Assembly (NCBI RefSeq): GCF_014652575.1
Contig: NZ_BMZB01000004.1
Coordinates: 186,001 to 250,000 of the forward strand
Direction: 5' to 3'
Length of the DNA stretch: 64,000 bases
Source: Asticcacaulis endophyticus
Lineage (GTDB): Bacteria > Pseudomonadota > Alphaproteobacteria > Caulobacterales > Caulobacteraceae
In this document: positions 1-64,000 of the stretch, one piece after another
Numbering within the stretch: position 1 is the stretch's first letter
How the letters are laid out: each line of letters opens with the position of its first letter
Notes under the pieces: generated by a model
What the model was told of the DNA's origin: nothing
The model's database searches: none
Seen by the model: the letters and a program-made list of their open reading frames with translations, nothing else
Made by a program: the position numbers and the translations under genes

Positions 1-2017
1 GGCCAAACGGAATATGGATGCGCGCGGCCGACGGCGCGCTTGAGAAACTTTCAAGCTTTTGTCGCATCAATAGCCGCGTCTTTAAACCGGGAGCGACAAA
101 GATACCGCGTTGATCTTCGGTTAAGCCGTCAAAATCAGCTAATGTTTGATGACCAAAGATGAAGGCTTCGGCTTCGGCGATTTGCGCGGCGGTAAAGCCC
201 ATAACGGTCAACAGGTTATAATCAGGACTTGAGATATCTTCATCGCTGACACCCCAGATGTCGCGCACGAAATCCTTATCGATCGTGTTGAAAACGTCGG
301 TCAGGTTACGGGCGGTCAGAAGTGCTGCCTCAAGCCGCCCAATCTCAAAATCGGTCAAACCCCGCGCCTTAAGCTGGGGCGGCGACAGATAGGGGGCCTC
401 AAACAAGGAACGCGCCCCCAAGACATGACGGCGCGCATCGGAAAGTACGGCACCCGCCCTTATCAGACCTGCGATGGTGGCTTCGGACAAGGTTTCAATA
501 ATCTCACCGTCTTCGGTTTCCAGTACCGAGGTCAGGCCAGACACCGGCTGATCATGCAGACTAACGCCAAGTCGCAACGTCAGTTCCGGATCGTCAAACA
601 GGGCCGTGGTCTGGGCATGGCGAAGGCCCGATTTTTTAGCCGTTTTCAACGCGTCCTGCATAAGCGTCAGACTGTGGGCCTTAAGGTCGGCGTGACATTT
701 GAGGCTGGAAATGCGATAGATTTGCTGCGAAAGACTATGTAAAATCTGGTCTTTATCCGCCCCAAATGTCTTATAGGCCCCATGCGATGTGGCCAGTTGC
801 GCTGATGTGTATAGGCTTTGGGCCTGCATGGCCGCCATTAGCCCCGCGGCAAAATCAAGCCCATCCGCATCTGCGGGAGTGAGGTTCAGGGCCATCAATA
901 ACTCTGATACTCCGCCTATACTTAGCGCAATCGGGCGGTCATAGTATCGTCTCAGGGCATGATCCTCGGTCGCACTGAAAGCTGTGGCTGTCTCGATATC
1001 TAGAGCAAGAGTCCACAACGCCACGCATTGGCTAAAGGCGGTGGCGTCAAAGCCCTTATCGGCATCATAAAATCCGAACATATTAATGGCCGCTCTGGGC
1101 GCATAGCCTTGCCCATACAGCGCTTGCGCATCCAACGGATCAAAGGCCAGATAAAGCTGCCCGGTTTCCTGAGCGACCTGCGCCGCCAGCCGCGCGGACG
1201 GATCACCGGCCGCGATCAGGGCGCGTGAAGCCAGAGCGATTTTGGGTTCATGCGGGGGAGAATTGGCGTCCACCGTCTGCTGCGACCATGGCGGCAAAAC
1301 GGCATCGGTGGCGGCATTTTGCGCCGATTGAATGGTCAGGGAAATCAAATGATCGCTGGCGCCAAGCTTACGGGCGGTCATGGCGGCGCGGGCCAGAGCC
1401 GGGTTATGGCGCAGGCTGGTGCGGTGATCACCTTCAGCGCGGGCGATGGCAGTGGTAATCTCGTTCAGCGCGTCGTGTAACTGGGTGCGGGTGGTTCTGG
1501 AAATCTGGTCTGAGCGATAGGCTATCAGAAACTGGCGCAGATCACGGTCGCAGGCCGGATCATCAAGCTGCCAGAACTTGGTCTCAGGTGGTTCCGGCAC
1601 ACGGTCACCGGCCAGTGGGTGGATACGATGACCGCTTTTTAGGGATAAGGGTGGCGCGGCATAGCCGAGCAGGAGGCTGGCGCGCAGTTCACGCAGGAAA
1701 TGGGCAGCGCTTTGGGAATCCTCAAAATAACCGAGCGCATAGCCCCACGCCGTCAGACGCTGCGCATAACGCTCAACTGCACCGCCCAAAGCCAGATCGA
1801 ATGGATCGTCATGAACTATACGGTGGTCGATATCGGGGGCCAGTTGCGGCTGATCTTCGGGCAGGGTATCGGCCCAATCCAGCCAGGCTTCTAAGCGGGC
1901 GTTTGACCAGTCGCGCGGGGCCAAAACCTCATCATAACCGCCGGGCCGTTCGATAAAGCGGTCTTCGAGACTGATGTCATAGATCAGGCGGTTGGAAAAA
2001 TCCGACTCTAAGCGCAT
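1..2017 (-). CDS. class II ribonucleotide reductase-like protein, partial (C-terminus beyond left edge)
   Basis: The minus strand is open from an ATG at 2017 to the left edge: 672 codons with no stop. Residues about 310-420 and 540-670 resemble class II (B12-dependent, NrdJ) reductases as I remember them, for example 'FDATAFSQCVALWTLALDIE' and 'DFVRDIWGVS...NLLTVMGF'. A working reductase reduces ribonucleotides through an active-site thiyl radical. Here the stretch where NPCSE is expected reads DPLDA (residues about 293-297, bases 1127-1141), and the following CNLASLN-like segment reads PRAAIN. The catalytic Cys, Asn and Glu therefore seem absent, which suggests a non-catalytic or repurposed paralogue. 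The homology is by eye. It diverges from the NDUFA12 gene, and DnaA-like boxes lie in the shared upstream region. The C-terminal part, perhaps with a TSCPD domain, lies outside the window. Confidence 0.6.
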   Translation of the reverse strand, partial: MRLESDFSNRLIYDISLEDRFIERPGGYDEVLAPRDWSNARLEAWLDWADTLPEDQPQLAPDIDHRIVHDDPFDLALGGAVERYAQRLTAWGYALGYFEDSQSAAHFLRELRASLLLGYAAPPLSLKSGHRIHPLAGDRVPEPPETKFWQLDDPACDRDLRQFLIAYRSDQISRTTRTQLHDALNEITTAIARAEGDHRTSLRHNPALARAAMTARKLGASDHLISLTIQSAQNAATDAVLPPWSQQTVDANSPPHEPKIALASRALIAAGDPSARLAAQVAQETGQLYLAFDPLDAQALYGQGYAPRAAINMFGFYDADKGFDATAFSQCVALWTLALDIETATAFSATEDHALRRYYDRPIALSIGGVSELLMALNLTPADADGLDFAAGLMAAMQAQSLYTSAQLATSHGAYKTFGADKDQILHSLSQQIYRISSLKCHADLKAHSLTLMQDALKTAKKSGLRHAQTTALFDDPELTLRLGVSLHDQPVSGLTSVLETEDGEIIETLSEATIAGLIRAGAVLSDARRHVLGARSLFEAPYLSPPQLKARGLTDFEIGRLEAALLTARNLTDVFNTIDKDFVRDIWGVSDEDISSPDYNLLTVMGFTAAQIAEAEAFIFGHQTLADFDGLTEDQRGIFVAPGLKTRLLMRQKLESFSSAPSAARIHIPFG

Positions 2018-2104
2018 GGCGTCGTGTCCCGTGCAATGTGGGCTAGGGGGCAATCCTAGGGCCGCATTAACCACTTATCAATAAATGTAGTTTGTTCGGG
2101 TCTT

Positions 2105-2144
2105 ATATCCACAACATATTGATCGGCTGGGCGGGTGTGGATAA
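2105..2144. promoter_or_regulatory. pair of DnaA-box-like sites in inverted orientation
   Basis: ATATCCACA at 2105-2113 (8 of 9 matches to TTATCCACA) and TGTGGATAA at 2136-2144 (perfect match on the reverse strand) lie in the intergenic region between the RNR-like gene (minus) and the NDUFA12 gene (plus). DnaA is known to regulate nucleotide-reductase genes in several bacteria, so control of the RNR-like gene is a reasonable inference. There is no AT-rich unwinding region and no cluster of further boxes, so a replication origin is unlikely. Confidence 0.4.
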
Positions 2145-2291
2145 TTAAAGTCACCGGCGCGATATGAGGAAATTTCAGGGACTGTGGCTTTACCTCGGCA
2201 TCGGGGATCACTATAGTAACTGCAAGTTTTTAAAGATCTGCCGGGTCTGTGATTCACGGTCGTGAATGGGGATTTTCGGATCAGTTACAGG

Positions 2292-2693
2292 ATGTTTGCC
2301 GTGTTAGCTAATATGTTTACCTGGTGGAGCAGCGCCACGATCGGAACCTTATGGACGATTGGCCGTCTGGGCAAATTTGTCGGTTCCGATGAGTTCGGCA
2401 ACAAATACTATGAAGCCCGCGACACCAAGGAAAGCTATGGCGACAAAAAGCGCCGGTTCGTGATCTACAAAGGCTATGCCGATGCCTCAAAAATTCCGCC
2501 AGATTGGCACGGCTGGATGCACTATGTCTATGATACGCCGCCATCGGATACGCCTCTGCCGCGCAAAAGCTGGGAGCAGCCGCATATGCCGAACATGAGC
2601 GGTACACCTTTGGCGCAATACCCAAAGGGATCGCTCAACGCGCAGACTGATCGTCAGAAATCGACCGGCGATTACGAAGCCTGGAAACCGTAG
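2292..2693 (+). CDS. NADH:ubiquinone oxidoreductase accessory subunit, NDUFA12 family
   Basis: A protein of about 133 residues matching the NDUFA12 (17.2 kDa) family of complex I accessory subunits, which sit on the peripheral arm at the membrane. Recognisable segments are FTWWSSATIGT, DEFGNKYYEA, RRFVIYKGYADASK, WHGWMHY and PLPRKSWEQPH, followed by the family's C-terminal TGDYEAWKP. Alphaproteobacteria are the bacterial group that carries this subunit. The start is uncertain: ATG codons at 2262, 2292 and 2313 share the frame. I prefer 2292, because homologues begin a few residues before FTWW. The gene is 12 bases upstream of the DUF2155 gene and probably co-transcribed with it. Confidence 0.9.
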   Translation: MFAVLANMFTWWSSATIGTLWTIGRLGKFVGSDEFGNKYYEARDTKESYGDKKRRFVIYKGYADASKIPPDWHGWMHYVYDTPPSDTPLPRKSWEQPHMPNMSGTPLAQYPKGSLNAQTDRQKSTGDYEAWKP

Positions 2694-2705
2694 GCCCAGA
2701 GCGAC

Positions 2706-3470
2706 ATGGTCAATAAACCCAAAACCGGTACGTTAAAAACAAGGCTCCTGTGGGGGCTTGTGCCGGTTATGGCTGTGGCCGGTGTCGCGATTGCCCAGAT
2801 CCCGCCCGATGAGGAACCGCCCGCGCGTCAGGGCAGGTATGTCGATTCCCAGAACTACGACCCTGAGCCCTATTATGTTGATGGGGTTGAATTTAAGCCC
2901 TATGTCCCGGAAGGGGCGCGCAAGGCGACCAACCACACAGACACCCGCCCGGTAGCCCCGCAAACCGCGCCTGTGACGCGTGGCATTACCAGCGGTCAGC
3001 CTGTGCTTGGGGCTGCTGATGCGGCTGCACCGACGCCGGTAGCCAGCGCGCCAACCTTGAAGGGCCCCGTAGGCAACGGCGAAGAGGCGTCTGAGGCCGT
3101 TGAAGCCCCCAAGGTTCCGGCCAAGCGCCAACGTCATGGGGCGGCCATCATACAGGCGCTGGATAAGGTCACAGCCGAAACGGTGCGGTTTGAAGCGCGG
3201 GTCGGTAAACCTGTGCGCTATAAGGGCCTGATCTATACCGTCAAGGCGTGTGAGACGACCACTGACGAAGAGGCGCAACCGGACATCATCGCCTATATGG
3301 AAGTCCAATCCTCGCCGCAGATCACCGAAACCACTAAGATCATGCCCAAGCCTAAATCGATTTTTCGCGGCTGGACCTATGCGTCGTCGCCGGGCCTTAA
3401 CGGGCTTCAGCACCCGGTTTATGATGCCTGGGTGATTTCCTGCCGCGCGCCCTTAGTCCGTAAATCCTAA
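2706..3470 (+). CDS. DUF2155 domain-containing exported protein
   Basis: A 254-residue protein with an N-terminal hydrophobic segment (residues about 14-31, GLVPVMAVAGVAIAQ) that looks like a signal peptide. A Pro/Ala-rich low-complexity linker follows to about residue 145. The C-terminal DUF2155 domain (about 160-252) contains KPVRYKGLIYTVKAC, FRGWTYASSPGLN and HPVYDAWVISC. The function of DUF2155 is not established; it is a periplasmic-type domain found next to complex I accessory or aat/accBC genes in alphaproteobacteria. Its last 18 bases overlap the 3' end of aat on the other strand. Confidence 0.85.
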   Translation: MVNKPKTGTLKTRLLWGLVPVMAVAGVAIAQIPPDEEPPARQGRYVDSQNYDPEPYYVDGVEFKPYVPEGARKATNHTDTRPVAPQTAPVTRGITSGQPVLGAADAAAPTPVASAPTLKGPVGNGEEASEAVEAPKVPAKRQRHGAAIIQALDKVTAETVRFEARVGKPVRYKGLIYTVKACETTTDEEAQPDIIAYMEVQSSPQITETTKIMPKPKSIFRGWTYASSPGLNGLQHPVYDAWVISCRAPLVRKS

Positions 3471-4103
3471 AACTTTCAGCGCGGTTCGGCCGTCAGTGCG
3501 CGCGGGCAAATCATAAAAATCGGCTTCAATGGTAAGGGCTTCTTTGAGGCGATCGTGATACGCTGCCCGATCGATTTCCTCGGTGCCAAACTGTTTCAGA
3601 TGATCGGTTTGAAACTGGCAATCCAGCAGGCTATAGCCGCCGCTTTTTAGCCGGGCCAGCAGATGAACGAGAGCGATTTTGGACGCATCCGTGGCGCGTG
3701 ACACCATGCTTTCGCCGAAGAACGCGCCACCTATAGCCACGCCATAAAGTCCACCAACCAGCCGGTTGTCATGCCAGACCTCGATGCTATGGGCTAGACC
3801 ACGCGCGAACAGGGCCTGATAAAGGCTCTGGATCGGGTGGCTGATCCAGGTGTTGGGCCGATCCGAGGCGCTTTCGGCGCACAGTTCGATAACCTGAGTA
3901 AAGGCCGTATCGACTCGCACGTCAAACGGTGTGGTGCGCACCGTGCGCCGTAAGCGCGAAGGGATATGGAACCCATCAAGCGGCAATATTCCGCGCTTGG
4001 GCGGATCGACCAGAAACAGATAGTCATCATCACGCGCATCCGACATGGGGAATATGCCGTTGCGATAGCTGTCGATCAGGTCATCAAGCGTAAAATCAGC
4101 CAC
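3453..4103 (-). CDS. aat: leucyl/phenylalanyl-tRNA--protein transferase
   Basis: A 216-residue Aat protein. It transfers Leu or Phe from aminoacyl-tRNA to the N-terminus of proteins with basic N-terminal residues, creating N-degrons for ClpS/ClpAP. Family signatures are the N-terminal 'YRNGIFPMSD', WISHPIQSLYQALFARG, HSIEVW, LVGGLYGVAIGGAFFGESM and LLDCQFQTDHLKQFG. The length is normal for alphaproteobacteria. It is the last gene of the minus-strand aroQ-accB-accC-aat series, 50 bases after accC, and ends in an 18-base convergent overlap with the DUF2155 gene. Confidence 0.96.
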   Translation of the reverse strand: MADFTLDDLIDSYRNGIFPMSDARDDDYLFLVDPPKRGILPLDGFHIPSRLRRTVRTTPFDVRVDTAFTQVIELCAESASDRPNTWISHPIQSLYQALFARGLAHSIEVWHDNRLVGGLYGVAIGGAFFGESMVSRATDASKIALVHLLARLKSGGYSLLDCQFQTDHLKQFGTEEIDRAAYHDRLKEALTIEADFYDLPARTDGRTALKVLGFTD

Positions 4104-4153
4104 GGATATCCCGCCTTAATGAACGGGTGCCAGAGCTACTGGAAGCAAGGGCT

Positions 4154-5506
4154 TTACGCCCCTGCTTCCTGAGCCTTGATCCAGTTTTCCAGCCAGTGAA
4201 TGTTGTAGTCACCACTTTGGATGTCTTTTTCATTCAACAGATCGATAAACAGTGGAATGGTCGTGTCGATACCGGCCACCACGATTTCCGACAGGGCGCG
4301 CTTAAGGCGAGCCAGAGCTTCGGGACGGTCGCGGCCATGAACGATCAGTTTACCCACCATCGAGTCGTAATAGGGCGGGATCGCATAGCCGTTATAGATG
4401 GCCGAATCCATGCGCACGCCTAAGCCACCGGGGGCATGATAATCGGTGATCGTACCGGGTGAGGGCACAAAGGTGCGGGCGTTTTCAGCATTAACGCGCA
4501 CTTCGATCGAGTGGCCTTTGATGGTGATATCATCCTGCGTGAACGATAGCGGCAGGCCTGCGGCGATGCGGATCTGTTCACGCACCAGATCAACACCGGT
4601 GACGAACTCAGTCACCGGATGCTCGACCTGAAGGCGGGTGTTCATCTCGATAAAGAAGAACTCACCGTCTTCGTAAAGGAATTCAATCGTACCGACGCCG
4701 AGATAGCCGATCTTACGGATAGCATCGACGACGACCTTGCCGATTTTGTCGCGGGCGGCATCGTCAATAGCGGGCGAGGGCGCTTCTTCTAGCACCTTCT
4801 GGTGGCGGCGTTGCAGGGAGCAATCGCGTTCACCAAGATGGACGACATTGCCGTGGCTGTCGGCGATGACCTGAATTTCGATATGGCGGGGTTTCTGGAG
4901 GTAGCGCTCCATATAGACCGTGCCGTCGCCAAAGGCGGCAGCGGCTTCGGATTGCGCGCTCATCACCGCTTCGGACAAGGATTCGCGGTCCTTGGCGACC
5001 TTCATGCCGCGACCACCACCACCGGCGGCAGCCTTGATGATCAGCGGGAAGCCGATGTGTTCGGCGGCCGCCAGAGCTTCCTCGACCGTGGCAACGCCAC
5101 CATCGGAGCCAGGAACGACGGGAATGCCGGAATCCTTTGAGGCTTGCTTGGCGGTGATCTTATCGCCCATAAGGCGTATGTGCTCAGGCTTCGGGCCAAT
5201 AAAGGTCATGCCGTGGGCGCCGACGATTTCGGCAAAACGGGCGTTTTCCGACAAAAAGCCATAGCCCGGATGGATCGCCTGCGCGCCGGTAATTTCGGCG
5301 GCGGCAATGATCGACGGGATATTCAGATAGCTTTTGGACGCGGCGGGCGGGCCAATACAGACGCTTTCGTCGGCCAGATGGACATGCATGGCATGGCGGT
5401 CGGCTTCACTGTGCACGGCCACGGTCGCAATGCCCATTTCCTTACACGCACGAATGACGCGAAGGGCGATTTCGCCACGATTGGCAATGAGAATCTTATC
5501 AAACAT
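4154..5506 (-). CDS. accC: acetyl-CoA carboxylase, biotin carboxylase subunit
   Basis: A 450-residue biotin carboxylase, the ATP-dependent subunit that carboxylates the biotin on AccB in the first committed step of fatty-acid synthesis. The N-terminal domain begins [17 protein letters not shown]. The ATP-grasp domain has the glycine-rich loop [12 protein letters not shown] (about residues 159-170) and the signatures EAPSPAI and [16 protein letters not shown]. The C-terminal domain contains [11 protein letters not shown]. The length is typical. It lies 7 bases downstream of accB and is clearly translated from the same operon. Confidence 0.98.
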
Positions 5507-5513
5507 TTTGTGT

Positions 5514-5987
5514 TTACTCGAACGCGATCAGGGGCGCGCCAAATTCGACGGGGGCTGCGTCCGCCACCAGAATTTCGGCGACCACACCATCCTTGGGCGA
5601 CGGGATCGGGTTCATGGTTTTCATGGCTTCGACGATCATGATAGTCTGACCGGCCTTAACGCGATCGCCAACCTTGATAAACACAGGCGCGCCGGGCTGC
5701 GGCGACAGGTAAGCCGTGCCGACCATAGGCGAAGATACCACATCCTTGGCGGCGGCTTTTGGAGCCTCAGCGGCGGGTGCGGCAGCCGGGGCTGCGGGGG
5801 CAGCCACAGGTGCGGACGCCACAGCGTAGGTTGCCGCAGGGGCCGCGGTCAGTTGACGCGCGACGCGGATCTTCAACTCACCCTGTTCGACTTCGATTTC
5901 GGACAGATCCGTTTCCTTGAGGATGTCCGCAAGTTTGCGTACCAGACGCGGATCGATGGGGTCGGAGGAACCTTTGGGAGAAGACAT
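5514..5987 (-). CDS. accB: acetyl-CoA carboxylase, biotin carboxyl carrier protein
   Basis: A 157-residue BCCP that carries the biotin cofactor between AccC and the AccAD carboxyltransferase. An N-terminal docking region (residues 10-46) is followed by an Ala/Pro-rich flexible linker (about 47-80) and a C-terminal biotinyl domain. The biotinylation motif EAMKTMN places the modified lysine at about residue 123. The gene sits 26 bases downstream of aroQ and 7 bases upstream of accC, so the three are very probably co-transcribed. Confidence 0.97.
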
Positions 5988-6013
5988 TTTTTTACCTAAA
6001 AGCTTGTTAATTC

Positions 6014-6457
6014 TTATGGTTGTTCAATAAGGCGCAGAACTGCCGATATGGCCAGTTCATAACCAATGGGGCCGAAACCTGCAATCACCCCTTTGGCCAC
6101 ATGAGACACATAGGTGTGATGGCGAAACGCTTCGCGCGCCGCGGGATTTGACAGGTGACATTCGATGATCGGCACGGTCAGGGTTTTCAGCGCATCCAGC
6201 AGCGCCACTGAGGTATGACCGTAACCGGCGGGATTGATAATGAGCGCCGCAGCCGCTGTGCGGGCTTCATGAATCCAGTCGATCAACTGGCCTTCGTGAT
6301 TCGATTGATGAAAGACCAGAGTGTAACCGGCCGCCGTCGTTAGAGCTTCACAAGACGCCTTGATGTCGTCAAGGCGAGTATACCCATAAATTTCCGGTTC
6401 CCTGACCCCAAGAAGGTTGAGGTTGGGGCCATTAAGGACATATATGGACTTAGACAT
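6014..6457 (-). CDS. aroQ: type II 3-dehydroquinate dehydratase
   Basis: A 147-residue type II dehydroquinase, which dehydrates 3-dehydroquinate to 3-dehydroshikimate in the shikimate pathway. The start at 6457 gives the family N-terminus [20 protein letters not shown]. The catalytic Tyr is Y24 in EIYGYT, and the flexible-loop Arg (R19) precedes it. [30 protein letters not shown] and the catalytic-His segment IIECHLSNP are all present. The reading frame extends upstream to 6703, but those extra residues are not family-like and would overlap thiS. It is the first gene of the aroQ-accB-accC-aat series, divergent from thiS. Confidence 0.96.
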
Positions 6458-6570
6458 GACACCGCCAATTGACTGGACGGTTCTTGTATCGTGTGAAACC
6501 CACGTCCACAAGCCGAACATCGGTGAAACGGCGTGAAAAGTGGCCAAAATGGGCCGAAAAGCGGCGAAAA

Positions 6571-6771
6571 ATGGTAAAAATCCTGCTGAATGGCGAATCC
6601 AGAGAGGTTGGCGCGGCGAATATTCTGGCCCTGATCGAAGAGATCGGAATCGAAGCCCGTAAGCTGGCGGTCGAGCAGAATCTCGAAATTGTGCCGCGCT
6701 CACAGTATCATGCGACGGCTATTCATGACGGCGACCGGATCGAGATCGTTCATTTCGTCGGTGGGGGATAG
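6571..6771 (+). CDS. thiS: sulfur carrier protein ThiS
   Basis: A 66-residue ubiquitin-fold protein ending in the diagnostic Gly-Gly (FVGGG), whose C-terminus is thiocarboxylated to donate sulfur for the thiazole ring of thiamine. The start at 6571 ([13 protein letters not shown]) gives the normal size; the frame runs upstream to 6469 but that part is repetitive and basic. The best partner is thiG, 120 bases downstream, separated by two hairpins. I see no TPP riboswitch upstream in the short aroQ-thiS divergent region. Confidence 0.92.
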
Positions 6772-6776
6772 CGTTT

Positions 6777-6871
6777 CACTCAAAAGTTTCGGCGGCATAA
6801 GCCGCCAAATACGTTTTGAGTGGTTCAATATCGAAAATCTCAAACTCGGGGCGGCCCTTCGTTTGAGATTT
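6777..6871 (+). repeat. paired-hairpin element, copy 1 (between thiS and thiG)
   Basis: Two consecutive hairpins fill the thiS-thiG gap. Hairpin 1 has outer arms CACTCAAAA (6777-6785) and TTTTGAGTG (6814-6822), enclosing GGCGGC-ATAA-GCCGCC (6791-6806). Hairpin 2 has an 11-bp perfect stem, AAATCTCAAAC (6835-6845) with GTTTGAGATTT (6861-6871), around the 15-nt loop TCGGGGCGGCCCTTC. A second element with 14 of 15 loop bases identical but a different, still perfectly paired stem lies between sufT and sufA. The pattern suggests selection on structure. Whether it acts as attenuator, processing site or mobile repeat is unknown. Confidence 0.75.
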
Positions 6872-6891
6872 GCTTTAATAGGAAAAATATA

Positions 6892-7689
6892 ATGGCGTTG
6901 GATCAGATTGTGACGAGTGCAGATGACACATGGACCGTGGCGGGGCGGACGTTTTCGTCGCGTCTGATCGTCGGTACGGGCAAGTATAAGGACTATGCCC
7001 AGAATGCGGCGGCGGCACGGGCATCGGGTGCTGAGATCGTCACCGTGGCGGTACGCCGGGTTAATCTGACCGATCCAAACCAGCCGATGCTGATGGATTA
7101 CGTGAAACAGGACGAATTCACCTACCTGCCCAATACCGCCGGATGCTTTACTGGCGAAGACGCGGTGCGAACCTTGCGTCTGGCGCGTGAAGCCGGTGGC
7201 TGGAATCTGGTCAAGCTTGAGGTTTTGTCCGACCCTAAGACACTCTATCCCGATATGGAAGAAACCCTGCGGTCGTTAAAACTGCTGGTCACAGACGGAT
7301 TTGACGTGATGGTCTACTGCTCGGACGATCCGGTCTACGCCAAGAAACTGGAAGAGGCGGGGGCGGTTGCCATCATGCCGTTGGGCGCGCCGATCGGATC
7401 GGGCTTAGGTATCCAGAACAAAGTCACCCTGCGCATTATTATTGAGAACGCCAAAGTGCCGGTGCTGGTCGATGCCGGTGTCGGCACAGCGTCGGATGCG
7501 GCGGTCGGCATGGAGTTGGGCTGCGATGCCATCCTGATGAACACCGCTATCGCTGAGGCCAAAGATCCGATCCGCATGGCCGTGGCGATGAAGCACGCCG
7601 TCATTGCCGGTCGCGAAGCTTACCTTGCCGGGCGTATGCCGAAAAAGCTTTATGCCGATCCGTCATCGCCGCTGGCGGGACTTATCTAG
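6892..7689 (+). CDS. thiG: thiazole synthase
   Basis: A 265-residue ThiG that assembles the thiazole phosphate moiety of thiamine from deoxyxylulose 5-phosphate, dehydroglycine and ThiS-thiocarboxylate. The start at 6892 gives [14 protein letters not shown]; the upstream in-frame codons (from 6820) are the hairpin region and not family-like. [14 protein letters not shown], the Schiff-base lysine in [10 protein letters not shown] (about K108), [20 protein letters not shown] and [19 protein letters not shown] are present. Its 3' end overlaps the convergent glycosyltransferase gene by 8 bases. No thiO, thiE or thiC is in the window. Confidence 0.96.
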
Positions 7690-8845
7690 CCATATCTATC
7701 AGCGTCTCGCGCCATTGCTGGGCGATGGCGGCAGGTACAAAGCGCGACATGGCGGCGGTCATTTGGGTTCGGCGGTCTTGGCGCTCAGCGTCTGGCATAT
7801 CGATCAGCCGGATCATGGCGGCGGCAATTTCGGCCTCATTTTCGGCATCAACGCCCAGCGCGCCATCGCCGGCGACTTCTTCGAGGACGCTGTCTTTTGT
7901 GACCACAGGCACCAGACCATAACGAATGGCCTCGGCCACCGGCATCCCAAACCCTTCGAGCAAGCTCGGCAGGACAAAGCCCGAAGCGTTCTGATACAGC
8001 CAGGCCAGTTGCGCGTCCGAGACATATTTCAGCATGACCACGCCTTCGGTTTCCAATGCGGCCTTTTGGACCGCCTCAAAACCGGGCTCATTAGAACCGC
8101 ACAACACATAGGTCACGCCGCGTTTGGCAAGGCCCGATTGTGTAAACGCTTTCATCGACCGGATCTGGTTCTTACGGGTACCCAAAGCGCCAACGGTGAG
8201 CAAAAATGGGCCTTTGACGCCTTCGACCGGTTCAGCCTCGCCGCCGGAGACATCCTGACGGATGGCGGGATAGATCACCCGTTCGCTGGCCAGTTTAGCC
8301 CCCGGATAACAGGCGGCAAACGCCTTTTGCGTGGCCTGACTGACGAAGATGACGTGCGGGCCGACGGCGGCGATTTGTTTATAGATATGATCATATATCG
8401 GGCGGGTGTTGGCATCGAACAGATCAGGGTGCGTGATCGGGCCTACATCGTGGCAGATGACAGCATCCTTTTCGCTCAGACGGGTCGACGGGATACTGAA
8501 CGGGTCCATATGCAGCAAGGGCCGCGCTGGCCGATGCGGTGGCAACAGCCCGAACGGGCCGCCCAAAGCCTTCCCCGTCACCTGAAGGTGCTGGATGCGG
8601 CCCAAGGCCTTACCAAACAGACGCTGAGGCGGGGTCTTGCTGTGGTAATAACCGTAATAGGTTTCCCCCAGCAGATCGCCGCAAGCCTCGATAATATCCT
8701 TACCGATGAAATACTTACCCGTCCGGTTATAGATGGACAGGGAAAATTCGACGTCGAACAAAGGCGTTGCGGCAGATTGGGTCAAGATCGGTCCGAGGGT
8801 TTGGTGTAAGGAGCAATCAATGATTGCTTTAGCTAACCCTACCAT
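7682..8845 (-). CDS. GT-B glycosyltransferase (family 1/4-like)
   Basis: A 387-residue protein with a GT-B fold. The N-terminal acceptor domain includes [17 protein letters not shown] and [17 protein letters not shown]. The C-terminal nucleotide-sugar domain (from about residue 205) includes [16 protein letters not shown] and the E-x7-E-type motif region [19 protein letters not shown]. This is the layout of retaining mannosyl- or rhamnosyltransferases used for surface polysaccharide. The substrate cannot be told from sequence. The gene stands alone on the minus strand, convergent with thiG (8-base overlap), and no other polysaccharide gene is nearby. The N-terminal start at 8845 is plausible but not certain. 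Confidence 0.85.
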
Positions 8846-8888
8846 AGCCGGCCTTAAAAACTACTGAATTGTCGCGGTGCAGCAAAGC

Positions 8889-9668
8889 CTATTTTGTGGC
8901 GAGCTTGGCCCGCTGCGCTTCGATGGCGGCTTTAAGGCCGTTCATATCGGCACCATTGACGACCACGCCGCCGACAATGAAGGTCGGGGTGCCGTTGATT
9001 TCCAGTTGGGTGCCCAGCTTTTCAACGGCGTTAATGTGATCCTGAACCGCTTCGGATTTGGCCTTGGCTGCGATGTCCTGAGCGTCGAAGCCCAGCTTCG
9101 TCAAGGCCTGTGCGACCTCGGCTTCGGTGGTGAATTTCGACGCCATAAAGGCGTGATGGACTTCGGCGTAGCGGCCGCTGTCCTTGGTCGCCAGCGCATA
9201 GGAAGCCAGAGCGCGCGAGGAGTCTGCGATGATCGGATACTCCTTCACGACCACCCGCACGTCCTTGTTTTCCGCCAGAAGCTGTTCGACCTGCGGCGTC
9301 GACAATTTACAATAGGCGCAGTTGTAATCGAGGAATTCCACGATCGTGATCGGCCCGTTCGGATTGCCCATAACCGGATCGCGGGCATCGTCATATAGGG
9401 CTTCATGATTGGCCTTAATAGCGATATCAGCGGCTTTTTGCTTTTCCGCGGCCTTAACCTCATCCAGTTTTTTAATGGTGTCTTCGAGGATTTTGGGCTG
9501 GTTGGTGAGGCCCTGACGCACCTGCAGGCTCTGAATCCCCGGCACCACATAGGGCGCACCGGCCAGCATAACGGCCACGACGCCCAAGGCTATGGCGATG
9601 TTGGGTTTGCTGAACCATGAAGCTACAGTGGTGGGGGATGTTTTAGTCTCAGGAGGCGTGTCGGTCAC
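8889..9668 (-). CDS. membrane-anchored DsbA-family thiol:disulfide oxidoreductase
   Basis: A 259-residue protein with one N-terminal membrane segment (about residues 23-43) and a periplasmic thioredoxin-like DsbA domain. The active site is CAYC (C117 and C120 in DYNCAYCK), and the cis-Pro loop is NGTPTFIVGG near the C-terminus. It probably oxidises or isomerises disulfides in exported proteins. A predicted coiled region (about 60-90) may mediate dimerisation. It starts 12 bases after the M48 protease gene on the same strand, so the two are probably co-transcribed and may both act in envelope protein quality control. Confidence 0.92.
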   Translation of the reverse strand: MTDTPPETKTSPTTVASWFSKPNIAIALGVVAVMLAGAPYVVPGIQSLQVRQGLTNQPKILEDTIKKLDEVKAAEKQKAADIAIKANHEALYDDARDPVMGNPNGPITIVEFLDYNCAYCKLSTPQVEQLLAENKDVRVVVKEYPIIADSSRALASYALATKDSGRYAEVHHAFMASKFTTEAEVAQALTKLGFDAQDIAAKAKSEAVQDHINAVEKLGTQLEINGTPTFIVGGVVVNGADMNGLKAAIEAQRAKLATK

Positions 9669-9680
9669 GGGCAGGACTTC

Positions 9681-11066
9681 TTATTTTTTGGTTTTGGTGA
9701 CCTCTTCGACCGGGTCTATGCCCATGGCCGCAGAGGTGGTGATGACGATATCGCGGGCGCGGCGGAACTCAGGGGAGTTCTTATCGAGATTCTTTTGTGA
9801 CCATACCGCAAAGGTGCGCGCCTGACGGAAATTACCGTTGAAGAACTCAGCTTCGGCTGAGGCGAGGCGGGCCTCACCGGCGCGGCCCAGACCATCATAG
9901 GCTTGCGCCAGCAGCCGCCAAGCAAAGCTGTTGTCGTCTTCGGCCTGCAGCGACAGTTTAAGCTGCCGGATGGCTTCTTCTGCGTCGTCCTTGTTGCCGG
10001 TCGCAATCAGGGTTTGGCCAAGATTAAGGTGCAGCAGGGGCGCGCCCGGCATCAGTTCGACCGATTTCAAATGGGCGGGCTTGGACAGTTCGGCCTGACC
10101 GGTCTCGAAATAAATCTGGCCTTTGAGTTCCCATAGATAAGGATTGTTGGGTTGCTCAGTGATGAGTTTATCGAGTTCGGTCAGCGCCTTTTGCACCTCG
10201 GTCTGCTTATAGTAGGCAATCACGCGGGCATAACGGGCCGGATAAGTGGTGTCGGTTTCGGGATATTTCTGGAACACGAACTGCGCCGGGTCGAGAAAGC
10301 CTGACAGCTTGGCGCGCACGATGGCAAACTCATCAATCGTCGCCTGACCATCTTTGGCATTGTAATGAGATTGCTTGGTCACTAGCGCCCGCAGGGTTTG
10401 GATGCGTTCGCGCGACAACGGGTGGCTGCGGAAATATTTGTAGCGCTCGGCGTTGGAAAAGGTTTCGGATTGCCGGAACTTATCGAAGAACTCGACCATG
10501 CCTTCACCGGACATGCCCGCGCGCTCTAAAGCGGCGATCCCGGCCAGATCGGCAGCCGATTCCTGGGTTTGCATATACCGCAAAGCGCCTAATGTACCGA
10601 ATGTCGAGGACGACCCAAGCAGGGCTACCCCCGCATCCGGCGCACCGGCCAGAATACTGATGATGCCAAGGCCCAACGATATGGCCATCGGAGTCTTGGC
10701 TGCCTGATAGATTTCGTCTGAACGCACGGTATGGCCGGCACTCTGGTGGCCGGCTTCGTGCGCGATAACGCCCAAAAGCTGGTTCGGGGTCTCGGCTTCC
10801 ATGATCAGGCCGGTGTTGAGCCCGATCCGTTGGCGCGACGTGGCAAAGGCGTTGAGATCGTTGGAGGCGACAATCAGGAACTGCACTCGGTCAGGATCGA
10901 GATATGATGCCTCTAAAACCGTGCGCGATTCTTTTTTCAGGAAGGCTTCGATCTCAGTGTCGCGAATGACGGCCTGAGTCTGACCAAGGCCGGGCACGCA
11001 TACGGCCAGCAGCGCCACGGCCGCTATGGCTGCCTTGCCTATGCCTTTAAATGCCTGTGGTGTCAT
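9681..11066 (-). CDS. periplasmic M48-family metalloprotease with TPR repeats (BepA-like)
   Basis: A protein of about 461 residues: signal peptide (about 1-30, ending near GLGQTQA), M48 zinc protease domain with HEAGH (about residues 103-107), downstream ESAADLAGIAALERAG supplying the third zinc ligand, then TPR repeats (about 275-400). Homologues such as BepA clear or help assemble outer-membrane proteins such as LptD. The ATG at 11066 is preferred over a GTG at 11081, because GAAGG lies 8 bases upstream of the ATG. It is followed after 12 bases by the DsbA-like gene, which fits a joint role in disulfide-dependent envelope assembly (inference). Confidence 0.9.
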   Translation of the reverse strand: MTPQAFKGIGKAAIAAVALLAVCVPGLGQTQAVIRDTEIEAFLKKESRTVLEASYLDPDRVQFLIVASNDLNAFATSRQRIGLNTGLIMEAETPNQLLGVIAHEAGHQSAGHTVRSDEIYQAAKTPMAISLGLGIISILAGAPDAGVALLGSSSTFGTLGALRYMQTQESAADLAGIAALERAGMSGEGMVEFFDKFRQSETFSNAERYKYFRSHPLSRERIQTLRALVTKQSHYNAKDGQATIDEFAIVRAKLSGFLDPAQFVFQKYPETDTTYPARYARVIAYYKQTEVQKALTELDKLITEQPNNPYLWELKGQIYFETGQAELSKPAHLKSVELMPGAPLLHLNLGQTLIATGNKDDAEEAIRQLKLSLQAEDDNSFAWRLLAQAYDGLGRAGEARLASAEAEFFNGNFRQARTFAVWSQKNLDKNSPEFRRARDIVITTSAAMGIDPVEEVTKTKK

Positions 11067-11156
11067 CCTTGCGACCTTCACCGGAAACCTGTTGTCCCAT
11101 CCTAACCTAAATTGTGATCTATTTGCGGCTAAGTTAAGGGGCAGGCTTTAAAAAAC

Positions 11157-11186
11157 TCAGGCGCCGGAGAGGTTTCCGACGCCTGA
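11157..11186 (-). terminator. intrinsic terminator of rne
   Basis: TCAGGCG (11157-11163) pairs with CGCCTGA (11180-11186), and CGG pairs with CCG inside. On the minus strand the stem is followed by a run of six T residues (plus-strand AAAAA just left of 11157). It lies about 10 bases beyond the rne stop codon. Confidence 0.8.
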
Positions 11187-11195
11187 AGTCAATGA

Positions 11196-14003
11196 TTATT
11201 TGCGCCACCAGCCACGTTTGGGCTTTTCCGGTGGCGTGGTGATTTCCGCCGGATCGACCACGGACGGCGCCGGTTCAAAGGATTGAACTTCAACCAAAGG
11301 CCGTTCCAGCACAGATACTGCCGCTTCAACAGGAGCCGGGGTCTCAACTTCCGGGGCCGTGTTTTCCGCCTCAGCCAAGGGAGCCGTTACCGTTTCGGTT
11401 AAGCTTTCCGCCACCACATCCGTTTTCTTGCGACGGGCGCGGGGCTTACGCGTGGTTTTCACGTCGTCTTCGGCAATCAACGGGTCAGGCGTCACCGCAA
11501 CGGCTTCGGGCGCGATCGCCAGTTCAGCTTCGACGGATATGGTCTCTGCATCATCGGCCACGGTCTCAGCGGCAACCTTACGGGAACGGGTTGGACGTTT
11601 GCGGCGAACCGGCGCGTCACTAACCACGTCTTCGGGCACGAGCGACGTCGGTGCCGAACCATCTACCGGCTCGGTAAGGGCGCGGGGAGCGACCTCGACA
11701 GAACCAACCGGCGTGATGACATCCATAGCATCCGGGGCGGATGCTCGGTTGCGGCGGTTACGCGAACGCTCACGTCTTGCCCCGTCTTTGGGGGCGTCTT
11801 TAGATGCGACCGGCCCTGAGTCCGCCATCCCTGTTTCCGGGGCTGGCACTGATGAACTCGCCGCGATAGCATCTGATGCAGGCGGGTCTACGCGTTTTTG
11901 CTGCTGCTCATCGAAGGCATCGATCCAGACATAGGGTTCTTCGAGCGACGGCGTACGGGCGCGTACCCAGCCATAAGGTTCGCGCGGACGGTTTTCCTGA
12001 CCCGTGCGGCGGCCACCACGGCGACCGCGACGGCGACGACGGTTGCGGCGGTCATCACTGTCGCCATCGCTGCCGTCACTATCGTCATCAGCCTCAGTGT
12101 CAGCCGCTTCAACGGTTTCAGTGTCGGCCTCAGCTTCGCCATCCTGTTCGCGGTTGCCGTTTTCACCCTTGCGGCGGCGGCGGCGGTTGCGGCCACGGCC
12201 ACGACCATCACGTCCGCCGTCACGGCTATCATCGCGAGACTGCGCACGCTCCGCGGCACCATCATCGTCGGTGTCTTCGCGGGCAATGGCCTCTTCGTCT
12301 TCGGCGTCCAGTTCTTCGTCTTCAAACACTTCGTCGGCGGCATCGAGCAGAAGGTCGGCCGCAGGCATAGAACGAACCGGCGGTACGAACTCAACTTCGT
12401 CAGCATGAACGGTGCGTGTGATTTCAAACTCAGCGTGGGAGAGATGATTTTCGATCTCAACAGTGACCTTAAGGCCCCATTCGTCACGCAGTTTGGCCAG
12501 ATGGCCCTGCTTTTCGTTAAGCACATAAAGCGCCACAGGCTGCGGCAGCTTAATGATGACAGCCCCGGCGCCATTTTGCATGGCCTCTAAATCAATAGCG
12601 CGCATGGCACCCAGTGCCGACGAATCGACCGACCGAATCCGTCCCGTACCTTCACAGTGCGGGCAGGGCGAGGTGGTGCCTTCAAGGAAGCCAGTGCGAC
12701 GCCGCTGGCGCGAGATTTCCATCAGGCCAAAGCCGGAAATCTTACCCATCTGGATGCGGGCGCGGTCGTTTTCGAGCGCGTCTTTGAGCTTCTTTTCAAC
12801 CGCGCGGTTGTTCTTCGGCTCATCCATGTCGATGAAGTCGATAACCACGAGGCCAGCCAGATCGCGCAGGCGCATCTGACGGGCGGCCTCTTCGGCGGCT
12901 TCAAGGTTGGTTTTGAGCGCGGTATTTTCGATATTGCGCTCTTTGGTCGACTTGCCCGAGTTGACGTCGATGGCAACCAGCGCTTCGGTCTGGTTGATCA
13001 CCAGATAGCCGCCCGATCTGAGCGGGACCGTCGGCGAGTAGATTTTTTGCAGCATGTCCTCAATGCCATGACGGGCAAAGAGCGGCGCATTGGCACGGTA
13101 AAGCTGTATCTTCTTGGCCTGAGACGGCATGATCATGCGCATGAAATCACGCGCCGAGCGGTAGCCTTCTTCGCCTTCGACCATGACATGCTCGAAATCC
13201 TTATCGAACAGGTCGCGAATGGCACGTTTGACCAGATCTTCTTCTTCGTAGATCAGCGACGGTGCATTGGATTTCAGAGTGGTTTCGCGGATGTTTTCCC
13301 ACACGCGCAGCAGATAATCATAGTCGCGCTTGATTTCCTGCTTGGTGCGCTTGGCCCCGGCGGTGCGGACAATCAGGCCCATGCCCTGCGGCACGTCAAG
13401 ACTTTGGGCGACGACTTTGAGGCGCTTACGGTCGGCAGAATTGGTGATTTTACGGCTGATGCCGCCGCCGCGCGCAGTGTTGGGCATGAGCACGCAATAG
13501 CGTCCGGCCAGCGACATATAGGTGGTGAGGGCCGCCCCCTTGTTGCCGCGTTCTTCCTTGACGACCTGAACCAGCAGGATCTGACGGCGCTTGATGACTT
13601 CCTGAATCTTATAACGCTTGATCAGGTGAGCGCGCAGACGGCGCTCTTCGTCGGGCAGATCATCGCCGTCGTCTTCGTCTTCGAGATCATCATCGTGGTG
13701 GTTATTGGCCGCGGCTTGCGCTGCCAGTTCGGCCATAAGCTTTTCACGGTCGGCCACCGGAATCTGGTAATAGTCCGGGTGAATTTCGTTGAATGCCAGA
13801 AAGCCGTGACGATTGCCACCGTATTCGACAAACGCGGCCTGAAGGCTGGGTTCTACCCGCGTAACCTTGGCCAGATAGATGTTGCCGCGAAGTTGTTTTC
13901 TGGAATGGCTTTCGAAATCAAATTCTTCGACCTGGCTTCCGTTCATTACGACGACGCGAGTCTCTTCCGAGTGGGTCGCGTCGATCAACATAGTTTTCGA
14001 CAT
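11196..14003 (-). CDS. rne: ribonuclease E (endoribonuclease, degradosome scaffold)
   Basis: A 935-residue RNase E that initiates mRNA decay and processes rRNA and tRNA. The N-terminal catalytic half has an S1 domain (about 35-120, interrupted by an Asp/Glu-rich insertion typical of alphaproteobacteria), the DNase-I-like region with the metal-binding aspartates in VAIDVNSGKST and VVIDFIDMDEP, and the Zn-link CPHC (about residues 447-450). The C-terminal half is disordered, with acidic and Arg-rich blocks such as RRNRRRRRGRRGGRR for RNA binding, and ends KPKRGWWRK. A terminal GWW peptide of this kind is known in Caulobacter RNase E to bind PNPase. The leader is long and structured. Confidence 0.97.
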   Translation of the reverse strand: MSKTMLIDATHSEETRVVVMNGSQVEEFDFESHSRKQLRGNIYLAKVTRVEPSLQAAFVEYGGNRHGFLAFNEIHPDYYQIPVADREKLMAELAAQAAANNHHDDDLEDEDDGDDLPDEERRLRAHLIKRYKIQEVIKRRQILLVQVVKEERGNKGAALTTYMSLAGRYCVLMPNTARGGGISRKITNSADRKRLKVVAQSLDVPQGMGLIVRTAGAKRTKQEIKRDYDYLLRVWENIRETTLKSNAPSLIYEEEDLVKRAIRDLFDKDFEHVMVEGEEGYRSARDFMRMIMPSQAKKIQLYRANAPLFARHGIEDMLQKIYSPTVPLRSGGYLVINQTEALVAIDVNSGKSTKERNIENTALKTNLEAAEEAARQMRLRDLAGLVVIDFIDMDEPKNNRAVEKKLKDALENDRARIQMGKISGFGLMEISRQRRRTGFLEGTTSPCPHCEGTGRIRSVDSSALGAMRAIDLEAMQNGAGAVIIKLPQPVALYVLNEKQGHLAKLRDEWGLKVTVEIENHLSHAEFEITRTVHADEVEFVPPVRSMPAADLLLDAADEVFEDEELDAEDEEAIAREDTDDDGAAERAQSRDDSRDGGRDGRGRGRNRRRRRKGENGNREQDGEAEADTETVEAADTEADDDSDGSDGDSDDRRNRRRRRGRRGGRRTGQENRPREPYGWVRARTPSLEEPYVWIDAFDEQQQKRVDPPASDAIAASSSVPAPETGMADSGPVASKDAPKDGARRERSRNRRNRASAPDAMDVITPVGSVEVAPRALTEPVDGSAPTSLVPEDVVSDAPVRRKRPTRSRKVAAETVADDAETISVEAELAIAPEAVAVTPDPLIAEDDVKTTRKPRARRKKTDVVAESLTETVTAPLAEAENTAPEVETPAPVEAAVSVLERPLVEVQSFEPAPSVVDPAEITTPPEKPKRGWWRK

Positions 14004-14035
14004 TAATAGACTCTCCGAAGCGCACAGGCCCTGAG

Positions 14036-14059
14036 ACCCAAAGGCTCAAACCTTTGGGT
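14036..14059 (-). promoter_or_regulatory. 9-bp hairpin just upstream of the rne start
   Basis: ACCCAAAGG (14036-14044) pairs with CCTTTGGGT (14051-14059) around a 6-nt loop. It lies about 33 bases before the rne ATG on the transcribed strand. It is not followed by a T-run towards rne, so a leader structure is more likely than a terminator. Confidence 0.55.
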
Positions 14060-14317
14060 ATAATTAGGGGGCGCTCATTTTTAGGGTGTGACGGGCGTGC
14101 ACATTCATCCTGTCCGCGCTTCAAGGCGCGTAGACCGTTTAACGGTCGGGATAAATTAAAATAGGCACAGCCCATATTGGGTATTTCCGTTACGCTTTTG
14201 CGCAAGACGTAAGAGCCCGCGCGAAATCTTTTTCAGGTGGCGCTCATTCAGAGACCAAGGTTTGCTAACCTTAAGGCCGCTTAAGTTCGCCATTTTAGGG
14301 TGTTCCGCAGACAATGC

Positions 14318-14401
14318 GGTTCAGCCAGATATATGTGTTGTCTGCCTTTGTATAAAAGCCGTTTCATTGAGCTTTTTATAAAAACAGACGCTGTCTGAAC
14401 C
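14318..14401 (-). promoter_or_regulatory. nested hairpin in the rne leader
   Basis: Three concentric inverted repeats: GGTTCAG (14318-14324)/CTGAACC (14395-14401); GTCTG (14340-14344)/CAGAC (14385-14389); and TATAAAAGC (14351-14359)/GCTTTTTATA (14371-14380). The apical loop starts CGTTT on the plus strand. The inner stem and loop resemble the hairpin just upstream of the DEAD-box helicase gene (42241-42303). Confidence 0.6.
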
Positions 14402-14572
14402 AAAAATTGCCATAAGCCATCGCTAAACAACATTTCGGGTTCATGTGAAGCCACTTTGCAACATGGCTCTAAAAACGCATTCTCGTCAATTATTTTCTTG
14501 TGTTAACGCAATGGCTACCCGTGCGGGGTTATAGTCGCTCCAACATAAAAAATAAGATGTGTGGAGTTTTGA

Positions 14573-15844
14573 ATGATCCGGGTGCTCAGGCATTTGGTCG
14601 GCTATGATTTTCATAAGGCCGTAAAAATAGCGACCGCGTCGGTTCTGGCCGCCGTGATCTGCATCGGTGTGTCCGAAGTGACCTCCGTGCGGGCGGCCAC
14701 GGATGCGACCGCTTCCGGCGATGTGGTTAAGGTGCGTCTGGGCGGTGATAAGGCTCAGACCCGGATCGTGCTTGAGCTTAATCGCGCCGCCAAGGGTAAG
14801 CTTTTATCGGCAGATACGGCCTCATCGGCCGTTCTGGACTTAAGCGATGTGCGCATGGATGGCCCATTAAGCGGTGAGGGCCGGGGTCTGGTCTCCGGCT
14901 GGCGTGTTGAAAATCAGGGCGGGGCGGTGCGCCTTAAACTCAGCTATCAGGGGCAGGCGAAAATTGCGCGCCGGTTCATTCTGCCGCCCGCCGATGGCGT
15001 GGGCGTTTACCGCTATGTGATCGATGTGGTGCCCGCTGCGGTCACACCTCCGGGTGATGAGGCTACGCGCCTTCTGATACCGGACACCACCAAAGCCTCT
15101 GCGGCGACCCAGTTAAAGGCCGAAGTGCCGCTGCGGCGTTCATTGAAAAAGATTGTGGTCATTGATGCGGGTCACGGCGGGAAAGATTCCGGCGCTTTGG
15201 GGACGTTTTCTTATGAAAAAGACGTCAATCTGGCGGCGGCCAAGGCCTTGAAGACCAAGCTCGAATCGACCGGGCGCTATAAGGTCATCATGACGCGCGA
15301 AACCGATGGGTTTGTCGATCTTTCGGCGCGCGTCCGGATTGCCCGCAGTGCTGATGCCGATCTGTTTATTTCACTTCATTCCGATTCGGGGCCGGATAAG
15401 TCAACCCGTGGGGCCAGTATTTATACTCTGTCTGATTCGGGTACGGAACGGGCGGCACGTAAGGCCCTGGTGCGCGGCGATTGGTCTTTGGCTGAGCGTC
15501 CGGCGGATCAGATGGTCAATCGTATCCTCATTGATCTTACGCAACGCGCCACCAAGAACCGCTCGGCAACCTTTGCTCAGGTCTTGCTCAATAACATTGG
15601 CGATACCACGCCCTTGCTGAAAACCAGCCACCGTCAGGCCGGTTTTGTGGTGCTGCTGGCGCCGGATGTGCCAGCGGTTTTGCTGGAAATGGGCTTTATT
15701 ACCAATGCGCTGGATGAAAAGCTGCTTAACGATTCGGCGCAACGTAACCGCATGATGACATCGGTAGCCAAATCGATTGATCAGTATTTTGAAAACGATG
15801 TGCGCTATGCCTCATTTGTCATGATGCCCAAGGCTATGCGCTAA
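14573..15844 (+). CDS. amiC: N-acetylmuramoyl-L-alanine amidase with AMIN domain
   Basis: A 423-residue periplasmic amidase that cleaves the bond between MurNAc and the stem peptide, needed for septal peptidoglycan splitting. An N-terminal signal-like segment (about 20-41) is followed by an AMIN targeting domain (about 45-155) and an Amidase_3 catalytic domain (about 193-412). The zinc ligands and catalytic residues appear in IDAGHGGKDSG (His about 201), the Glu of SYEKDVNL, SLHSDSG (about 267) and VLLEMGFITN (about 368). It is followed by a terminator and then the class A PBP gene on the same strand. Confidence 0.95.
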   Translation: MIRVLRHLVGYDFHKAVKIATASVLAAVICIGVSEVTSVRAATDATASGDVVKVRLGGDKAQTRIVLELNRAAKGKLLSADTASSAVLDLSDVRMDGPLSGEGRGLVSGWRVENQGGAVRLKLSYQGQAKIARRFILPPADGVGVYRYVIDVVPAAVTPPGDEATRLLIPDTTKASAATQLKAEVPLRRSLKKIVVIDAGHGGKDSGALGTFSYEKDVNLAAAKALKTKLESTGRYKVIMTRETDGFVDLSARVRIARSADADLFISLHSDSGPDKSTRGASIYTLSDSGTERAARKALVRGDWSLAERPADQMVNRILIDLTQRATKNRSATFAQVLLNNIGDTTPLLKTSHRQAGFVVLLAPDVPAVLLEMGFITNALDEKLLNDSAQRNRMMTSVAKSIDQYFENDVRYASFVMMPKAMR

Positions 15845-15872
15845 GATTAATTTATCTGACCGAAGGCCCTGC

Positions 15873-15900
15873 GGTTAAGCGCGGGGCCTTTATTTATCTG
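15873..15900 (+). terminator. intrinsic terminator after amiC
   Basis: AAGGCCC (15873-15879) pairs with GGGCCTT (15894-15900), with further GCG/CGC pairing inside, followed by TTATTTAT. It lies 28 bases after the amiC stop, separating it from the PBP gene. Confidence 0.7.
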
Positions 15901-16084
15901 CAAACTTGTGGCGGAATTGTCAGGCTGAGGCGCCTTTGACGCCATTCACGCGAAATGCGATTGCCTAAGTTGGCAGGTTTGATAAATACGTAGCCTTAAT
16001 TAAGGTGATCCTGGCTTCAGGCGGGGGGCGTGACGGCGTTTTTGTCAGGCGGCCTTGAACGGTCAGGATCGGAGGCGCAGTAAG

Positions 16085-18475
16085 TTGAAATCAGCCGAAC
16101 GATGGTTTGCCATGGCAGGGGTCGTGCTCATGACGGTGATCGCCGTCGCGGGCTTTGCGATCGCAATCTATGCCGCGTGGCTGTTTCATGACCTGCCCGA
16201 TGGTACGGAACTGGCGGATTATCGTCCGGCGACCTCGACGCGCGTATTTGCTTGGGACGGCACGCTTATTGGGGAATTTGCCAAGGAACGCCGGATTTAT
16301 GTGCCGTATGACCGCATACCACCACGGCTGGCGCAAGCCTTTCTGGCCGCCGAAGACCGTAACTTCTTCGCCCATTCCGGGGTTGATGTCGGTGGTTTGA
16401 GCCGGGCCGCAGCTAAGAACGTCGGCAATTTCATGGAAGGCAACCGTCTTGAGGGCGGCTCGACCATCACACAGCAGGTCGCCAAGAACGTCCTTTTGAC
16501 CAATGAGCAGACTCTGGGCCGCAAACTGAAAGAGGTCATTCTGGCCCGCCGGCTTGAGGCATCGCTGGATAAGAAGCAAATCCTTGAGCTTTATCTCAAC
16601 GAAATCTTTCTGGGCTATCGCTCCAACGGGGTCGGTACCGCCGCCTATAACTATTTCGGTAAGTCGGTCGATGAACTGTCTTTGAGTGAAATGGCCTATT
16701 TGGCTGCCTTGCCAAAGGGGCCGTCGAACTATCATCCGACCCGCCGTAAAGAACAGGCCATCGACCGCCGCAACTGGATTTTGGGTGAAATGGCCAAGGT
16801 CGGCTGGGTCACACCGGCCGAGGCACTGGCGGCGTCCAAAGAAGACCTTGTAGTTCAGGCGGCACCTGCGCGCGCCAAATACCGCGATGCCGACTATTTC
16901 GTCGGTGAGGTAGAGCGCCGTGCCCAGAACATCTTTGGCGATGAGATTTATTCGAGCGGTTATTACCTCAGAACCACGCTTGACCCAAAGCTGCAAACCG
17001 TGGCGCGGATCGCGCTGATGGATGGTCTGGAGCAGTATGATCGCCGTCACGGCTGGCGTGGCGGCTGGGACAATATCGATATGGGTAATGGCTGGCAGGC
17101 CGTCGCTCTGAAACGCGCGGCTCCGGCTGAACGCGAAGAGTGGCAACATGCCATTGTGGAAAAGGCGTCGTCGTCTTCGGTCAGCATAATCACCGCAACC
17201 GATGGCACACGCGGGCGTCTGGCCGATAATGATGTCATCTGGGCTTTCGCGGGCAAGGGCCTGAAATCTGGTGATTTGATCTTCGTGTCTGAACAATCCA
17301 AAGGGCTTTTCAGGCTGCATCAGGTGCCTGCGGTCAATGGCGCCCTGGTGGCGGTTGATCCCTGGACCGGGCGGATCGTGGCTATGGTGGGTGGCTATAG
17401 CTACTCTCTGTCTAAATTTAACCGCGCCGTTCAGGCTAAGCGTCAACCGGGTTCGGCTATTAAGCCGTTCGTCTATGCGGTGGCGCTGGAGAATGAGTTT
17501 ACACCGGCGTCGATTGTTATGGATGCGCCTATTTCCATGGCCGGTGCCAATGGCGCGAAATGGTCGCCGCAAAACTATACCCGCCGCTATTACGGCGCGC
17601 AGACCCTGCGCAAGGGTCTTGAATACTCACGCAATGCTATGACCGTGCGGCTGGCACAAAAGGTCGGCATCAAGACCGTCTCGCAAAAGATCGCCGAATA
17701 TGGCATTTCCGATAACCTGCCCGCCGTCTTGCCGATAGCACTTGGGGCGGGAGAGACCACACCTTATAAGCTGACCGCGGCCTATTCTATGTTTGCCAAT
17801 GGCGGACGTAAAATTCGCCCGCATCTTATCGAAGTGGTTCAGGATCGTGAGGGCGGGGTGGTGTATAAGGCCGAAGCCCGTAAATGCCCCGGCGCCTGTA
17901 AGCGCGCCTTTGACGGCACAGAATCGCCTAAGCTGTTGCCGGATGGTTCCCCGGTTATTGACCCGATTACGGCCTATCAGATCACCTCTTATCTTGAGGG
18001 TGTGGTTCAGCGTGGTACGGCCGCACGGGCTTCGGTTCTCGGTCGCCCGATTGCGGGTAAGACCGGCACCACCAATGAATACCGCAGCGCCTGGTTTGTC
18101 GGCTATTCACCCGATCTGGTGGTTGGCGTCTTTGTCGGTTTTGATGATAACCGTTCACTGGGCGAGGGGGAGACCGGTGGGGCTTCGGCCTTGCCTATCT
18201 TCGTCGATTTCATGCAGCAGGCGTTGAAGAACAAACCCGTTAAACCGTTCATGAAGCCCAAGGATGCTGTGTTTGTCTCGGTGCGTGGCTATGAAGAAGC
18301 GTTCCGTCCGGGTACTGAGCCTAAGCCGGTCGTGACGGCGGCACCTTCCGACATCGAAGGGCCCAAGCCCTATACCGAAGTCTGGCGCGATGGCCTGACC
18401 GAAGAGGTGCCGTCTCAGGACGCCGCTCCTGAGCGAAAGCCCTATGTGGATGAGGCTGAGCCCATTCTCTATTAA
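16085..18475 (+). CDS. mrcA: class A penicillin-binding protein 1A (glycosyltransferase/transpeptidase)
   Basis: A bifunctional peptidoglycan synthase of about 796 residues. One N-terminal membrane anchor (about residues 11-33) precedes the GT51 glycosyltransferase domain, with the catalytic Glu in [10 protein letters not shown] (about 90) and [12 protein letters not shown]. An OB-like insert follows, and then the transpeptidase domain with SAIK (about 456), SRN (about 513) and KTGTT (about 658). The start is probably a TTG at 16085: GGAGG (16071-16075) sits 9 bases upstream. An in-frame TTG at 16055 has no comparable ribosome-binding site, and the first in-frame ATG (16112) would cut into the membrane anchor. 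Confidence 0.95.
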
Positions 18476-18535
18476 ACCTTGCCTTCATAGCGGCGGGGAT
18501 GTATCCCGCCCTCTTAATTTCATAAGGATACTGGT

Positions 18536-19658
18536 ATGCGACTGGATGTTGAGGCTCAGGCCCGCGACATCGAGCAATCCATTGGATTGCTCAGGAGGCG
18601 TCTTTGACTGGGATGTCGCTCTAAGACGTCTCGATGAGTTGAATGCGCGCGTCGAAGATCCGACGCTGTGGGACAATCCTGAAATGGCGCAGAGCGTCAT
18701 GCGTGAGCGTACCCGGCTTGGTAACTCCGTAGATGCCGTTAAAAAGCTGGAGCAGGAGCTCAAAGACGCGCTCGATTATGCTGAACTGGCCGATATGGAA
18801 GGCGACGAAGAGCTTCTGGAGGAAGCACGCGCCATGCTGAAATCCCTTAAGGACTATGCGGGCCGTGCCGAACTGGAGGCCCTGCTGTCAGGTGAAGCTG
18901 ACGGTAATGATGCCTATCTCGAAATCAATTCTGGCGCAGGCGGGACGGAATCCTGCGACTGGGCCGGGATTTTGATGCGGATGTATATGCGCTGGGCGAC
19001 CGCCCATGGCATGACCGTATCGGTCGAAGAAGAAACACCGGGTGAGCAGGCGGGCATCAAGTCGGTGACCCTGACCGTCAAGGGCACGAACGCCTATGGC
19101 TGGCTTAAGACCGAAGGCGGCGTACACCGTCTGGTGCGGATTTCACCGTTTGATTCCAATGCGCGCCGCCATACCTCGTTTGCCTCAGTCTGGGTCTATC
19201 CGGTGGTCGATGATGCGATTGTCATCGATATTAACCCGGCGGATGTGCGCACCGATACCTACCGCGCATCAGGCGCGGGTGGCCAGCATATCAACAAGAC
19301 TGACTCGGCGGTGCGTTTAACCCACATTCCGACGGGTATTGCGGTCGCCTGTCAGGCCGGTCGCTCTCAGCATGCCAACCGTGATGAGGCTTGGAAGATG
19401 CTGCGGGCGCGGCTTTATGAGGTCGAACTGCAAAAGCGTGAGGCGGCGCAGCAGGCGCTTGAGGATCAGAAAACCGATATCGGCTGGGGGCATCAGATCC
19501 GATCCTATGTTCTGCACCCCTATCAGATGGTCAAGGACCTGCGAACCGATGTCGAGACTTCGGATTCGCAAGCTGTGCTGGATGGTGATCTCGATCCATT
19601 CATGGCCGCGTCTCTGGCGCAAAGGGTTGGGGCCACGCGCGACGCCGCTGAAGTATAA
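18536..19658 (+). CDS. prfB: peptide chain release factor 2, with programmed +1 frameshift
   Basis: RF2 recognises UGA and UAA stop codons. Translation starts at ATG 18536 ([19 protein letters not shown]) and reaches an in-frame TGA at 18605-18607 after 23 codons. The context AGGAGG-CGT-CTT-TGA-C is the classic autoregulatory frameshift site. A +1 slip on CTT (skipping T18605) resumes at GAC 18606 and reads [12 protein letters not shown] to the stop at 19658, giving about 373 residues. The stop-recognition tripeptide SPF (about 203, typical of RF2 rather than RF1) and the catalytic GGQ in [12 protein letters not shown] (about 247) are present. Without the shift only a 23-residue peptide results, so this is not a pseudogene. 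Confidence 0.96.
18593..18608 (+). promoter_or_regulatory. RF2 programmed frameshift site
   Basis: An internal Shine-Dalgarno-like AGGAGG (18593-18598) lies 3 bases before the slippery CTT (18602-18604) and in-frame TGA (18605-18607) followed by C. This is the conserved arrangement by which low RF2 activity permits +1 frameshifting and so RF2 synthesis. Confidence 0.93.
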
Positions 19659-19666
19659 ACCTAAAC

Positions 19667-19701
19667 AAAAAACCCCTGAGATTACATCTCAGGGGTTTTT
19701 T
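19667..19701 (+). terminator. bidirectional terminator between prfB and the BrkB-family gene
   Basis: CCCCTGAGAT (19673-19682) pairs with ATCTCAGGGG (19686-19695), flanked by six A residues on the left and six T residues on the right. The stem can therefore terminate both the plus-strand prfB transcript and the minus-strand gene. The last sense codon and stop codon of the minus-strand gene lie inside the hairpin. Confidence 0.92.
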
Positions 19702-20596
19702 GTGTTTTGACGCGTCGGTGTTTTGCGGTGATGTGTGAACCAAAATAGCGGCTGTACACTTGGGTGAATTCAGCGCCGAAAAAGAAAATCTGCGTCGAAT
19801 AATAGATCCACACCAGAACCACGATCAGCGACCCTGCCGCGCCATAGGTGGAACTGAGCGCGCTTTGACCGAGATAGATGCCGATAAAGAGCTTGCCCAC
19901 CGAGAACAACAGGGCGGTAATGACAGCACCTATCCATACGTCTCGCCATTCGATATGGGCATCAGGCAGCATCTTGAAGGTCATCGCAAACAAAAATGTG
20001 GTGACGGCAAATGACACGGCCAGATTAAAACTGTGCAGCATAAAGGCGGGCAGTACGTTAGCGAACATGCCGCCAAACGCCGCCAGTGCCGCTGAAACCA
20101 CCAGTGATATCAGCAGTAAAAACCCAATGCCGACGATTAGGGCAAAAGACAAAACTCGCTTTTTCAGGAACCATGTCCAGTGGTCATTTTCCTTACTTTC
20201 GACATTCCAGATCGCATTAAGCGCGTCTTGTAATTGCGCGAAAAAGCCGGTGGCTGAGATAATCAGTGTGGCAAATCCGATCAGGGTCGCGACGATTCCC
20301 GCCTCACGATTGTGAGAATTGGTCATGATCGTTTCAATGGCCTGCGCGCCGGTATCTCCGATAAGGTTTCTGATTTCGGTGACAAGCTGAAGCCGCACCG
20401 AGTCTTCGCCAAACGCCAACCCGGCTACGGACACGACGATGAGCAACAGCGGGCCGATAGACAGGACGCTGTAAAAGGCAAGGGCGGCCCCCAGACGCGG
20501 GGCTTTGTCGGCCAGCCACTCGTCAAACGTCTCCCGCAGCAATCGCCACATGAAGTTTAAGGTCAGTTCGGGTCTGTCGGATAAAGCTTCAGGCAT
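19682..20596 (-). CDS. YihY/BrkB-family inner-membrane protein
   Basis: A 304-residue membrane protein of the YihY (virulence factor BrkB) family, function unproven; it was once misassigned as RNase BN. About six membrane segments are visible, including LGAALAFYSVLSIGPLLLIV, FALIVGIGFLLLISLVVSA, WIGAVITALLFSVGKLFIG and SLIVVLVWIYYSTQIFFFGA. The N-terminal WLADKAPRLGAALAFYS and C-terminal YYSTQIFFFGAEFTQVY are characteristic of the family. The stop codon (19682-19684) is embedded in the bidirectional terminator shared with prfB. Confidence 0.93.
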   Translation of the reverse strand: MPEALSDRPELTLNFMWRLLRETFDEWLADKAPRLGAALAFYSVLSIGPLLLIVVSVAGLAFGEDSVRLQLVTEIRNLIGDTGAQAIETIMTNSHNREAGIVATLIGFATLIISATGFFAQLQDALNAIWNVESKENDHWTWFLKKRVLSFALIVGIGFLLLISLVVSAALAAFGGMFANVLPAFMLHSFNLAVSFAVTTFLFAMTFKMLPDAHIEWRDVWIGAVITALLFSVGKLFIGIYLGQSALSSTYGAAGSLIVVLVWIYYSTQIFFFGAEFTQVYSRYFGSHITAKHRRVKTQKTPEM

Positions 20597-20661
20597 GAGA
20601 GTCCGTGATTTAATGCCCCATCATACAGGTGCCGTTGGCGATTGTGTGATTAAATCTCCAT

Positions 20662-20703
20662 AAAAAAGACCGTAAGAAATTGAAGTTTCTTACGGTCTTT
20701 TTT
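20662..20703 (-). terminator. intrinsic terminator of the M23 peptidase-bactofilin operon
   Basis: An 18-bp perfect inverted repeat (20662-20679 with 20686-20703; arms contain GACCGTAAGAAA) with a 6-nt loop and A/T tails at both ends. It lies 27 bases beyond the bactofilin stop. The A/T-rich ends make it usable in both directions. Confidence 0.9.
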
Positions 20704-20729
20704 ATGTACCAATATGTTAGCGTGAATGC

Positions 20730-21299
20730 TTAGTAAGAGCGTTTAAGATCTGACAGGGCGTTCATGTCATAGCTGCTCAGTGACGGTGCGCCGTAGTCAG
20801 GCGTGGTTGCATATTGGGCGGCTGCGGGCTGAACCGGAGCCGGGGCTGCATGAACGGTTTCGGGGCGTGCGCGCGATTGCAGGCAGCGGCCGACGAAGTA
20901 AGCGCCGACATCGATCGACAACTGTTCATGGGTGATGTCGCCTTCGACATAGGCGGTGGCTGACAAGCGAACCTGCTTGCCCGAAATGCCGCCGACTACA
21001 CGGCCACGGATTTCAATGGTTTCGGCTTCGATTGAGCCTTCGACATTGCCAGCTTCGCCGACGACCAGATGACCCGCCTTCACGTCGCCGCGTACAGTGC
21101 CTTCCAGGTGCAAATCGCCTGAACCGGTAATATTGCCATCAATCGTCAGAGTCGACGACAGTACCGAACCGACCTTTGGTGCGGGGGCCATCATCGGCGT
21201 TGATTTTGATGAATTCATATTGACCGAATTGAGATCCAGCGGCGGAGCCACAGCCGCTTCGGATTGTTGGGCGCGGGTTGGTTTAGTTTTGTTGAACAT
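20730..21299 (-). CDS. bacA: bactofilin (polymer-forming cytoskeletal protein)
   Basis: A 189-residue bactofilin. A short disordered N-terminus (to about residue 45) is followed by the right-handed beta-helix core (about 48-145) with turns such as LTIDGNITGSGDLHLEGTVRG, GHLVVGEAGNVEGSIEAETI and GRVVGGISGKQVRLSATA. The C-terminal tail is Pro/Ala/Tyr-rich. Bactofilins polymerise without nucleotides and scaffold wall enzymes, for example at stalks in Caulobacteraceae. The gene overlaps the upstream M23 peptidase gene by 17 bases, matching the recurrent bactofilin-M23 pairing. Confidence 0.94.
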   Translation of the reverse strand: MFNKTKPTRAQQSEAAVAPPLDLNSVNMNSSKSTPMMAPAPKVGSVLSSTLTIDGNITGSGDLHLEGTVRGDVKAGHLVVGEAGNVEGSIEAETIEIRGRVVGGISGKQVRLSATAYVEGDITHEQLSIDVGAYFVGRCLQSRARPETVHAAPAPVQPAAAQYATTPDYGAPSLSSYDMNALSDLKRSY

Positions 21300-22425
21300 A
21301 ATCTCCAGCCTTTACAAAGCGTGCAGGGTTTTGAGGACGACCATTGAGCCACACTTCGTAATGAAGATGCACGCCGGTCGAGCGACCAGTTGAACCCATA
21401 GCCCCCAGTCTTTGACCGACCGCCACACGTTGGCCGGCACGTACAGACATAGACTGCATATGAGCGTAGCGAGTTTTAAATCCATTGCCGTGGTCGATTT
21501 CGACCGCGTTCCCGTAGCCACTGCGCACACCTGAAAACGAAACTATGCCAGGTGCCGTTGAGTAGATTGGGGTAAGATAGGGACCTGCAAAATCGAGGCC
21601 AAGATGGCTTCTGGGGCGTCCATTAATGGGATCGAAGCGTACGCCAAAGCCTGAAGTGGTGCGGACATTATAGGATGGGCGATTGAACGGCAGGGTCTCA
21701 GACGATTTTTGCAGGCCGCGCATATCATTGAGATTGATCGCCGCATTACGGATGCGTGACGCAAAGCCTTCGTCGACATCAAGATATTGAGCCAGCTCTT
21801 TGGAATCCTTGGCTTCCAGCAGCGGGTTGGCGTTTGAGCCGCCCTGCGCATAGGCGGCGGGGTTAAGCCCGGCCAGACGGAAGGCCAGTCTTAAGCGTTC
21901 GGCGCGGGATTTGGCAAAATTCTCGGCCTTACCCACCATGCGTTCCTGCTCGGCACGGACGGCGTAAATACGTTCAATGGGCGGTAAGGCCTCATCAACA
22001 GGCGCCGGAGACAAGGTCGCAGAAGCACCGGGTACGTTCTTGAAATCTTTCAGAATATGGATCAATGCGCCGTGGCGTTTTTCAACGGTTGACGCCAGTT
22101 CATCAAGCGATCCCGACGCTTGAGTCAGTTGCTTGGTGGCGCTGTCGAGGCGGGCTTGACGGTCGGCCACCCAGCGTTCAGACTGGGCCTTCATCAGGCT
22201 GATTTGCCGCTCGGATGCGCTTTCTGACAGGGCGATAAACATCACGGCGCCTGTGGATATGGCCAGCCATGTAACCGCGACCGAAGCCAGCACGGTAAAC
22301 CCAAATTGCTTGCCTGAGCTCAGGACATAGCCGCGGGTTTCGCCGTTTGAGCGAATATAGAGGTGACGTTCCGGAAAGGTTTGTTCCAGTACGTCACGAA
22401 GGCGTCCAAAGCTTTTCTTACTCAT
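21283..22425 (-). CDS. M23-family peptidoglycan endopeptidase (bactofilin partner)
   Basis: A protein of about 380 residues with a cytoplasmic N-terminus (about 1-45), one membrane segment (about 47-67, VLASVAVTWLAISTGAVMF), a periplasmic coiled-coil region (about 80-170) and a C-terminal LytM/M23 domain (about 255-375). The zinc-site motifs are SHLGLDFAGP and HLHYEVW. The start at ATG 22425 (MSKKSFGRL) is chosen; a GTG at 22437 is also in frame. Peptidases of this layout are recruited by bactofilins to shape the wall locally. A perfect CtrA-type box lies just upstream. Confidence 0.92.
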   Translation of the reverse strand: MSKKSFGRLRDVLEQTFPERHLYIRSNGETRGYVLSSGKQFGFTVLASVAVTWLAISTGAVMFIALSESASERQISLMKAQSERWVADRQARLDSATKQLTQASGSLDELASTVEKRHGALIHILKDFKNVPGASATLSPAPVDEALPPIERIYAVRAEQERMVGKAENFAKSRAERLRLAFRLAGLNPAAYAQGGSNANPLLEAKDSKELAQYLDVDEGFASRIRNAAINLNDMRGLQKSSETLPFNRPSYNVRTTSGFGVRFDPINGRPRSHLGLDFAGPYLTPIYSTAPGIVSFSGVRSGYGNAVEIDHGNGFKTRYAHMQSMSVRAGQRVAVGQRLGAMGSTGRSTGVHLHYEVWLNGRPQNPARFVKAGDYVQQN

Positions 22426-22449
22426 CACCGCCAGCACCCGATAGCTTGG

Positions 22450-22464
22450 TTAACTATGCCTTAA
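22450..22464 (-). promoter_or_regulatory. CtrA-type box upstream of the M23 peptidase-bactofilin operon
   Basis: TTAA (22450-22453), seven bases, TTAA (22461-22464) exactly fits the full CtrA consensus TTAA-N7-TTAA. It lies 25 bases before the ATG of the peptidase gene. CtrA is the cell-cycle master regulator of Caulobacterales. Whether it activates or represses here cannot be told from position alone. Confidence 0.5.
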
Positions 22465-22509
22465 CATCGCCATTGCGCAAGACCATAAATCCTCGTTTCT
22501 TTGGCTTTG

Positions 22510-22523
22510 GATGAAATTTCATC
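22510..22523. promoter_or_regulatory. 14-bp perfect palindrome upstream of the M23 peptidase gene
   Basis: GATGAAATTTCATC reads the same on both strands and lies 85 bases before the peptidase ATG, between it and the bcp stop codon. Perfect palindromes of this size often bind dimeric regulators. No regulator can be named. Confidence 0.35.
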
Positions 22524-22627
22524 TAAAACCGTCTGAAATTAAGGAATTTATGTCACTTCTGTGATGCTTCGTCCCGTTTTAGGAAGACTGCATCTTGGGT
22601 ATCAAAATCGGTGCCGCAGGATGGCTG

Positions 22628-23119
22628 TCAGGATTTGAAGCCTTTCAGGGCCGATAATACCTCGGCGGCGTGGCCACCCACCTTTACGTTGCGCCAGACC
22701 TTGCGCACCATACCATCCGGATCGATAAGGAGAGTGGCGCGCTCTGTGCCCATATATTTTTTTCCGTACAGCGTCTTTTCGGCCCACAGCCCATAGGCCT
22801 GAATGGTCTGCGTGCTTTCATCAGCCAAAAGTGTAAGATTAAGGTCGAACTTATTGATAAAATTGGCATGTTTTTTAAGGCTGTCTTTTGAAATGCCAAA
22901 CAGGGCTGTGTCCAGCGCCCCAAACTCGCCAGCCAGAGCTGAAAATTCGCGCGCCTCGATAGTGCAGCCTTCGGTATTGTCCTTGGGGTAGAAAAACAGC
23001 ACCACCCACTGGCCTTTGAGGTCGCGCAAACTAACCTCGCCGCCCTTTGACGAGGGCAGAGTGAAATCCGGTGCTGTAAAAGGTTCAAATTCGTTTTGAT
23101 TTATCTGTGCTTTTGCCAT
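22628..23119 (-). CDS. bcp: thioredoxin-dependent peroxiredoxin, Bcp/PrxQ family
   Basis: A 163-residue peroxiredoxin that reduces hydroperoxides. The start at 23119 (MAKAQINQNEFEPF) gives the usual size. The frame continues to 23197, but that would run across the divergent gene's start. The core FTLPSSKGGEVSLRDLKG and WVVLFFYPKDNTEGCT are typical, with peroxidatic C52. The resolving Cys five residues later, present in many Bcp proteins, is Arg here (EAREF), so this looks like a one-Cys variant that needs an external thiol. Confidence 0.94.
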   Translation of the reverse strand: MAKAQINQNEFEPFTAPDFTLPSSKGGEVSLRDLKGQWVVLFFYPKDNTEGCTIEAREFSALAGEFGALDTALFGISKDSLKKHANFINKFDLNLTLLADESTQTIQAYGLWAEKTLYGKKYMGTERATLLIDPDGMVRKVWRNVKVGGHAAEVLSALKGFKS

Positions 23120-23135
23120 GACATAGCCTTTATGG

Positions 23136-26100
23136 ATGCGTAAGGATGACATAATCGATTCAGGTACGTTTGTGTGCCAAATTGGTTCTGCTGACACCCC
23201 TAAATCCTTAAAAAATTTTCGCCGCAGGGTTCTGCTGATTACTCGTGAAGTTTCAAGTTTTGTGATCCCCTTAACCCGCCTTGTGAAAAAGCGCTGGCGG
23301 TTAAGTCTTGCCGTTCTGTCGGGCCTGTGTCTGATCGCGGGCGGATTGCGTATCTATTCGGCGCCGGTCAGGCTTGATAATTTTAAGCCGATCATCATTT
23401 CGCGACTGGAAAATGCCTTGCCGGGGCATAAGGCCGATATCGGTCACATGGATTTGGTGTGGTTTCATGACGCCAATGCGTTGGGGTGGCGTTTTGAAGG
23501 TCTGACTATTCGCGACAGTAGGAAGCGTGTCGTGGCGTCGGCCAAATCCCTTGAAGCGGCCTTGGCGATCGACAGTCTGTTTGCCTTGCATATCGCGCCA
23601 GCGCGTCTGACAGCGAAGGATTTTTTCCTGGCGGCGACGGTATCTGAGCGCGGGCGCTATGAACTGGGCTATGAGGCCAAGGGGCAGCCACAGGCGCGCG
23701 GTGGCGTAGCGCTTGATCGGCTGTTCCGTGAACTGGTCGGGCCCGAAAAGCTAGGCTCACCTATCAGCTATACCCGCCAGTTTGCCCTGCGTCAGGGTCG
23801 CCTTGATCTGCGTCAGGTCAATTCCAATCTGGCCTGGACGGCGGATATCGGCAGTATCGACTACACCAAACGTGATGGACGTATCCGTGCCAATCTGGGG
23901 TTATCGATCAAAAGTGGAAATCAGATATCGAAACTGACGGCGCGGGCGAGTGCGACTGAAGGCCTGAAAACCGCAGCCATTGACGCCACAATCAGTAATC
24001 TTATTCCATCGACTGTATTTCCGTCGGTGGGCATGACCCGGCCAATGGCCGGATTTCATGCGCCGGTCAACGGCACCGGCACCGTGAAATACAGCGCCCG
24101 CCACGGCTTTGAGACGACCGATCTCGATATCTCAGCCGGTAAGGGCTATTACGATTTCGGAAAATCGAAGCAATCGTTTGAGGCCATGAATGTCGTGGCC
24201 ACCTATGCCCGCCGCACCAAGCGCATCGATTTCAAGCGCTTTCGGGTTGTGTCGCCAATGCTGGAAGCGGACCTGTTTGGTCATGTCAAAATCTGGCCGT
24301 CTGATGTGAAGGTCGGCCGGAAACTGCTGATTGACTTTGATTTTAAAGGGCCAAAGGCGACCGGCAAGCTGGCCGACGATTTCCGGGCTCAGACTCTGAA
24401 TGATGTCCATTTCACCGGCGCCTATTCACCCGATACGCGCGAGCTGTTTATCAAATCCGGCCGCGGCCGTCTGGAGACCGCTGTCGTCACCACTAAGGGG
24501 CGGCTTTATGCGGACGATAAGGGGCTGGGGGCCAATCTGACGGCCAGAATCGACGGTGATTTCACCAAGGAAACCGTCTTTGCGTTCTGGCCCGAAGGTC
24601 TGACAAAGGCGACGCGCCTGAACCTGATCGACCGGATCAAGGTCGGCACCTTATCTAACGCTGATTTCACCTTGTCGGCACCGCCGGGCTATCTGACGGC
24701 TGATAATCTGCGCAATGAGGATTTGCGGCTCGATTTTGATTTTCGTGATGCGACGATCGAATTTGATCCGCGCCTTAAGGACGGAACCGGTCTCAAGGGC
24801 CATGCTGTACTTATGGGTAGCCGGTTTGATCTGGATGTCGAATCCGGCTGGCTGGATAAGGCGGCGATCACGGACGGGCAGGTGCTGGTGCCGAGCTTCC
24901 ACTCCAGTCGCTCAGGCAGAGGCAGCCTGACCCACATCTGGATCAAAGCGAAGGCCGATGCGGTCGATGTGATCGAAGCGGTTGATCCGATTGCCGGTGG
25001 CGATCTGGCGAAGAACGGCCTCAACCGTGAGCGTCTGGGCGGTCAGGCGGATGTGCGGGTTGATATCCGCTTCCCGACGTTTCAGAACCTGAGTACAGAC
25101 ACGTTTGATCTGACCTTCAATGCCGACCTGACCGATGCGTCCCTGAAGCAGGCGGCGCTGGGGTGGGATTTGACGGACGCGACGATCCGTGTGGACGGTG
25201 ATTTGCGCGCCAACCGTATTGTGGCGTCGGGGCCGGGCGTGCTTGGCCCGTACCGGGGTGAAATCGCTTATCATACGGCCTTTAGCAAAGCCGACCCCAA
25301 GGTGACTTTCAAAGGTCAGTTTGATGCTGAGCCGTTTGGCGGCGCGCCGGATAAGCCGGTGCCGATTGAGGGGGAGTTTATCCTGACAGGCGGAAGCGAT
25401 GAAGGCACGCAAGGTTCAGGTCAGATACGTTCCGGCATATTTGACGGCGATGTAGCGTGGGAAGGCACGGATGAACGCCCGAACCATGTGACCATCCGTG
25501 GTGAAACCGACGCCAAGGGCATGGCTGCCCAAGGTCTGCCGTTCATCCAGCATCTGGGGCCCAAGCTGCCCACGCAGGTATCGCTCATTCGGTCAGGCGA
25601 TATCTGGAGCGGGGAAATTCAGGCGCAGGCCTTTTCCGGCGACTTGGCCTATATCGAAGGGGCAAATCCACGGCTGGTTTATCAGTCGGTTATTACGCCG
25701 GATGAGGCCCGTGAACTGGGCCTGAGCGGGATGCCATTGTTCCGGACGCAACGGCGGCTTAGTCTCAATATCGGGCTTGACGATCAAACCCGTGAGGCGC
25801 TCATCCGGGTAGATCAGTTTGAGGCGAAACTCGGTTGGGCCAAGCGCGACGCCAGCAACGATATTGCCCGTACACTGACCGCTAAAATCGCGCCGCAGGA
25901 TTGGGCATCGCTGGGCCTGCCCGAAGCCTTTTTCAAGCCGTCTGAAACCATTGATGCCAAGGCTCAGTGGTTGCAAACCGGCGCGGCCATGAGCGGGCAG
26001 ATCGATCTGAAAGGCCATGTTATCGACTTTACGGTGCCGGACAATATTGTCGGGTCGAACGGTTATCAGGCCCAGATACGCACCCGCGTCAATGATGGGC

Positions 26101-27419
26101 TTTTGACGCTGCTGGGCTATACCCATGATCGTCTGACCCTGACGGGGCAGGCCGATGTGGTCACCAGTCTTTACCGGCGCGGCGACCGCAACGTAACCGT
26201 GGTCAATGTCTATGCTCAGGACGCCGAGCTTAAGGTGTTGGGTAGTGATTGGGTTAAGCCTGCGGGTGAGGCTGCCGATTTCGCCTTTGAGATTGACGAT
26301 AAGGGTGCTGGGCAAGGTATGAACATCGCGCGCATCTATGGCAATGGGGCGTCGGTAAAACTGGAGGGGCGCGCCTCTTTGGATGGCGATGGCAAGATTG
26401 AATTTGCTGATTTGTCAGAGGTTTATCTGAAAAACTTAGCGGAGGGTTCAGTCAAATATTATGAGGCGACGCAGGGCGGACCCAGATTGATATCGGCAAC
26501 TGGCCGCTATTTTGACCTGCGCCCCTGGCTTGTGCCAAAGGCCAATCCCCAGACTACGATCATAGTGGCCGATATTCCCCACGATCAGCCGCCTGTTGAG
26601 CCGCCCCCGCCATCTCCGGCGGTGCCGACGCGTCTGGTGGCGGATGTGCAAACGCTGAAACTCTCGCGCGACGGTGCGTTTCATGACGTTAAAATCAATG
26701 TGGATTGGGATGGAGCCAACGGCCTTGATGGAAGCTTAAACGCGCGTTCAGAAAACAACAGCCTTATTCGATTTGAAGCTGAGCCCGATACGGCGGCGCA
26801 GCCCGCCTATAGCCGCTTTGAGGGTAAGCTTGCCGATACCGGTGATGCCCTGAAAACCGCCTTTGCGACCGCTCAGGTTCATCGTGGCGAAACCGAGATC
26901 AAGGGGGTGTTTACTCGCGGTCAGGTCGATGCCACGATCAGCGGTGAGCATATTCAGGTGCGTCAGATCCCTATACTGGCGCAATTGCTGACGGTAGGGT
27001 CATTGCAGGGGCTGGCCAACACCTTAACCGGCGAAGGCATTACCTTTGATGAGTATGAACTACCTGTGCGTTACCGGGTAAGCGACCAGCTTTTGTTTAT
27101 CAAGGACGGTTACGCCAAGGGTGAGGCTGTTGGCATCAATGTCTGGGGGACGTTCGATCGCGATAATAACTATATCGATTATCGTGGCAGCCTGCTGCCG
27201 GTCTATGCCGTCAATTCCATGTTCGGGGACGTAGCAAAAAAGGGGCAGGGGCTGGTGGGCTTAAGATACCGCGTCCGGGGGCGTCCGCCGACGCCGCAGG
27301 TCGAGGTCGATCCGTTCTCACTGGTCATACCTGGTTTCTTGCGGCAGTGGTTTGATAAGGATTTTGAGGACGAAATCCCGCCGCTGAATTTACCAGACGC
27401 GAAGAAGAGCAAAGATTAG
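23136..27419 (+). CDS. very large AsmA-like / DUF3971 envelope protein
   Basis: A protein of up to 1427 residues with one N-terminal membrane segment (about residues 54-70, LSLAVLSGLCLIAGGLRI) and a long periplasmic body of repeated beta-rich segments. The N-terminal DUF3971-like region starts near NALPGHKADIGHMDLVW. The C-terminal AsmA-like domain (about 1270-1410) includes AQLLTVGSLQGLANTLTGEGI and YRGSLLPVYAVNSMFGDV. Such proteins are proposed to form hydrophobic bridges carrying phospholipids to the outer membrane. The true start is uncertain: 23136 leaves only 16 bases to the divergent bcp start, and later GTG codons (23172, 23262, 23283) are possible. It converges with tyrS. Confidence 0.85.
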   Translation: MRKDDIIDSGTFVCQIGSADTPKSLKNFRRRVLLITREVSSFVIPLTRLVKKRWRLSLAVLSGLCLIAGGLRIYSAPVRLDNFKPIIISRLENALPGHKADIGHMDLVWFHDANALGWRFEGLTIRDSRKRVVASAKSLEAALAIDSLFALHIAPARLTAKDFFLAATVSERGRYELGYEAKGQPQARGGVALDRLFRELVGPEKLGSPISYTRQFALRQGRLDLRQVNSNLAWTADIGSIDYTKRDGRIRANLGLSIKSGNQISKLTARASATEGLKTAAIDATISNLIPSTVFPSVGMTRPMAGFHAPVNGTGTVKYSARHGFETTDLDISAGKGYYDFGKSKQSFEAMNVVATYARRTKRIDFKRFRVVSPMLEADLFGHVKIWPSDVKVGRKLLIDFDFKGPKATGKLADDFRAQTLNDVHFTGAYSPDTRELFIKSGRGRLETAVVTTKGRLYADDKGLGANLTARIDGDFTKETVFAFWPEGLTKATRLNLIDRIKVGTLSNADFTLSAPPGYLTADNLRNEDLRLDFDFRDATIEFDPRLKDGTGLKGHAVLMGSRFDLDVESGWLDKAAITDGQVLVPSFHSSRSGRGSLTHIWIKAKADAVDVIEAVDPIAGGDLAKNGLNRERLGGQADVRVDIRFPTFQNLSTDTFDLTFNADLTDASLKQAALGWDLTDATIRVDGDLRANRIVASGPGVLGPYRGEIAYHTAFSKADPKVTFKGQFDAEPFGGAPDKPVPIEGEFILTGGSDEGTQGSGQIRSGIFDGDVAWEGTDERPNHVTIRGETDAKGMAAQGLPFIQHLGPKLPTQVSLIRSGDIWSGEIQAQAFSGDLAYIEGANPRLVYQSVITPDEARELGLSGMPLFRTQRRLSLNIGLDDQTREALIRVDQFEAKLGWAKRDASNDIARTLTAKIAPQDWASLGLPEAFFKPSETIDAKAQWLQTGAAMSGQIDLKGHVIDFTVPDNIVGSNGYQAQIRTRVNDGLLTLLGYTHDRLTLTGQADVVTSLYRRGDRNVTVVNVYAQDAELKVLGSDWVKPAGEAADFAFEIDDKGAGQGMNIARIYGNGASVKLEGRASLDGDGKIEFADLSEVYLKNLAEGSVKYYEATQGGPRLISATGRYFDLRPWLVPKANPQTTIIVADIPHDQPPVEPPPPSPAVPTRLVADVQTLKLSRDGAFHDVKINVDWDGANGLDGSLNARSENNSLIRFEAEPDTAAQPAYSRFEGKLADTGDALKTAFATAQVHRGETEIKGVFTRGQVDATISGEHIQVRQIPILAQLLTVGSLQGLANTLTGEGITFDEYELPVRYRVSDQLLFIKDGYAKGEAVGINVWGTFDRDNNYIDYRGSLLPVYAVNSMFGDVAKKGQGLVGLRYRVRGRPPTPQVEVDPFSLVIPGFLRQWFDKDFEDEIPPLNLPDAKKSKD

Positions 27420-27430
27420 GCAGGTAAGGC

Positions 27431-27449
27431 TTGGGGGCATGGCCCCCAA
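27431..27449. terminator. GC-rich hairpin between convergent AsmA-like and tyrS genes
   Basis: TTGGGGGC-ATG-GCCCCCAA forms an 8-bp stem with a 3-nt loop between the two convergent stop codons. It is followed on the plus side, after ACCCCGGAAA, by TTTTT. It may terminate either transcript. Confidence 0.55.
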
Positions 27450-27465
27450 ACCCCGGAAATTTTTA

Positions 27466-28725
27466 TCAGACCGGTTTAACCAGAATGATCTTTTTCTTGC
27501 CCTGACTGATCTTGATCACCCCATCAGGATTAAGGTCGGCCAGTGTCAGGTTTTGATTGCCGTCAGTGATGGCGATGTCATTGACGCGCAAGCCACCGCC
27601 TTGAGCCAGACGGCGGGCCTCGCCGTTGGATTGGGTAAGCCCGATCTGGGTCGTCAAGGCCGCCAGCATAATCCCGGCCTTAAGGACCGAGTTTTCGACT
27701 TCGACCGTCGGCAGGTCTGCGGACAGCACACCTTGCTCAAACGCTTTTTGTGCCGTGTCGCGGGCGGTTGCGGCCGCCGCTTCGCCGTGGACCATGCGAG
27801 TGGCTGCATCGGCCAGGATTTTCTTGGCCTCATTGATTTCCGCACCCTCAAGTTTCTCAAGGCGGGCGATCTCATCCATCGGCAAGTCGGTGAACAGGCG
27901 CATGAACTTACCGACATCGGCATCTTCGGCGTTGCGCCAGTATTGCCAGTAATCGTAGGGGCTCAAAGCGTCGGCATTGAGCCACACCGCGCCACCGACC
28001 GTCTTGCCCATCTTGGCACCCGATGCGGTCGTAAGCAGCGGCGTCGTCAGCCCGAACGCTGCCGATTGATTGATCCGGCGCGTCAGTTCAACACCATTGA
28101 TGATATTGCCCCACTGATCGGAGCCGCCCATTTGCAGGACACAGTTATAGTTTGAGTTCAGTTCGCGGAAATCAACCGCCTGCATCAGCATGTAGTTGAA
28201 CTCAAGGAACGTCATCGGCTGCTCACGCTCTAAGCGCAGCTTGACCGAATCAAAGGTCAGCATGCGGTTGATGGTGAAGTGTGTGCCGAACTTACGCAGG
28301 AACTCGATATAACCAAAGCCGGACAGCCAGTCGTCATTATTGACCATGATGGCGTCGGTTTTACCGTCCCCAAAGGTCAGGAAGTTGTTGAACACGCTCT
28401 TGATGCCGTTCATGTTCGACTGGATTTGCTCATCGGTCAAAAGCGGGCGCTGGGTGTCCTTGAACGTCGGGTCGCCAACCTTGGTGGTGCCGCCGCCCAT
28501 GAGCACGATTGGCTTATTGCCGGTCTTTTGCAGCCAATAGAGCATCATGATCTGCACCAGATGGCCCGCGTGCAGCGACGATGCCGTGGCATCATAGCCG
28601 ATATATCCCGTGATTGGCCCCGCAAGAAGGAGCGTATCAAGGGCCTCTGCGTCGGTGCACTGGTGGATGAAGCCACGCTCGCTCAGGACGTTAAGGAAAT
28701 CGGATTTGAAGCTGGTTGCGGTCAT
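27466..28725 (-). CDS. tyrS: tyrosyl-tRNA synthetase
   Basis: A 419-residue class I aminoacyl-tRNA synthetase that charges tRNA-Tyr. The Rossmann-fold catalytic domain has the HIGH-like motif HAGH (residues 52-55), the tyrosine-binding YMLMQAVDF and GGSDQWGNI segments, and the KMSKS-like loop KMGKT (about 236). The C-terminal S4 RNA-binding domain (about 350-415) contains [15 protein letters not shown]. Length and order are standard. It is convergent with the AsmA-like gene and diverges from anmK. Confidence 0.98.
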
Positions 28726-28830
28726 ATCTCTATCGAATGGTTGGAGAAAAAGAGCGGGACTAATTCGCCTCGACCTTAAGGGAAAGGCGTCATAACATAG
28801 ACCTGCGCGAAAACCATAGGGAAGAATCGT

Positions 28831-29970
28831 ATGTCAGGTACGGGTGTGTTTAAGGTTCTGGGCTTCATGACCGGCACATCTTTGGATGGCATCGATATGG
28901 CGGTGCTTGAGACCGATGGTGAGCAGCGCCTGACCTTTGGGCCTTGGGCTGAACGCCCCATGCCGGATACGGTGCGCGCGGTGTTGCAAGCCACGGTGAA
29001 GGCGGCGCTTAGCTGGCCGCGTGGAACGCCGGAGCCTGAGATTTTCAACGAAGCCCGCAAGGTCATCACGGATTATCATTTCTCTTCGGCGCAAGGTTTT
29101 CTGGCTGAACAGGGCCTGAGCTTTAGCGATTTCGATCTGCTGGGCGTGCATGGTCAAACCGTGCTGCATGAGCGCCCCAAGGCAGGCGTGCCAGGGCGGA
29201 CCGTGCAGTTGTTTGATGGGCAGGCTTTTGCGGACATGACCGGCGTGCGGGTGGTGTCTGATTTCCGCATCAACGATGTGGCCGCGGGCGGAGAGGGGGC
29301 ACCGCTGGCCCCCGTTTATCATCGCGCTCTGGTGGCGCAGGCGGTACTAGGCTTGCCTGTGGTGGTGGTCAATCTGGGCGGGGTAGCCAATATCACGGTC
29401 ATTGATGAGGCGGGCGATATATCGGCTATGGATACCGGCCCGGCTAATGGCCTGATGGATCAGTGGGTGCAAAAGCATGGCCGGGGACACTACGATGCGG
29501 GTGGTGCGTGGGCAGCACACGGGACGGCTGACCCAGCGCTGGTGGCGGCCTATCTCAGCCACCCGTATTTCTCAGCGTCTGCGCCCAAATCGTTAGACCG
29601 TTATGATTTTACGCTGGCGGGTGTAGACGGGTTAGGTTTTGAGGATGGTCTGGCGACATTGTGCGAATTTACGCTGGAAAGTCTGTTGCTCGCTATCCGG
29701 ATGTCGGGTGTTGCCCCCAAGGCCGTCGTTCTGGCTGGTGGCGGTCGTCAAAATGCGTATCTGGTCAACAGATTACGCACAAAACTTGATCTGAGAACCC
29801 AGCTTTATCTGTCCGAAGACCTTGGCTGGCGCGGTGGGGCGATCGAGGCCGAGGCTTTTGCCTATATGGCGGTGAGGTCGCTGCGGTCTATGCCGATCTC
29901 GTTCCCCGCAACGACCGGTGTGCCTCAACCTTTAACGGGCGGGCGGCTGAATATACCCTCCGCCCGCTGA
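28831..29970 (+). CDS. anmK: anhydro-N-acetylmuramic acid kinase
   Basis: A 379-residue kinase of peptidoglycan recycling: it opens the 1,6-anhydro ring of anhMurNAc and phosphorylates it to MurNAc-6-phosphate. The phosphate-binding [11 protein letters not shown] lies at the N-terminus (about 14-24). [48 protein letters not shown] and the C-terminal [12 protein letters not shown] are family signatures. No murQ is adjacent. It converges with the alpha/beta hydrolase gene, with 6 bases between the stop codons. Confidence 0.96.
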
Positions 29971-29976
29971 AGGTTG

Positions 29977-30621
29977 TCAGGCGTTCGACAGGCGCTTATC
30001 GAGGTATGATCCGACGCGCTGTTCGATTTCCGGTAACTGATCCATCCAGAAATGGGTCGCGTCCGGCACCAGTTCGTGGTCAATGACGATGCCTTTTTGA
30101 CTGCGCAGCTTGGCCACGACGCGGTCAACTTCGGACGGCGGCACCACGCTGTCGTTGGCGCCGTTGACGAACAGGCCCGACGCCGGGCAGGGGGCCAGAA
30201 AGCTGAAATCATAGGCATTGGTCGGCGGCGATACCGAAATAAAGCCATCGGTTTCAGGGCGGCGCATCAAAAGTTGCATACCGATATAGGCACCGAACGA
30301 ATAGCCCGCGACCCAGAATTGCGCTGCGGTCGGGTTTTTGGCCTGAAGCCAATCGAGGGCGGTGGCCGCATCGGCCAGTTCGCCAATGCCGGCATCAAAT
30401 TCGCCCTGGGATTTGCCGACGCCGCGGAAATTAAAGCGTAAAACTGAAAACCCGCGCGTCATGAACAGGTGGAACAATTGCACCGTGACCGGATTATTCA
30501 TGTGGCCGCCCGCCTTGGGGTGCGGATGCAGGATGAGGGCGATCGGGGCGTTTTCTGTTTTGCCTTGCGTGTAGCGGGCTTCGATGCGACCTGCGGCTCC
30601 GGCCAGAATGACTTCGGGCAT
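29977..30621 (-). CDS. alpha/beta hydrolase (dienelactone-hydrolase-like)
   Basis: A 214-residue alpha/beta hydrolase. The oxyanion segment LHPHPKAGGHMNNPV, the nucleophile elbow GYSFGAY and the late acid/His region (FVNGANDSVVPP, DATHFW) fit a Ser-Asp-His triad. The substrate is unknown; this family is common in alphaproteobacteria and usually labelled only as a hydrolase. The start at 30621 (MPEVILAGAAG) is supported by AAGGTG five bases upstream; a codon at 30648 is also in frame. It diverges from iscR across a 230-base region that holds an IscR-like site. Confidence 0.85.
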   Translation of the reverse strand: MPEVILAGAAGRIEARYTQGKTENAPIALILHPHPKAGGHMNNPVTVQLFHLFMTRGFSVLRFNFRGVGKSQGEFDAGIGELADAATALDWLQAKNPTAAQFWVAGYSFGAYIGMQLLMRRPETDGFISVSPPTNAYDFSFLAPCPASGLFVNGANDSVVPPSEVDRVVAKLRSQKGIVIDHELVPDATHFWMDQLPEIEQRVGSYLDKRLSNA

Positions 30622-30662
30622 TAATTCACCTTGTGACAAATATAACAAATTTGACGGCCAAA

Positions 30663-30687
30663 TTACTTGACTAACGCGGTCGGAATT
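30663..30687 (+). promoter_or_regulatory. candidate type 1 IscR site and -35 element upstream of iscR
   Basis: TTACTTGACT followed by AACGCG and GTCGGA has the GAC-N7-GTC core (30669-30681) of the E. coli type 1 IscR motif, and 9 of the first 10 bases fit. TTGACT within it could be the -35 hexamer, so bound holo-IscR would block the promoter. The right half matches less well. This fits autoregulation of the iscR-suf operon, by inference. Confidence 0.45.
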
Positions 30688-30851
30688 ATTAAGTCCGAAT
30701 AACCTAGCGCATTAGTCGGGCATTTTGTCCGCTATCTGCGCGGGTCATAGCACAAAGTTTTCAGTTTGCGCAGATTTTTGTCAGTGACGCTCGGTCACTG
30801 CCTATTTGTGCAAATGACAGTCCGGTTCAGGCTTTTGGCGAAGGATTTCAT

Positions 30852-31415
30852 ATGCGTTTGTCAACCAAGGGGCGTTATGCCGTGATGGCGATGACGGATC
30901 TGGCGCTGCATGGTCAGGGTAAGCCCATATCGCTGTCTGAGATTTCGGAACGCCAGCAGATTTCGCTGTCCTATCTGGAACAATTGTTTGCCCGCCTGCG
31001 CAAAGCCGGGCTGGTTAAAAGTGCACGGGGACCCGGTGGTGGCTATTCGCTGGCCCGGTCATCGGATGCCTTGTTTGTTGCCGAAATCGTGGTGGCGGTT
31101 GATGAGCCGATCAAGGCGACGCGCTGTGCCCTGACGTCCAATAAGCTTGGGGCCAATAAGCGGCTGTCCAAAGAAAATGCGGCCCGCGAAATCGGCTGTA
31201 TGCCCGGTGGTCAGCGTTGCCTGACCCATAACCTCTGGGAAGACTTGGGCCTTGCCATCCATGACTATCTGGCGAAGGTGTCGTTGAGCGACGTGATCCT
31301 TAAGCGCACCCGTAAGACGACGGACGCAGATGCGCTTAATGTCCCGGCTTCATTCAACGGTAGTCATAAAATCAATATTGATAAAATTGCCCGCGATCAG
31401 GAGATGGTGTCTTAA
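30852..31415 (+). CDS. iscR: Rrf2-family Fe-S cluster regulator IscR
   Basis: A 187-residue transcription regulator heading the SUF operon. The winged-helix domain (about 1-75) is canonical: MRLSTKGRYAVMAMTDLAL, LSYLEQLFARLRKAGLVKS, RGPGGGYSL. Cluster ligands appear as C92, C116, C123 and H126 (CMPGGQRCLTH). E. coli IscR has its cysteines at 92, 98 and 104, so about 18 residues are inserted between the first and second cysteine. A C-terminal tail (about 145-187) is unlike E. coli. It probably represses the operon when cluster-loaded. The cysteine desulfurase gene starts 4 bases after its stop. Confidence 0.93.
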   Translation: MRLSTKGRYAVMAMTDLALHGQGKPISLSEISERQQISLSYLEQLFARLRKAGLVKSARGPGGGYSLARSSDALFVAEIVVAVDEPIKATRCALTSNKLGANKRLSKENAAREIGCMPGGQRCLTHNLWEDLGLAIHDYLAKVSLSDVILKRTRKTTDADALNVPASFNGSHKINIDKIARDQEMVS

Positions 31416-31419
31416 AGCT

Positions 31420-32565
31420 ATGTCCGCCTCAACCGTTCTTTATATGGATCATGCCGCCACCTCGCCGCTCAGGCCGCAGGCGCGTGAGGCCATGCTTGCC
31501 ACATTTGAGCTTGGGGCAAATGCCTCATCGGTACATAGCCTGGGACGCAAGGCGAAAATGATCGTCGAAGAGGCGCGCGCGCAAGTCCTTGATCTGGTTG
31601 GCGGACATGGTGCCAAGCTGGTGTTTACCTCTGGTGGCACCGAAGCCAATAATCTAGCCCTTCATCAGGCGCGGGTTCGCGATAACATAACCCACCTGAT
31701 CATCAGTTACGGTGAGCACGATAGTATTTATACGGCCGCGAATTATGTGGGTAAACCCGTTCTGAAATGGCCGCTGTTACCATCAGGGCTGGCTGATCTT
31801 GAGGCCTTAAAAGCGCTGCTGGCCCAGGTGGAGGGCAAGGCGTTTGTAGCGCTGATGCTGGTCAATAATGAAACCGGCATTATTCAGCCGGTGGCTGAGT
31901 CTGCTGAGATTGTCCATGCGGCGGGTGGATGGTTGCATGTCGATGCTGTGCAGGCGGCAGGAAAAATCAATATTGATTTTGAGGCTTTGGGTGTGGATAG
32001 CCTGACTTTAACGGCGCACAAAATTGGTGGCCCGGTGGGTGTGGGCGCTTTGGTATATAATAGCGACCATACAATTATCCCCATGATCACGGGCGGTGGT
32101 CAGGAACAGGGCTTGCGGGCCGGGACTGAAAATGTCGCGGGGTTGGCGGCCTTTGGAGCAGCAGCTTTGGAGGCACAATTATGTGAACGGTTGCCTCAGC
32201 AAACCTCAACTGAGGAAGCTCTGAAAGAGCTTGGTGCTCGTATCATAGGTGAGGATGTGGCGCGGGTGTCAGGTATCACCTGTCTGGCGGTGCCGGACTG
32301 GTCGTCGCAATTGCAGTTGATTCATATGGATATGGCCGGGATTTGCGTCAGTTCTGGCTCGGCCTGTTCGTCGGGTAAGGTCAAGCAAAGCCGTGTCCTG
32401 AACGCTATGGGGCTGGAAAACCTGTCGGGCGGGGTCTTGCGTATATCGACCGGTTGGTCTAGCCAGCCTACGGACTGGGAGCGGTTTTTTGAAGTGTGGT
32501 CGGGCGGATACGAAGCGTTTCGCGCCCGCCAGTCGACTAAGTTGAATATAAAGGAACAAGCCTGA
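31420..32565 (+). CDS. cysteine desulfurase, IscS/NifS-type
   Basis: A 381-residue PLP-dependent enzyme that takes sulfur from cysteine for Fe-S assembly. The start at 31420 ([19 protein letters not shown]) matches the family. [12 protein letters not shown] binds [13 protein letters not shown] and [13 protein letters not shown] hold the Schiff-base lysine, and the catalytic Cys is C316 in the group-I motif [10 protein letters not shown]. The operon also has a group-II SufS, so two desulfurases are made together. The stop overlaps the sufB start (TGATG), indicating coupled translation. Confidence 0.95.
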
Positions 32566-34031
32566 TGGCTGCCGTTAAGGAAACCATTGATACGGTTCAA
32601 AAACTTGAGACCTATGAGCACGGTTTCGTCTCGGACATCGAGATGGAGTTTGCGCCCAAGGGCCTCAATGCCGATATCGTGCGTTTCATTTCCGCAAAAA
32701 AGAATGAGCCGGAATGGATGCTGCAATGGCGTCTGGAAGCGTTTGAGCGTTGGCAGTCGATGGATGAGCCCGACTGGGCCAAGCTGAATTACAAACGCGT
32801 CGATTATCAGGATCTCTATTATTACGCTGCCCCTAAGCAAAAGGTCGCACCCAAATCGCTGGATGAAATCGATCCGGAACTGCTGCGCGTTTATGAGAAA
32901 TTAGGCATACCTCTGAAAGAACAGATGGTGCTGGCCGGTGTCGAAGGTGCGCCACGGTATGCGGTTGATGCTGTGTTTGACTCGGTGTCGGTTGTGACGA
33001 CGTTCAAGGATGAACTCAGTAAGTCAGGCGTTATTTTTTGTTCAATTTCAGAAGCTTTGCGTGAGCATCCTGAACTGGTGCGTAAATATCTGGGCACGGT
33101 TGTGCCGCAGTCGGATAACTATTTCGCGGCGCTTAATTCGGCGGTGTTTTCGGACGGATCGTTTGTCTATATCCCTCCCGGCGTGCGCTGCCCGATGGAG
33201 CTTTCGACCTATTTCCGCATCAATGCGTCGGAAACCGGCCAGTTTGAGCGCACGCTGATTATTGCCGATAAGGGATCTTACGTTTCCTATCTTGAGGGCT
33301 GCACCGCCCCCATGCGCGATGAAAATCAGCTTCATGCCGCCGTGGTTGAACTTGTGATCTTAGAGGACGCCTCGATCAAATATTCGACCGTGCAGAACTG
33401 GTATCCCGGTGATGCGGAAGGTCGCGGCGGTATCTATAACTTCGTCACCAAGCGCGCCGATTGTCGTGAACCGCGGGCGAAAGTGTCATGGACGCAGGTG
33501 GAAACCGGATCGGCCATCACCTGGAAATATCCGTCGTGCATTCTGCGCGGTGATGACAGCGTCGGTGAGTTCTATTCGATCGCGGTCACCAACGGCATGC
33601 AGCAGGCCGATACCGGCACCAAGATGATCCATCTGGGTAAAAACACCCGCTCACGCATCATCTCCAAAGGCATTTCGGCGGGTAAGTCGTCTAACACCTA
33701 TCGCGGTCTGGTCTCGGCACATGCGCGGGCGGCAGGGGCGCGGAACTTCACCCAATGCGACAGCCTGCTGATTGGTAAAACCTGCGCGGCCCACACCGTG
33801 CCCTACGTCGAAGCCGATACCGCCAAGGCGCAGTTTGAGCATGAAGCCACGACCACGCGCCTGAGTGAAGATCAACTGTTCTACGCTATGCAGCGTGGCT
33901 TGAGCCAGGAAGAAGCGGTCGCCCTTCTGGTCAATGGCTTCGTGCGCGATGTGTTGCAGGAACTACCGATGGAATTTGCCGTTGAGGCGCAAAAACTGGT
34001 GGCCATCAGTCTTGAAGGGAGTGTGGGGTGA
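32565..34031 (+). CDS. sufB: Fe-S assembly scaffold protein SufB
   Basis: A 488-residue SufB, the scaffold of the SufBC2D complex on which nascent clusters are built. Diagnostic segments include [85 protein letters not shown] and the late [23 protein letters not shown]. The length is normal. It overlaps the upstream desulfurase stop by one base and the following small gene by four bases (GTGA). Confidence 0.98.
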
Positions 34032-34369
34032 CGGTTATGGCTGACCTGAAACTTCGAGAATCCAATGTCGTGTGGTTTGATGGTGAAGCTGTCGACTCTG
34101 CCGGGAATCCAGTAAGGATGTATTCGGTTGTCACCCCAATAGAGGCTGTCGAGCAATATTACGTTGATGGTGATGGGCCAATCGGGCTTCTGCCGGGAAT
34201 CCGTCTCGTCGTTCTTGGTGCTGCAAATGGTGACGTCGATTGGCTATGGCTGGAAGTGGATGATACGCCCTCGGCCTTCGTAAACGCCAATGTTTGTCTT
34301 GCTACAGCAAAACTCAAATACCTGTGTGAGGTCGGTGATGACCTTCATATGAAAAGGTTTTCTCAATAA
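34028..34369 (+). CDS. unrecognised small protein between sufB and sufC
   Basis: A 113-residue acidic protein I do not recognise. It has no signal peptide, membrane segment or metal motif; it has two isolated cysteines near the C-terminus ([13 protein letters not shown]) and beta-rich stretches such as [13 protein letters not shown] and [10 protein letters not shown]. It is tied into the operon: its GTG start overlaps the sufB stop (GTGA) with AAGGGAG six bases upstream, and its TAA overlaps the sufC ATG. An internal ATG at 34037 is an alternative start. Codon use is unlike the neighbours (CGA, AGG, ATA, CTA, CCA and GGA recur), which suggests later acquisition. Typical suf operons have nothing here. 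Confidence 0.75.
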
Positions 34370-35118
34370 TGCTTAATATCCAAAATCTCACCGTCAGCGT
34401 TGATGACAAAACCATCCTTAAGGGTCTGACGCTCGACGTGCCGGCGGGCGAAGTCCATGCCATCATGGGCCCGAACGGCGCCGGTAAATCGACTCTCGGT
34501 TATACGCTGGCGGGGCGTTCCAACTATGAGGTGACAGCCGGATCGGCAGCACTGAACGGCGAAGACCTGCTGGAAAAGGACGTGCATGAGCGCGCCGCTG
34601 CCGGGCTTTATCTGTCGTTTCAGTATCCGCTCGAAATTCCCGGCGTCCCGGCCCTGACCTTTATCCGCACGGCTTTGAATGCCCAGCGTAAGCTGCGCGG
34701 CGAAGACGAAATGTCAGCGCCTGAGTTCCTGAAAACGACCCGCGAAGTGGCCAAGTCGCTGAAAATCGACATGGACATGCTTAAGCGTCCGCTCAATGTT
34801 GGTTTCTCCGGCGGCGAAAAGAAGCGCATGGAAGTGCTGCAAATGGCGCTGCTCAAGCCGAAGTTTCTGATCCTTGATGAAACCGATTCCGGCCTCGATA
34901 TCGACGCGCTTAAGGTCGTGTCCGAGGGCGTGAATGCCCTGCGTGCGCCCGATCGCGGGATGCTGGTTATCACCCACTATCAGCGCTTGCTGGATCATAT
35001 TACACCGGACCGGATTCATATTCTGGTTGATGGTCGCATTGCCCATTCGGGCGGGCCGGAACTGGCGCATGAGTTGGAAGCGCGCGGCTATGATGAGTAC
35101 CTGGGCGAGGCGGCATAA
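34369..35118 (+). CDS. sufC: Fe-S assembly ATPase SufC
   Basis: A 249-residue ABC-type ATPase that powers cluster assembly on SufBD. Walker A is GPNGAGKST (about 36-44), the Q-loop region is SFQYPLEIPGVP, the signature is VGFSGGEKKRMEVLQ, Walker B is KFLILDETDSGLD and the switch His is in VITHYQRLL. It is soluble, with no membrane segments. Start and stop overlap the neighbouring genes by one base each (TAATG), so translation is coupled with the unknown gene and sufD. Confidence 0.98.
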   Translation: MLNIQNLTVSVDDKTILKGLTLDVPAGEVHAIMGPNGAGKSTLGYTLAGRSNYEVTAGSAALNGEDLLEKDVHERAAAGLYLSFQYPLEIPGVPALTFIRTALNAQRKLRGEDEMSAPEFLKTTREVAKSLKIDMDMLKRPLNVGFSGGEKKRMEVLQMALLKPKFLILDETDSGLDIDALKVVSEGVNALRAPDRGMLVITHYQRLLDHITPDRIHILVDGRIAHSGGPELAHELEARGYDEYLGEAA

Positions 35119-36152
35119 TGGCGTTTGATCTGTTCGATCCCATAACCTGGCCGACGAGGCGGGATGAGGAATGGAAATATTCCGATCTGGCGCGTCATCT
35201 GCGGATCACGCCGCGTGAGTTGGAGGTTTCGACGGACATCGCAGCCCCTAAATTGGTGCTGGATGGCTTTCATATCCATAACGTCTTTGGCGCGGACTAC
35301 AGCGGTCTTGAGGCGGCGGTTAAGGCGGCAAATGGCAAGCTGTGGCTGCGGCACTGGGCGCGCGGGCGTCTGGATGGGGTGGCCGGTTTCCAGAACACAG
35401 GCCGGGTTGATCTTGCGGCTGGTGAGCATCTGATCCTGTTTGAAACCTACGAGGGTAAAGGTAACTACGCGGTTCACAGTGAGCTTGAATTCACTCTGGC
35501 CGAGGGTGCGCGCCTTGAGCGGGTTGTGGTCATGGATGAGCCAGAAACGGCCACCTCTGTGCGTCAATCAACGATTGATACCGCGCCAAATGCCCACTAT
35601 GTGCAGACCGTAATTTCGACCGGCTCTGCTTTTCAGCGCTTTGAAAGCCACGTCACCCACGCCGGTCATGGGGCGCAAGTCCGCATGGACGGCGCGTACC
35701 TTTTGAAGAACAAAACCCATTTCGATTACACCACCCGCCTTGATCATCAACACATCAATGGTGTGACGACGCAGGCGATCAAGGGGCTGGTCAAGGATCA
35801 GGCTCAGGTCGTGTTCCAGGGGCGTATTCTGGTGCAAAAAGGTGCCGACGGCACCGACGCCCGCATGCGCCATCAGGCCCTGATCCTGAACGACGGGGCA
35901 CGGGTGCGCGCTAAGCCGGAACTGGAAATCTATGCCGATGACGTGCAGTGTGCGCACGGCAATACCATCGGCAATCTGGATGAAAACGCGCTGTTTTTCT
36001 GCATGTCGCGCGGTATGGATGAAGCCACCGCGCGCGGCCTTTTGATGCAGGCCTTTATCGTCCCGGTGATTGAAGCCATTGATGATGATCAACTGCGCGC
36101 GGCGGTGCTGGAGTTTGTTGAGGCTAAGGCCGGAGGCTTTTATGGCGTTTGA
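35118..36152 (+). CDS. sufD: Fe-S assembly protein SufD
   Basis: A 344-residue SufD, the SufB paralogue that pairs with it in the SufBC2D complex. The N-terminal WPTRRDEEWKYSDL is the family hallmark. The beta-helix core and C-terminal segments GVTTQAIKGLVKDQAQVVFQG, DARMRHQALILND, ELEIYADDVQCAHGNTIGNLD and FFCMSRGMDEATARGLLMQAF are clear. The conserved His in QCAHG is present. The stop overlaps the sufS start region by 11 bases. Confidence 0.96.
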   Translation: MAFDLFDPITWPTRRDEEWKYSDLARHLRITPRELEVSTDIAAPKLVLDGFHIHNVFGADYSGLEAAVKAANGKLWLRHWARGRLDGVAGFQNTGRVDLAAGEHLILFETYEGKGNYAVHSELEFTLAEGARLERVVVMDEPETATSVRQSTIDTAPNAHYVQTVISTGSAFQRFESHVTHAGHGAQVRMDGAYLLKNKTHFDYTTRLDHQHINGVTTQAIKGLVKDQAQVVFQGRILVQKGADGTDARMRHQALILNDGARVRAKPELEIYADDVQCAHGNTIGNLDENALFFCMSRGMDEATARGLLMQAFIVPVIEAIDDDQLRAAVLEFVEAKAGGFYGV

Positions 36153-37359
36153 CGTCGATAAGGCCCGCGCCGATTTTCCGATCCTGTCACGGGAGATCAA
36201 GGGTAAGCCCCTGATCTATCTCGATAGCGGGGCCAGCGCGCAAAAGCCGCGTCAGGTGCTGGAGGCGATGAGCGCGCACGCCGCGACATCCTACGCTAAT
36301 GTCCATCGCGGCCTTCATGCGCTGGCGAATGAAACGACCGATGCCTTTGAAAAAGGCCGTGAGACCGTGGCGCATTTTATCAATGCCGCGCGCGTCGAAG
36401 AGGTGATCTTCACCAAGTCAGCGACTGAGTCCATCAATCTGGTCGCCTTTAGTTTTGGATCATTTATCAAAGTCGGTGACGAAATCCTGATCTCCGAAAT
36501 GGAGCATCACGCTAATATCGTGCCGTGGCATATGCTGGCGGAGCGCATCGGCGCGGTACTGAAATGGGTGCCGATTCTGGATGACGGCAGCCTCGATATG
36601 GCGGCTTTTGATCAACTGTTGACGGATAAGGTCAAGCTAGTTGCCATCTCACATATGTCGAATGTTCTGGGCACCATCAATCCGGTGTCCGAGATTGTCG
36701 TTAAGGCTCATGCTGTGGGCTCCAAGGTCCTGATCGATGGTTGTCAGGGCGTGGTCCATTTGCCGGTCGATGTGCAGGCCCTGGATTGCGATTTCTACGT
36801 CTTTTCGGCCCATAAACTTTATGGCCCAACGGGCCTTGGCGTACTTTACGGCAAGTACGATCTGTTGGCCGCCATGCCACCCTATCAGGGCGGGGGTGAG
36901 ATGATTGCACACGTCAGCAAAGCGCGCATCACCTATGCCGAACCGCCGCATCGGTTTGAAGCGGGTACACCTGCGATCCTTGAGGTCATCGGTCTTACGG
37001 CTGCGATCGAATGGTTGTCTCAGTTTGATCGTAATGCCACTATTGCCCATGAAATGGCGCTGTATGATCGCGCCTATGAGGGCTTGCGCGGTATCAATAG
37101 TCTGCAGGTGCATGGCCATGCGGCACATAAAGGCTCGATCCTGACCTTTTCTTTAGGTCAGGCACATGCCCATGACGTTGCACAAATCCTTGATCGCTAC
37201 AATATAGCGGTAAGGGCCGGTACACATTGCGCCGAACCACTGATGACGCGCCTTGGGGTGACCTCAACCGTGCGGGCGTCCATTGCGCTTTATAATACCG
37301 AAGATGAGATCGACGCTCTGATCGTGGCGGTCCAAAAGGCCCAAAGTTTTTTTGAGTAA
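36142..37359 (+). CDS. sufS: cysteine desulfurase SufS
   Basis: A 405-residue group-II PLP cysteine desulfurase. The start at 36142 (MAFDVDKARADFPIL) is backed by GGAGG at 36132-36136. YLDSGASAQKPRQVLEAM, NVHRGLHALANE, the PLP-lysine segment FSAHKLYGPTGLGVLYGK and the catalytic C363 in RAGTHCAEPLM match SufS (E. coli C364). SufS normally hands persulfide to SufE or SufU; neither is in this operon. It overlaps sufD by 11 bases and is 10 bases before sufT. Confidence 0.97.
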   Translation: MAFDVDKARADFPILSREIKGKPLIYLDSGASAQKPRQVLEAMSAHAATSYANVHRGLHALANETTDAFEKGRETVAHFINAARVEEVIFTKSATESINLVAFSFGSFIKVGDEILISEMEHHANIVPWHMLAERIGAVLKWVPILDDGSLDMAAFDQLLTDKVKLVAISHMSNVLGTINPVSEIVVKAHAVGSKVLIDGCQGVVHLPVDVQALDCDFYVFSAHKLYGPTGLGVLYGKYDLLAAMPPYQGGGEMIAHVSKARITYAEPPHRFEAGTPAILEVIGLTAAIEWLSQFDRNATIAHEMALYDRAYEGLRGINSLQVHGHAAHKGSILTFSLGQAHAHDVAQILDRYNIAVRAGTHCAEPLMTRLGVTSTVRASIALYNTEDEIDALIVAVQKAQSFFE

Positions 37360-37369
37360 GGTTATCGAT

Positions 37370-37771
37370 ATGTCCGACCACATCATCAATCTTCATGAGG
37401 AACCGGAGCATCCGCAGGCGGAACTGTTCGCGCGCGAAGCCCCGTCCGGCTTGTCTGAGGACGAACTGTCGCGCCTGACCGAAGACCTGATTGGGGCGTT
37501 CAAAAGCGTCTATGATCCGGAAATCCCGGTTGATATTTATGAGTTGGGGCTGATCTACCGCGTCGATGTGTCTGATGATCGCGATGTGGCCGTGGACATG
37601 ACCTTGACGGCGCCGGGCTGCCCTGTGGCGGGTGAGATGCCGGGCTGGGTCGAGCAGGCCGTTATGGGCGTGCAAGGCGTTAACAGTGTCAATGTTAATC
37701 TGATCTTTGAGCCGCCGTGGGATTCATCGAAAATGAGCGACGAAGCTAAGCTTCAGCTTAATATGTTTTAG
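37370..37771 (+). CDS. sufT: SufT-type MIP18/DUF59 Fe-S maturation factor
   Basis: A 133-residue protein whose DUF59/MIP18 domain (about 35-125) contains VYDPEIPVDIYELGLIYRVDV, MTLTAPGCPVAGEMPGW and FEPPWDSSKMSDEAKLQLNMF. SufT proteins help mature Fe-S enzymes under high demand. The conserved Cys is in APGCPVAG. The ATG at 37370 is chosen because AAGG lies about 10 bases upstream; an in-frame TTG at 37352 would overlap sufS. A paired-hairpin element separates it from sufA. Confidence 0.93.
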   Translation: MSDHIINLHEEPEHPQAELFAREAPSGLSEDELSRLTEDLIGAFKSVYDPEIPVDIYELGLIYRVDVSDDRDVAVDMTLTAPGCPVAGEMPGWVEQAVMGVQGVNSVNVNLIFEPPWDSSKMSDEAKLQLNMF

Positions 37772-37776
37772 GTACT

Positions 37777-37866
37777 CACCTTCAAAGTCCTTCGCTGCGC
37801 TCAGTGTACTTTGAGGGTGTTGTTAGATCGAAAAAATTATCTTGGGGCGGCCCTTCGATAATTTTT
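37777..37866 (+). repeat. paired-hairpin element, copy 2 (between sufT and sufA)
   Basis: Hairpin 1: CACCTTCAAAGT (37777-37788) pairs with ACTTTGAGGGTG (37808-37819), 12 bp with one G-T. Hairpin 2: AAAAATTATC (37832-37841) pairs perfectly with GATAATTTTT (37857-37866) around the loop TTGGGGCGGCCCTTC. That loop differs in one base from copy 1 (6846-6860), while the stems are unrelated in sequence. Both copies are preceded by ATCGAAAA and followed by a TTTGC-like stretch. Confidence 0.75.
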
Positions 37867-37915
37867 GCATTTATGTAAACTCAATGCCGCGAATGTCTTT
37901 TAAGGCTTAGTGATC

Positions 37916-38302
37916 ATGGAAACCGCTGTTTCTTTCCGACCCCGTCGACCGAGGCCTGCGATCGTCAGTTTGACGGACGCGGCGGCGAAGCAAGTCAAGG
38001 CGATTATGGCGAAAGCCGATAAGCCTTATGCGGGCCTGCGCGTGGGCGTGAAGGCCGGCGGCTGTGCAGGGCAGGAATATGTCTTAAGCTATGCCGAAGC
38101 GGCTGATCCGTTGGATGAGGTCGTAACCGATAAGGATGTCACCATCCTGATTGAGCCCAAGGCGGTGCTTTATCTGGTCGGTACGGTCATTGATTATGAG
38201 ACGACGAAACTGTCCTCAAAATTCGTGTTCAATAACCCGAATGAGACTGATGCCTGCGGGTGCGGCGAAAGCGTGACTATCACGCCGGTTCAGGCGGATT
38301 AG
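37916..38302 (+). CDS. sufA: A-type Fe-S carrier protein SufA/IscA
   Basis: A 128-residue A-type carrier that receives clusters from SufBCD and passes them to target proteins. The three ligand cysteines are C50 (KAGGCAGQEY), C114 and C116 (DACGCGES). The start at ATG 37916 has AAGG ten bases upstream; an in-frame GTG at 37910 is too close to that site. An Arg/Pro-rich N-terminal extension (FRPRRPRP) precedes the domain. It ends the SUF operon and overlaps the convergent STAS-like gene by 23 bases. Confidence 0.95.
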   Translation: METAVSFRPRRPRPAIVSLTDAAAKQVKAIMAKADKPYAGLRVGVKAGGCAGQEYVLSYAEAADPLDEVVTDKDVTILIEPKAVLYLVGTVIDYETTKLSSKFVFNNPNETDACGCGESVTITPVQAD

Positions 38303-38681
38303 TATCCAGCCAGGTCAGGGCTTCATCAAGGCTTTCAAAGGTTTGTATATAATCCTTTGCGAATATATCGCCAATGCCTGCCAAACGCGGTTTATCCAGC
38401 GGATCTTTTGAGATCAGGGCCAATCGTTTACGTAGAGGGGGTGGAGAACCAGCCATTTCGGCCAGTGCCTGAGCGGCTCTCATCAAATCGTGCAGGGTGG
38501 TAAAGCCTTCGGCGGCGCGCATATCCATCACCCGGTCGTAAGACCAAGGCTGGTCGATTTGCCCATAAACATCAATCAGAGCATCAATCAGGGTCGCCCC
38601 CTCGTAAGCGCCTCTGACCGTCACCAGCAGGCGATTTTTGGTTTCGTCGATGCGGTAACTCACTCGAAAACCCGCGGGCAT
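38280..38681 (-). CDS. small STAS/SpoIIAA-like protein of unknown role
   Basis: A 133-residue soluble protein. Alternating beta and helix stretches (RLLVTVRGAYEGATLIDALID, SYDRVMDMRAAEGFTT, KRLALISKDP) and a C-terminal YIQTFESLDEALTWLD resemble STAS/SpoIIAA-like folds seen in many alphaproteobacterial hypothetical proteins. I see no catalytic motif. Its 3' end overlaps sufA by 23 bases on the opposite strand. An 18-bp inverted repeat lies 27 bases upstream of its start. Confidence 0.65.
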   Translation of the reverse strand: MPAGFRVSYRIDETKNRLLVTVRGAYEGATLIDALIDVYGQIDQPWSYDRVMDMRAAEGFTTLHDLMRAAQALAEMAGSPPPLRKRLALISKDPLDKPRLAGIGDIFAKDYIQTFESLDEALTWLDTNPPEPA

Positions 38682-38707
38682 GATTTTGGGCCTGTACGCA
38701 AATAGAT

Positions 38708-38725
38708 ACTATGAACTGTCATAGT
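38708..38725. promoter_or_regulatory. inverted repeat upstream of the STAS-like gene
   Basis: ACTATGA (38708-38714), ACTG, TCATAGT (38719-38725): perfect 7-bp arms with a 4-base spacer. It lies between the plsC stop and the STAS-like start. It could be an operator or a weak terminator, but there is no T-run. Confidence 0.35.
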
Positions 38726-38773
38726 GCAGCCAGCTTAATAAAGCCTCAAAACCTGTTGTTTTCCCAAATAGTT

Positions 38774-39517
38774 TTATTCAGAAACTATGGTCGATGGCTG
38801 GAATGGGATGCCGGTGGCTTCGCTGATCAGGGTTTGGGTCTGGGTTTCAATGGTCCGCTGCAAGCGTGCCATAAACTCCACCTTATCAAGGCCGGTTGGG
38901 ATCGGTTCCATAAACTGCAAGACCGCCGTACCCGGTGACTTTTCATAGCGTTCTTCCTGCCAAAATAGCCCCAGATTGGTCGCCACCGGCACGACGGGCC
39001 GATTGAAATTACGGTACATGTGCCACACACCTGAGCGATAACGGTGATAGGTGCCGGGCGTTGACAAATGGCCTTCCGGATAGATCAGAATGTGGCGGCC
39101 ATCATCACTGGCTTTTTGTGAACGGTCGGCCAGAGCCTTGCGGGCTTCGATGCCACCGCAATTATTGACAACAATCGCCCCCAGCTTACGCAGGATGGTC
39201 GACATAAAGGGAAATTTTTCGAGGTGATCACCCGTCACAAAGGCCAGATCATTGAATTGGGAATATATGCAATAGCCATCGCCCCACGACTGGTGCTTGG
39301 CGGCAAAGATTACAGGCTGTGACGGGATGTGTTCGCGGCCTCTGACTTCAAGCCGGATGCCAGCCAGATGCTGCATCGCCCAGACCATGCGGCGGGTATA
39401 GCGCTGAATAACCCAAAGCACCGGGCGGCGGCCCGGTAAAACTGTAAGTAGCAGCGCCATAAGGCTGTAAAATATCGAAAAGAGCCAGTAAGCGCTGGCG
39501 AACAGAAAACTGCGCAT
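38774..39517 (-). CDS. plsC: 1-acyl-sn-glycerol-3-phosphate acyltransferase
   Basis: A 247-residue membrane-associated acyltransferase that makes phosphatidic acid from lysophosphatidic acid. An N-terminal membrane segment (about 5-28) is followed by the catalytic H-x4-D motif in AAKHQSWGDGY and the substrate motif YPEGHLSTPG. The order and length fit the PlsC/LPLAT family. It precedes the STAS-like gene on the same strand and lies downstream of the diguanylate cyclase gene. Confidence 0.93.
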   Translation of the reverse strand: MRSFLFASAYWLFSIFYSLMALLLTVLPGRRPVLWVIQRYTRRMVWAMQHLAGIRLEVRGREHIPSQPVIFAAKHQSWGDGYCIYSQFNDLAFVTGDHLEKFPFMSTILRKLGAIVVNNCGGIEARKALADRSQKASDDGRHILIYPEGHLSTPGTYHRYRSGVWHMYRNFNRPVVPVATNLGLFWQEERYEKSPGTAVLQFMEPIPTGLDKVEFMARLQRTIETQTQTLISEATGIPFQPSTIVSE

Positions 39518-39593
39518 GGTCAGGCCTTAAGAGTCATAGCTCTCAAAGACGTATAAGACTTTAGCTGATTTGGCGAGCCTATGTTAACGCGCG

Positions 39594-40655
39594 TCAGGCG
39601 ACATTAAAATCCTTGACCTGAGTGGACTCAGCGACAGTCACCATGTTGCGGCCATTGTTTTTGGACAGATACAGCGCTTTATCGGCACGGTCCATCAGAT
39701 CAAACGGGTCTTCGGCAAACTCGCGTTGAGCTAGACCGACCGATATTGAGACTGTACCCAGGTCTTCGTTGGTAGAGCGGCGTTTCAACACACGTGTTGA
39801 AATTTCCTGACGGGCTTCATCGAGAATACGAGCGACCTCGGTAGCTGTTTGGCCGGGGAACAACATGCCAAACTCTTCGCCGCCATAGCGGGCGGCAAGG
39901 GCGGGCGGGCGGCCAATACGGGCCAGAACACTGGCCACATAGCGCAGAACCTGATCGCCGGTCTGATGACCCCAGGTGTCGTTGAAGCGCTTGAAATGGT
40001 CGATATCGATTACCGCCAGCGTCAGCGGTTTTGAGACGTCATCGCCTTCACACTGCTTATCCAATTGCTCATCAAACGCCTTACGGTTCGCCAGATTAGT
40101 CAGGGCGTCGGTCATAGCTTCCATACGCACCTGATCAAGGTGCTTACGTAAGCGATTGATTTCACGCGATGAATCGCTCAGGCGCGTTTGTAATGACTGA
40201 TGATGGTCAAGGACGACATTGGTTGCCGCCGACAGGTTGTCGACCAGATTTTTCAGCACACCCGCATCGGCTAGGTTAAGAGACTGACGTGCACTTTCCA
40301 GCGTCGTGGAATAGCTTTTCTGGGAAGATTGCACGTCACTGATGACCTCAGTGATCGTATGCAATTCTTTGGACAGCTTAAGGCCCGCGTCGCGGACTTC
40401 ATCATTCAGCTTCAGGCGCGCAATGAATTTCGACGCCAGGCTATCGCTGATTTCTTCGGTGATTTTCTCTCCGCTGGCAACAAGTCTCAGGACTTCCTGA
40501 GCCAAGGCGCATTGCGGGTCACCGGCAACATAGAGCCAGATTTCATAGTTGAGTGGCGTCGGCCACACACCATGTTCTTCCATAAGCTTCAACGCGTCCT
40601 GCGCTAAGGCGTATGAGTTTGGACCACGGACACTTACTTCTATGTCGTTGTTCAT
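39594..40655 (-). CDS. GGDEF-domain diguanylate cyclase (DgcB-like)
   Basis: A 353-residue soluble protein. Helical, coiled-coil-prone residues 1-170 precede a GGDEF domain (about 180-340) with IDIDHFKRFNDTWGHQTGDQVL and the active-site RYGGEEFGML (about 256), so it should make cyclic-di-GMP. The position of the inhibitory I-site (RxxD) reads RPPA, with the Asp missing, suggesting weak or no product inhibition. There are no membrane segments or receiver domain. Size, domain order and neighbours recall DgcB of Caulobacter, which acts in surface attachment; that orthology is from memory. Confidence 0.92.
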   Translation of the reverse strand: MNNDIEVSVRGPNSYALAQDALKLMEEHGVWPTPLNYEIWLYVAGDPQCALAQEVLRLVASGEKITEEISDSLASKFIARLKLNDEVRDAGLKLSKELHTITEVISDVQSSQKSYSTTLESARQSLNLADAGVLKNLVDNLSAATNVVLDHHQSLQTRLSDSSREINRLRKHLDQVRMEAMTDALTNLANRKAFDEQLDKQCEGDDVSKPLTLAVIDIDHFKRFNDTWGHQTGDQVLRYVASVLARIGRPPALAARYGGEEFGMLFPGQTATEVARILDEARQEISTRVLKRRSTNEDLGTVSISVGLAQREFAEDPFDLMDRADKALYLSKNNGRNMVTVAESTQVKDFNVA

Positions 40656-40756
40656 TTGGTCTTCCTTGCGTCACCTGATTCTATGTGACAATGGCGACCT
40701 TAGCCCAACTTCTCTGACAGGCGGTTAACGCGATTGAGAATTTTTCTAAATTTTTA

Positions 40757-42211
40757 TTATTTTAAATCGACGCTACGCAACAGGAAGGCGGGGACGTGCC
40801 AGCCAAAACCCTCGGCCGTTGTCTCGTAATCGTTTGATTTTTCTTTAGTTTCAGAGACTTTCTCTGTGCGGCTTCGACGGCGTGATGGTCTGGGCTTATC
40901 AACGATATTTTCGATAACCGCGTTTTCATTAACGGCCGGTTCGGATTGAATTTCGGCTTCGGGCTCGGTTTTTGTGACTGCCTTTATGGGCTTATCCCGA
41001 TCGCTGCGACGGGGTTTGCGGTCTGGGCGCGACGATTTACGGTCGCTATCTTCAGACATGGCGCTGAAATCGACTTCAATCGAAAGGGTTTCCGGTTCTT
41101 TTTTCGTAAGTTTCAGTACCTTATCGTAGTTTTTCTCATCGGCACCCGACAGCAGAAGATAGGCTTCGCCTGAGCGACCGGCGCGACCGGTACGTCCAAT
41201 GCGGTGAACATAGTCATCGGCATGGTGGGGGACATCGAAATTAAACACATGACCGACATCGGGAATATCAAGCCCGCGCGCGGCCACATCAGACGCCACC
41301 AGCAAGGTCAGATCGCCTTTGCGGAAGGAATCGAGCGTCTTCATACGCAGGGCCTGATCGAGGTCGCCATGGATTGGGGCTGCGTTAAAGCCGTGAACCG
41401 ATAAGGATTTGGCTACGATATCAACGTCGGTTTTGCGGTTGCAGAACACGATGCCGTTCTTGATTTCCAGCGTTGAAATAATAGCGCGCAACGCGATGCG
41501 CTTGGCCTTGGCTGCATTCAAGGCATTGCTGCCGGGGACGCGGTAGACAAACTGGCGAATATTTTCAGCCGTCGTGGCCGGGCGTGACACTTCGATGCGG
41601 ACAGGATTTTTCAAAAATGCCTGAGTGATGCGGGTAATTTCCGGCGCCATAGTGGCCGAAAAAAACAGGGTCTGACGCGTCGGCGGGGTGAGCTTAAAAA
41701 TACGCTCAATGTCAGGAATGAAGCCCATGTCCAGCATCCGGTCGGCTTCGTCAACCACCATGATTTGCACGCCATTGAGCATGACTTTTGAGCGCTCAAA
41801 CAAATCCAGCAAACGGCCGGGAGTGGCAATCAGAACGTCTACGCCCTTATCAAGCTTAGACACCTGATCGGCCATCGACACGCCGCCAATCAAAAGTGCC
41901 CAGTTAAGCTTGTGATACTTGGCATATTTTTCAAAGGCTTCGGATACCTGATCGGCCAGTTCGCGGGTAGGGGCCAGAACGATGGCGCGCGGCATACGGG
42001 CGCGCGACCGGCCAGCGGCCAGACGTTCGATCATCGGCAAGGTGAAGGCGGCGGTCTTACCGGTTCCGGTTTGCGCAATGCCAAGGACATCAAGGCCAGT
42101 CAGGGCCACGGGGATCGCCTGTTCCTGAATAGCCGTCGGCGTGTCATAGCCGGTCTCAGCTATGGCCTTTAAAACTTCGGGGCTTAATCCAAGATCGGTG
42201 AACTTTGTCAT
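40757..42211 (-). CDS. DEAD-box RNA helicase (RhlE/RhlB type)
   Basis: A 484-residue ATP-dependent RNA helicase. The Q motif region is FTDLGLSPEVLKAIAETGYD, motif I AQTGTGKTAAF, motif Ia PTRELADQV, motif II DEAD in VVDEADRMLDMGF, motif III SAT and motif VI HRIGRTGRAG. The C-terminal tail (about 375-460) is charged and disordered, with RKSSRPDRKPRRSDRDK and RPSRRRSRTEK. By sequence it is RhlE-like; the Caulobacter homologue in this neighbourhood is, from memory, the degradosome helicase called RhlB. A nested hairpin lies 30 bases before the start codon. Confidence 0.93.
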   Translation of the reverse strand: MTKFTDLGLSPEVLKAIAETGYDTPTAIQEQAIPVALTGLDVLGIAQTGTGKTAAFTLPMIERLAAGRSRARMPRAIVLAPTRELADQVSEAFEKYAKYHKLNWALLIGGVSMADQVSKLDKGVDVLIATPGRLLDLFERSKVMLNGVQIMVVDEADRMLDMGFIPDIERIFKLTPPTRQTLFFSATMAPEITRITQAFLKNPVRIEVSRPATTAENIRQFVYRVPGSNALNAAKAKRIALRAIISTLEIKNGIVFCNRKTDVDIVAKSLSVHGFNAAPIHGDLDQALRMKTLDSFRKGDLTLLVASDVAARGLDIPDVGHVFNFDVPHHADDYVHRIGRTGRAGRSGEAYLLLSGADEKNYDKVLKLTKKEPETLSIEVDFSAMSEDSDRKSSRPDRKPRRSDRDKPIKAVTKTEPEAEIQSEPAVNENAVIENIVDKPRPSRRRSRTEKVSETKEKSNDYETTAEGFGWHVPAFLLRSVDLK

Positions 42212-42240
42212 GAAACTCTTTAACCGGGGGCATACGCGAT

Positions 42241-42303
42241 AAACCGGCCTTATACACAGAATAGCCGTTTGGTGTAACAGCTATTCTGTGAAAAAGCCGG
42301 TTT
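42241..42303 (-). promoter_or_regulatory. nested hairpin between parE and the DEAD-box helicase gene
   Basis: Outer arms AAACCGGC (42241-42248) and GCCGGTTT (42296-42303) enclose inner arms CACAGAATAGC (42255-42265) and GCTATTCTGTG (42280-42290): 8 plus 11 perfect base pairs with an asymmetric internal loop (CTTATA/AAAAA). It may be the parE terminator or a helicase leader structure. The inner stem-loop core (AGCCGTTT...AGCT) matches the nested hairpin in the rne leader at 14351-14380. Confidence 0.75.
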
Positions 42304-42341
42304 CTTTGAAGTTTAAAGCTTTGCGGGCAAATTCAGAACGC

Positions 42342-44450
42342 TTAAACGTCAAGATCCTCGCTGACGAACTCTGCATTTTCCTGAATATAGCGAAAGCGCA
42401 ATTCAGGTTTGCGGCCCATTAGGGTCTCGACCAGACTTTCGACCGCATCCTCACTCTCAGGCAGAACCACCCGCGCCAAGGTGCGGGTTTTGGGGTCCAT
42501 GGTGGTTTCTTTGAGCTGAGCCGGCATCATTTCACCCAGACCCTTAAATCGGCCGATTTCAGGTTTCTTGCCCTTGAATTCTTTTTCCAGAATCTCAGTG
42601 CGATGGGCGTCATCACGCGCATACACGGTCTTGGAGCCATGGCTGATGCGGTAGAGTGGCGGCATGGCCAGGAACAGGTTTCCGTTCCGGATCATGGCGG
42701 GCATGGTCCGATAGAAGTAGGTAATCAGCAGGGACGCGATATGGGCGCCGTCGACGTCAGCATCGGTCATGATGACGATGCGTTCATAGCGCAGATCTTC
42801 CTCCTTGAAGCGCGCGCCGGGTTGTACGCCCAGCGCCAGCCCCAGATCAGACAGTTCCTGATTGGCCTTGGCCTTATCGCCGGTGGCCGACGCCACGTTC
42901 AGGATTTTACCGCGCAGAGGCAGAATGGCCTGAGTATTACGGTTGCGGGCCTGTTTGGCGGAGCCGCCGGCGGAGTCACCTTCAACCAGAAACAGTTCAG
43001 TATCCTTGGCATCCTGACGGGCGCAGTCAGCAAGCTTGCCCGGCAGGCGCAGCTTACGGGTCGCGGAGGCCCGCTGAACTTCCTTGTCTTTGCGCTTTTT
43101 GAGGCGTTCCTCGGCGCGTTCGACGATGAACTGCAGCAGCTTGTCGGCCTGTTTCGGTGATGAGGTCAGCCAGTGATCGAACGGATCGGCCAGCGCTTTT
43201 TCCACCAGTTTTTGGGCCTCGGACGACGAAAGGCGATCCTTGGTTTGGCCTTGAAATTCCGGGTTTTTGATAAACACAGAGATGACGATACCGGCCTGAG
43301 CCGCGACATCTTCGGCGGTGACGATGGCCCCGCGCTTGTCACCGGTCATTTCGGCATAGGATTTCAGGGAGCGGGTGAGGGCGGCCCGTAAGCCCGCTTC
43401 GTGAGTACCGCCATCGGGCGTGGGGATGGTGTTACAGTAAGACTGGACAAAGCCGTCATGCTCTCCAAACCCTGCGGCGGACCAGACTACGGCCCATTCG
43501 ACAGCCCCGCCTTCGCCTTTACGCTCGACGCGGCCAGAAAAAATATCGCTGACCGTTTCGGTATCGACCACCCGCTCAGCCAGATAATCGGCCAAACCGT
43601 TCGGAAAGTAGAATTTGTCTTCAGCGGGCGTCGTGTCGTGGATCAAAGATGGCGCGCATTTCCAGTTAATCTGAACCCCGCGGAACAGATAGGCCTTGGC
43701 CTTGGCCATGCGGTATAACCGTGCAGGACGGAAGTGGGCATTTTCGCCAAAGATTTCAGGATCGGGAATAAAGCGTTCGCGTGTGCCGCGTTTTTTCGAG
43801 GGGCCCAATTGTGCAATTGGCCCTTGCGGCAGGCCTCTGGAAAATACCTGCTGCCACTCATAGCCGTCGCGCCAGACGGTGACTTCCAGACGTTCAGACA
43901 GGGCGTTCACCACCGATACCCCGACCCCGTGCAGACCGCCGGAGGTTTCATAGGCCTTGCCAGAGAACTTACCGCCAGAGTGCAGAACGGTCATAACGAC
44001 TTCGAGGGCTGATTTGCCGGGATATTTGGGATGCGGGTCGACGGGGATGCCGCGGCCATCATCGCGCACACTTAAATAACCGTCCGCATCCAGTTCCACC
44101 CAGATCGCCTTGGCGTGACCCGCCACGGCTTCGTCCATAGAGTTATCAAGGACTTCGGCGAACAGGTGGTGCATCGCCTTTTCATCAGTCCCGCCGATAT
44201 ACATGCCGGGCCGTTTGCGGACGGGCTCCAGCCCTTCCAGCACTTCGATAGCATTGGCGCCATAGCCTTCGGCCGTCATGGCGTCGGGTTGTGGCGCAAC
44301 TGGGGTTTTGGCTTTAGCCGCCTTTTCAGGCGGCGTGTCATTCGCCGGACTTTTGGCCGGATTAGCGGCAGGTTGAGGCTGGGCAGCATCCTGTGACGCG
44401 GGTGCAGCTCCGTTATCGAATAGATTCGGCTGGGGTACAGATGTGGACAT
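42342..44450 (-). CDS. parE: DNA topoisomerase IV subunit B
   Basis: A 702-residue type II topoisomerase ATPase subunit that decatenates daughter chromosomes with ParC. A Pro/Ala-rich N-terminal extension (about 1-60) precedes the GHKL ATPase domain (RPGMYIGG, EVLDNSMDEAVAG, RDDGRGIPVDPHP, GGLHGVGVSVVNALS). The transducer follows, and then the Toprim domain with FLVEGDSAGGSAKQARNR (about 487) and MTDADVDGAHIASLL. The compact C-terminus (RFRYIQENAEFVSEDLDV) and ParE-like residues favour ParE over GyrB. Confidence 0.95.
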   Translation of the reverse strand: MSTSVPQPNLFDNGAAPASQDAAQPQPAANPAKSPANDTPPEKAAKAKTPVAPQPDAMTAEGYGANAIEVLEGLEPVRKRPGMYIGGTDEKAMHHLFAEVLDNSMDEAVAGHAKAIWVELDADGYLSVRDDGRGIPVDPHPKYPGKSALEVVMTVLHSGGKFSGKAYETSGGLHGVGVSVVNALSERLEVTVWRDGYEWQQVFSRGLPQGPIAQLGPSKKRGTRERFIPDPEIFGENAHFRPARLYRMAKAKAYLFRGVQINWKCAPSLIHDTTPAEDKFYFPNGLADYLAERVVDTETVSDIFSGRVERKGEGGAVEWAVVWSAAGFGEHDGFVQSYCNTIPTPDGGTHEAGLRAALTRSLKSYAEMTGDKRGAIVTAEDVAAQAGIVISVFIKNPEFQGQTKDRLSSSEAQKLVEKALADPFDHWLTSSPKQADKLLQFIVERAEERLKKRKDKEVQRASATRKLRLPGKLADCARQDAKDTELFLVEGDSAGGSAKQARNRNTQAILPLRGKILNVASATGDKAKANQELSDLGLALGVQPGARFKEEDLRYERIVIMTDADVDGAHIASLLITYFYRTMPAMIRNGNLFLAMPPLYRISHGSKTVYARDDAHRTEILEKEFKGKKPEIGRFKGLGEMMPAQLKETTMDPKTRTLARVVLPESEDAVESLVETLMGRKPELRFRYIQENAEFVSEDLDV

Positions 44451-44488
44451 AAACCCTATCTTGCTGTGATTCGGGATATTAGAAAGAA

Positions 44489-44521
44489 AAAGGCCGCAAA
44501 CCCTGTGGGCTTGCGGCCTTT
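44489..44521 (-). terminator. intrinsic terminator of the first TorF-type porin gene
   Basis: AAAGGCCGCAAACCC (44489-44503) pairs with GGGCTTGCGGCCTTT (44507-44521), with one mismatch and a 3-nt loop. The minus-strand T-run follows at its left edge. It also sits immediately upstream of the parE start. Confidence 0.85.
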
Positions 44522-44545
44522 AAACTTAGCACAAAAGGCGTGGGC

Positions 44546-45223
44546 TTAGAAAGCGGCCTTAAGCGTTACGGCAACACGATCCTTGTAGTTCGAACCCAGG
44601 TCGTGATCGCCGGTGTCCCAATAGCGAACGTCAACCGAGAAAGCTTCGGTCAGGGCATAGCCCGCGCCGAGGTTCCAAGCGGTATAGTCCGAACCATCTT
44701 CGATGTATTGCTTACCCATGGCGCCGGAGACCGACAGCTTTTCCGTGATCGGATAAGAGGCGTTCAGTTCCGAATAGAGCGACTCACCCGCACCGCCGAA
44801 ATCCATCGAGTAGTAAGCGGCAGCACCGATAGCGCCTGCACCGATCGGATGGCTGACAGCAGCTTTCAGTTCACCGAACGACAGGTTGGTGTCTTCAGGT
44901 TGGTTCGGATAACCGTAGTAGATACCGCCGAAGTCGAACGAGAAGTCTTTATAGGTCGGCTTTACGCCAGCATATACGTCGACTTCCATGTCGGTTTCGT
45001 CGTCACCGAAATCTACGTTCGAAGCCCATGCGCCTGCGTAGAAGATGCCGTTGGCGTAGTCGATGCCGCCTTGAACAGCTTCGCTGCGACCGGTTTGCGA
45101 CACGCCGCGCCATACGTAATCATTGGTGACCGAGATGTTGTAGCTCAGAGCGCCTTCGGCCATTGCGCCACCGGCGAATACCAGACCAAGAGCCGTAGCA
45201 GCGGCAAGGAGGGACTTCTTCAT
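44546..45223 (-). CDS. TorF-family putative outer-membrane porin (copy 1)
   Basis: A 225-residue protein with a signal peptide (about 1-22, LAAATALGLVFAGGAMA) and an all-beta body rich in aromatic-ending strands. The family hallmark YVWRGVSQTG and DYANGIFYAGAWASNVDFGDDETDMEVDVYAG are present, and it ends in Phe (LKAAF), the outer-membrane assembly signal. It is paralogous to the next gene. TorF (Gcw_chp) genes often sit beside PII/amtB genes in proteobacteria (from memory), so transport of a nitrogen compound is plausible but unproven. Confidence 0.9.
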   Translation of the reverse strand: MKKSLLAAATALGLVFAGGAMAEGALSYNISVTNDYVWRGVSQTGRSEAVQGGIDYANGIFYAGAWASNVDFGDDETDMEVDVYAGVKPTYKDFSFDFGGIYYGYPNQPEDTNLSFGELKAAVSHPIGAGAIGAAAYYSMDFGGAGESLYSELNASYPITEKLSVSGAMGKQYIEDGSDYTAWNLGAGYALTEAFSVDVRYWDTGDHDLGSNYKDRVAVTLKAAF

Positions 45224-45626
45224 TTTTATAAATCCTAGGTTTTGTTGTTTAGCGCCAGATCGAGGAGGTCATCGGCATCAGACGCGATTACACAGTTAAC
45301 TTTATCAAAGCCTTCGCAAATGTAGCATTTTTTCGTCACACGACTAGCCCCTGCAAAGATGCGGAAGACTATTAGCAACGCTTTGGTGCAATTTTACAAC
45401 GCAGTGTTAACGCGCATATTCGTATCATGACGAATGTAAATTTGTATTAATGCGTATAAAATTCAAAAAGATGTATTCAGGAGTTGCGAAAGTTTTCGTG
45501 CACCAAGGCCTTTAACATGGCGCCTGTTTGCGGTGCATATAAAATTGGTTCGGGAGCAATATTATCAGCAAAAAGGCCGCCTCATAAAAGGCGGCCTTCG
45601 CATCGATTTATTTTAGCGTTTTATGA
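45224..45626. other. 403-base intergenic region upstream of the first TorF-type gene
   Basis: No gene is seen. It holds the terminator of the second porin at its right end. It also has three copies of the half-site GGTGCA/TGCACC (45385-45390, 45499-45504, 45532-45537), resembling NtrC half-sites but at irregular spacing. The sequence is AT-rich, as expected for a regulated promoter. No -10/-35 pair could be assigned confidently. Confidence 0.4.
45573..45598 (-). terminator. intrinsic terminator of the second TorF-type porin gene
   Basis: AAGGCCGCCT (45573-45582) pairs with AGGCGGCCTT (45589-45598) around CATAAA. On the minus strand it is followed by TTTTTGCTG. It is 28 bases beyond the stop codon. 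Confidence 0.85.
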
Positions 45627-46268
45627 TTAAAACGCAGCCTTAAGCGTCAGGGCGACACGCTCGTCAGACCAAGGAGAGTCGACATCTGTGTCGTGGTAAC
45701 GCAGGTCAACCGACAGGATGTCGGTCAGGGCGTAGCTGCCGCCGACGTTCCAGGTGTTATAGCTGCCGTAGTCACCGTAAGCGCCAGAAACGCTGATCTT
45801 ATCGGTCAGCGGGTAAGCGCCATTGATTTCGAAGTAGTCTTCGAGATCTTCGTCGGTGTTGACGTAAGCGGCGGCACCGATCGAGCCTTTGCCCAGCGGA
45901 TAGCTGACGGCGGCCTTAACTTCAGTCATGTTGAGGTCATCTTCCTGCGGGTAGGCGTAGTACAGAACGCCGAAATCGAAGGCGAAGTTACCAACGGTTG
46001 GCTTCACGCCAGCGTACAGGTCCAGTTCGTAATCAGCATCCGAACCAAAATCGACGTTAGAAGCCCAGGTGCCGGCGTAGAATATGCCGTTGCTGTAGTC
46101 GATGCCGCCAGAGATGGCTGGGTTTTCGTCGGTTTGCGACACGCCGCGCCACACGTAGTCAGTGGTGGCGGCTACGTTGTAGCTGAATTCACCTTCGGCC
46201 ATTGCCGAACCCGAAGCCAGAAGGGCAGCCGAAGCGGCGGCAGCGAACAAAATCTTTTTCATATCCAT
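45627..46268 (-). CDS. TorF-family putative outer-membrane porin (copy 2)
   Basis: A 213-residue paralogue of the neighbouring porin. It has a signal peptide (about 1-24, AAASAALLASGSAMA), then YVWRGVSQTDENPAISGGIDY and GIFYAGTWASNVDFGSDADYE, and ends LTLKAAF with terminal Phe. Identity with copy 1 is high in the first 100 residues and at the C-terminus and lower in between, consistent with a tandem duplication that has diverged. Each copy has its own terminator. A 14-base motif 53 bases upstream of this start recurs upstream of amtB. Confidence 0.9.
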   Translation of the reverse strand: MDMKKILFAAAASAALLASGSAMAEGEFSYNVAATTDYVWRGVSQTDENPAISGGIDYSNGIFYAGTWASNVDFGSDADYELDLYAGVKPTVGNFAFDFGVLYYAYPQEDDLNMTEVKAAVSYPLGKGSIGAAAYVNTDEDLEDYFEINGAYPLTDKISVSGAYGDYGSYNTWNVGGSYALTDILSVDLRYHDTDVDSPWSDERVALTLKAAF

Positions 46269-46320
46269 ATCCTCAGATGGGTTGTTTTTATGTGACCCTT
46301 ACCGAAGGCGTTTCCTGTAG

Positions 46321-46334
46321 TGCGTCATTTATGT
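46321..46334 (-). promoter_or_regulatory. 14-base motif shared with the amtB upstream region (copy A)
   Basis: TGCGTCATTTATGT (plus strand) lies 53 bases upstream of the second TorF-type gene and is repeated exactly at 48142-48155 upstream of amtB, in the same orientation relative to the genes. It may be a common regulator site. Confidence 0.4.
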
Positions 46335-46505
46335 AGTTTTTGTGACTTAGCAATATGACGATACAGTTTAAATGGGGATTGCCAAGAGGTGTGTATCTTT
46401 AAGCACGACATGTGTGGCGTATTTGCATCGAATTGGTCTCTGTTGTGACAATATAAGGCGGTGTGTCAGCTATTATGTGTCTTTGTTGCCGCCTTTCAAA
46501 CGCAA

Positions 46506-46533
46506 ATAAGGCGCCCGTTACCGGACGCCTTAT
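46506..46533 (-). terminator. intrinsic terminator of amtB
   Basis: ATAAGGCG (46506-46513) pairs with CGCCTTAT (46526-46533), and CCG pairs with CGG inside a single mismatch, around a 3-4 nt loop. It lies 31 bases after the amtB stop on the minus strand. Confidence 0.75.
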
Positions 46534-46563
46534 AAGCTCATCTGAAATCAGATGTGGATAGGC

Positions 46564-48027
46564 TTAGTGATGAAGGGCTTCGTCGTGCTGTGACGAGTCG
46601 AGACCAGCTTCTTCGTCCGCTTCCGAAACCCGCAGGCCCGTCGTGAACTTACAGATGACCAAGATGATCAGAGTGCCAACAGCCGACCACACGATAGTGA
46701 AGCCAAGGCCTGCCAACTGCTTGCCAACGGTTGCACCTTCAGCAAGGCTGTTGATGGAGGCGTCAGCGAATACAGCCGTGAGAACTGCACCGAGGAAGCC
46801 ACCAGCACCGTGGATGCCGAATGCGTCGAGCGAGTCGTCGTAACCCAAGATCTTCTTAACCCAGACAGCCGAGAAGTAGCAGACCGGACCGGCAATGAGG
46901 CCGATAAACAGAGCGCCCATCGGGTTGACGAAACCAGCAGCCGGGGTAATAGCCACGAGACCAGACACGATGCCGGACAGGATGCCGAGCAGTGACGGCT
47001 TACGGCGAACAATCCACTCAACAATTTTCCACGTAACACCCGACGCAAAGGCTGCGACGAGGGTATTGAGCAGAGCTGCGGCCGCAATGCCATCCGGAGT
47101 CCAGGCGGAACCGGCGTTGAAACCAATCCAGCCAACGAACAGCAGAGAGGCGCCGATCATGACAAACACAAGGTTGTTGGGCGGCATTTCTTCGGTGCCG
47201 TAGCCTTTACGGCGGCCGAGGAAGAGTGCGGCAACCAGACCGGCGACGCCGGAGTTGACGTGAACGACTGCGCCACCGGCGAAGTCAAGCACGCCCATGG
47301 TGCCGAGGTAACCACCGCCCCAGACCTGGTGACAGATCGGCGCGTAGACGAATACCGACCACAGAGCCATAAACAGCAGCAGGCCAGACAGCTTGATACG
47401 CTCTGCGAACGCACCGGTGATCAGGGCTGGTGTGATGATGGCGAATGTCATCTGGTAGGCAATCCACAGCATTTCAGGCAGATAAGGGGCTGCGCTGAAG
47501 GCGGTGGAGGAGGTGACACCCTTAAGCATAACGACATCAAAACCACCGATGAACTGGTTCATGAAATCGGCTGATTGACCGAACAGCGGGGCGCTAACCT
47601 TGCCGAAAGCGATCGAGTAGCCGACCACCAGCCAAAGCAGGCCGGCGACGCAGGACACAGCAACCGATTGGGTTACGGTGGCGATGACGTTTTTCTTACG
47701 AACCATACCACCGTAGAACAGCGCCAGGCCCGGCAGGGTCATCATAAGAACCAGAGCGGTTGACAGGAAGACGAAAGCAGAGGCTGCGCCGTCCAGTTCT
47801 AAAGCGGCTTGGTGGCCGAGCAGAACAGGAGCTTCGGCTTCGGCCTCAGCTTCGGGAGCGACAGCAGCTTCGACCGCTGAAGCGGCTTCAGACATGGCTT
47901 CAGCCGCCTCAGAGGCGACCTCGGCAGCGACGGGTGCCGCGGCCATAGCCGTGCCAGCGACAGGTGCCGCCAGCATTATAGCGGCAGCACAGGCTGCGGC
48001 TTTTGATAATTTAATCCACGTTTTCAA
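46564..48027 (-). CDS. amtB: ammonium transporter AmtB with long periplasmic N-terminus
   Basis: A 487-residue Amt/MEP channel for ammonium uptake. A signal peptide (about 1-29) is followed by an unusual Ala/Glu-rich stretch (about 30-70) before the first membrane helix (ASAFVFLSTALVLMMTLPGL). About eleven helices follow. Conserved features include GLALFYGGMVRKKN, the pore His in GGAVVHVNSGVAGL and the second pore His in FGIHGAGGFLGA. A C-terminal cytosolic tail (from about 455) should contact the PII protein encoded two genes upstream. It has its own terminator and a long upstream region. Confidence 0.95.
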   Translation of the reverse strand: MKTWIKLSKAAACAAAIMLAAPVAGTAMAAAPVAAEVASEAAEAMSEAASAVEAAVAPEAEAEAEAPVLLGHQAALELDGAASAFVFLSTALVLMMTLPGLALFYGGMVRKKNVIATVTQSVAVSCVAGLLWLVVGYSIAFGKVSAPLFGQSADFMNQFIGGFDVVMLKGVTSSTAFSAAPYLPEMLWIAYQMTFAIITPALITGAFAERIKLSGLLLFMALWSVFVYAPICHQVWGGGYLGTMGVLDFAGGAVVHVNSGVAGLVAALFLGRRKGYGTEEMPPNNLVFVMIGASLLFVGWIGFNAGSAWTPDGIAAAALLNTLVAAFASGVTWKIVEWIVRRKPSLLGILSGIVSGLVAITPAAGFVNPMGALFIGLIAGPVCYFSAVWVKKILGYDDSLDAFGIHGAGGFLGAVLTAVFADASINSLAEGATVGKQLAGLGFTIVWSAVGTLIILVICKFTTGLRVSEADEEAGLDSSQHDEALHH

Positions 48028-48141
48028 AGTATCCCCCTTGGTTAAGCGGATGTTGCACAGGCGAACAGTGCCGCCTTATGCCTTCAACTCAAAGGCTTTT
48101 TATCATGTTAAAGATACGTAAAGGAGTGCGGGGTGGGCGAT

Positions 48142-48155
48142 TGCGTCATTTATGT
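48142..48155 (-). promoter_or_regulatory. 14-base motif shared with the TorF upstream region (copy B)
   Basis: An exact repeat of TGCGTCATTTATGT (also 46321-46334), here 115 bases upstream of amtB. On the coding strand it follows TTGAC (rc of 48155-48160), which could be part of a -35 hexamer. Confidence 0.4.
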
Positions 48156-48262
48156 GTCAATTTGAGCCGTATTGGTGCTTAAAGATATGTTTTGAAAATG
48201 GTTGCTTGTGAAATTAAAATAATAACATTTGAAATTAAACATTATGCTTGAATTAGGCAAAA

Positions 48263-48291
48263 ATTAAGCCGCCCAAAATGGGCGGCTTAAT
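48263..48291 (-). terminator. intrinsic terminator of glnA
   Basis: ATTAAGCCGCCCA (48263-48275) pairs perfectly with TGGGCGGCTTAAT (48279-48291) around AAA, and a T-run follows on the minus strand. It lies 31 bases beyond the glnA stop. Confidence 0.92.
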
Positions 48292-48321
48292 CAAGTATTT
48301 CAAACGATTACGAGTTCGAAA

Positions 48322-49728
48322 TTAGCACTTATAGTACATTTCAAACTCGACCGGGTGCGGACGCAGTTCCATGTTCATCACTTCTTCCATCTTGAGTTCG
48401 ATGTAGGAGTCGATGAAGTCGTCATCCATCACGCCGCCTTTTTTGAGGAAGGAGCGGTCAGCGTCGAGGCAGTTGAGGGCTTCGCGCAAGGAGCCACAAA
48501 CTTCCGGCACCAGTTTTTGCTCCTGGGGTGGCAGATCGTATAGGTTCTTATCGGCAGGTGCGCCCGGATCGATACGGTTTTCGATGCCGTCAAGGCCAGC
48601 CATAAGCAGAGCCACGAAGGTCAAGTAAGGGTTGCCCATCGGATCAGGGAATCGGGCTTCGAGGCGCTTGCCCTTCGGCGAAGACACCCACGGAATACGG
48701 ATCGAGGCCGAACGGTTGCGGGCCGAATAGGCCAGCTTAACCGGAGCTTCGTAACCCGGAACCAGACGCTTATAGGAGTTGGTGGTCGAGTTGGCGAAAG
48801 CGTTGATGGCCTTGGCGTGCTTGATGATGCCGCCGATGTACCACAGGCACATGTCGGACAGACCGGCATACTTATCGCCAGCGAACGATGGCTTGCCACC
48901 CTTCCAGATCGACATGTGTACGTGCATGCCCGAACCGTTGTCACCAAACATCGGCTTTGCCATGAAGGTGGCCGATTTACCGTAGGCATGGGCTACGTTT
49001 TGAACGACGTACTTATAGAGCTGCAGGCGGTCGGCCATGGTCAGCATGTCCGAGAACTTCAGGCCCAGTTCGTGCTGAGCGGGCGCCACTTCGTGGTGGT
49101 GCTTCTCGGTTTCCATGCCGAGTTCTTCCATCACGGCCAGCATTTCGCCGCGCAGATCCTGGCAGGAGTCGATAGGGTTGACCGGGAAATAGCCACCCTT
49201 TGGGCCAGGGCGATGGCCCATATTGCCTTCTGGGTAAACCTTAGCCGAGTTGTGCGGCAGTTCGGTCGAATCGAACGCATAGCCGGTGTTGTCCGGCGAA
49301 ATCGACCAGCGCACGTCGTCAAAGATAAAGAATTCGGCTTCAGGACCAAAGAAGGCGATGTCGCCAATGCCGGACGATGCCAGATAGGCCAGAGCCTTTT
49401 TCGCCATCGAACGCGGATCGCGGTTGTAAGGCTCATTCGTGTCGGGGTTCACAACGTCGCAGAACAGGAAGAGGGTGGTCTGCTGATAGAACGGATCGAT
49501 ATAGGCCGTTTTCAGGTCGGGACGCAACTTCATGTCCGACTCGTTGATCGCCTTCCAGCCGGCGATGGACGAACCGTCAAACATGGTGCCGTCTTCAAGG
49601 AACTCTTCGTCAACCAGACTAATGTCGAAAGTGACGTGTTGCATTTTGCCGCGAACATCAGTGAAGCGAACGTCAACATATTTGACATCCTTTTCCTTGA
49701 TGAGGTTGAGAATTTCATTTGCAGTCAT
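48322..49728 (-). CDS. glnA: type I glutamine synthetase
   Basis: A 468-residue GSI enzyme that makes glutamine from glutamate, ammonium and ATP. Signatures are [17 protein letters not shown], the metal/ATP motifs [12 protein letters not shown] and [40 protein letters not shown] and the adenylylation site NLYDLPP (Tyr about 398), so activity should be controlled by GlnE. It is the second gene of a glnB-glnA unit, 42 bases after glnB, and ends at a strong terminator. Confidence 0.98.
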
Positions 49729-49770
49729 TTTAGACGCCCCGAAACCTTGAGTTTAATAATTAAAGAGAAA

Positions 49771-50142
<372 letters not shown>

Positions 50143-50151
50143 TTAACTTGT

Positions 50152-50172
50152 TTGCATTGCGCAAGAATGCAA
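50152..50172 (-). promoter_or_regulatory. palindromic operator candidate upstream of glnB
   Basis: TTGCATT (50152-50158), seven bases, AATGCAA (50166-50172): perfect arms. It is NtrC-like in having TGCA half-sites, but the spacing (TGCA-N11-TGCA) is two bases longer than the enteric NtrC consensus. A similar TGCA-N11-TGC lies upstream of amtB (48054-48071). Confidence 0.4.
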
Positions 50173-50494
50173 GGAAGTTTTGCGAAAGCGCGGCTCACAT
50201 GACTGAAAGAATTTATTACTTTGCGTGAAATGGTGTGGCAAGGCTTTAGACGTGAAGCCTGCGGATTTCAAAAGGAAAATATCTCAGGCGCTGAATTATG
50301 GCCTTAATTGTTGAATTTCACCATTAAACTTTGCAAAAATCGCTTTTTTGGTTAGGAGTGATTGCTTTTGAAATCAATTTTTATGACATCATATCGTTTG
50401 TGAAACCGGACATGTCTTTACGCGGCGTATGCGAAGGTTTTGTGGCTTTGGCAGGTTCTTCCACGAGTTTGTTGCGAAGGACGCCAATAAAATC

Positions 50495-50523
50495 TTGTCA
50501 ATCGCATCTGATCCGTCTATCGC
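50495..50523 (+). promoter_or_regulatory. promoter of tRNA-Leu
   Basis: TTGTCA (50495-50500), 17 bases, TATCGC (50518-50523), placed so that transcription would begin about 5-8 bases before the mature tRNA 5' end. Confidence 0.55.
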
Positions 50524-50533
50524 CAGTGCCAAT

Positions 50534-50618
50534 GCGGTCGTGGCGGAACTGGTAGACGCACTGGGTTTAGGTTCCAGCGCCGAGAGGCGTGGAGGTTCGA
50601 GTCCTCTCGACCGCACCA
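50534..50618 (+). tRNA. tRNA-Leu (anticodon UAG), CCA encoded
   Basis: Acceptor arms GCGGTCG (50534-50540) and CGACCGC (50608-50614) pair perfectly, followed by discriminator A and encoded CCA (50616-50618). The anticodon stem CTGGG/TCCAG (50561-50565, 50573-50577) holds the loop TTTAGGT with anticodon TAG (50568-50570), reading CUN leucine codons. A long variable arm and the T-loop GGTTCGAGTCC are present, as expected for a class II tRNA. Confidence 0.97.
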
Positions 50619-50647
50619 TTTTTTCTCAGCTTATGTTTACGGCTTGC

Positions 50648-51112
50648 CTAAACCGGCTTAGAGACCATCAGCCAGAATACGATGACAATCGCCGGAAAGG
50701 CGAGGCTGCCCAAGGTAATCCACCAGTGATCAAGCCGCCAGTAGCGCTCAGGTAATGACGTGCCGGTATCAATGGCAATCCGGGCCATGTCGCGCATCTT
50801 GATTTGCATCCAAACCACCGGCACCCAGCACGCGCCCGCGAAGACGTAGAGCAAAAGCCCCCACAATATCCAGAGATCCGTCAGGCTGTAGCCAGCCATA
50901 TGGACCATATATAATCCCGATAAAAGCTGCACGATCACCGCAGGGGTCGTGAATAGCCAGTCAGCAATGACCACATGACGCACCGCGAAATAGATATCAC
51001 GCGTGTCTTTGCTTCGATTCGCCACGAACATGTAAAAGGCGCTGCCTATGCCTGTGCCAAACAGTATGGTTGAACTTAAGACATGCACCCATTTGATCAG
51101 TTCGTAGCTCAT
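50648..51112 (-). CDS. DUF2269-family integral membrane protein
   Basis: A 154-residue membrane protein with four predicted helices (about 5-27, 46-70, 78-100, 128-150). The N-terminal IKWVHVLSSTILFGTGIGSAF and RSKDTRDIYFAVRHVVIADWLFTTPAV match DUF2269, a family of unknown function. Conserved His residues near helix ends could bind haem, but that is only a guess. It is a lone gene ending 29 bases from the tRNA-Leu and diverging from the DUF393 gene. Confidence 0.8.
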   Translation of the reverse strand: MSYELIKWVHVLSSTILFGTGIGSAFYMFVANRSKDTRDIYFAVRHVVIADWLFTTPAVIVQLLSGLYMVHMAGYSLTDLWILWGLLLYVFAGACWVPVVWMQIKMRDMARIAIDTGTSLPERYWRLDHWWITLGSLAFPAIVIVFWLMVSKPV

Positions 51113-51197
51113 GGTTTTTCTTTACCTTTGTGCCCGCTGGAGATGGCAGGTTTAATACGCTATATCAAACACATTGCGATAGAGAGGAAGTCTGGAC

Positions 51198-51614
51198 GTG
51201 CGTGATGATCCTGATCCCGAAGGCGTCTGGTTTATCTATGATGGGGATTGCCCCGTCTGCGCTATGTCGGCGGAAATCGTTAAATTAAGACGGAACTTCC
51301 GGCTGCACTTGATCAATGCCCGCGATGAGGGGGCGCATGATTTTGTGAAGCAGATCGATGCGGCAGGGTTTGATCTGAATCAGGGCATGGCGATTATCTA
51401 CCAATCCCAGATCTATATCGGAGATGAAGCCTTAGCCTTGATCGCGGCCTTGAGTGATGACCGGCATGGCTGGGGCTGGATCGTTCATCATATCTTTAAG
51501 TCCAGAACACGCTCGCGGGTTTTGTATCCGTTTCTAAGGGCCTTTAGAAATGGATTGCTGAAGCTGAAAGGCGTGCGTCCGATTGATATGAAGGTGAGCC
51601 CGCGTGACCGATAA
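51198..51614 (+). CDS. DCC1-like (DUF393) thiol-disulfide-type protein
   Basis: A 138-residue protein starting at GTG 51198 with AGAGGAAG seven bases upstream. The family motif DGDCPVC (C18-x-x-C21) follows the first beta strand (WFIYDGDC), giving a thioredoxin-like redox centre. There is no signal peptide, so it is probably cytosolic. The substrate is unknown. It is the first of three overlapping genes; its stop overlaps the next start by 11 bases. Confidence 0.88.
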   Translation: MRDDPDPEGVWFIYDGDCPVCAMSAEIVKLRRNFRLHLINARDEGAHDFVKQIDAAGFDLNQGMAIIYQSQIYIGDEALALIAALSDDRHGWGWIVHHIFKSRTRSRVLYPFLRAFRNGLLKLKGVRPIDMKVSPRDR

Positions 51615-52215
51615 GCCTATTTTTGAAGCTGTGTTCGGGGGCGCGTGGCCGCATTTGCCGTCGGTTTTCAAAGCCCATTATGCCAACCGGCCATTCACTA
51701 ACGACAAGGTGCAGGTCGATGGGCTGATGAAGGTTGAACTGTCGGCCTTGGCGAAAGCACTGGCGCCGTTAATGCGGCTGACTAAGGCCCTGGTGCCGCA
51801 GTCGGGCGATAATATTCCGGTGACGGTGACTTTCAACAGCGAACCTGATGGCGATGGCTTTCGCTTTGATCGGGAATTCAGATTTCCCGAGCGTAAACCC
51901 TATCATTTTCGCTCGCGCATGGTGGCTGCGGGTGAGGGTGATATTATTGAATGGATGCCGTCGGGTATTGGCTGGCACGCGCGATATGGCTTTGATGGTG
52001 AAAAGGTCACGATGCACCACAGGGGTTACAAAGTGCGCATGTTGGGGCTGGAATTGCCGGTGCCGCTGGAATGGCTGATCGGGCGGGGTTATGCCGAAGA
52101 ACGGGCCATAGATGACACACAGTTTGAGATGTACATGGATTTGCGTCACGCCTGGTTTGGCCGCATCTATGCCTATAGCGGTACATTCACGGTGACGAGC
52201 ATGCGTTTAAGCTGA
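51604..52215 (+). CDS. DUF4166 domain protein
   Basis: A 203-residue soluble protein matching DUF4166: an N-terminal LPSVFKAHYANRPFTNDKVQVDG, LAPLMRLTKALVPQSGDNIPVTV in the middle and WMPSGIGWHARYGF further on. Its molecular function is unknown. It starts at GTG 51604 inside the DUF393 gene, and its stop overlaps the next ATG (TGATG), so all three genes are translationally coupled. In other genomes DUF4166 is sometimes fused to or beside saccharopine-dehydrogenase-like proteins (from memory). Confidence 0.85.
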   Translation: MTDKPIFEAVFGGAWPHLPSVFKAHYANRPFTNDKVQVDGLMKVELSALAKALAPLMRLTKALVPQSGDNIPVTVTFNSEPDGDGFRFDREFRFPERKPYHFRSRMVAAGEGDIIEWMPSGIGWHARYGFDGEKVTMHHRGYKVRMLGLELPVPLEWLIGRGYAEERAIDDTQFEMYMDLRHAWFGRIYAYSGTFTVTSMRLS

Positions 52216-53333
52216 TGGGTAAGGTTCTGATCCTTGGGGGATACGGTAATTTCGGTAAGCGGATTGCCGAGGCGCTGATCCGCTCAAATGTGCCCGTGAT
52301 CATCGCTGGCCGTAATCTGTCTAAGGCGCAGACGTTAGCGGATCGGCTTAAGTCTATGCTGCCTGGTGCTGAGGTGGGGGCAGCGTTTGTCAATATTGAC
52401 GATGGGTTGGTTGAGGCGCTGAAAAATCTGTCGCCAAAGGTGGTGGTCAATACGGTCGGGCCGTTTCAAGGGCAGGATTACCATGTCGCCCGCGCCTGTA
52501 TCGCTGCGGGGATGCACTATATCGATCTGGCCGATGGCCGTGAGTTTGTCACAGGCATCACCGCGCTCGATGATCAGGCCAAAGCCGAAAACCTTTGCAT
52601 TATCAGCGGTGCCAGCACGGTGCCGGGGCTATCGTCGGCTGTGGTTGAGCGCTATCGAAGCCAGTTCGCTGTGATAGAATCAATGATGTACGGCATCAGT
52701 CCGGGCCAGAAGGCCGAGCGGGGATTGGCGACCACGAAGGGCATACTGAGTTACGTTGGTAAAAAGCTAAAACCCGCACTGGGGCAGGGTGGTGCGCGAT
52801 ATGGCTGGCAGGATATTTACCGGCAAACCTACCCTGAGCTTGAGGCGCGCTGGATGGCCAACTGTGATGTGCCGGATCTGGATCTGCTGCCGGAGGCTTA
52901 TGGCATAAAGTCTATCCGGTTTTCAGCGGGACTGGAGCATCCTTTGCTGCATCTGGGGCTGTGGGGGCTAAGCTGGTTGGTGCGGATCGGGTTGCCGCTT
53001 AAGCTTGAACGCCATGCGTCTTTGATGCTGCGCATGAGCGACCTGTTTAATGGTCTGGGGACGGCAGATGGCGGTATGCACGTCATATTGCGTGGAACGG
53101 ATTTTCAGGGGCGAATGCGTGAGGTGCGCTGGTTTATCATTGCCCGTAATGGCGACGGCCCGCAAATCCCCTGCGTACCGGCTATCATATTGGCTCGACG
53201 TCTGGCGCAGGATGACCGAGCCGTAGTGGATATCGGCGCAGGCGCAAAAGCCTGTGTCGGCCTGGTCAATATTGACGATTATCTGGCTGAACTCAGCCGG
53301 TTTGACATGAAGATGCACCACTTTGAGAATTAG
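52215..53333 (+). CDS. saccharopine dehydrogenase-like NAD(P)-binding protein
   Basis: A 372-residue protein with an N-terminal Rossmann fold: the dinucleotide loop is LILGGYGNFGKRIAEAL (about 4-20), followed by VIIAGRNLSKAQTLADRL and VVVNTVGPFQG. The saccharopine-dehydrogenase-type second segment includes GMHYIDLADGREFV and GASTVPGLSSAVV. The reaction is unknown; a role in lysine biosynthesis is unlikely given its partners. It ends the DUF393-DUF4166 operon and overlaps the convergent symporter gene by 4 bases. Confidence 0.87.
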   Translation: MGKVLILGGYGNFGKRIAEALIRSNVPVIIAGRNLSKAQTLADRLKSMLPGAEVGAAFVNIDDGLVEALKNLSPKVVVNTVGPFQGQDYHVARACIAAGMHYIDLADGREFVTGITALDDQAKAENLCIISGASTVPGLSSAVVERYRSQFAVIESMMYGISPGQKAERGLATTKGILSYVGKKLKPALGQGGARYGWQDIYRQTYPELEARWMANCDVPDLDLLPEAYGIKSIRFSAGLEHPLLHLGLWGLSWLVRIGLPLKLERHASLMLRMSDLFNGLGTADGGMHVILRGTDFQGRMREVRWFIIARNGDGPQIPCVPAIILARRLAQDDRAVVDIGAGAKACVGLVNIDDYLAELSRFDMKMHHFEN

Positions 53334-54688
53334 TTCTGGCGATAAAAATCGTCTAATTCATCGGGGCTGGGTTCATAGGATTTACGGCCATAATAGATGT
53401 CTTCATCCAGTTCGCCCTCGGTCTTGGCAACGGCGAGGGCGACCACGGAATCGCTGATGACGTTGATGGTAGTGCGGGCCATATCCATGATGCGGTCTAC
53501 CGGCAGTATAAAGCCCACAATCAGGGCGACCTGTGCCGGTGTGGCGCCAAAGGTTTGCAAAACCACGGCCGCCAGAAACAATGAGGCTGACGGGATTCCG
53601 GCGGCACCGATCGCAGATATGGTGGCGGTCACCACAATCATGGCGTAGTGGCTTAAGGTCAGCTCATAGCCAAAGATACGCGCGGTAAATACTGCCAGTA
53701 TTCCAAGATACAGCGCGGTGCCATCCATATTGATGGTCGCTCCCAGCGGCAGGGTTGAACCGGCAATTGATCGATTGACCCCCAGCTTTTGGGTGGTGCA
53801 GGCGATGGTGACGGGCAGGGTGGCGTTGCTTGAGGCCGTGGAATAGCCGACGGCGGCGGCATCGGCAACACCCTTGAAAAACCGGCCAAGTGGCAGGCGC
53901 AGCCACAGCTTAATGATCGCAAAATAGACGATAATCATATAGGTAATGAGCGCCAGATAGACGCAGGCCACCAGCAGCAATATGGATTTGAAGGCTTCTA
54001 ATCCCTGACTGGCGACCGTATAGGCGATCAGGGCGAATACGCCGATGGGGGCGAATTCCATGACGATCTGAGTAACCTTAAGCATGGCCTCAGATGCGGC
54101 GGTAAAGACATCGCCGGCCAGCTTGGCGGACGGCCCAGCCAGAATGATGCCGATGCCAAATATAACGGCGAAGAATATGATCGCCAGAACATCGCCTTCA
54201 ACCAGCGCCACAACCGGATTTTGCGGTATGACCTCCAGCAGACGTTCCCGTAAGGAGGGTGCGTCGGAAGCCAGCGGTGCGGCCTCTGTCGCATCAAAGC
54301 TGATACCCTGACCGGGCTGAAAAATATTGCCGAATATCAGCCCGACTATGTTGGCGCACACGGTCATCAGCAGATAAAGCCCGATGGTTTTCAGCCCGAC
54401 CGTCCCCAGCTTTTTCGGATCGCCAAGGGCAACAACCCCGGCCACCAGCGTGGTGAAAATCAGCGGCACGATCAGCATCCGCAACAGCCGCATGAAGATA
54501 TCACCGAAGGGGCCGAGATAGGTCTTGATCCAATGGGCGGCAACGCTTTTGGCCTCACCCGGAGCTATGCCTATATGCAGCCCCCAATAGATCAGCGCAT
54601 GTTGCAGGCCATAGCCTGTGATGACGCCAAGGACGAGCGCCAGCATGACCCGCCCCCACAAAGGTATGCTAAACCACCATCTGAACAT
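53330..54688 (-). CDS. dicarboxylate/amino acid:cation symporter (SLC1/DAACS family)
   Basis: A 452-residue transporter of the glutamate/C4-dicarboxylate symporter family, with about eight membrane helices and two re-entrant loops. Conserved features are the serine-rich hairpin STASSNATLPVTI, NMDGTALYLGILAVF in the substrate/cation site and GAAGIPSASLFLAAVVLQ. The substrate (glutamate, aspartate or C4-dicarboxylate) cannot be separated by eye. The C-terminal tail EDIYYGRKSYEPSPDELDDF is acidic. It diverges from tig across 276 bases. Confidence 0.92.
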   Translation of the reverse strand: MFRWWFSIPLWGRVMLALVLGVITGYGLQHALIYWGLHIGIAPGEAKSVAAHWIKTYLGPFGDIFMRLLRMLIVPLIFTTLVAGVVALGDPKKLGTVGLKTIGLYLLMTVCANIVGLIFGNIFQPGQGISFDATEAAPLASDAPSLRERLLEVIPQNPVVALVEGDVLAIIFFAVIFGIGIILAGPSAKLAGDVFTAASEAMLKVTQIVMEFAPIGVFALIAYTVASQGLEAFKSILLLVACVYLALITYMIIVYFAIIKLWLRLPLGRFFKGVADAAAVGYSTASSNATLPVTIACTTQKLGVNRSIAGSTLPLGATINMDGTALYLGILAVFTARIFGYELTLSHYAMIVVTATISAIGAAGIPSASLFLAAVVLQTFGATPAQVALIVGFILPVDRIMDMARTTINVISDSVVALAVAKTEGELDEDIYYGRKSYEPSPDELDDFYRQN

Positions 54689-54872
54689 GCTGTGCTCCCG
54701 ATCATATGAGGGCTGACTGTGGCACAGGCGTAAAGATGCGGCAACCGTGCCCAGCGCTTTGGGGCGGCCTTTGGGTTGTCATGAAATTGGCCCGAAAAAG
54801 CGAGAAAACTGGCTATATACCGTTGACCTTGAGGCGTATCATGCCATAGATGCGCTTCTTTTGAATTTCCGC

Positions 54873-54890
54873 ACCGGCGACTTTGCCGGT
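54873..54890 (+). promoter_or_regulatory. hairpin in the tig upstream region
   Basis: ACCGGC (54873-54878) pairs with GCCGGT (54885-54890) around GACTTT, about 75 bases before the tig ATG. There is no T-run, so it is a leader structure at most. Confidence 0.35.
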
Positions 54891-54964
54891 CGGTCGTGTT
54901 TTGTCTGAATTGTGCGTCCGGCAAGGGCTGGAAAGGGCGCGGTTCTAAAAGGTACTGAAAATCG

Positions 54965-56305
54965 ATGCAAGTCGTTGAAAAACTGAATGAAGGCCTGTCG
55001 CGCGTCTACGAAGTCACGATCGCTAAAGATCTACTGACGCAAAAGCTGAACGCCAAAATCGCCGAAGTCGCCCCCAAAATGAACGTGAAGGGCTTCCGTC
55101 CCGGCAAGGTGCCGCCGGCCCACGTCAGAAAGCTTTACGGCAAGGAATTGATGAGCGAAATCCTTCAGGAAACGCTCACTGAAACGACCCAGTCGGCGCT
55201 GGATCAAAATAAAGTGCGCCCGGCCAGCCAGCCTGAACTGACCCCGCTCGGCGATATCGATGCGGTCATCAAGGGCGAATCTGATTTTGCTTACCAGATC
55301 GCGGTTGAGCAAATGCCGGATTTCGAGCCGGTTGATGTGACGGGCCTTGAGTTGACCCGCCCGGTCTATGAGCCGACCGAAGACGAAATCAACGAAGCCC
55401 TGAACGGCATCGTATCGCAGCAAAAGCAGTATGAGCCCAAGGGCGGCAAAGCCCCGAAGGCTGCCGACGGCGACAAGCTGAATATCGACTTTGTCGGTAA
55501 GGTTGACGGCGAAGTATTTGACGGCGGCTCAATGGAAGGGGCTGATCTGGTCATCGGTTCCGGCCAGTTCATTCCGGGCTTTGAAGAGCAACTGATCGGC
55601 GCCAAAAAAGGCGAAGAGCGCGTATTGAACGTGACCTTCCCGGCTGATTATGGTGCGGCCAACCTGGCCGGCAAAGAAGCGACGTTCGAGACCAAGGTCA
55701 ATGAAATCTCCGCACCGAAAGATGCCGTAGCGGACGATGACTTCGCCAAGGGCCTCGGCCTAGAAGGTCTGGACGCGCTCAAGGGCCTCCTGAAGACCCA
55801 GATCGAGCAGCAGTACAAGACCGCCGCCCGTTTTAAAATGAAGCGCGCTTTGCTCGACATCCTTGATGAAAAGCACTCGTTCGATCTGCCGCAAAAGATG
55901 CTGGACGCTGAGTTTGCCGGTATCTGGCAACAGGTTGAGCAGGACAAAGCCGCCGGTCAACTGTCCGAAGAAGATGTCGGCAAGTCTGAGGACGATCTGA
56001 AGGCCGAATACCGCAAGATCGCTGAGCGCCGCGTGCGTCTTGGCCTCGTTCTGGCTGAAATCGGCACCCGTCAGAACGTGACCGTATCGGATCAGGAACT
56101 GGCTCAGGCCATCGCTCAGGAAGCTCGCAACTATCCGGGCCAGGAGCGTCAGGTGTTTGAATATTTCCGCTCGAACCCGGCGGCCTCGGCACAACTGCGT
56201 GCGCCGCTTTATGAAGAGAAGGTCGTTGATGCGATCTTTGAATTGGCCAAGGTATCGGAAGCGCCGATCACCAAGGAAGAACTTCTGGCCGAAGATGACG
56301 CTTAA
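54965..56305 (+). CDS. tig: trigger factor (ribosome-associated chaperone)
   Basis: A 446-residue trigger factor. The N-terminal ribosome-binding domain contains the signature GFRPGKVPP (about 44-52). The FKBP-type prolyl isomerase domain (about 155-245) includes DKLNIDFVGKVDGEVFDGGS and GSGQFIPGFEEQLIGAKKGEER. The C-terminal helical chaperone arms complete the protein. It is the first gene of the tig-clpP-cicA-clpX-lon region, and a strong terminator separates it from clpP. Confidence 0.97.
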   Translation: MQVVEKLNEGLSRVYEVTIAKDLLTQKLNAKIAEVAPKMNVKGFRPGKVPPAHVRKLYGKELMSEILQETLTETTQSALDQNKVRPASQPELTPLGDIDAVIKGESDFAYQIAVEQMPDFEPVDVTGLELTRPVYEPTEDEINEALNGIVSQQKQYEPKGGKAPKAADGDKLNIDFVGKVDGEVFDGGSMEGADLVIGSGQFIPGFEEQLIGAKKGEERVLNVTFPADYGAANLAGKEATFETKVNEISAPKDAVADDDFAKGLGLEGLDALKGLLKTQIEQQYKTAARFKMKRALLDILDEKHSFDLPQKMLDAEFAGIWQQVEQDKAAGQLSEEDVGKSEDDLKAEYRKIAERRVRLGLVLAEIGTRQNVTVSDQELAQAIAQEARNYPGQERQVFEYFRSNPAASAQLRAPLYEEKVVDAIFELAKVSEAPITKEELLAEDDA

Positions 56306-56336
56306 GCGCCGTTAATTCATAGCTTGATTAAAAGTG

Positions 56337-56371
56337 AAAGAAGCAGGGGACTTTCCTCTGCTTCTTTTTTT
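56337..56371 (+). terminator. intrinsic terminator of tig
   Basis: AAAGAAGCAG (56337-56346) pairs with CTGCTTCTTT (56358-56367), followed by a T-run to 56371. It lies 32 bases after the tig stop codon. Confidence 0.9.
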
Positions 56372-56492
56372 GCGCTTGAAAAGCTGTGGGTAAATTGCCA
56401 GTTTGTAAAAGGGGTTCGCGGGGTGTCCACTTTCGTTTAAGAGTTTTAACCCTATATACGAATCCACAAGCCAATTTTGATCAGGGGCAATT

Positions 56493-57125
56493 ATGCGCGA
56501 TCCTATCGACAATCTGACTATGAATCTGGTGCCTATGGTGGTGGAGCAATCCAGCCGCGGTGAGCGCGCCTACGATATCTTCTCGCGTATGCTGAAAGAA
56601 CGCATCATCTTCCTGACCGGCCCGTTTGAAGACGGTATGGCCAGCCTGATCTGCGCGCAGCTTCTTTTCCTTGAGTCGGAAAATCCGAAGAAGGAAATCG
56701 CGATGTACATCAATTCGCCCGGCGGTCAGGTGACCTCGGCCCTGGCGATCTATGACGTCATGCAGTACATCAAATCGCCGGTATCAACGGTCTGCATCGG
56801 TATGGCTGCGTCGGCCGGTTCGCTGATCCTGCAAGCCGGTGAAGCCGGTCAGCGCTTCTCCCTGCCCAATTCCAAGATCATGGTCCACCAGCCTTCGGGT
56901 GGCGCGCGCGGTATGGCGTCGGACATCGAAATTCAGGCCGAAGATATCCGCAAAACCAAGAAGCTGCTCAACGAAATCTACGTCAAGCACACCGGTCAAA
57001 GCTATGAAACGATCGAGCGCACGCTGGATCGTGACCGCTATATGACCGCCTTGGAAGCCAAGGACTTTGGTCTGGTCGACCACGTTTACGAAAAGCGCAC
57101 CGATACGGTAGAAGTCGTTAAGTAG
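56493..57125 (+). CDS. clpP: ATP-dependent Clp protease proteolytic subunit
   Basis: A 210-residue ClpP serine protease that forms a double heptameric barrel and partners ClpX or ClpA. The catalytic Ser lies in GMAASAGSL (about S107), His in MVHQPSGG (about 132) and Asp in [10 protein letters not shown] (about 181). The N-terminal pro-region [20 protein letters not shown] is typical. In Caulobacter ClpXP degrades CtrA and other cell-cycle regulators. Its last 8 bases overlap the convergent phosphatase gene. Confidence 0.98.
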
Positions 57126-57744
57126 GCTTGCCCGTAAACACTCTGTAATACCCCTTGTCGGCGGCTTTGATCATCTCAAAGTCGCCGCTTGTGTCTCCGA
57201 AGGCTGCCGCGAGTTGTATTGATTCGCCGTAAACCGCTTTGAGGCGCTCAACCTTTTCTGGCCCCCGGCAGTTCAGGCCGTCGAGATCCGGCAATAAACG
57301 GTCATCAGCAGAAAATCCAAGTTTAGTGCCGATCACAAGGTCCGCCCCCAGATAAGCCCCGAACGCACCGACCAGAATGTCTGGCGAGGCCGTGACGATC
57401 ACCCGCAGACGATCCGGCTGATTCTGTTCTGCCCATGCGATCAGAGCGTCCGGGCGGAGTAACTTATCCTTATGGCTATCCGCGAACGCCGTGATCAGGG
57501 CGTCAAGCTCTGAGCGCCTTATGCTGCCCAGTAATTTATGGATGAGCCGGGACTTTAATGCCCCGCGATCTTTGGTCTTTATATAGTGGCCGATAAGCGA
57601 CGGTGTGGAGATAAACGCCCACGCTAGTTTAGGATAACCGCAATGCCAGACCAGAAAGGCCGTGAAACTGTCCTTATAGGTCAGAGTGCCATCAAAATCG
57701 AACGCGGCGATTTGGGGGGCGGGGACTTTATTTGCGGAAGGCAT
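57118..57744 (-). CDS. cicA: HAD-family phosphatase between clpP and clpX (CicA-like)
   Basis: A 208-residue HAD-IB-type hydrolase related to phosphoserine phosphatases. Motif I is AFDFDGTLT (D16 and D18), motif II is VIVTASPD and the motif III/IV region is [11 protein letters not shown]. Its position, reversed between clpP and clpX, is the arrangement described for cicA in Caulobacter crescentus (from memory). The substrate is not known to me. It overlaps the clpP 3' end by 8 bases. Confidence 0.85.
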
Positions 57745-58019
57745 TAACAGGGCCGTTTATGAGTGTGGCTTTTATTCCTCATATTCCATCCTATATAGAA
57801 ATTCATCCCGCTAATTGTGGTCGGGGACACTAAAACCCCAAAGGATGCGGTTGAGGCGTGGTCTAAACTGTGCATAGATCGCCATTAGACCCGTATGTTA
57901 CGCGGATATGTAGCGAAAATAGCCTTTTTTTAATCCCTAAGAAGGCATAGTGTCGGTTTGAAGCGGGAACGTGTGTCGTACTTGGACCCACGGGCCGCGC
58001 ATGAGGTGAGAAAGCGCTT

Positions 58020-59279
58020 ATGACGAAAGCCGCCAGTGGCGATAGCAAAAGTACCCTTTACTGCTCCTTCTGCGGAAAGAGCCAGCATGAGGTGCGTAAA
58101 CTAATAGCGGGGCCGACCGTCTTCATCTGTGATGAATGCGTTGAGCTGTGCATGGACATCATTCGTGAAGAGCACAAGATTGCTTTCGTGAAGTCCAAGG
58201 ACGGCGTGCCGACCCCCAAAGAGATTCGTGAAGTTCTCGACGACTATGTGATTGGCCAGTCTCAGGCCAAGAAGGTTCTGTCGGTCGCGGTTCACAACCA
58301 CTATAAGCGCCTGAATCATGCCGCTAAAGGCAATGATGTTGAACTGGCCAAGTCCAACATCATGCTGATCGGGCCGACCGGTTCGGGTAAGACCCTGCTG
58401 GCGCAAACCTTGGCGCGCATCATCGATGTGCCGTTCACTATGGCGGATGCAACGACCTTGACCGAAGCCGGTTATGTCGGTGAAGACGTTGAAAACATTA
58501 TCCTGAAGCTGCTGCAATCGGCGGATTATAATGTCGAACGTGCGCAACGCGGCATCGTCTATATCGACGAAGTTGATAAGATTTCGCGTAAATCTGACAA
58601 TCCGTCGATCACCCGCGACGTGTCGGGCGAAGGCGTGCAGCAAGCGCTTCTAAAGATCATGGAGGGTACGGTCGCCAGCGTTCCGCCGCAAGGTGGCCGC
58701 AAGCATCCGCAGCAGGAGTTCCTGCAAGTCGATACGACGAATATACTGTTCATCTGTGGTGGCGCGTTTGCGGGTCTGGAAAAGATCATTTCCAGCCGTG
58801 GTAAGGGCACCTCGATCGGCTTTGGCGCTACGGTCAAAGACCCGGAAGAGCGTCGTCTGGGCGAAGTCCTGCACCAGGTTGAGCCCGACGATCTGATGAA
58901 GTTCGGTTTGATCCCGGAATTTATCGGCCGTCTGCCGGTTTTGGCGACGCTTGAGGATCTTGATGAGGCAACCCTGGTCAAGATTCTGACCGAGCCCAAA
59001 AACGCGCTGATCAAGCAATATGCGCGGCTGTTCGAGATGGAGAACGTGACCCTGACCTTTACGGAAGAGGCGCTGTTTGCTGTCGCCAAAAAGGCTATTG
59101 TGCGTAAGACCGGCGCGCGCGGTTTGCGCTCGATCCTTGAGGCCATTCTGCTTGATACCATGTACGAACTGCCGAACATGCAGGGCGTCGAAGAGGTGGT
59201 CATCAATGGCGAAGTCGTCGAAGAGCGCTCACAGCCACTGCTCATCTACGCCGAAAAGCGCGGCGGCGGCGCGGCTTAA
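58020..59279 (+). CDS. clpX: ATP-dependent Clp protease ATP-binding subunit ClpX
   Basis: A 419-residue AAA+ unfoldase. The N-terminal zinc-binding domain has CSFCGK and CDECVELC (four Cys ligands), Walker A is GPTGSGKT (about 118-125), Walker B is VYIDEVDK (about 181) and EFIGRLPV is the sensor region. It unfolds tagged substrates and feeds them to ClpP. The start at ATG 58020 gives [15 protein letters not shown]. It is transcribed separately from clpP and ends at a terminator 54 bases downstream. Confidence 0.98.
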
Positions 59280-59333
59280 TTCTACTGTGAGAGGCTGCGA
59301 ATAGCTGCCTCATAGAGAATTGATATTGAATAA

Positions 59334-59361
59334 AAGCGGCCCCGGAAATGGGGTCGTTTTT
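59334..59361 (+). terminator. intrinsic terminator of clpX
   Basis: AGCGGCCCC pairs with GGGGTCGTT (with G-T wobbles) around GGAAAT, followed by seven T residues. It lies between clpX and the radical SAM gene. Confidence 0.8.
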
Positions 59362-59409
59362 TTGCATTAAATGTTCTTGATTTGTTCTAGGAGGGTGTTA
59401 GCATGATGC

Positions 59410-60522
59410 ATGCCCATCCCAAAACTCAGGACCGATCCCATTGATGACGAAAACGCACTGCCTAATCGGTTGCGTAAAGGGCGGGGCTCTGTGTCTAATC
59501 GACCAAGCGGGCGGTTTAATGCGCCCGATCTTTATGAAATTGACGATGGCTGGACGCATGAGGAGCGGGCAGGACTTGAGCAGCTTAAAACCATTCTGGG
59601 GGTTGATACGGCCCGCAAGATTATCACACGCAATACGTCGACGGATATCGGTTTTGATCGCTCGATAAATCCATATAAGGGCTGTGAGCATGGCTGCATC
59701 TATTGTTTTGCGCGGCCTAGTCATGCCTATCTTGATCTGTCACCGGGGATAGATTTCGAGACACGGATTTTCCGTAAACCTGATGCCGCCAGACTGTTGC
59801 GGCAGGAATTGTCTGATCCGCGTTACAAACCCGCGCCGTTGATGCTGGGGATCAATACCGATGCCTACCAGCCGACCGAGCTCACAGAACGCATTACGCG
59901 AAGTCTTCTGGAGGTTCTGTTTGAGTTTCGTCATCCGGTGCATCTGATTACCAAATCCGCTCTGGTTCTGCGGGATATTGATATTCTGGGGCCTATGGCG
60001 ACCCTGCGGTTGGTGACGGTTATGTTGTCGATCACGACCCTGGACCGGCATCTGGCGCGGGTCATGGAACCAAGGGCGGCGACGCCACACAGGCGGCTGG
60101 AGACTGTGCGCGCTTTACATGAAGCAGGCGTACCTGTGGGGGTTATGGTGGCGCCCATCATTCCCGGCCTGACTTGCCATGAGATTGAAAATCTTGTGAA
60201 GGCGGCGGCGGACGCGGGGGCTATAAAGGCGGGCTATAATCTGGTGCGTCTGCCTTATGAAATCAAAATCCTGTTTGAGGAATGGCTGAGGCTTAATTTT
60301 CCGGATCGGGCCAATAAGGTATTGAACCATATCCGCCAATGCCGGGATGGCAAACTGAATGACCCGCAATTCGGCAGCCGCATGACGGGGCAGGGGCCTT
60401 ATGCTGATCTGATCGCCCAAAGGTTTGCGCTGGCGATTAAGCGCCACGGACTGAACTGGAGGCCGAGTAATCTCGACTACAGTCAGTTCCGTGGCGGTGA
60501 TTCGCAAATGGCGCTGTTTTAA
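59410..60522 (+). CDS. PA0069-family radical SAM protein
   Basis: A 370-residue radical SAM enzyme with the cluster motif CEHGCIYC (C92, C96, C99), preceded by the family sequence ITRNTSTDIGFDRSINPYKG. It is related to spore-photoproduct-lyase-like proteins and usually annotated as the PA0069 family; no reaction is established. The C-terminal region ends FRGGDSQMALF, typical of the family. It overlaps the convergent oxidoreductase gene by 4 bases. Confidence 0.9.
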   Translation: MPIPKLRTDPIDDENALPNRLRKGRGSVSNRPSGRFNAPDLYEIDDGWTHEERAGLEQLKTILGVDTARKIITRNTSTDIGFDRSINPYKGCEHGCIYCFARPSHAYLDLSPGIDFETRIFRKPDAARLLRQELSDPRYKPAPLMLGINTDAYQPTELTERITRSLLEVLFEFRHPVHLITKSALVLRDIDILGPMATLRLVTVMLSITTLDRHLARVMEPRAATPHRRLETVRALHEAGVPVGVMVAPIIPGLTCHEIENLVKAAADAGAIKAGYNLVRLPYEIKILFEEWLRLNFPDRANKVLNHIRQCRDGKLNDPQFGSRMTGQGPYADLIAQRFALAIKRHGLNWRPSNLDYSQFRGGDSQMALF

Positions 60523-61679
60523 AGCTTGACCGTCGCGCCGCCGTTATCGGCGCTTTTGTACATGGCCTGAATGATGCGCATGTCGCGTAGGCCCATTTCG
60601 CCGGGGGTACGATGCGGCTGGCCGGTGCGGGCGGCGGTCGAGAAGCCATCGAGCTGAGCGGCAAACTGTACCAGAGAATCACCGGCACGGATCGGGCGGG
60701 TGGCGTCGGTATGGATCACGCCGCCAACGCTGCTGTAATCGGTGGCGGGATTAAGCGCGATATAGCCCTTGGTACCGAGTATGCGCTGCTGGCTGGTGTA
60801 GGCAAAGGTATAGGACGATGACCCTTGCGCGGTGATGCCCGATGCAAACATCAGCCGCCAGTCTACGCCGCCTTCGACTTCGGTAAAGCGCGGATCGCCT
60901 GCCGGTGTTGTATAGACGGCCGAGACGGCAATCGGCGGTTCATCGACATACATCAGACAGCCGTTAAGCGCATAGATGCCAATGTCATACATCGACCCGC
61001 CGCCGCCCAGCGCCTTTTCCAACCGCCATTTGACCGGCGGGTAGGCCGGATTGGCCGGAAAGCCGGTTTCGCCGGAGAAATAGCGGATATCCCCAATCTC
61101 ACCGGCGCGCAGACGGCGTAGGGCCTCGACGTTGTTCGGTTCGAAGTGCACGCGGTAGGCCACGCCCAGTTGCCGGTTGGCGGCCTTGGCGGCGGCGACC
61201 ATCGCTTCACATTCCGCAATGGTTGAGGCCATCGGCTTTTCGCACAGTACATGCTTGCCGGCCTTGAGAGCGCGGATGGTGTATTCAGCATGCAGGCCGA
61301 CCGGCAAGGCGATGTAAACGCAATCGATGTCTTTATCATCGGCGATCTTGTCGAAGTTTTTGTAGTCGTAGAGCTTGTTAACGCCGTAGCGCGCCCCGAT
61401 ATCGCGGGCTTTTTCAGGGTTGCCGGAGACGAGTGCCGTCACGGCGGACTGAGACGCGGCTTGCAGGCCGGGCAGCACCTGCCCTATGGCAAAAGACCCA
61501 AGTCCCACGACCGCGTAACCCATGCGTTTGGCGGGTGGTTCCGGCATCTGGGGATTGCCACGCAGGGGCTGGCCCTTGGCGACTACCTCCGCCTGAGCGG
61601 CACCCGCTACGGAGGCGGCGAGGGGGGCTACGCTGGCACCCAGCAATAAACGGCGACGATCGATTTCAAATCCGCTCAT
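60519..61679 (-). CDS. Tat-exported Gfo/Idh/MocA-family oxidoreductase
   Basis: A 386-residue protein with a twin-arginine signal (DRRRLLLGASVAPLAASVAG, about 7-26). An NAD(P)-binding Rossmann domain follows (YAVVGLGSFAIGQVLPGL and the signature CEKPMASTIAECEAMVAAA), and then the GFO_IDH_MocA C-terminal domain with GGGSMYDIGIYALNG. It resembles glucose-fructose oxidoreductase, a periplasmic enzyme with tightly bound NADP. Its sugar substrate is not known. It is a single minus-strand gene between the radical SAM and YaiI-like genes. Confidence 0.92.
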   Translation of the reverse strand: MSGFEIDRRRLLLGASVAPLAASVAGAAQAEVVAKGQPLRGNPQMPEPPAKRMGYAVVGLGSFAIGQVLPGLQAASQSAVTALVSGNPEKARDIGARYGVNKLYDYKNFDKIADDKDIDCVYIALPVGLHAEYTIRALKAGKHVLCEKPMASTIAECEAMVAAAKAANRQLGVAYRVHFEPNNVEALRRLRAGEIGDIRYFSGETGFPANPAYPPVKWRLEKALGGGGSMYDIGIYALNGCLMYVDEPPIAVSAVYTTPAGDPRFTEVEGGVDWRLMFASGITAQGSSSYTFAYTSQQRILGTKGYIALNPATDYSSVGGVIHTDATRPIRAGDSLVQFAAQLDGFSTAARTGQPHRTPGEMGLRDMRIIQAMYKSADNGGATVKL

Positions 61680-61752
61680 GACTTTATCCCTGATTATTTT
61701 CGTTGGACGTTAGCGTTACCATTGTTTCAGAAAAGGTCAAATCAGACGGTAT

Positions 61753-62211
61753 TTAGCGCCGCAATTTTTGAGAGCGGTTTATGGTCTGATCCAGAGTTTG
61801 CAAAAACTGCGACCGGTTAACGTTTGAGAACGGCGGCGGACCGCCGGTAATCTCACCGGTCGAGCGGATATGTTCCATGATAGAGCGTTGGGCCAGGGCG
61901 GCGCCTATTGAATCCTTAGTAAAGGCGCGGCCATTGGGGGCAATGGCATAGGCGTCTTTGGCCAGAACTCTGGCCGCCAAAGGGATGTCGTTGGTGATGA
62001 TTATATCTCCGGCCACAGCCTGATCGGCGATCCAGTCATCGGCAATGTCAGGGCCCGCATCGACGATCATCCGCTTGATGAGCGCTGATTGCGGGATCTG
62101 GATAAAGCTGTTGGACACCACAAAGGTCGGCAGGGTGTACCGCGCGGCGACTTTGTAGGTTTCATCTTTTACCGGGCAGGCATCGGCATCTATGTAGATC
62201 GTCAGGGTCAT
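61753..62211 (-). CDS. YaiI/YqxD (DUF188) family protein
   Basis: A 152-residue protein matching the UPF0178/YaiI family, a PIN-like fold of unknown activity. Motifs are IYIDADACPVKDETYKVA at the N-terminus, DAGPDIADDWIADQAVAGDIIITNDIPLAARVL with conserved acidic residues, and NGRAFTKDSIGAALAQRS. The acidic cluster suggests a metal-dependent nuclease site (inference). It diverges from lon. Confidence 0.92.
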   Translation of the reverse strand: MTLTIYIDADACPVKDETYKVAARYTLPTFVVSNSFIQIPQSALIKRMIVDAGPDIADDWIADQAVAGDIIITNDIPLAARVLAKDAYAIAPNGRAFTKDSIGAALAQRSIMEHIRSTGEITGGPPPFSNVNRSQFLQTLDQTINRSQKLRR

Positions 62212-62245
62212 GAAGACCTCATACCAGACCAGGCTTTGGGCGTCC

Positions 62246-62273
62246 CTTGATTATTATCCGATCTATCCCACAT
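62246..62273 (+). promoter_or_regulatory. candidate heat-shock (sigma-32) promoter of lon
   Basis: CTTGA (62246-62250) is followed 14-16 bases later by CCCACAT (62267-62273), close to the sigma-32 consensus CTTGAAA...CCCCATNT. It would give a 5' UTR of about 180 nt. lon is heat-inducible in many proteobacteria. Confidence 0.4.
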
Positions 62274-62459
62274 AGAAGTTCAGGCTCATCCACAGCGTGT
62301 TCGGACAAATGTCTATCGGATGGGTGCTGAATCACTCTAACCTTGCAGGGCTAGGGATATCGGGCTTTACTGTCTATATAAGTTTGCGCTAACGCAGTGC
62401 TTCTTGAGCGCAGATCAGAAGTAATTTTCCGGCTCAGGTTTCCTGATTAGGAGTATGTA

Positions 62460-64000
62460 ATGTTTGATGTTTTGACAATTCCGGTTCTGCCGCTGCGCGA
62501 CATTGTGGTTTTTCCGCACATGGTTGTGCCGCTGTTTGTCGGCCGGGATAAGTCAGTGCGTGCCCTTGATGAGGTCATGAAGGGCGATAAGCAGATCCTG
62601 CTGGCGACGCAAAAAAATTCCTCCGATGATGATCCTGAAGCCGACGCCATCTACGATATCGGCGTTCTGGCCAACGTGCTGCAATTGCTGAAACTGCCGG
62701 ACGGCACGGTAAAAGTGCTGGTCGAGGGTAAGTCGCGCGTGAAGATCAAGCGCTTTACCAAGACCGACAGCTATTATGAGGCTGAATCCTATGCGCTGGA
62801 GCCCAGCCTGTCTGAAGGCCCTGATCTTGAAGCGTTGGTGCGGGCGGTATCTGAGCAGTTTGAAAACTATATCAAGCTGAACAAGAAAATCCCTGCCGAA
62901 GCTGTGGCGACTCTGGCTGAAATTTCCGAGCCCGATGTGCTGGCTGATTCTATCGCCGCCCATCTGGTGATCAAGATTGCCGATAAGCAGAACCTGCTTG
63001 AGCAGCTTTCGGTCACCAAGCGCCTTGAGAAGATCTACGCCCTGATGGAAGGCGAAATCTCCGTCCTTCAGGTCGAGAAGAAAATCCGCTCGCGCGTCAA
63101 GCGCCAGATGGAGAAGACCCAGCGCGAATATTACCTGAATGAGCAGATGAAGGCCATTCAGCGCGAACTAGGTGAGCAGGACGAGGGCAAGGACGAACTG
63201 GTCGAGCTTGAGAAGAAGATCAAGGCGACCAAACTGTCCAAAGAGGCCCGCGACAAGGCGATGGCTGAGCTGAATAAGCTGCGTCATATGTCGCCTATGT
63301 CGGCAGAATCGACCGTCGTACGCAACTACCTCGACTGGCTGTTGGCCATTCCGTGGGGGGCTGCCAAGACCAAGCCGATCAAGCTTGATAAGGCTGAGGA
63401 AATCCTCGATGCCGATCACTATGGTTTGGAAAAGGTCAAGGAGCGCATCCTTGAGCATCTGGCCGTGCAGGCACGTATGGGCACGCTCAAGGGGCCGATC
63501 CTGTGCCTAGTTGGCCCTCCGGGTGTAGGTAAAACCTCTCTCGGCAAGTCGATCGCCAAGGCGACCGGGCGCGAATTTGTGCGCATCTCATTAGGTGGGG
63601 TGCGTGACGAATCCGAAATCCGCGGTCACCGCCGCACCTATATCGGCTCCATGCCCGGCAAGATCATTCAGTCTATGAAGAAGGCCAAGACCACCAACGC
63701 CTTCTTCTTGCTGGATGAGATCGACAAGATGGGCGCTGACTGGCGCGGTGATCCGGCGTCAGCCCTGCTTGAGGTGCTTGATCCGGCGCAGAACTCGACC
63801 TTCAACGACCACTATCTTGAGGTCGATTATGACCTGTCCAAGATCATGTTCGTGACGACGGCCAACTCGCTCAACATGCCACAGCCCTTGCTCGACCGGA
63901 TGGAGATCATCCGCATCCCCGGCTATACTGAGGATGAAAAGGTTGAGATCGCCAAGCGTCACATCCTGCCGGTACTGGCCAAAGACCACGGCTTGTCGGC
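62460..64000 (+). CDS. lon: ATP-dependent protease Lon, partial (C-terminus beyond right edge)
   Basis: The first 513 codons of Lon, an AAA+ serine protease for misfolded and regulatory proteins (in Caulobacter including CcrM and DnaA). The start at ATG 62460 has AGGAG (62449-62453) six bases upstream. The LON substrate-binding domain opens with LTIPVLPLRDIVVFPHMVVPL. A coiled region (about 190-260) precedes the AAA+ module with Walker A GPPGVGKTS (about 351-359), RGHRRTYIGSMPG and Walker B FLLDEIDKMG. The protease domain with its Ser-Lys dyad lies outside the window. Confidence 0.98.
   Translation, partial: MFDVLTIPVLPLRDIVVFPHMVVPLFVGRDKSVRALDEVMKGDKQILLATQKNSSDDDPEADAIYDIGVLANVLQLLKLPDGTVKVLVEGKSRVKIKRFTKTDSYYEAESYALEPSLSEGPDLEALVRAVSEQFENYIKLNKKIPAEAVATLAEISEPDVLADSIAAHLVIKIADKQNLLEQLSVTKRLEKIYALMEGEISVLQVEKKIRSRVKRQMEKTQREYYLNEQMKAIQRELGEQDEGKDELVELEKKIKATKLSKEARDKAMAELNKLRHMSPMSAESTVVRNYLDWLLAIPWGAAKTKPIKLDKAEEILDADHYGLEKVKERILEHLAVQARMGTLKGPILCLVGPPGVGKTSLGKSIAKATGREFVRISLGGVRDESEIRGHRRTYIGSMPGKIIQSMKKAKTTNAFFLLDEIDKMGADWRGDPASALLEVLDPAQNSTFNDHYLEVDYDLSKIMFVTTANSLNMPQPLLDRMEIIRIPGYTEDEKVEIAKRHILPVLAKDHGLS

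What the first reader, a model, noticed from the sequence alone, without database searches (positions are those of the whole stretch)
37777..37866. Two-copy paired-hairpin family with a conserved loop and covarying stems
The sufT-sufA and thiS-thiG gaps each hold two hairpins. The second hairpin has a 15-nt loop [TT/TC]GGGGCGGCCCTTC identical at 14 positions, while its stem is wholly different but perfectly paired in each (10 and 11 bp). Flanks share ATCGAAAA and TTTGC. Independent stems with a fixed loop indicate a functional RNA or a structure-selected repeat. Both copies sit inside sulfur-transfer operons, directly before the last gene.
Basis: seen in the sequence. Interest (0 to 1): 0.72.

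Follow-up and report, generated by a model that had tools for sequence, protein, structure and literature searches.

The report
Free-stem, capped intergenic hairpin repeats
The two hairpin pairs belong to a family of small repeated palindromes that sits between genes of Asticcacaulis bacteria: the stems differ from copy to copy yet stay paired, only the tip is conserved, and whole units are swapped between sister species at the same spot.

Summary
In detail: both gaps carry hairpins H1 and H2, the 15-nt H2 apex agrees at 14 positions and the stems pair fully. A covariance model finds 26 sites in this Asticcacaulis genome, a refined one 28, with hits in 21 of 25 genomes of the genus. In 75 distinct copies the stem is free in sequence but paired (1005 Watson-Crick, 5 G-U, 30 mismatched cells) under a nearly fixed cap, CTN-GGGGCGGCCC-NNCG. 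The sulfur link fails: neighbours include atp, pur, gap, dnaN-recF, dnaJ-dapB and ahp genes. At 104 orthologous places in four sister species 29 hold the same H2, 9 an intermediate, 15 a different one, 5 one on the opposite strand, 46 none. Elsewhere the same unit is a homogeneous repeat. Best reading (0.55): a modular REP/BIME-like DNA palindrome, no RAYT-type transposase found in this genome, replaced as units, with pairing kept. A role as intercistronic mRNA hairpin is inferred, untested. New variant of a known kind.

The parts
37777..37819 (+). H1 of the sufT-sufA copy: outer stem with AAAGT...TACTTT around a type B inner hairpin (CCTTCG...CTCAGTG); starts 5 nt after the sufT stop codon
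37820..37831 (+). linker with the conserved ATCGA
37832..37866 (+). H2 of the sufT-sufA copy: 10-bp stem with capped apex CTTGGGGCGGCCCTTCG (37841-37857)
   Evidence: model match 37817-37876, 65.4 bits
37867..37876 (+). T-rich tail (GCATTTATGT)
6776..6823 (+). H1 of the thiS-thiG copy, type A inner hairpin (AAAGTTT...AAATACGTTT)
6835..6871 (+). H2 of the thiS-thiG copy: 11-bp stem with capped apex CTCGGGGCGGCCCTTCG (6845-6861)
   Evidence: model match 6820-6882, 74.5 bits
37370..37771 (+). sufT-like gene (SUF_assoc), upstream neighbour
37916..38302 (+). sufA/iscA-type gene, downstream neighbour
6574..6771 (+). thiS, upstream neighbour
6892..7689 (+). thiG, downstream neighbour; end taken from locus L011 (ORF to 2370 there)

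Best explanation
H1-H2 is a modular, REP/BIME-like palindromic DNA repeat that occupies the gap directly behind stop codons, mostly reading with the upstream gene. Shown: a multi-copy family with an exchangeable H1 (types A, B, C) and an H2 whose stem is free in sequence but paired under a nearly fixed cap; presence in scattered other alphaproteobacteria; swap, flip or absence of whole units at orthologous sites with 84-99% identical upstream flanks. Inferred: the unit spread by copying, probably as a DNA hairpin recognised through cap and foot; stems differ mainly because one unit is replaced by another, and pairing is kept by selection on hairpin formation, perhaps helped by template switching between the arms; in the transcript the hairpins act as mild intercistronic punctuation (3'-end protection, partial termination), which makes the place behind a stop codon tolerable or useful.
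For: Copy number and genus spread. Covariation. Unit turnover: 29 same, 9 intermediate, 15 different, 5 flipped, 46 without H2, of 104; short gaps of 2 nt in 10 and 10 nt in 2 of 25 genomes at sufT-sufA. In a MAG labelled Stygiobacter ten copies share one stem (arm identity 0.96), in this genome arms are 0.46 identical, 25 distinct of 27. Mosaic layout: 22 of 48 H1 matches stand before an H2 (positions), and some units end in an inverted H1 (L016, L034, L294). Few G-U: GU:AC 2:7 against 51:26 (p=0.024).
Against: No transposase is tied to it: PF01797 is absent from this genome and no H2 lies in the nine PF01797 loci of the genus. Mobility was not seen directly (no clonal pairs). H1-H2 lacks the GTAG or CGTC tag of described REPs. 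The sense bias and T-run would also suit an RNA role. In units that were retained between species one-sided stem changes (13 without the basal pair) are as common as two-sided ones (12, five of them in rows with alignment gaps), so template switching is not demonstrated.
Confidence: 0.55

Rival explanations
1. A cis-acting RNA regulon: a protein or small RNA binds the cap in mRNA, the stem only presents it, and H1-H2 controls processing or stability of operon mRNAs.
For: Nearly fixed cap on free stems; upstream gene on the same strand in 61 of 88 copies, 12 on the opposite strand, 15 undecided; median 43 nt from stop codon to model start.
Against: 46 of 104 orthologous places lack H2; neighbours share no function; antisense copies inside the atp and ilv gene pairs; G-U scarce.
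Confidence: 0.2
2. H2 is an intrinsic transcription terminator or attenuator with a conserved tip.
For: A-rich 5' arm, T-rich 3' arm and a T-run behind the stem (T58 in 74 of 75); 8 of 54 clusters lie between convergent genes.
Against: Copies lie inside gene pairs expected to be co-transcribed (atpD-atpC, purC-purS, gap-pgk); antisense copies; a simple terminator scan does not list either window copy, though its loop limit may exclude them; ordinary T-tract hairpins have more G-U.
Confidence: 0.15
3. No mobility: the units are old alleles that diverged in separate lineages under a pairing constraint and were shuffled between species by ordinary homologous recombination in the flanks.
For: Conserved flanks around swapped units; at sufT-sufA G000 groups with G003, at atpD-atpC with G012 and G013.
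Against: The same stem at different loci of one genome (AAAAAATTATC at two sites, AGAAAATTTTC at two) and a homogeneous ten-copy family in another genome; flipped units at 5 of 104 places.
Confidence: 0.1

Closest known systems
REP sequences and BIMEs (repetitive extragenic palindromes, bacterial interspersed mosaic elements)
   Same: Dispersed extragenic palindromes, modular, single or in inverted arrangement, often close behind stop codons; definitions from passages of PMC12306157 and PMC3733652
   Different: Here the stem sequence is not conserved, only cap, linker and tail; no GTAG or CGTC tag; no PF01797 gene in this genome
REPINs and RAYT-mobilised REPs
   Same: Hairpin pairs that may spread by copying (search listings only)
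   Different: PF01797 in 4 of 25 genus genomes, not in this one; no H2 in the nine PF01797 loci
Intrinsic terminators
   Same: Stem with A-rich and T-rich arms and a T-run
   Different: Nearly fixed apex, positions inside co-directional gene pairs, antisense copies
Template-switch hairpin evolution (PMC8794818; abstract and opening text seen)
   Same: Would give perfect stems and two-sided changes without G-U intermediates

Membership tests
REP/BIME | multi-copy, extragenic, palindromic | tested here: met
   28 sites in the genome, in gaps between called genes
REP/BIME | copies share a consensus sequence, stem included | tested here: not met
   arm identity 0.46 in this genome; met in the Stygiobacter-labelled MAG, 0.96
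REP/BIME | GTAG or CGTC tag at one end | tested here: not met
   no such conserved columns beside H2; H1 feet were only inspected by eye
REP/BIME | mosaic or inverted arrangement of units | tested here: met
   inverted H1 behind H1-H2 at L016, L034 and L294; two opposed H2 at L178 and L254; not counted over all copies
RAYT-mobilised REP | Y1 transposase (PF01797) in the genome | tested here: not met
   0 in G000, 4 of 25 genus genomes, control rings in E. coli and C. vibrioides
Intrinsic terminator | GC-rich stem followed by a T-run | tested here: inconclusive
   T-run present, stems often AT-rich; the simple scan lists neither window copy
Intrinsic terminator | ends transcripts | not testable with these tools
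   needs 3'-end mapping
Known RNA family (Rfam 15) | match to a curated model | tested here: not met
   window at gathering score: only a tRNA; L008, L009, L271, L294 at E up to 1: nothing at the element positions
Sulfur-operon regulatory RNA | copies confined to sulfur-transfer operons | tested here: not met
   2 of the 26 sites are suf or thi; others include atp, pur, gap, dnaN-recF, ahp

The most novel reading that the evidence does not exclude
H2 is a new class of selfish or semi-selfish element propagated by hairpin structure and cap rather than by sequence: an unknown factor recognises cap and foot, and copying or repair can write a new, self-complementary stem.
Probability: 0.15. Interest if true: 0.8.

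Novelty: new variant of a known kind. Interest (0 to 1): 0.5.

Why it matters
Covariation under a fixed loop is normally read as proof of a functional RNA. Here it marks an intergenic repeat whose units turn over between sister species, so it is a test case for telling RNA-level selection from DNA-level upkeep or replacement of palindromes. It also shows that gene pairs such as atpD-atpC, purC-purS and gap-pgk are punctuated by exchangeable hairpins, and that at sufT-sufA many relatives have a 2-nt gap instead, so natural variants could be used to measure what such hairpins do to neighbouring genes.

Tried and rejected
Considered and rejected: sulfur-specific riboswitch (neighbours); known Rfam RNA; RAYT-driven REP in this genome; phage cargo (exact pattern, 0 stretches in viral contigs); chance. 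The window hit at 59315-59374 (21 bits) is a plain hairpin without the cap and was not counted. Template switching as the main cause of stem change was my favoured idea; after removing repeated comparisons the retained units show 12 two-sided changes (five in rows with alignment gaps) and 13 one-sided ones without the basal pair, while two-sided changes dominate (38 to 7) only where the unit as a whole is less than 0.84 identical.

Literature: searches (Caulobacter or Asticcacaulis with palindromic, hairpin or stem-loop repeats; top 15 and 12 rows seen) listed nothing on this family; searches gave REP, RAYT and template-switch papers; search 57 for the H1 core letters found one unrelated paper. 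Only open-licence PMC is held. The class-wide search (289 genomes) scored 18 candidates per genome, so its 2 positives (this genome and G242) are a lower bound; counts also rest on the best 133-150 first-look candidates per genome.

Dropped rows: the exact 14-mer is in 23 of 61 genomes; of 28 relative loci searched with the model, 18 matched and 10 did not, among them all six from outside the genus, which I take as chance. Of the 18, L046, L047, L050, L052 and L064 were left out of A6 as identical, near-identical or partial. Of 88 aligned copies 13 with the same stem and cap as another were removed for pair counts. Two reverse reads of palindromes were not counted as sites. In A6 one of five covariation measures (number of pair types) does not exceed shuffles (237 of 500). 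Alignments A1 and A2 were mis-set or poor in H1 and not used. The G-U control (218 T-tract hairpins) is blind to mismatch type but selected otherwise than H2 and may hold H1 hairpins. The first neighbour count had over-long gene starts; re-labelled it with distance limits.

Full report
What is there. The sufT-sufA gap and the thiS-thiG gap each carry two hairpins. H2 is AAAAATTATC / GATAATTTTT in the first and AAATCTCAAAC / GTTTGAGATTT in the second, both under C-T[T/C]-GGGGCGGCCCTTC-G. On the + strand both gaps fold better than all 200 shuffles (z -3.5, -4.2); the - strands fold well too (z -3.3, -7.9). Genes: SUF_assoc and ThiS above, a SufA/IscA-type protein above the subfamily cut-off, ThiG.

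Size of the family. The exact 13-mer is found 9 times in the 3.95-Mb genome, its reversed control 0 times; all nine have a paired stem. The model from these nine has 10 of 14 pairs with two-sided changes and 96% of cells paired against 67% in shuffles, and its score collapses in slid registers. It finds 26 sites at E up to 0.0011 in the genome, plus two reverse reads of palindromes that I do not count. The refined model (39 sequences) lists 28 distinct sites here and hits in 21 of 25 genus genomes, up to 29 in one. Only the best 133-150 candidates per genome were scored, so these are lower bounds. Record titles name the genus: contig lengths 1862507, 476822 and 280208 are those of G008, G019 and G017, i.e. 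Asticcacaulis machinosus, A. currens and A. aquaticus. Of 40 family genomes searched, the 37 outside the genus have no hit.

Anatomy. From 88 aligned copies, 75 distinct: the linker keeps A-T-A-N-N-G, the G in 74 of 75; stem positions 21-26 are nearly free and 18-20 mostly A; the cap is C-T-N-[GGG/GAA/GAG]-GCGG-[CCC/TTC/CTC]-NN-C-G with T29 and C35 in 75 of 75; behind the stem stands a T-run with T58 in 74 of 75. H1 is an outer stem ending AAAGT...TAC(N)TTT around an exchangeable inner part: type A GTTT...AATAC (21 pattern matches in the genome, 1 control), type B GTCCTTCG...CTCAGTGTAC (27 matches, 8 control), or a third form CATGGGGG...CCCCCATG (gap-pgk and ahpC-ahpF). By position, 11 of the 21 and 11 of the 27 lie directly before an H2 hit; the other 26 do not.

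Neighbours. NCBIfam models above cut-off give dnaJ-dapB, GAPDH, dnaN-recF, greA and efp; atpD-atpC, purC-purS, infC and, with the element in antisense, atpA/atpG, acetolactate synthase/ilvC and sdhB; a nitrate-type ABC permease and ATPase, ahpC-ahpF, and convergent ung and dnaQ. The partners of efp (inositol-monophosphatase-like) and gap (phosphoglycerate-kinase-like) and a XerC/D-like recombinase match below cut-off. So the sulfur theme is accidental. With distance limits, 61 of 88 copies have the upstream gene on the same strand, 12 on the opposite strand, 15 undecided; per ortholog cluster (54), co-directional pairs are 21 sense and 8 antisense (p=0.024); the median distance from stop codon to model start is 43 nt (61 copies). 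In the window H1 begins 4-5 nt behind the stop codon. Genes were called by a simple codon score.

Turnover. I located the 26 sites in four sister genomes; each of the 104 places was found, upstream flanks 84-99% identical, fetched and searched. By identity of the H2 core: 29 same (0.88 or more), 9 intermediate (0.80-0.87), 15 different (below 0.80; as few as three changed pairs, at L012, where H1 differs as well), 5 on the opposite strand, 46 without H2. Of the 46, 33 match loose patterns for other palindromic motifs (22 C/T-rich only, 2 C/T-rich and third-type H1, 9 H1-type) and 13 match none; these patterns have no shuffle control. At sufT-sufA, of 25 genomes G000 and G003 share the unit, G020 has an H1-H2 of its own, nine have the third hairpin type, G004 another hairpin, ten a 2-nt gap and two a 10-nt gap. 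At atpD-atpC G012 and G013 match this genome while G003 and G008 share another H1-H2. At site L014 G008 keeps H1, linker and outer stem with another loop; at infC G012 has an insert in the cap; at efp G003 keeps H1 and linker nearly unchanged while H2 differs at three pairs, all two-sided.

RNA or DNA. Of the paired cells of the 75 copies 1005 are WC, 5 GU, 10 AC, 20 other. Without the basal pair GU:AC is 2:8, or 2:7 after counting related copies once, against 51:26 in 218 ordinary T-tract hairpins (p=0.012 and 0.024). G-U is the usual intermediate under RNA selection (opening text of PMC8794818). Counts are small and the control was selected differently, so this is suggestive. Changes between orthologs: in the raw list with one to four changed pairs, 34 two-sided against 25 one-sided, but these repeat the same change over genomes. 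Counted once, units with whole identity of 0.84 or more show 12 two-sided (five in rows with alignment gaps) and 13 one-sided non-basal changes, the rest 38 two-sided and 7 one-sided. Hence stem novelty comes mainly with replaced units; template switching is not demonstrated.

Outside the genus. The pattern gives 41 stretches in the genome collection: 21 Asticcacaulis, 10 from one MAG labelled Stygiobacter, 10 others. Of the 20 non-Asticcacaulis stretches the ten of the MAG and four others match the model at E below 1e-6: Magnetospirillum moscoviense and Rhodospirillales, Hyphomicrobiales and Alphaproteobacteria MAGs; one Polaromonas stretch is weak (E 0.0011), five do not match; G242 of the same class has three. 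The MAG contigs are 62-65% GC, so its label is doubtful (Ignavibacteria are low in GC, recalled). Its ten copies share one stem and differ by single bases (arm identity 0.96), while the arms here are 0.46 identical, 25 distinct of 27. The same unit is thus an ordinary homogeneous repeat in one genome and a scrambled-stem family in another, the best evidence for spread by copying. No viral contig has the pattern.

Mechanism and comparison. It works most like REP/BIME elements: dispersed palindromes behind stop codons, modular, variable between relatives. It fails the tag and the conserved-stem tests of the described REP superfamilies, and this genome has no PF01797 gene (definitions from passages of PMC3733652 and PMC12306157; passages of PMC2267715, hold no mention of Caulobacter or of compensatory changes). 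I call it REP-like, not a REP. That a hairpin pair between cistrons protects the upstream 3' end or terminates in part is inferred from general knowledge of REPs (recalled); nothing here tests it.

Limits. No transcriptome, no strain-level data, several draft genomes, lower-bound counts, text searches limited to open-licence PMC.

Noticed in passing
own genome C1:490451-490513 and C1:492944-493006 (L024, L020): The F1 part of the ATP synthase genes carries two units: sense between atpD and atpC, antisense between atpA and atpG; G017 also has an antisense unit at the latter place, with a different stem.
   Followed up: partly
own genome L016, L034; Magnetospirillum moscoviense L294: Some units end in a further, inverted H1, giving H1-H2-inverted H1.
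   Followed up: partly
L369 (infC site, G012); L421 (purC-purS site, G008); L389 (G012): A small GC-rich palindromic piece (near GCGCTCAAGGAGCGAAGCGTTAGCGC or its reverse complement) appears inside the loop of H2 or H1: a nested insertion into hairpin loops.
   Followed up: no
L010, L013, L019, L027, L030, L031 sites in sister genomes: Where H2 is missing, C/T-rich palindromic repeats (CCCCCTC...GAGGGGGAG) often fill the gap, another repeat family of these genomes.
   Followed up: partly
L262, L271, L277, L279-L281, L286, L288, L291, L293: A genome record labelled Stygiobacter holds contigs of 62-65% GC with an alphaproteobacterial repeat; the label or binning looks wrong.
   Followed up: no
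window 59315-59374: Weak model hit (21 bits) that is a plain hairpin with a T-run and lacks the cap.
   Followed up: yes
window 42242-42303 and 60433-60505: Long imperfect inverted repeats (28 and 29 nt arms, 79% and 72% complementary) unrelated to this family.
   Followed up: no
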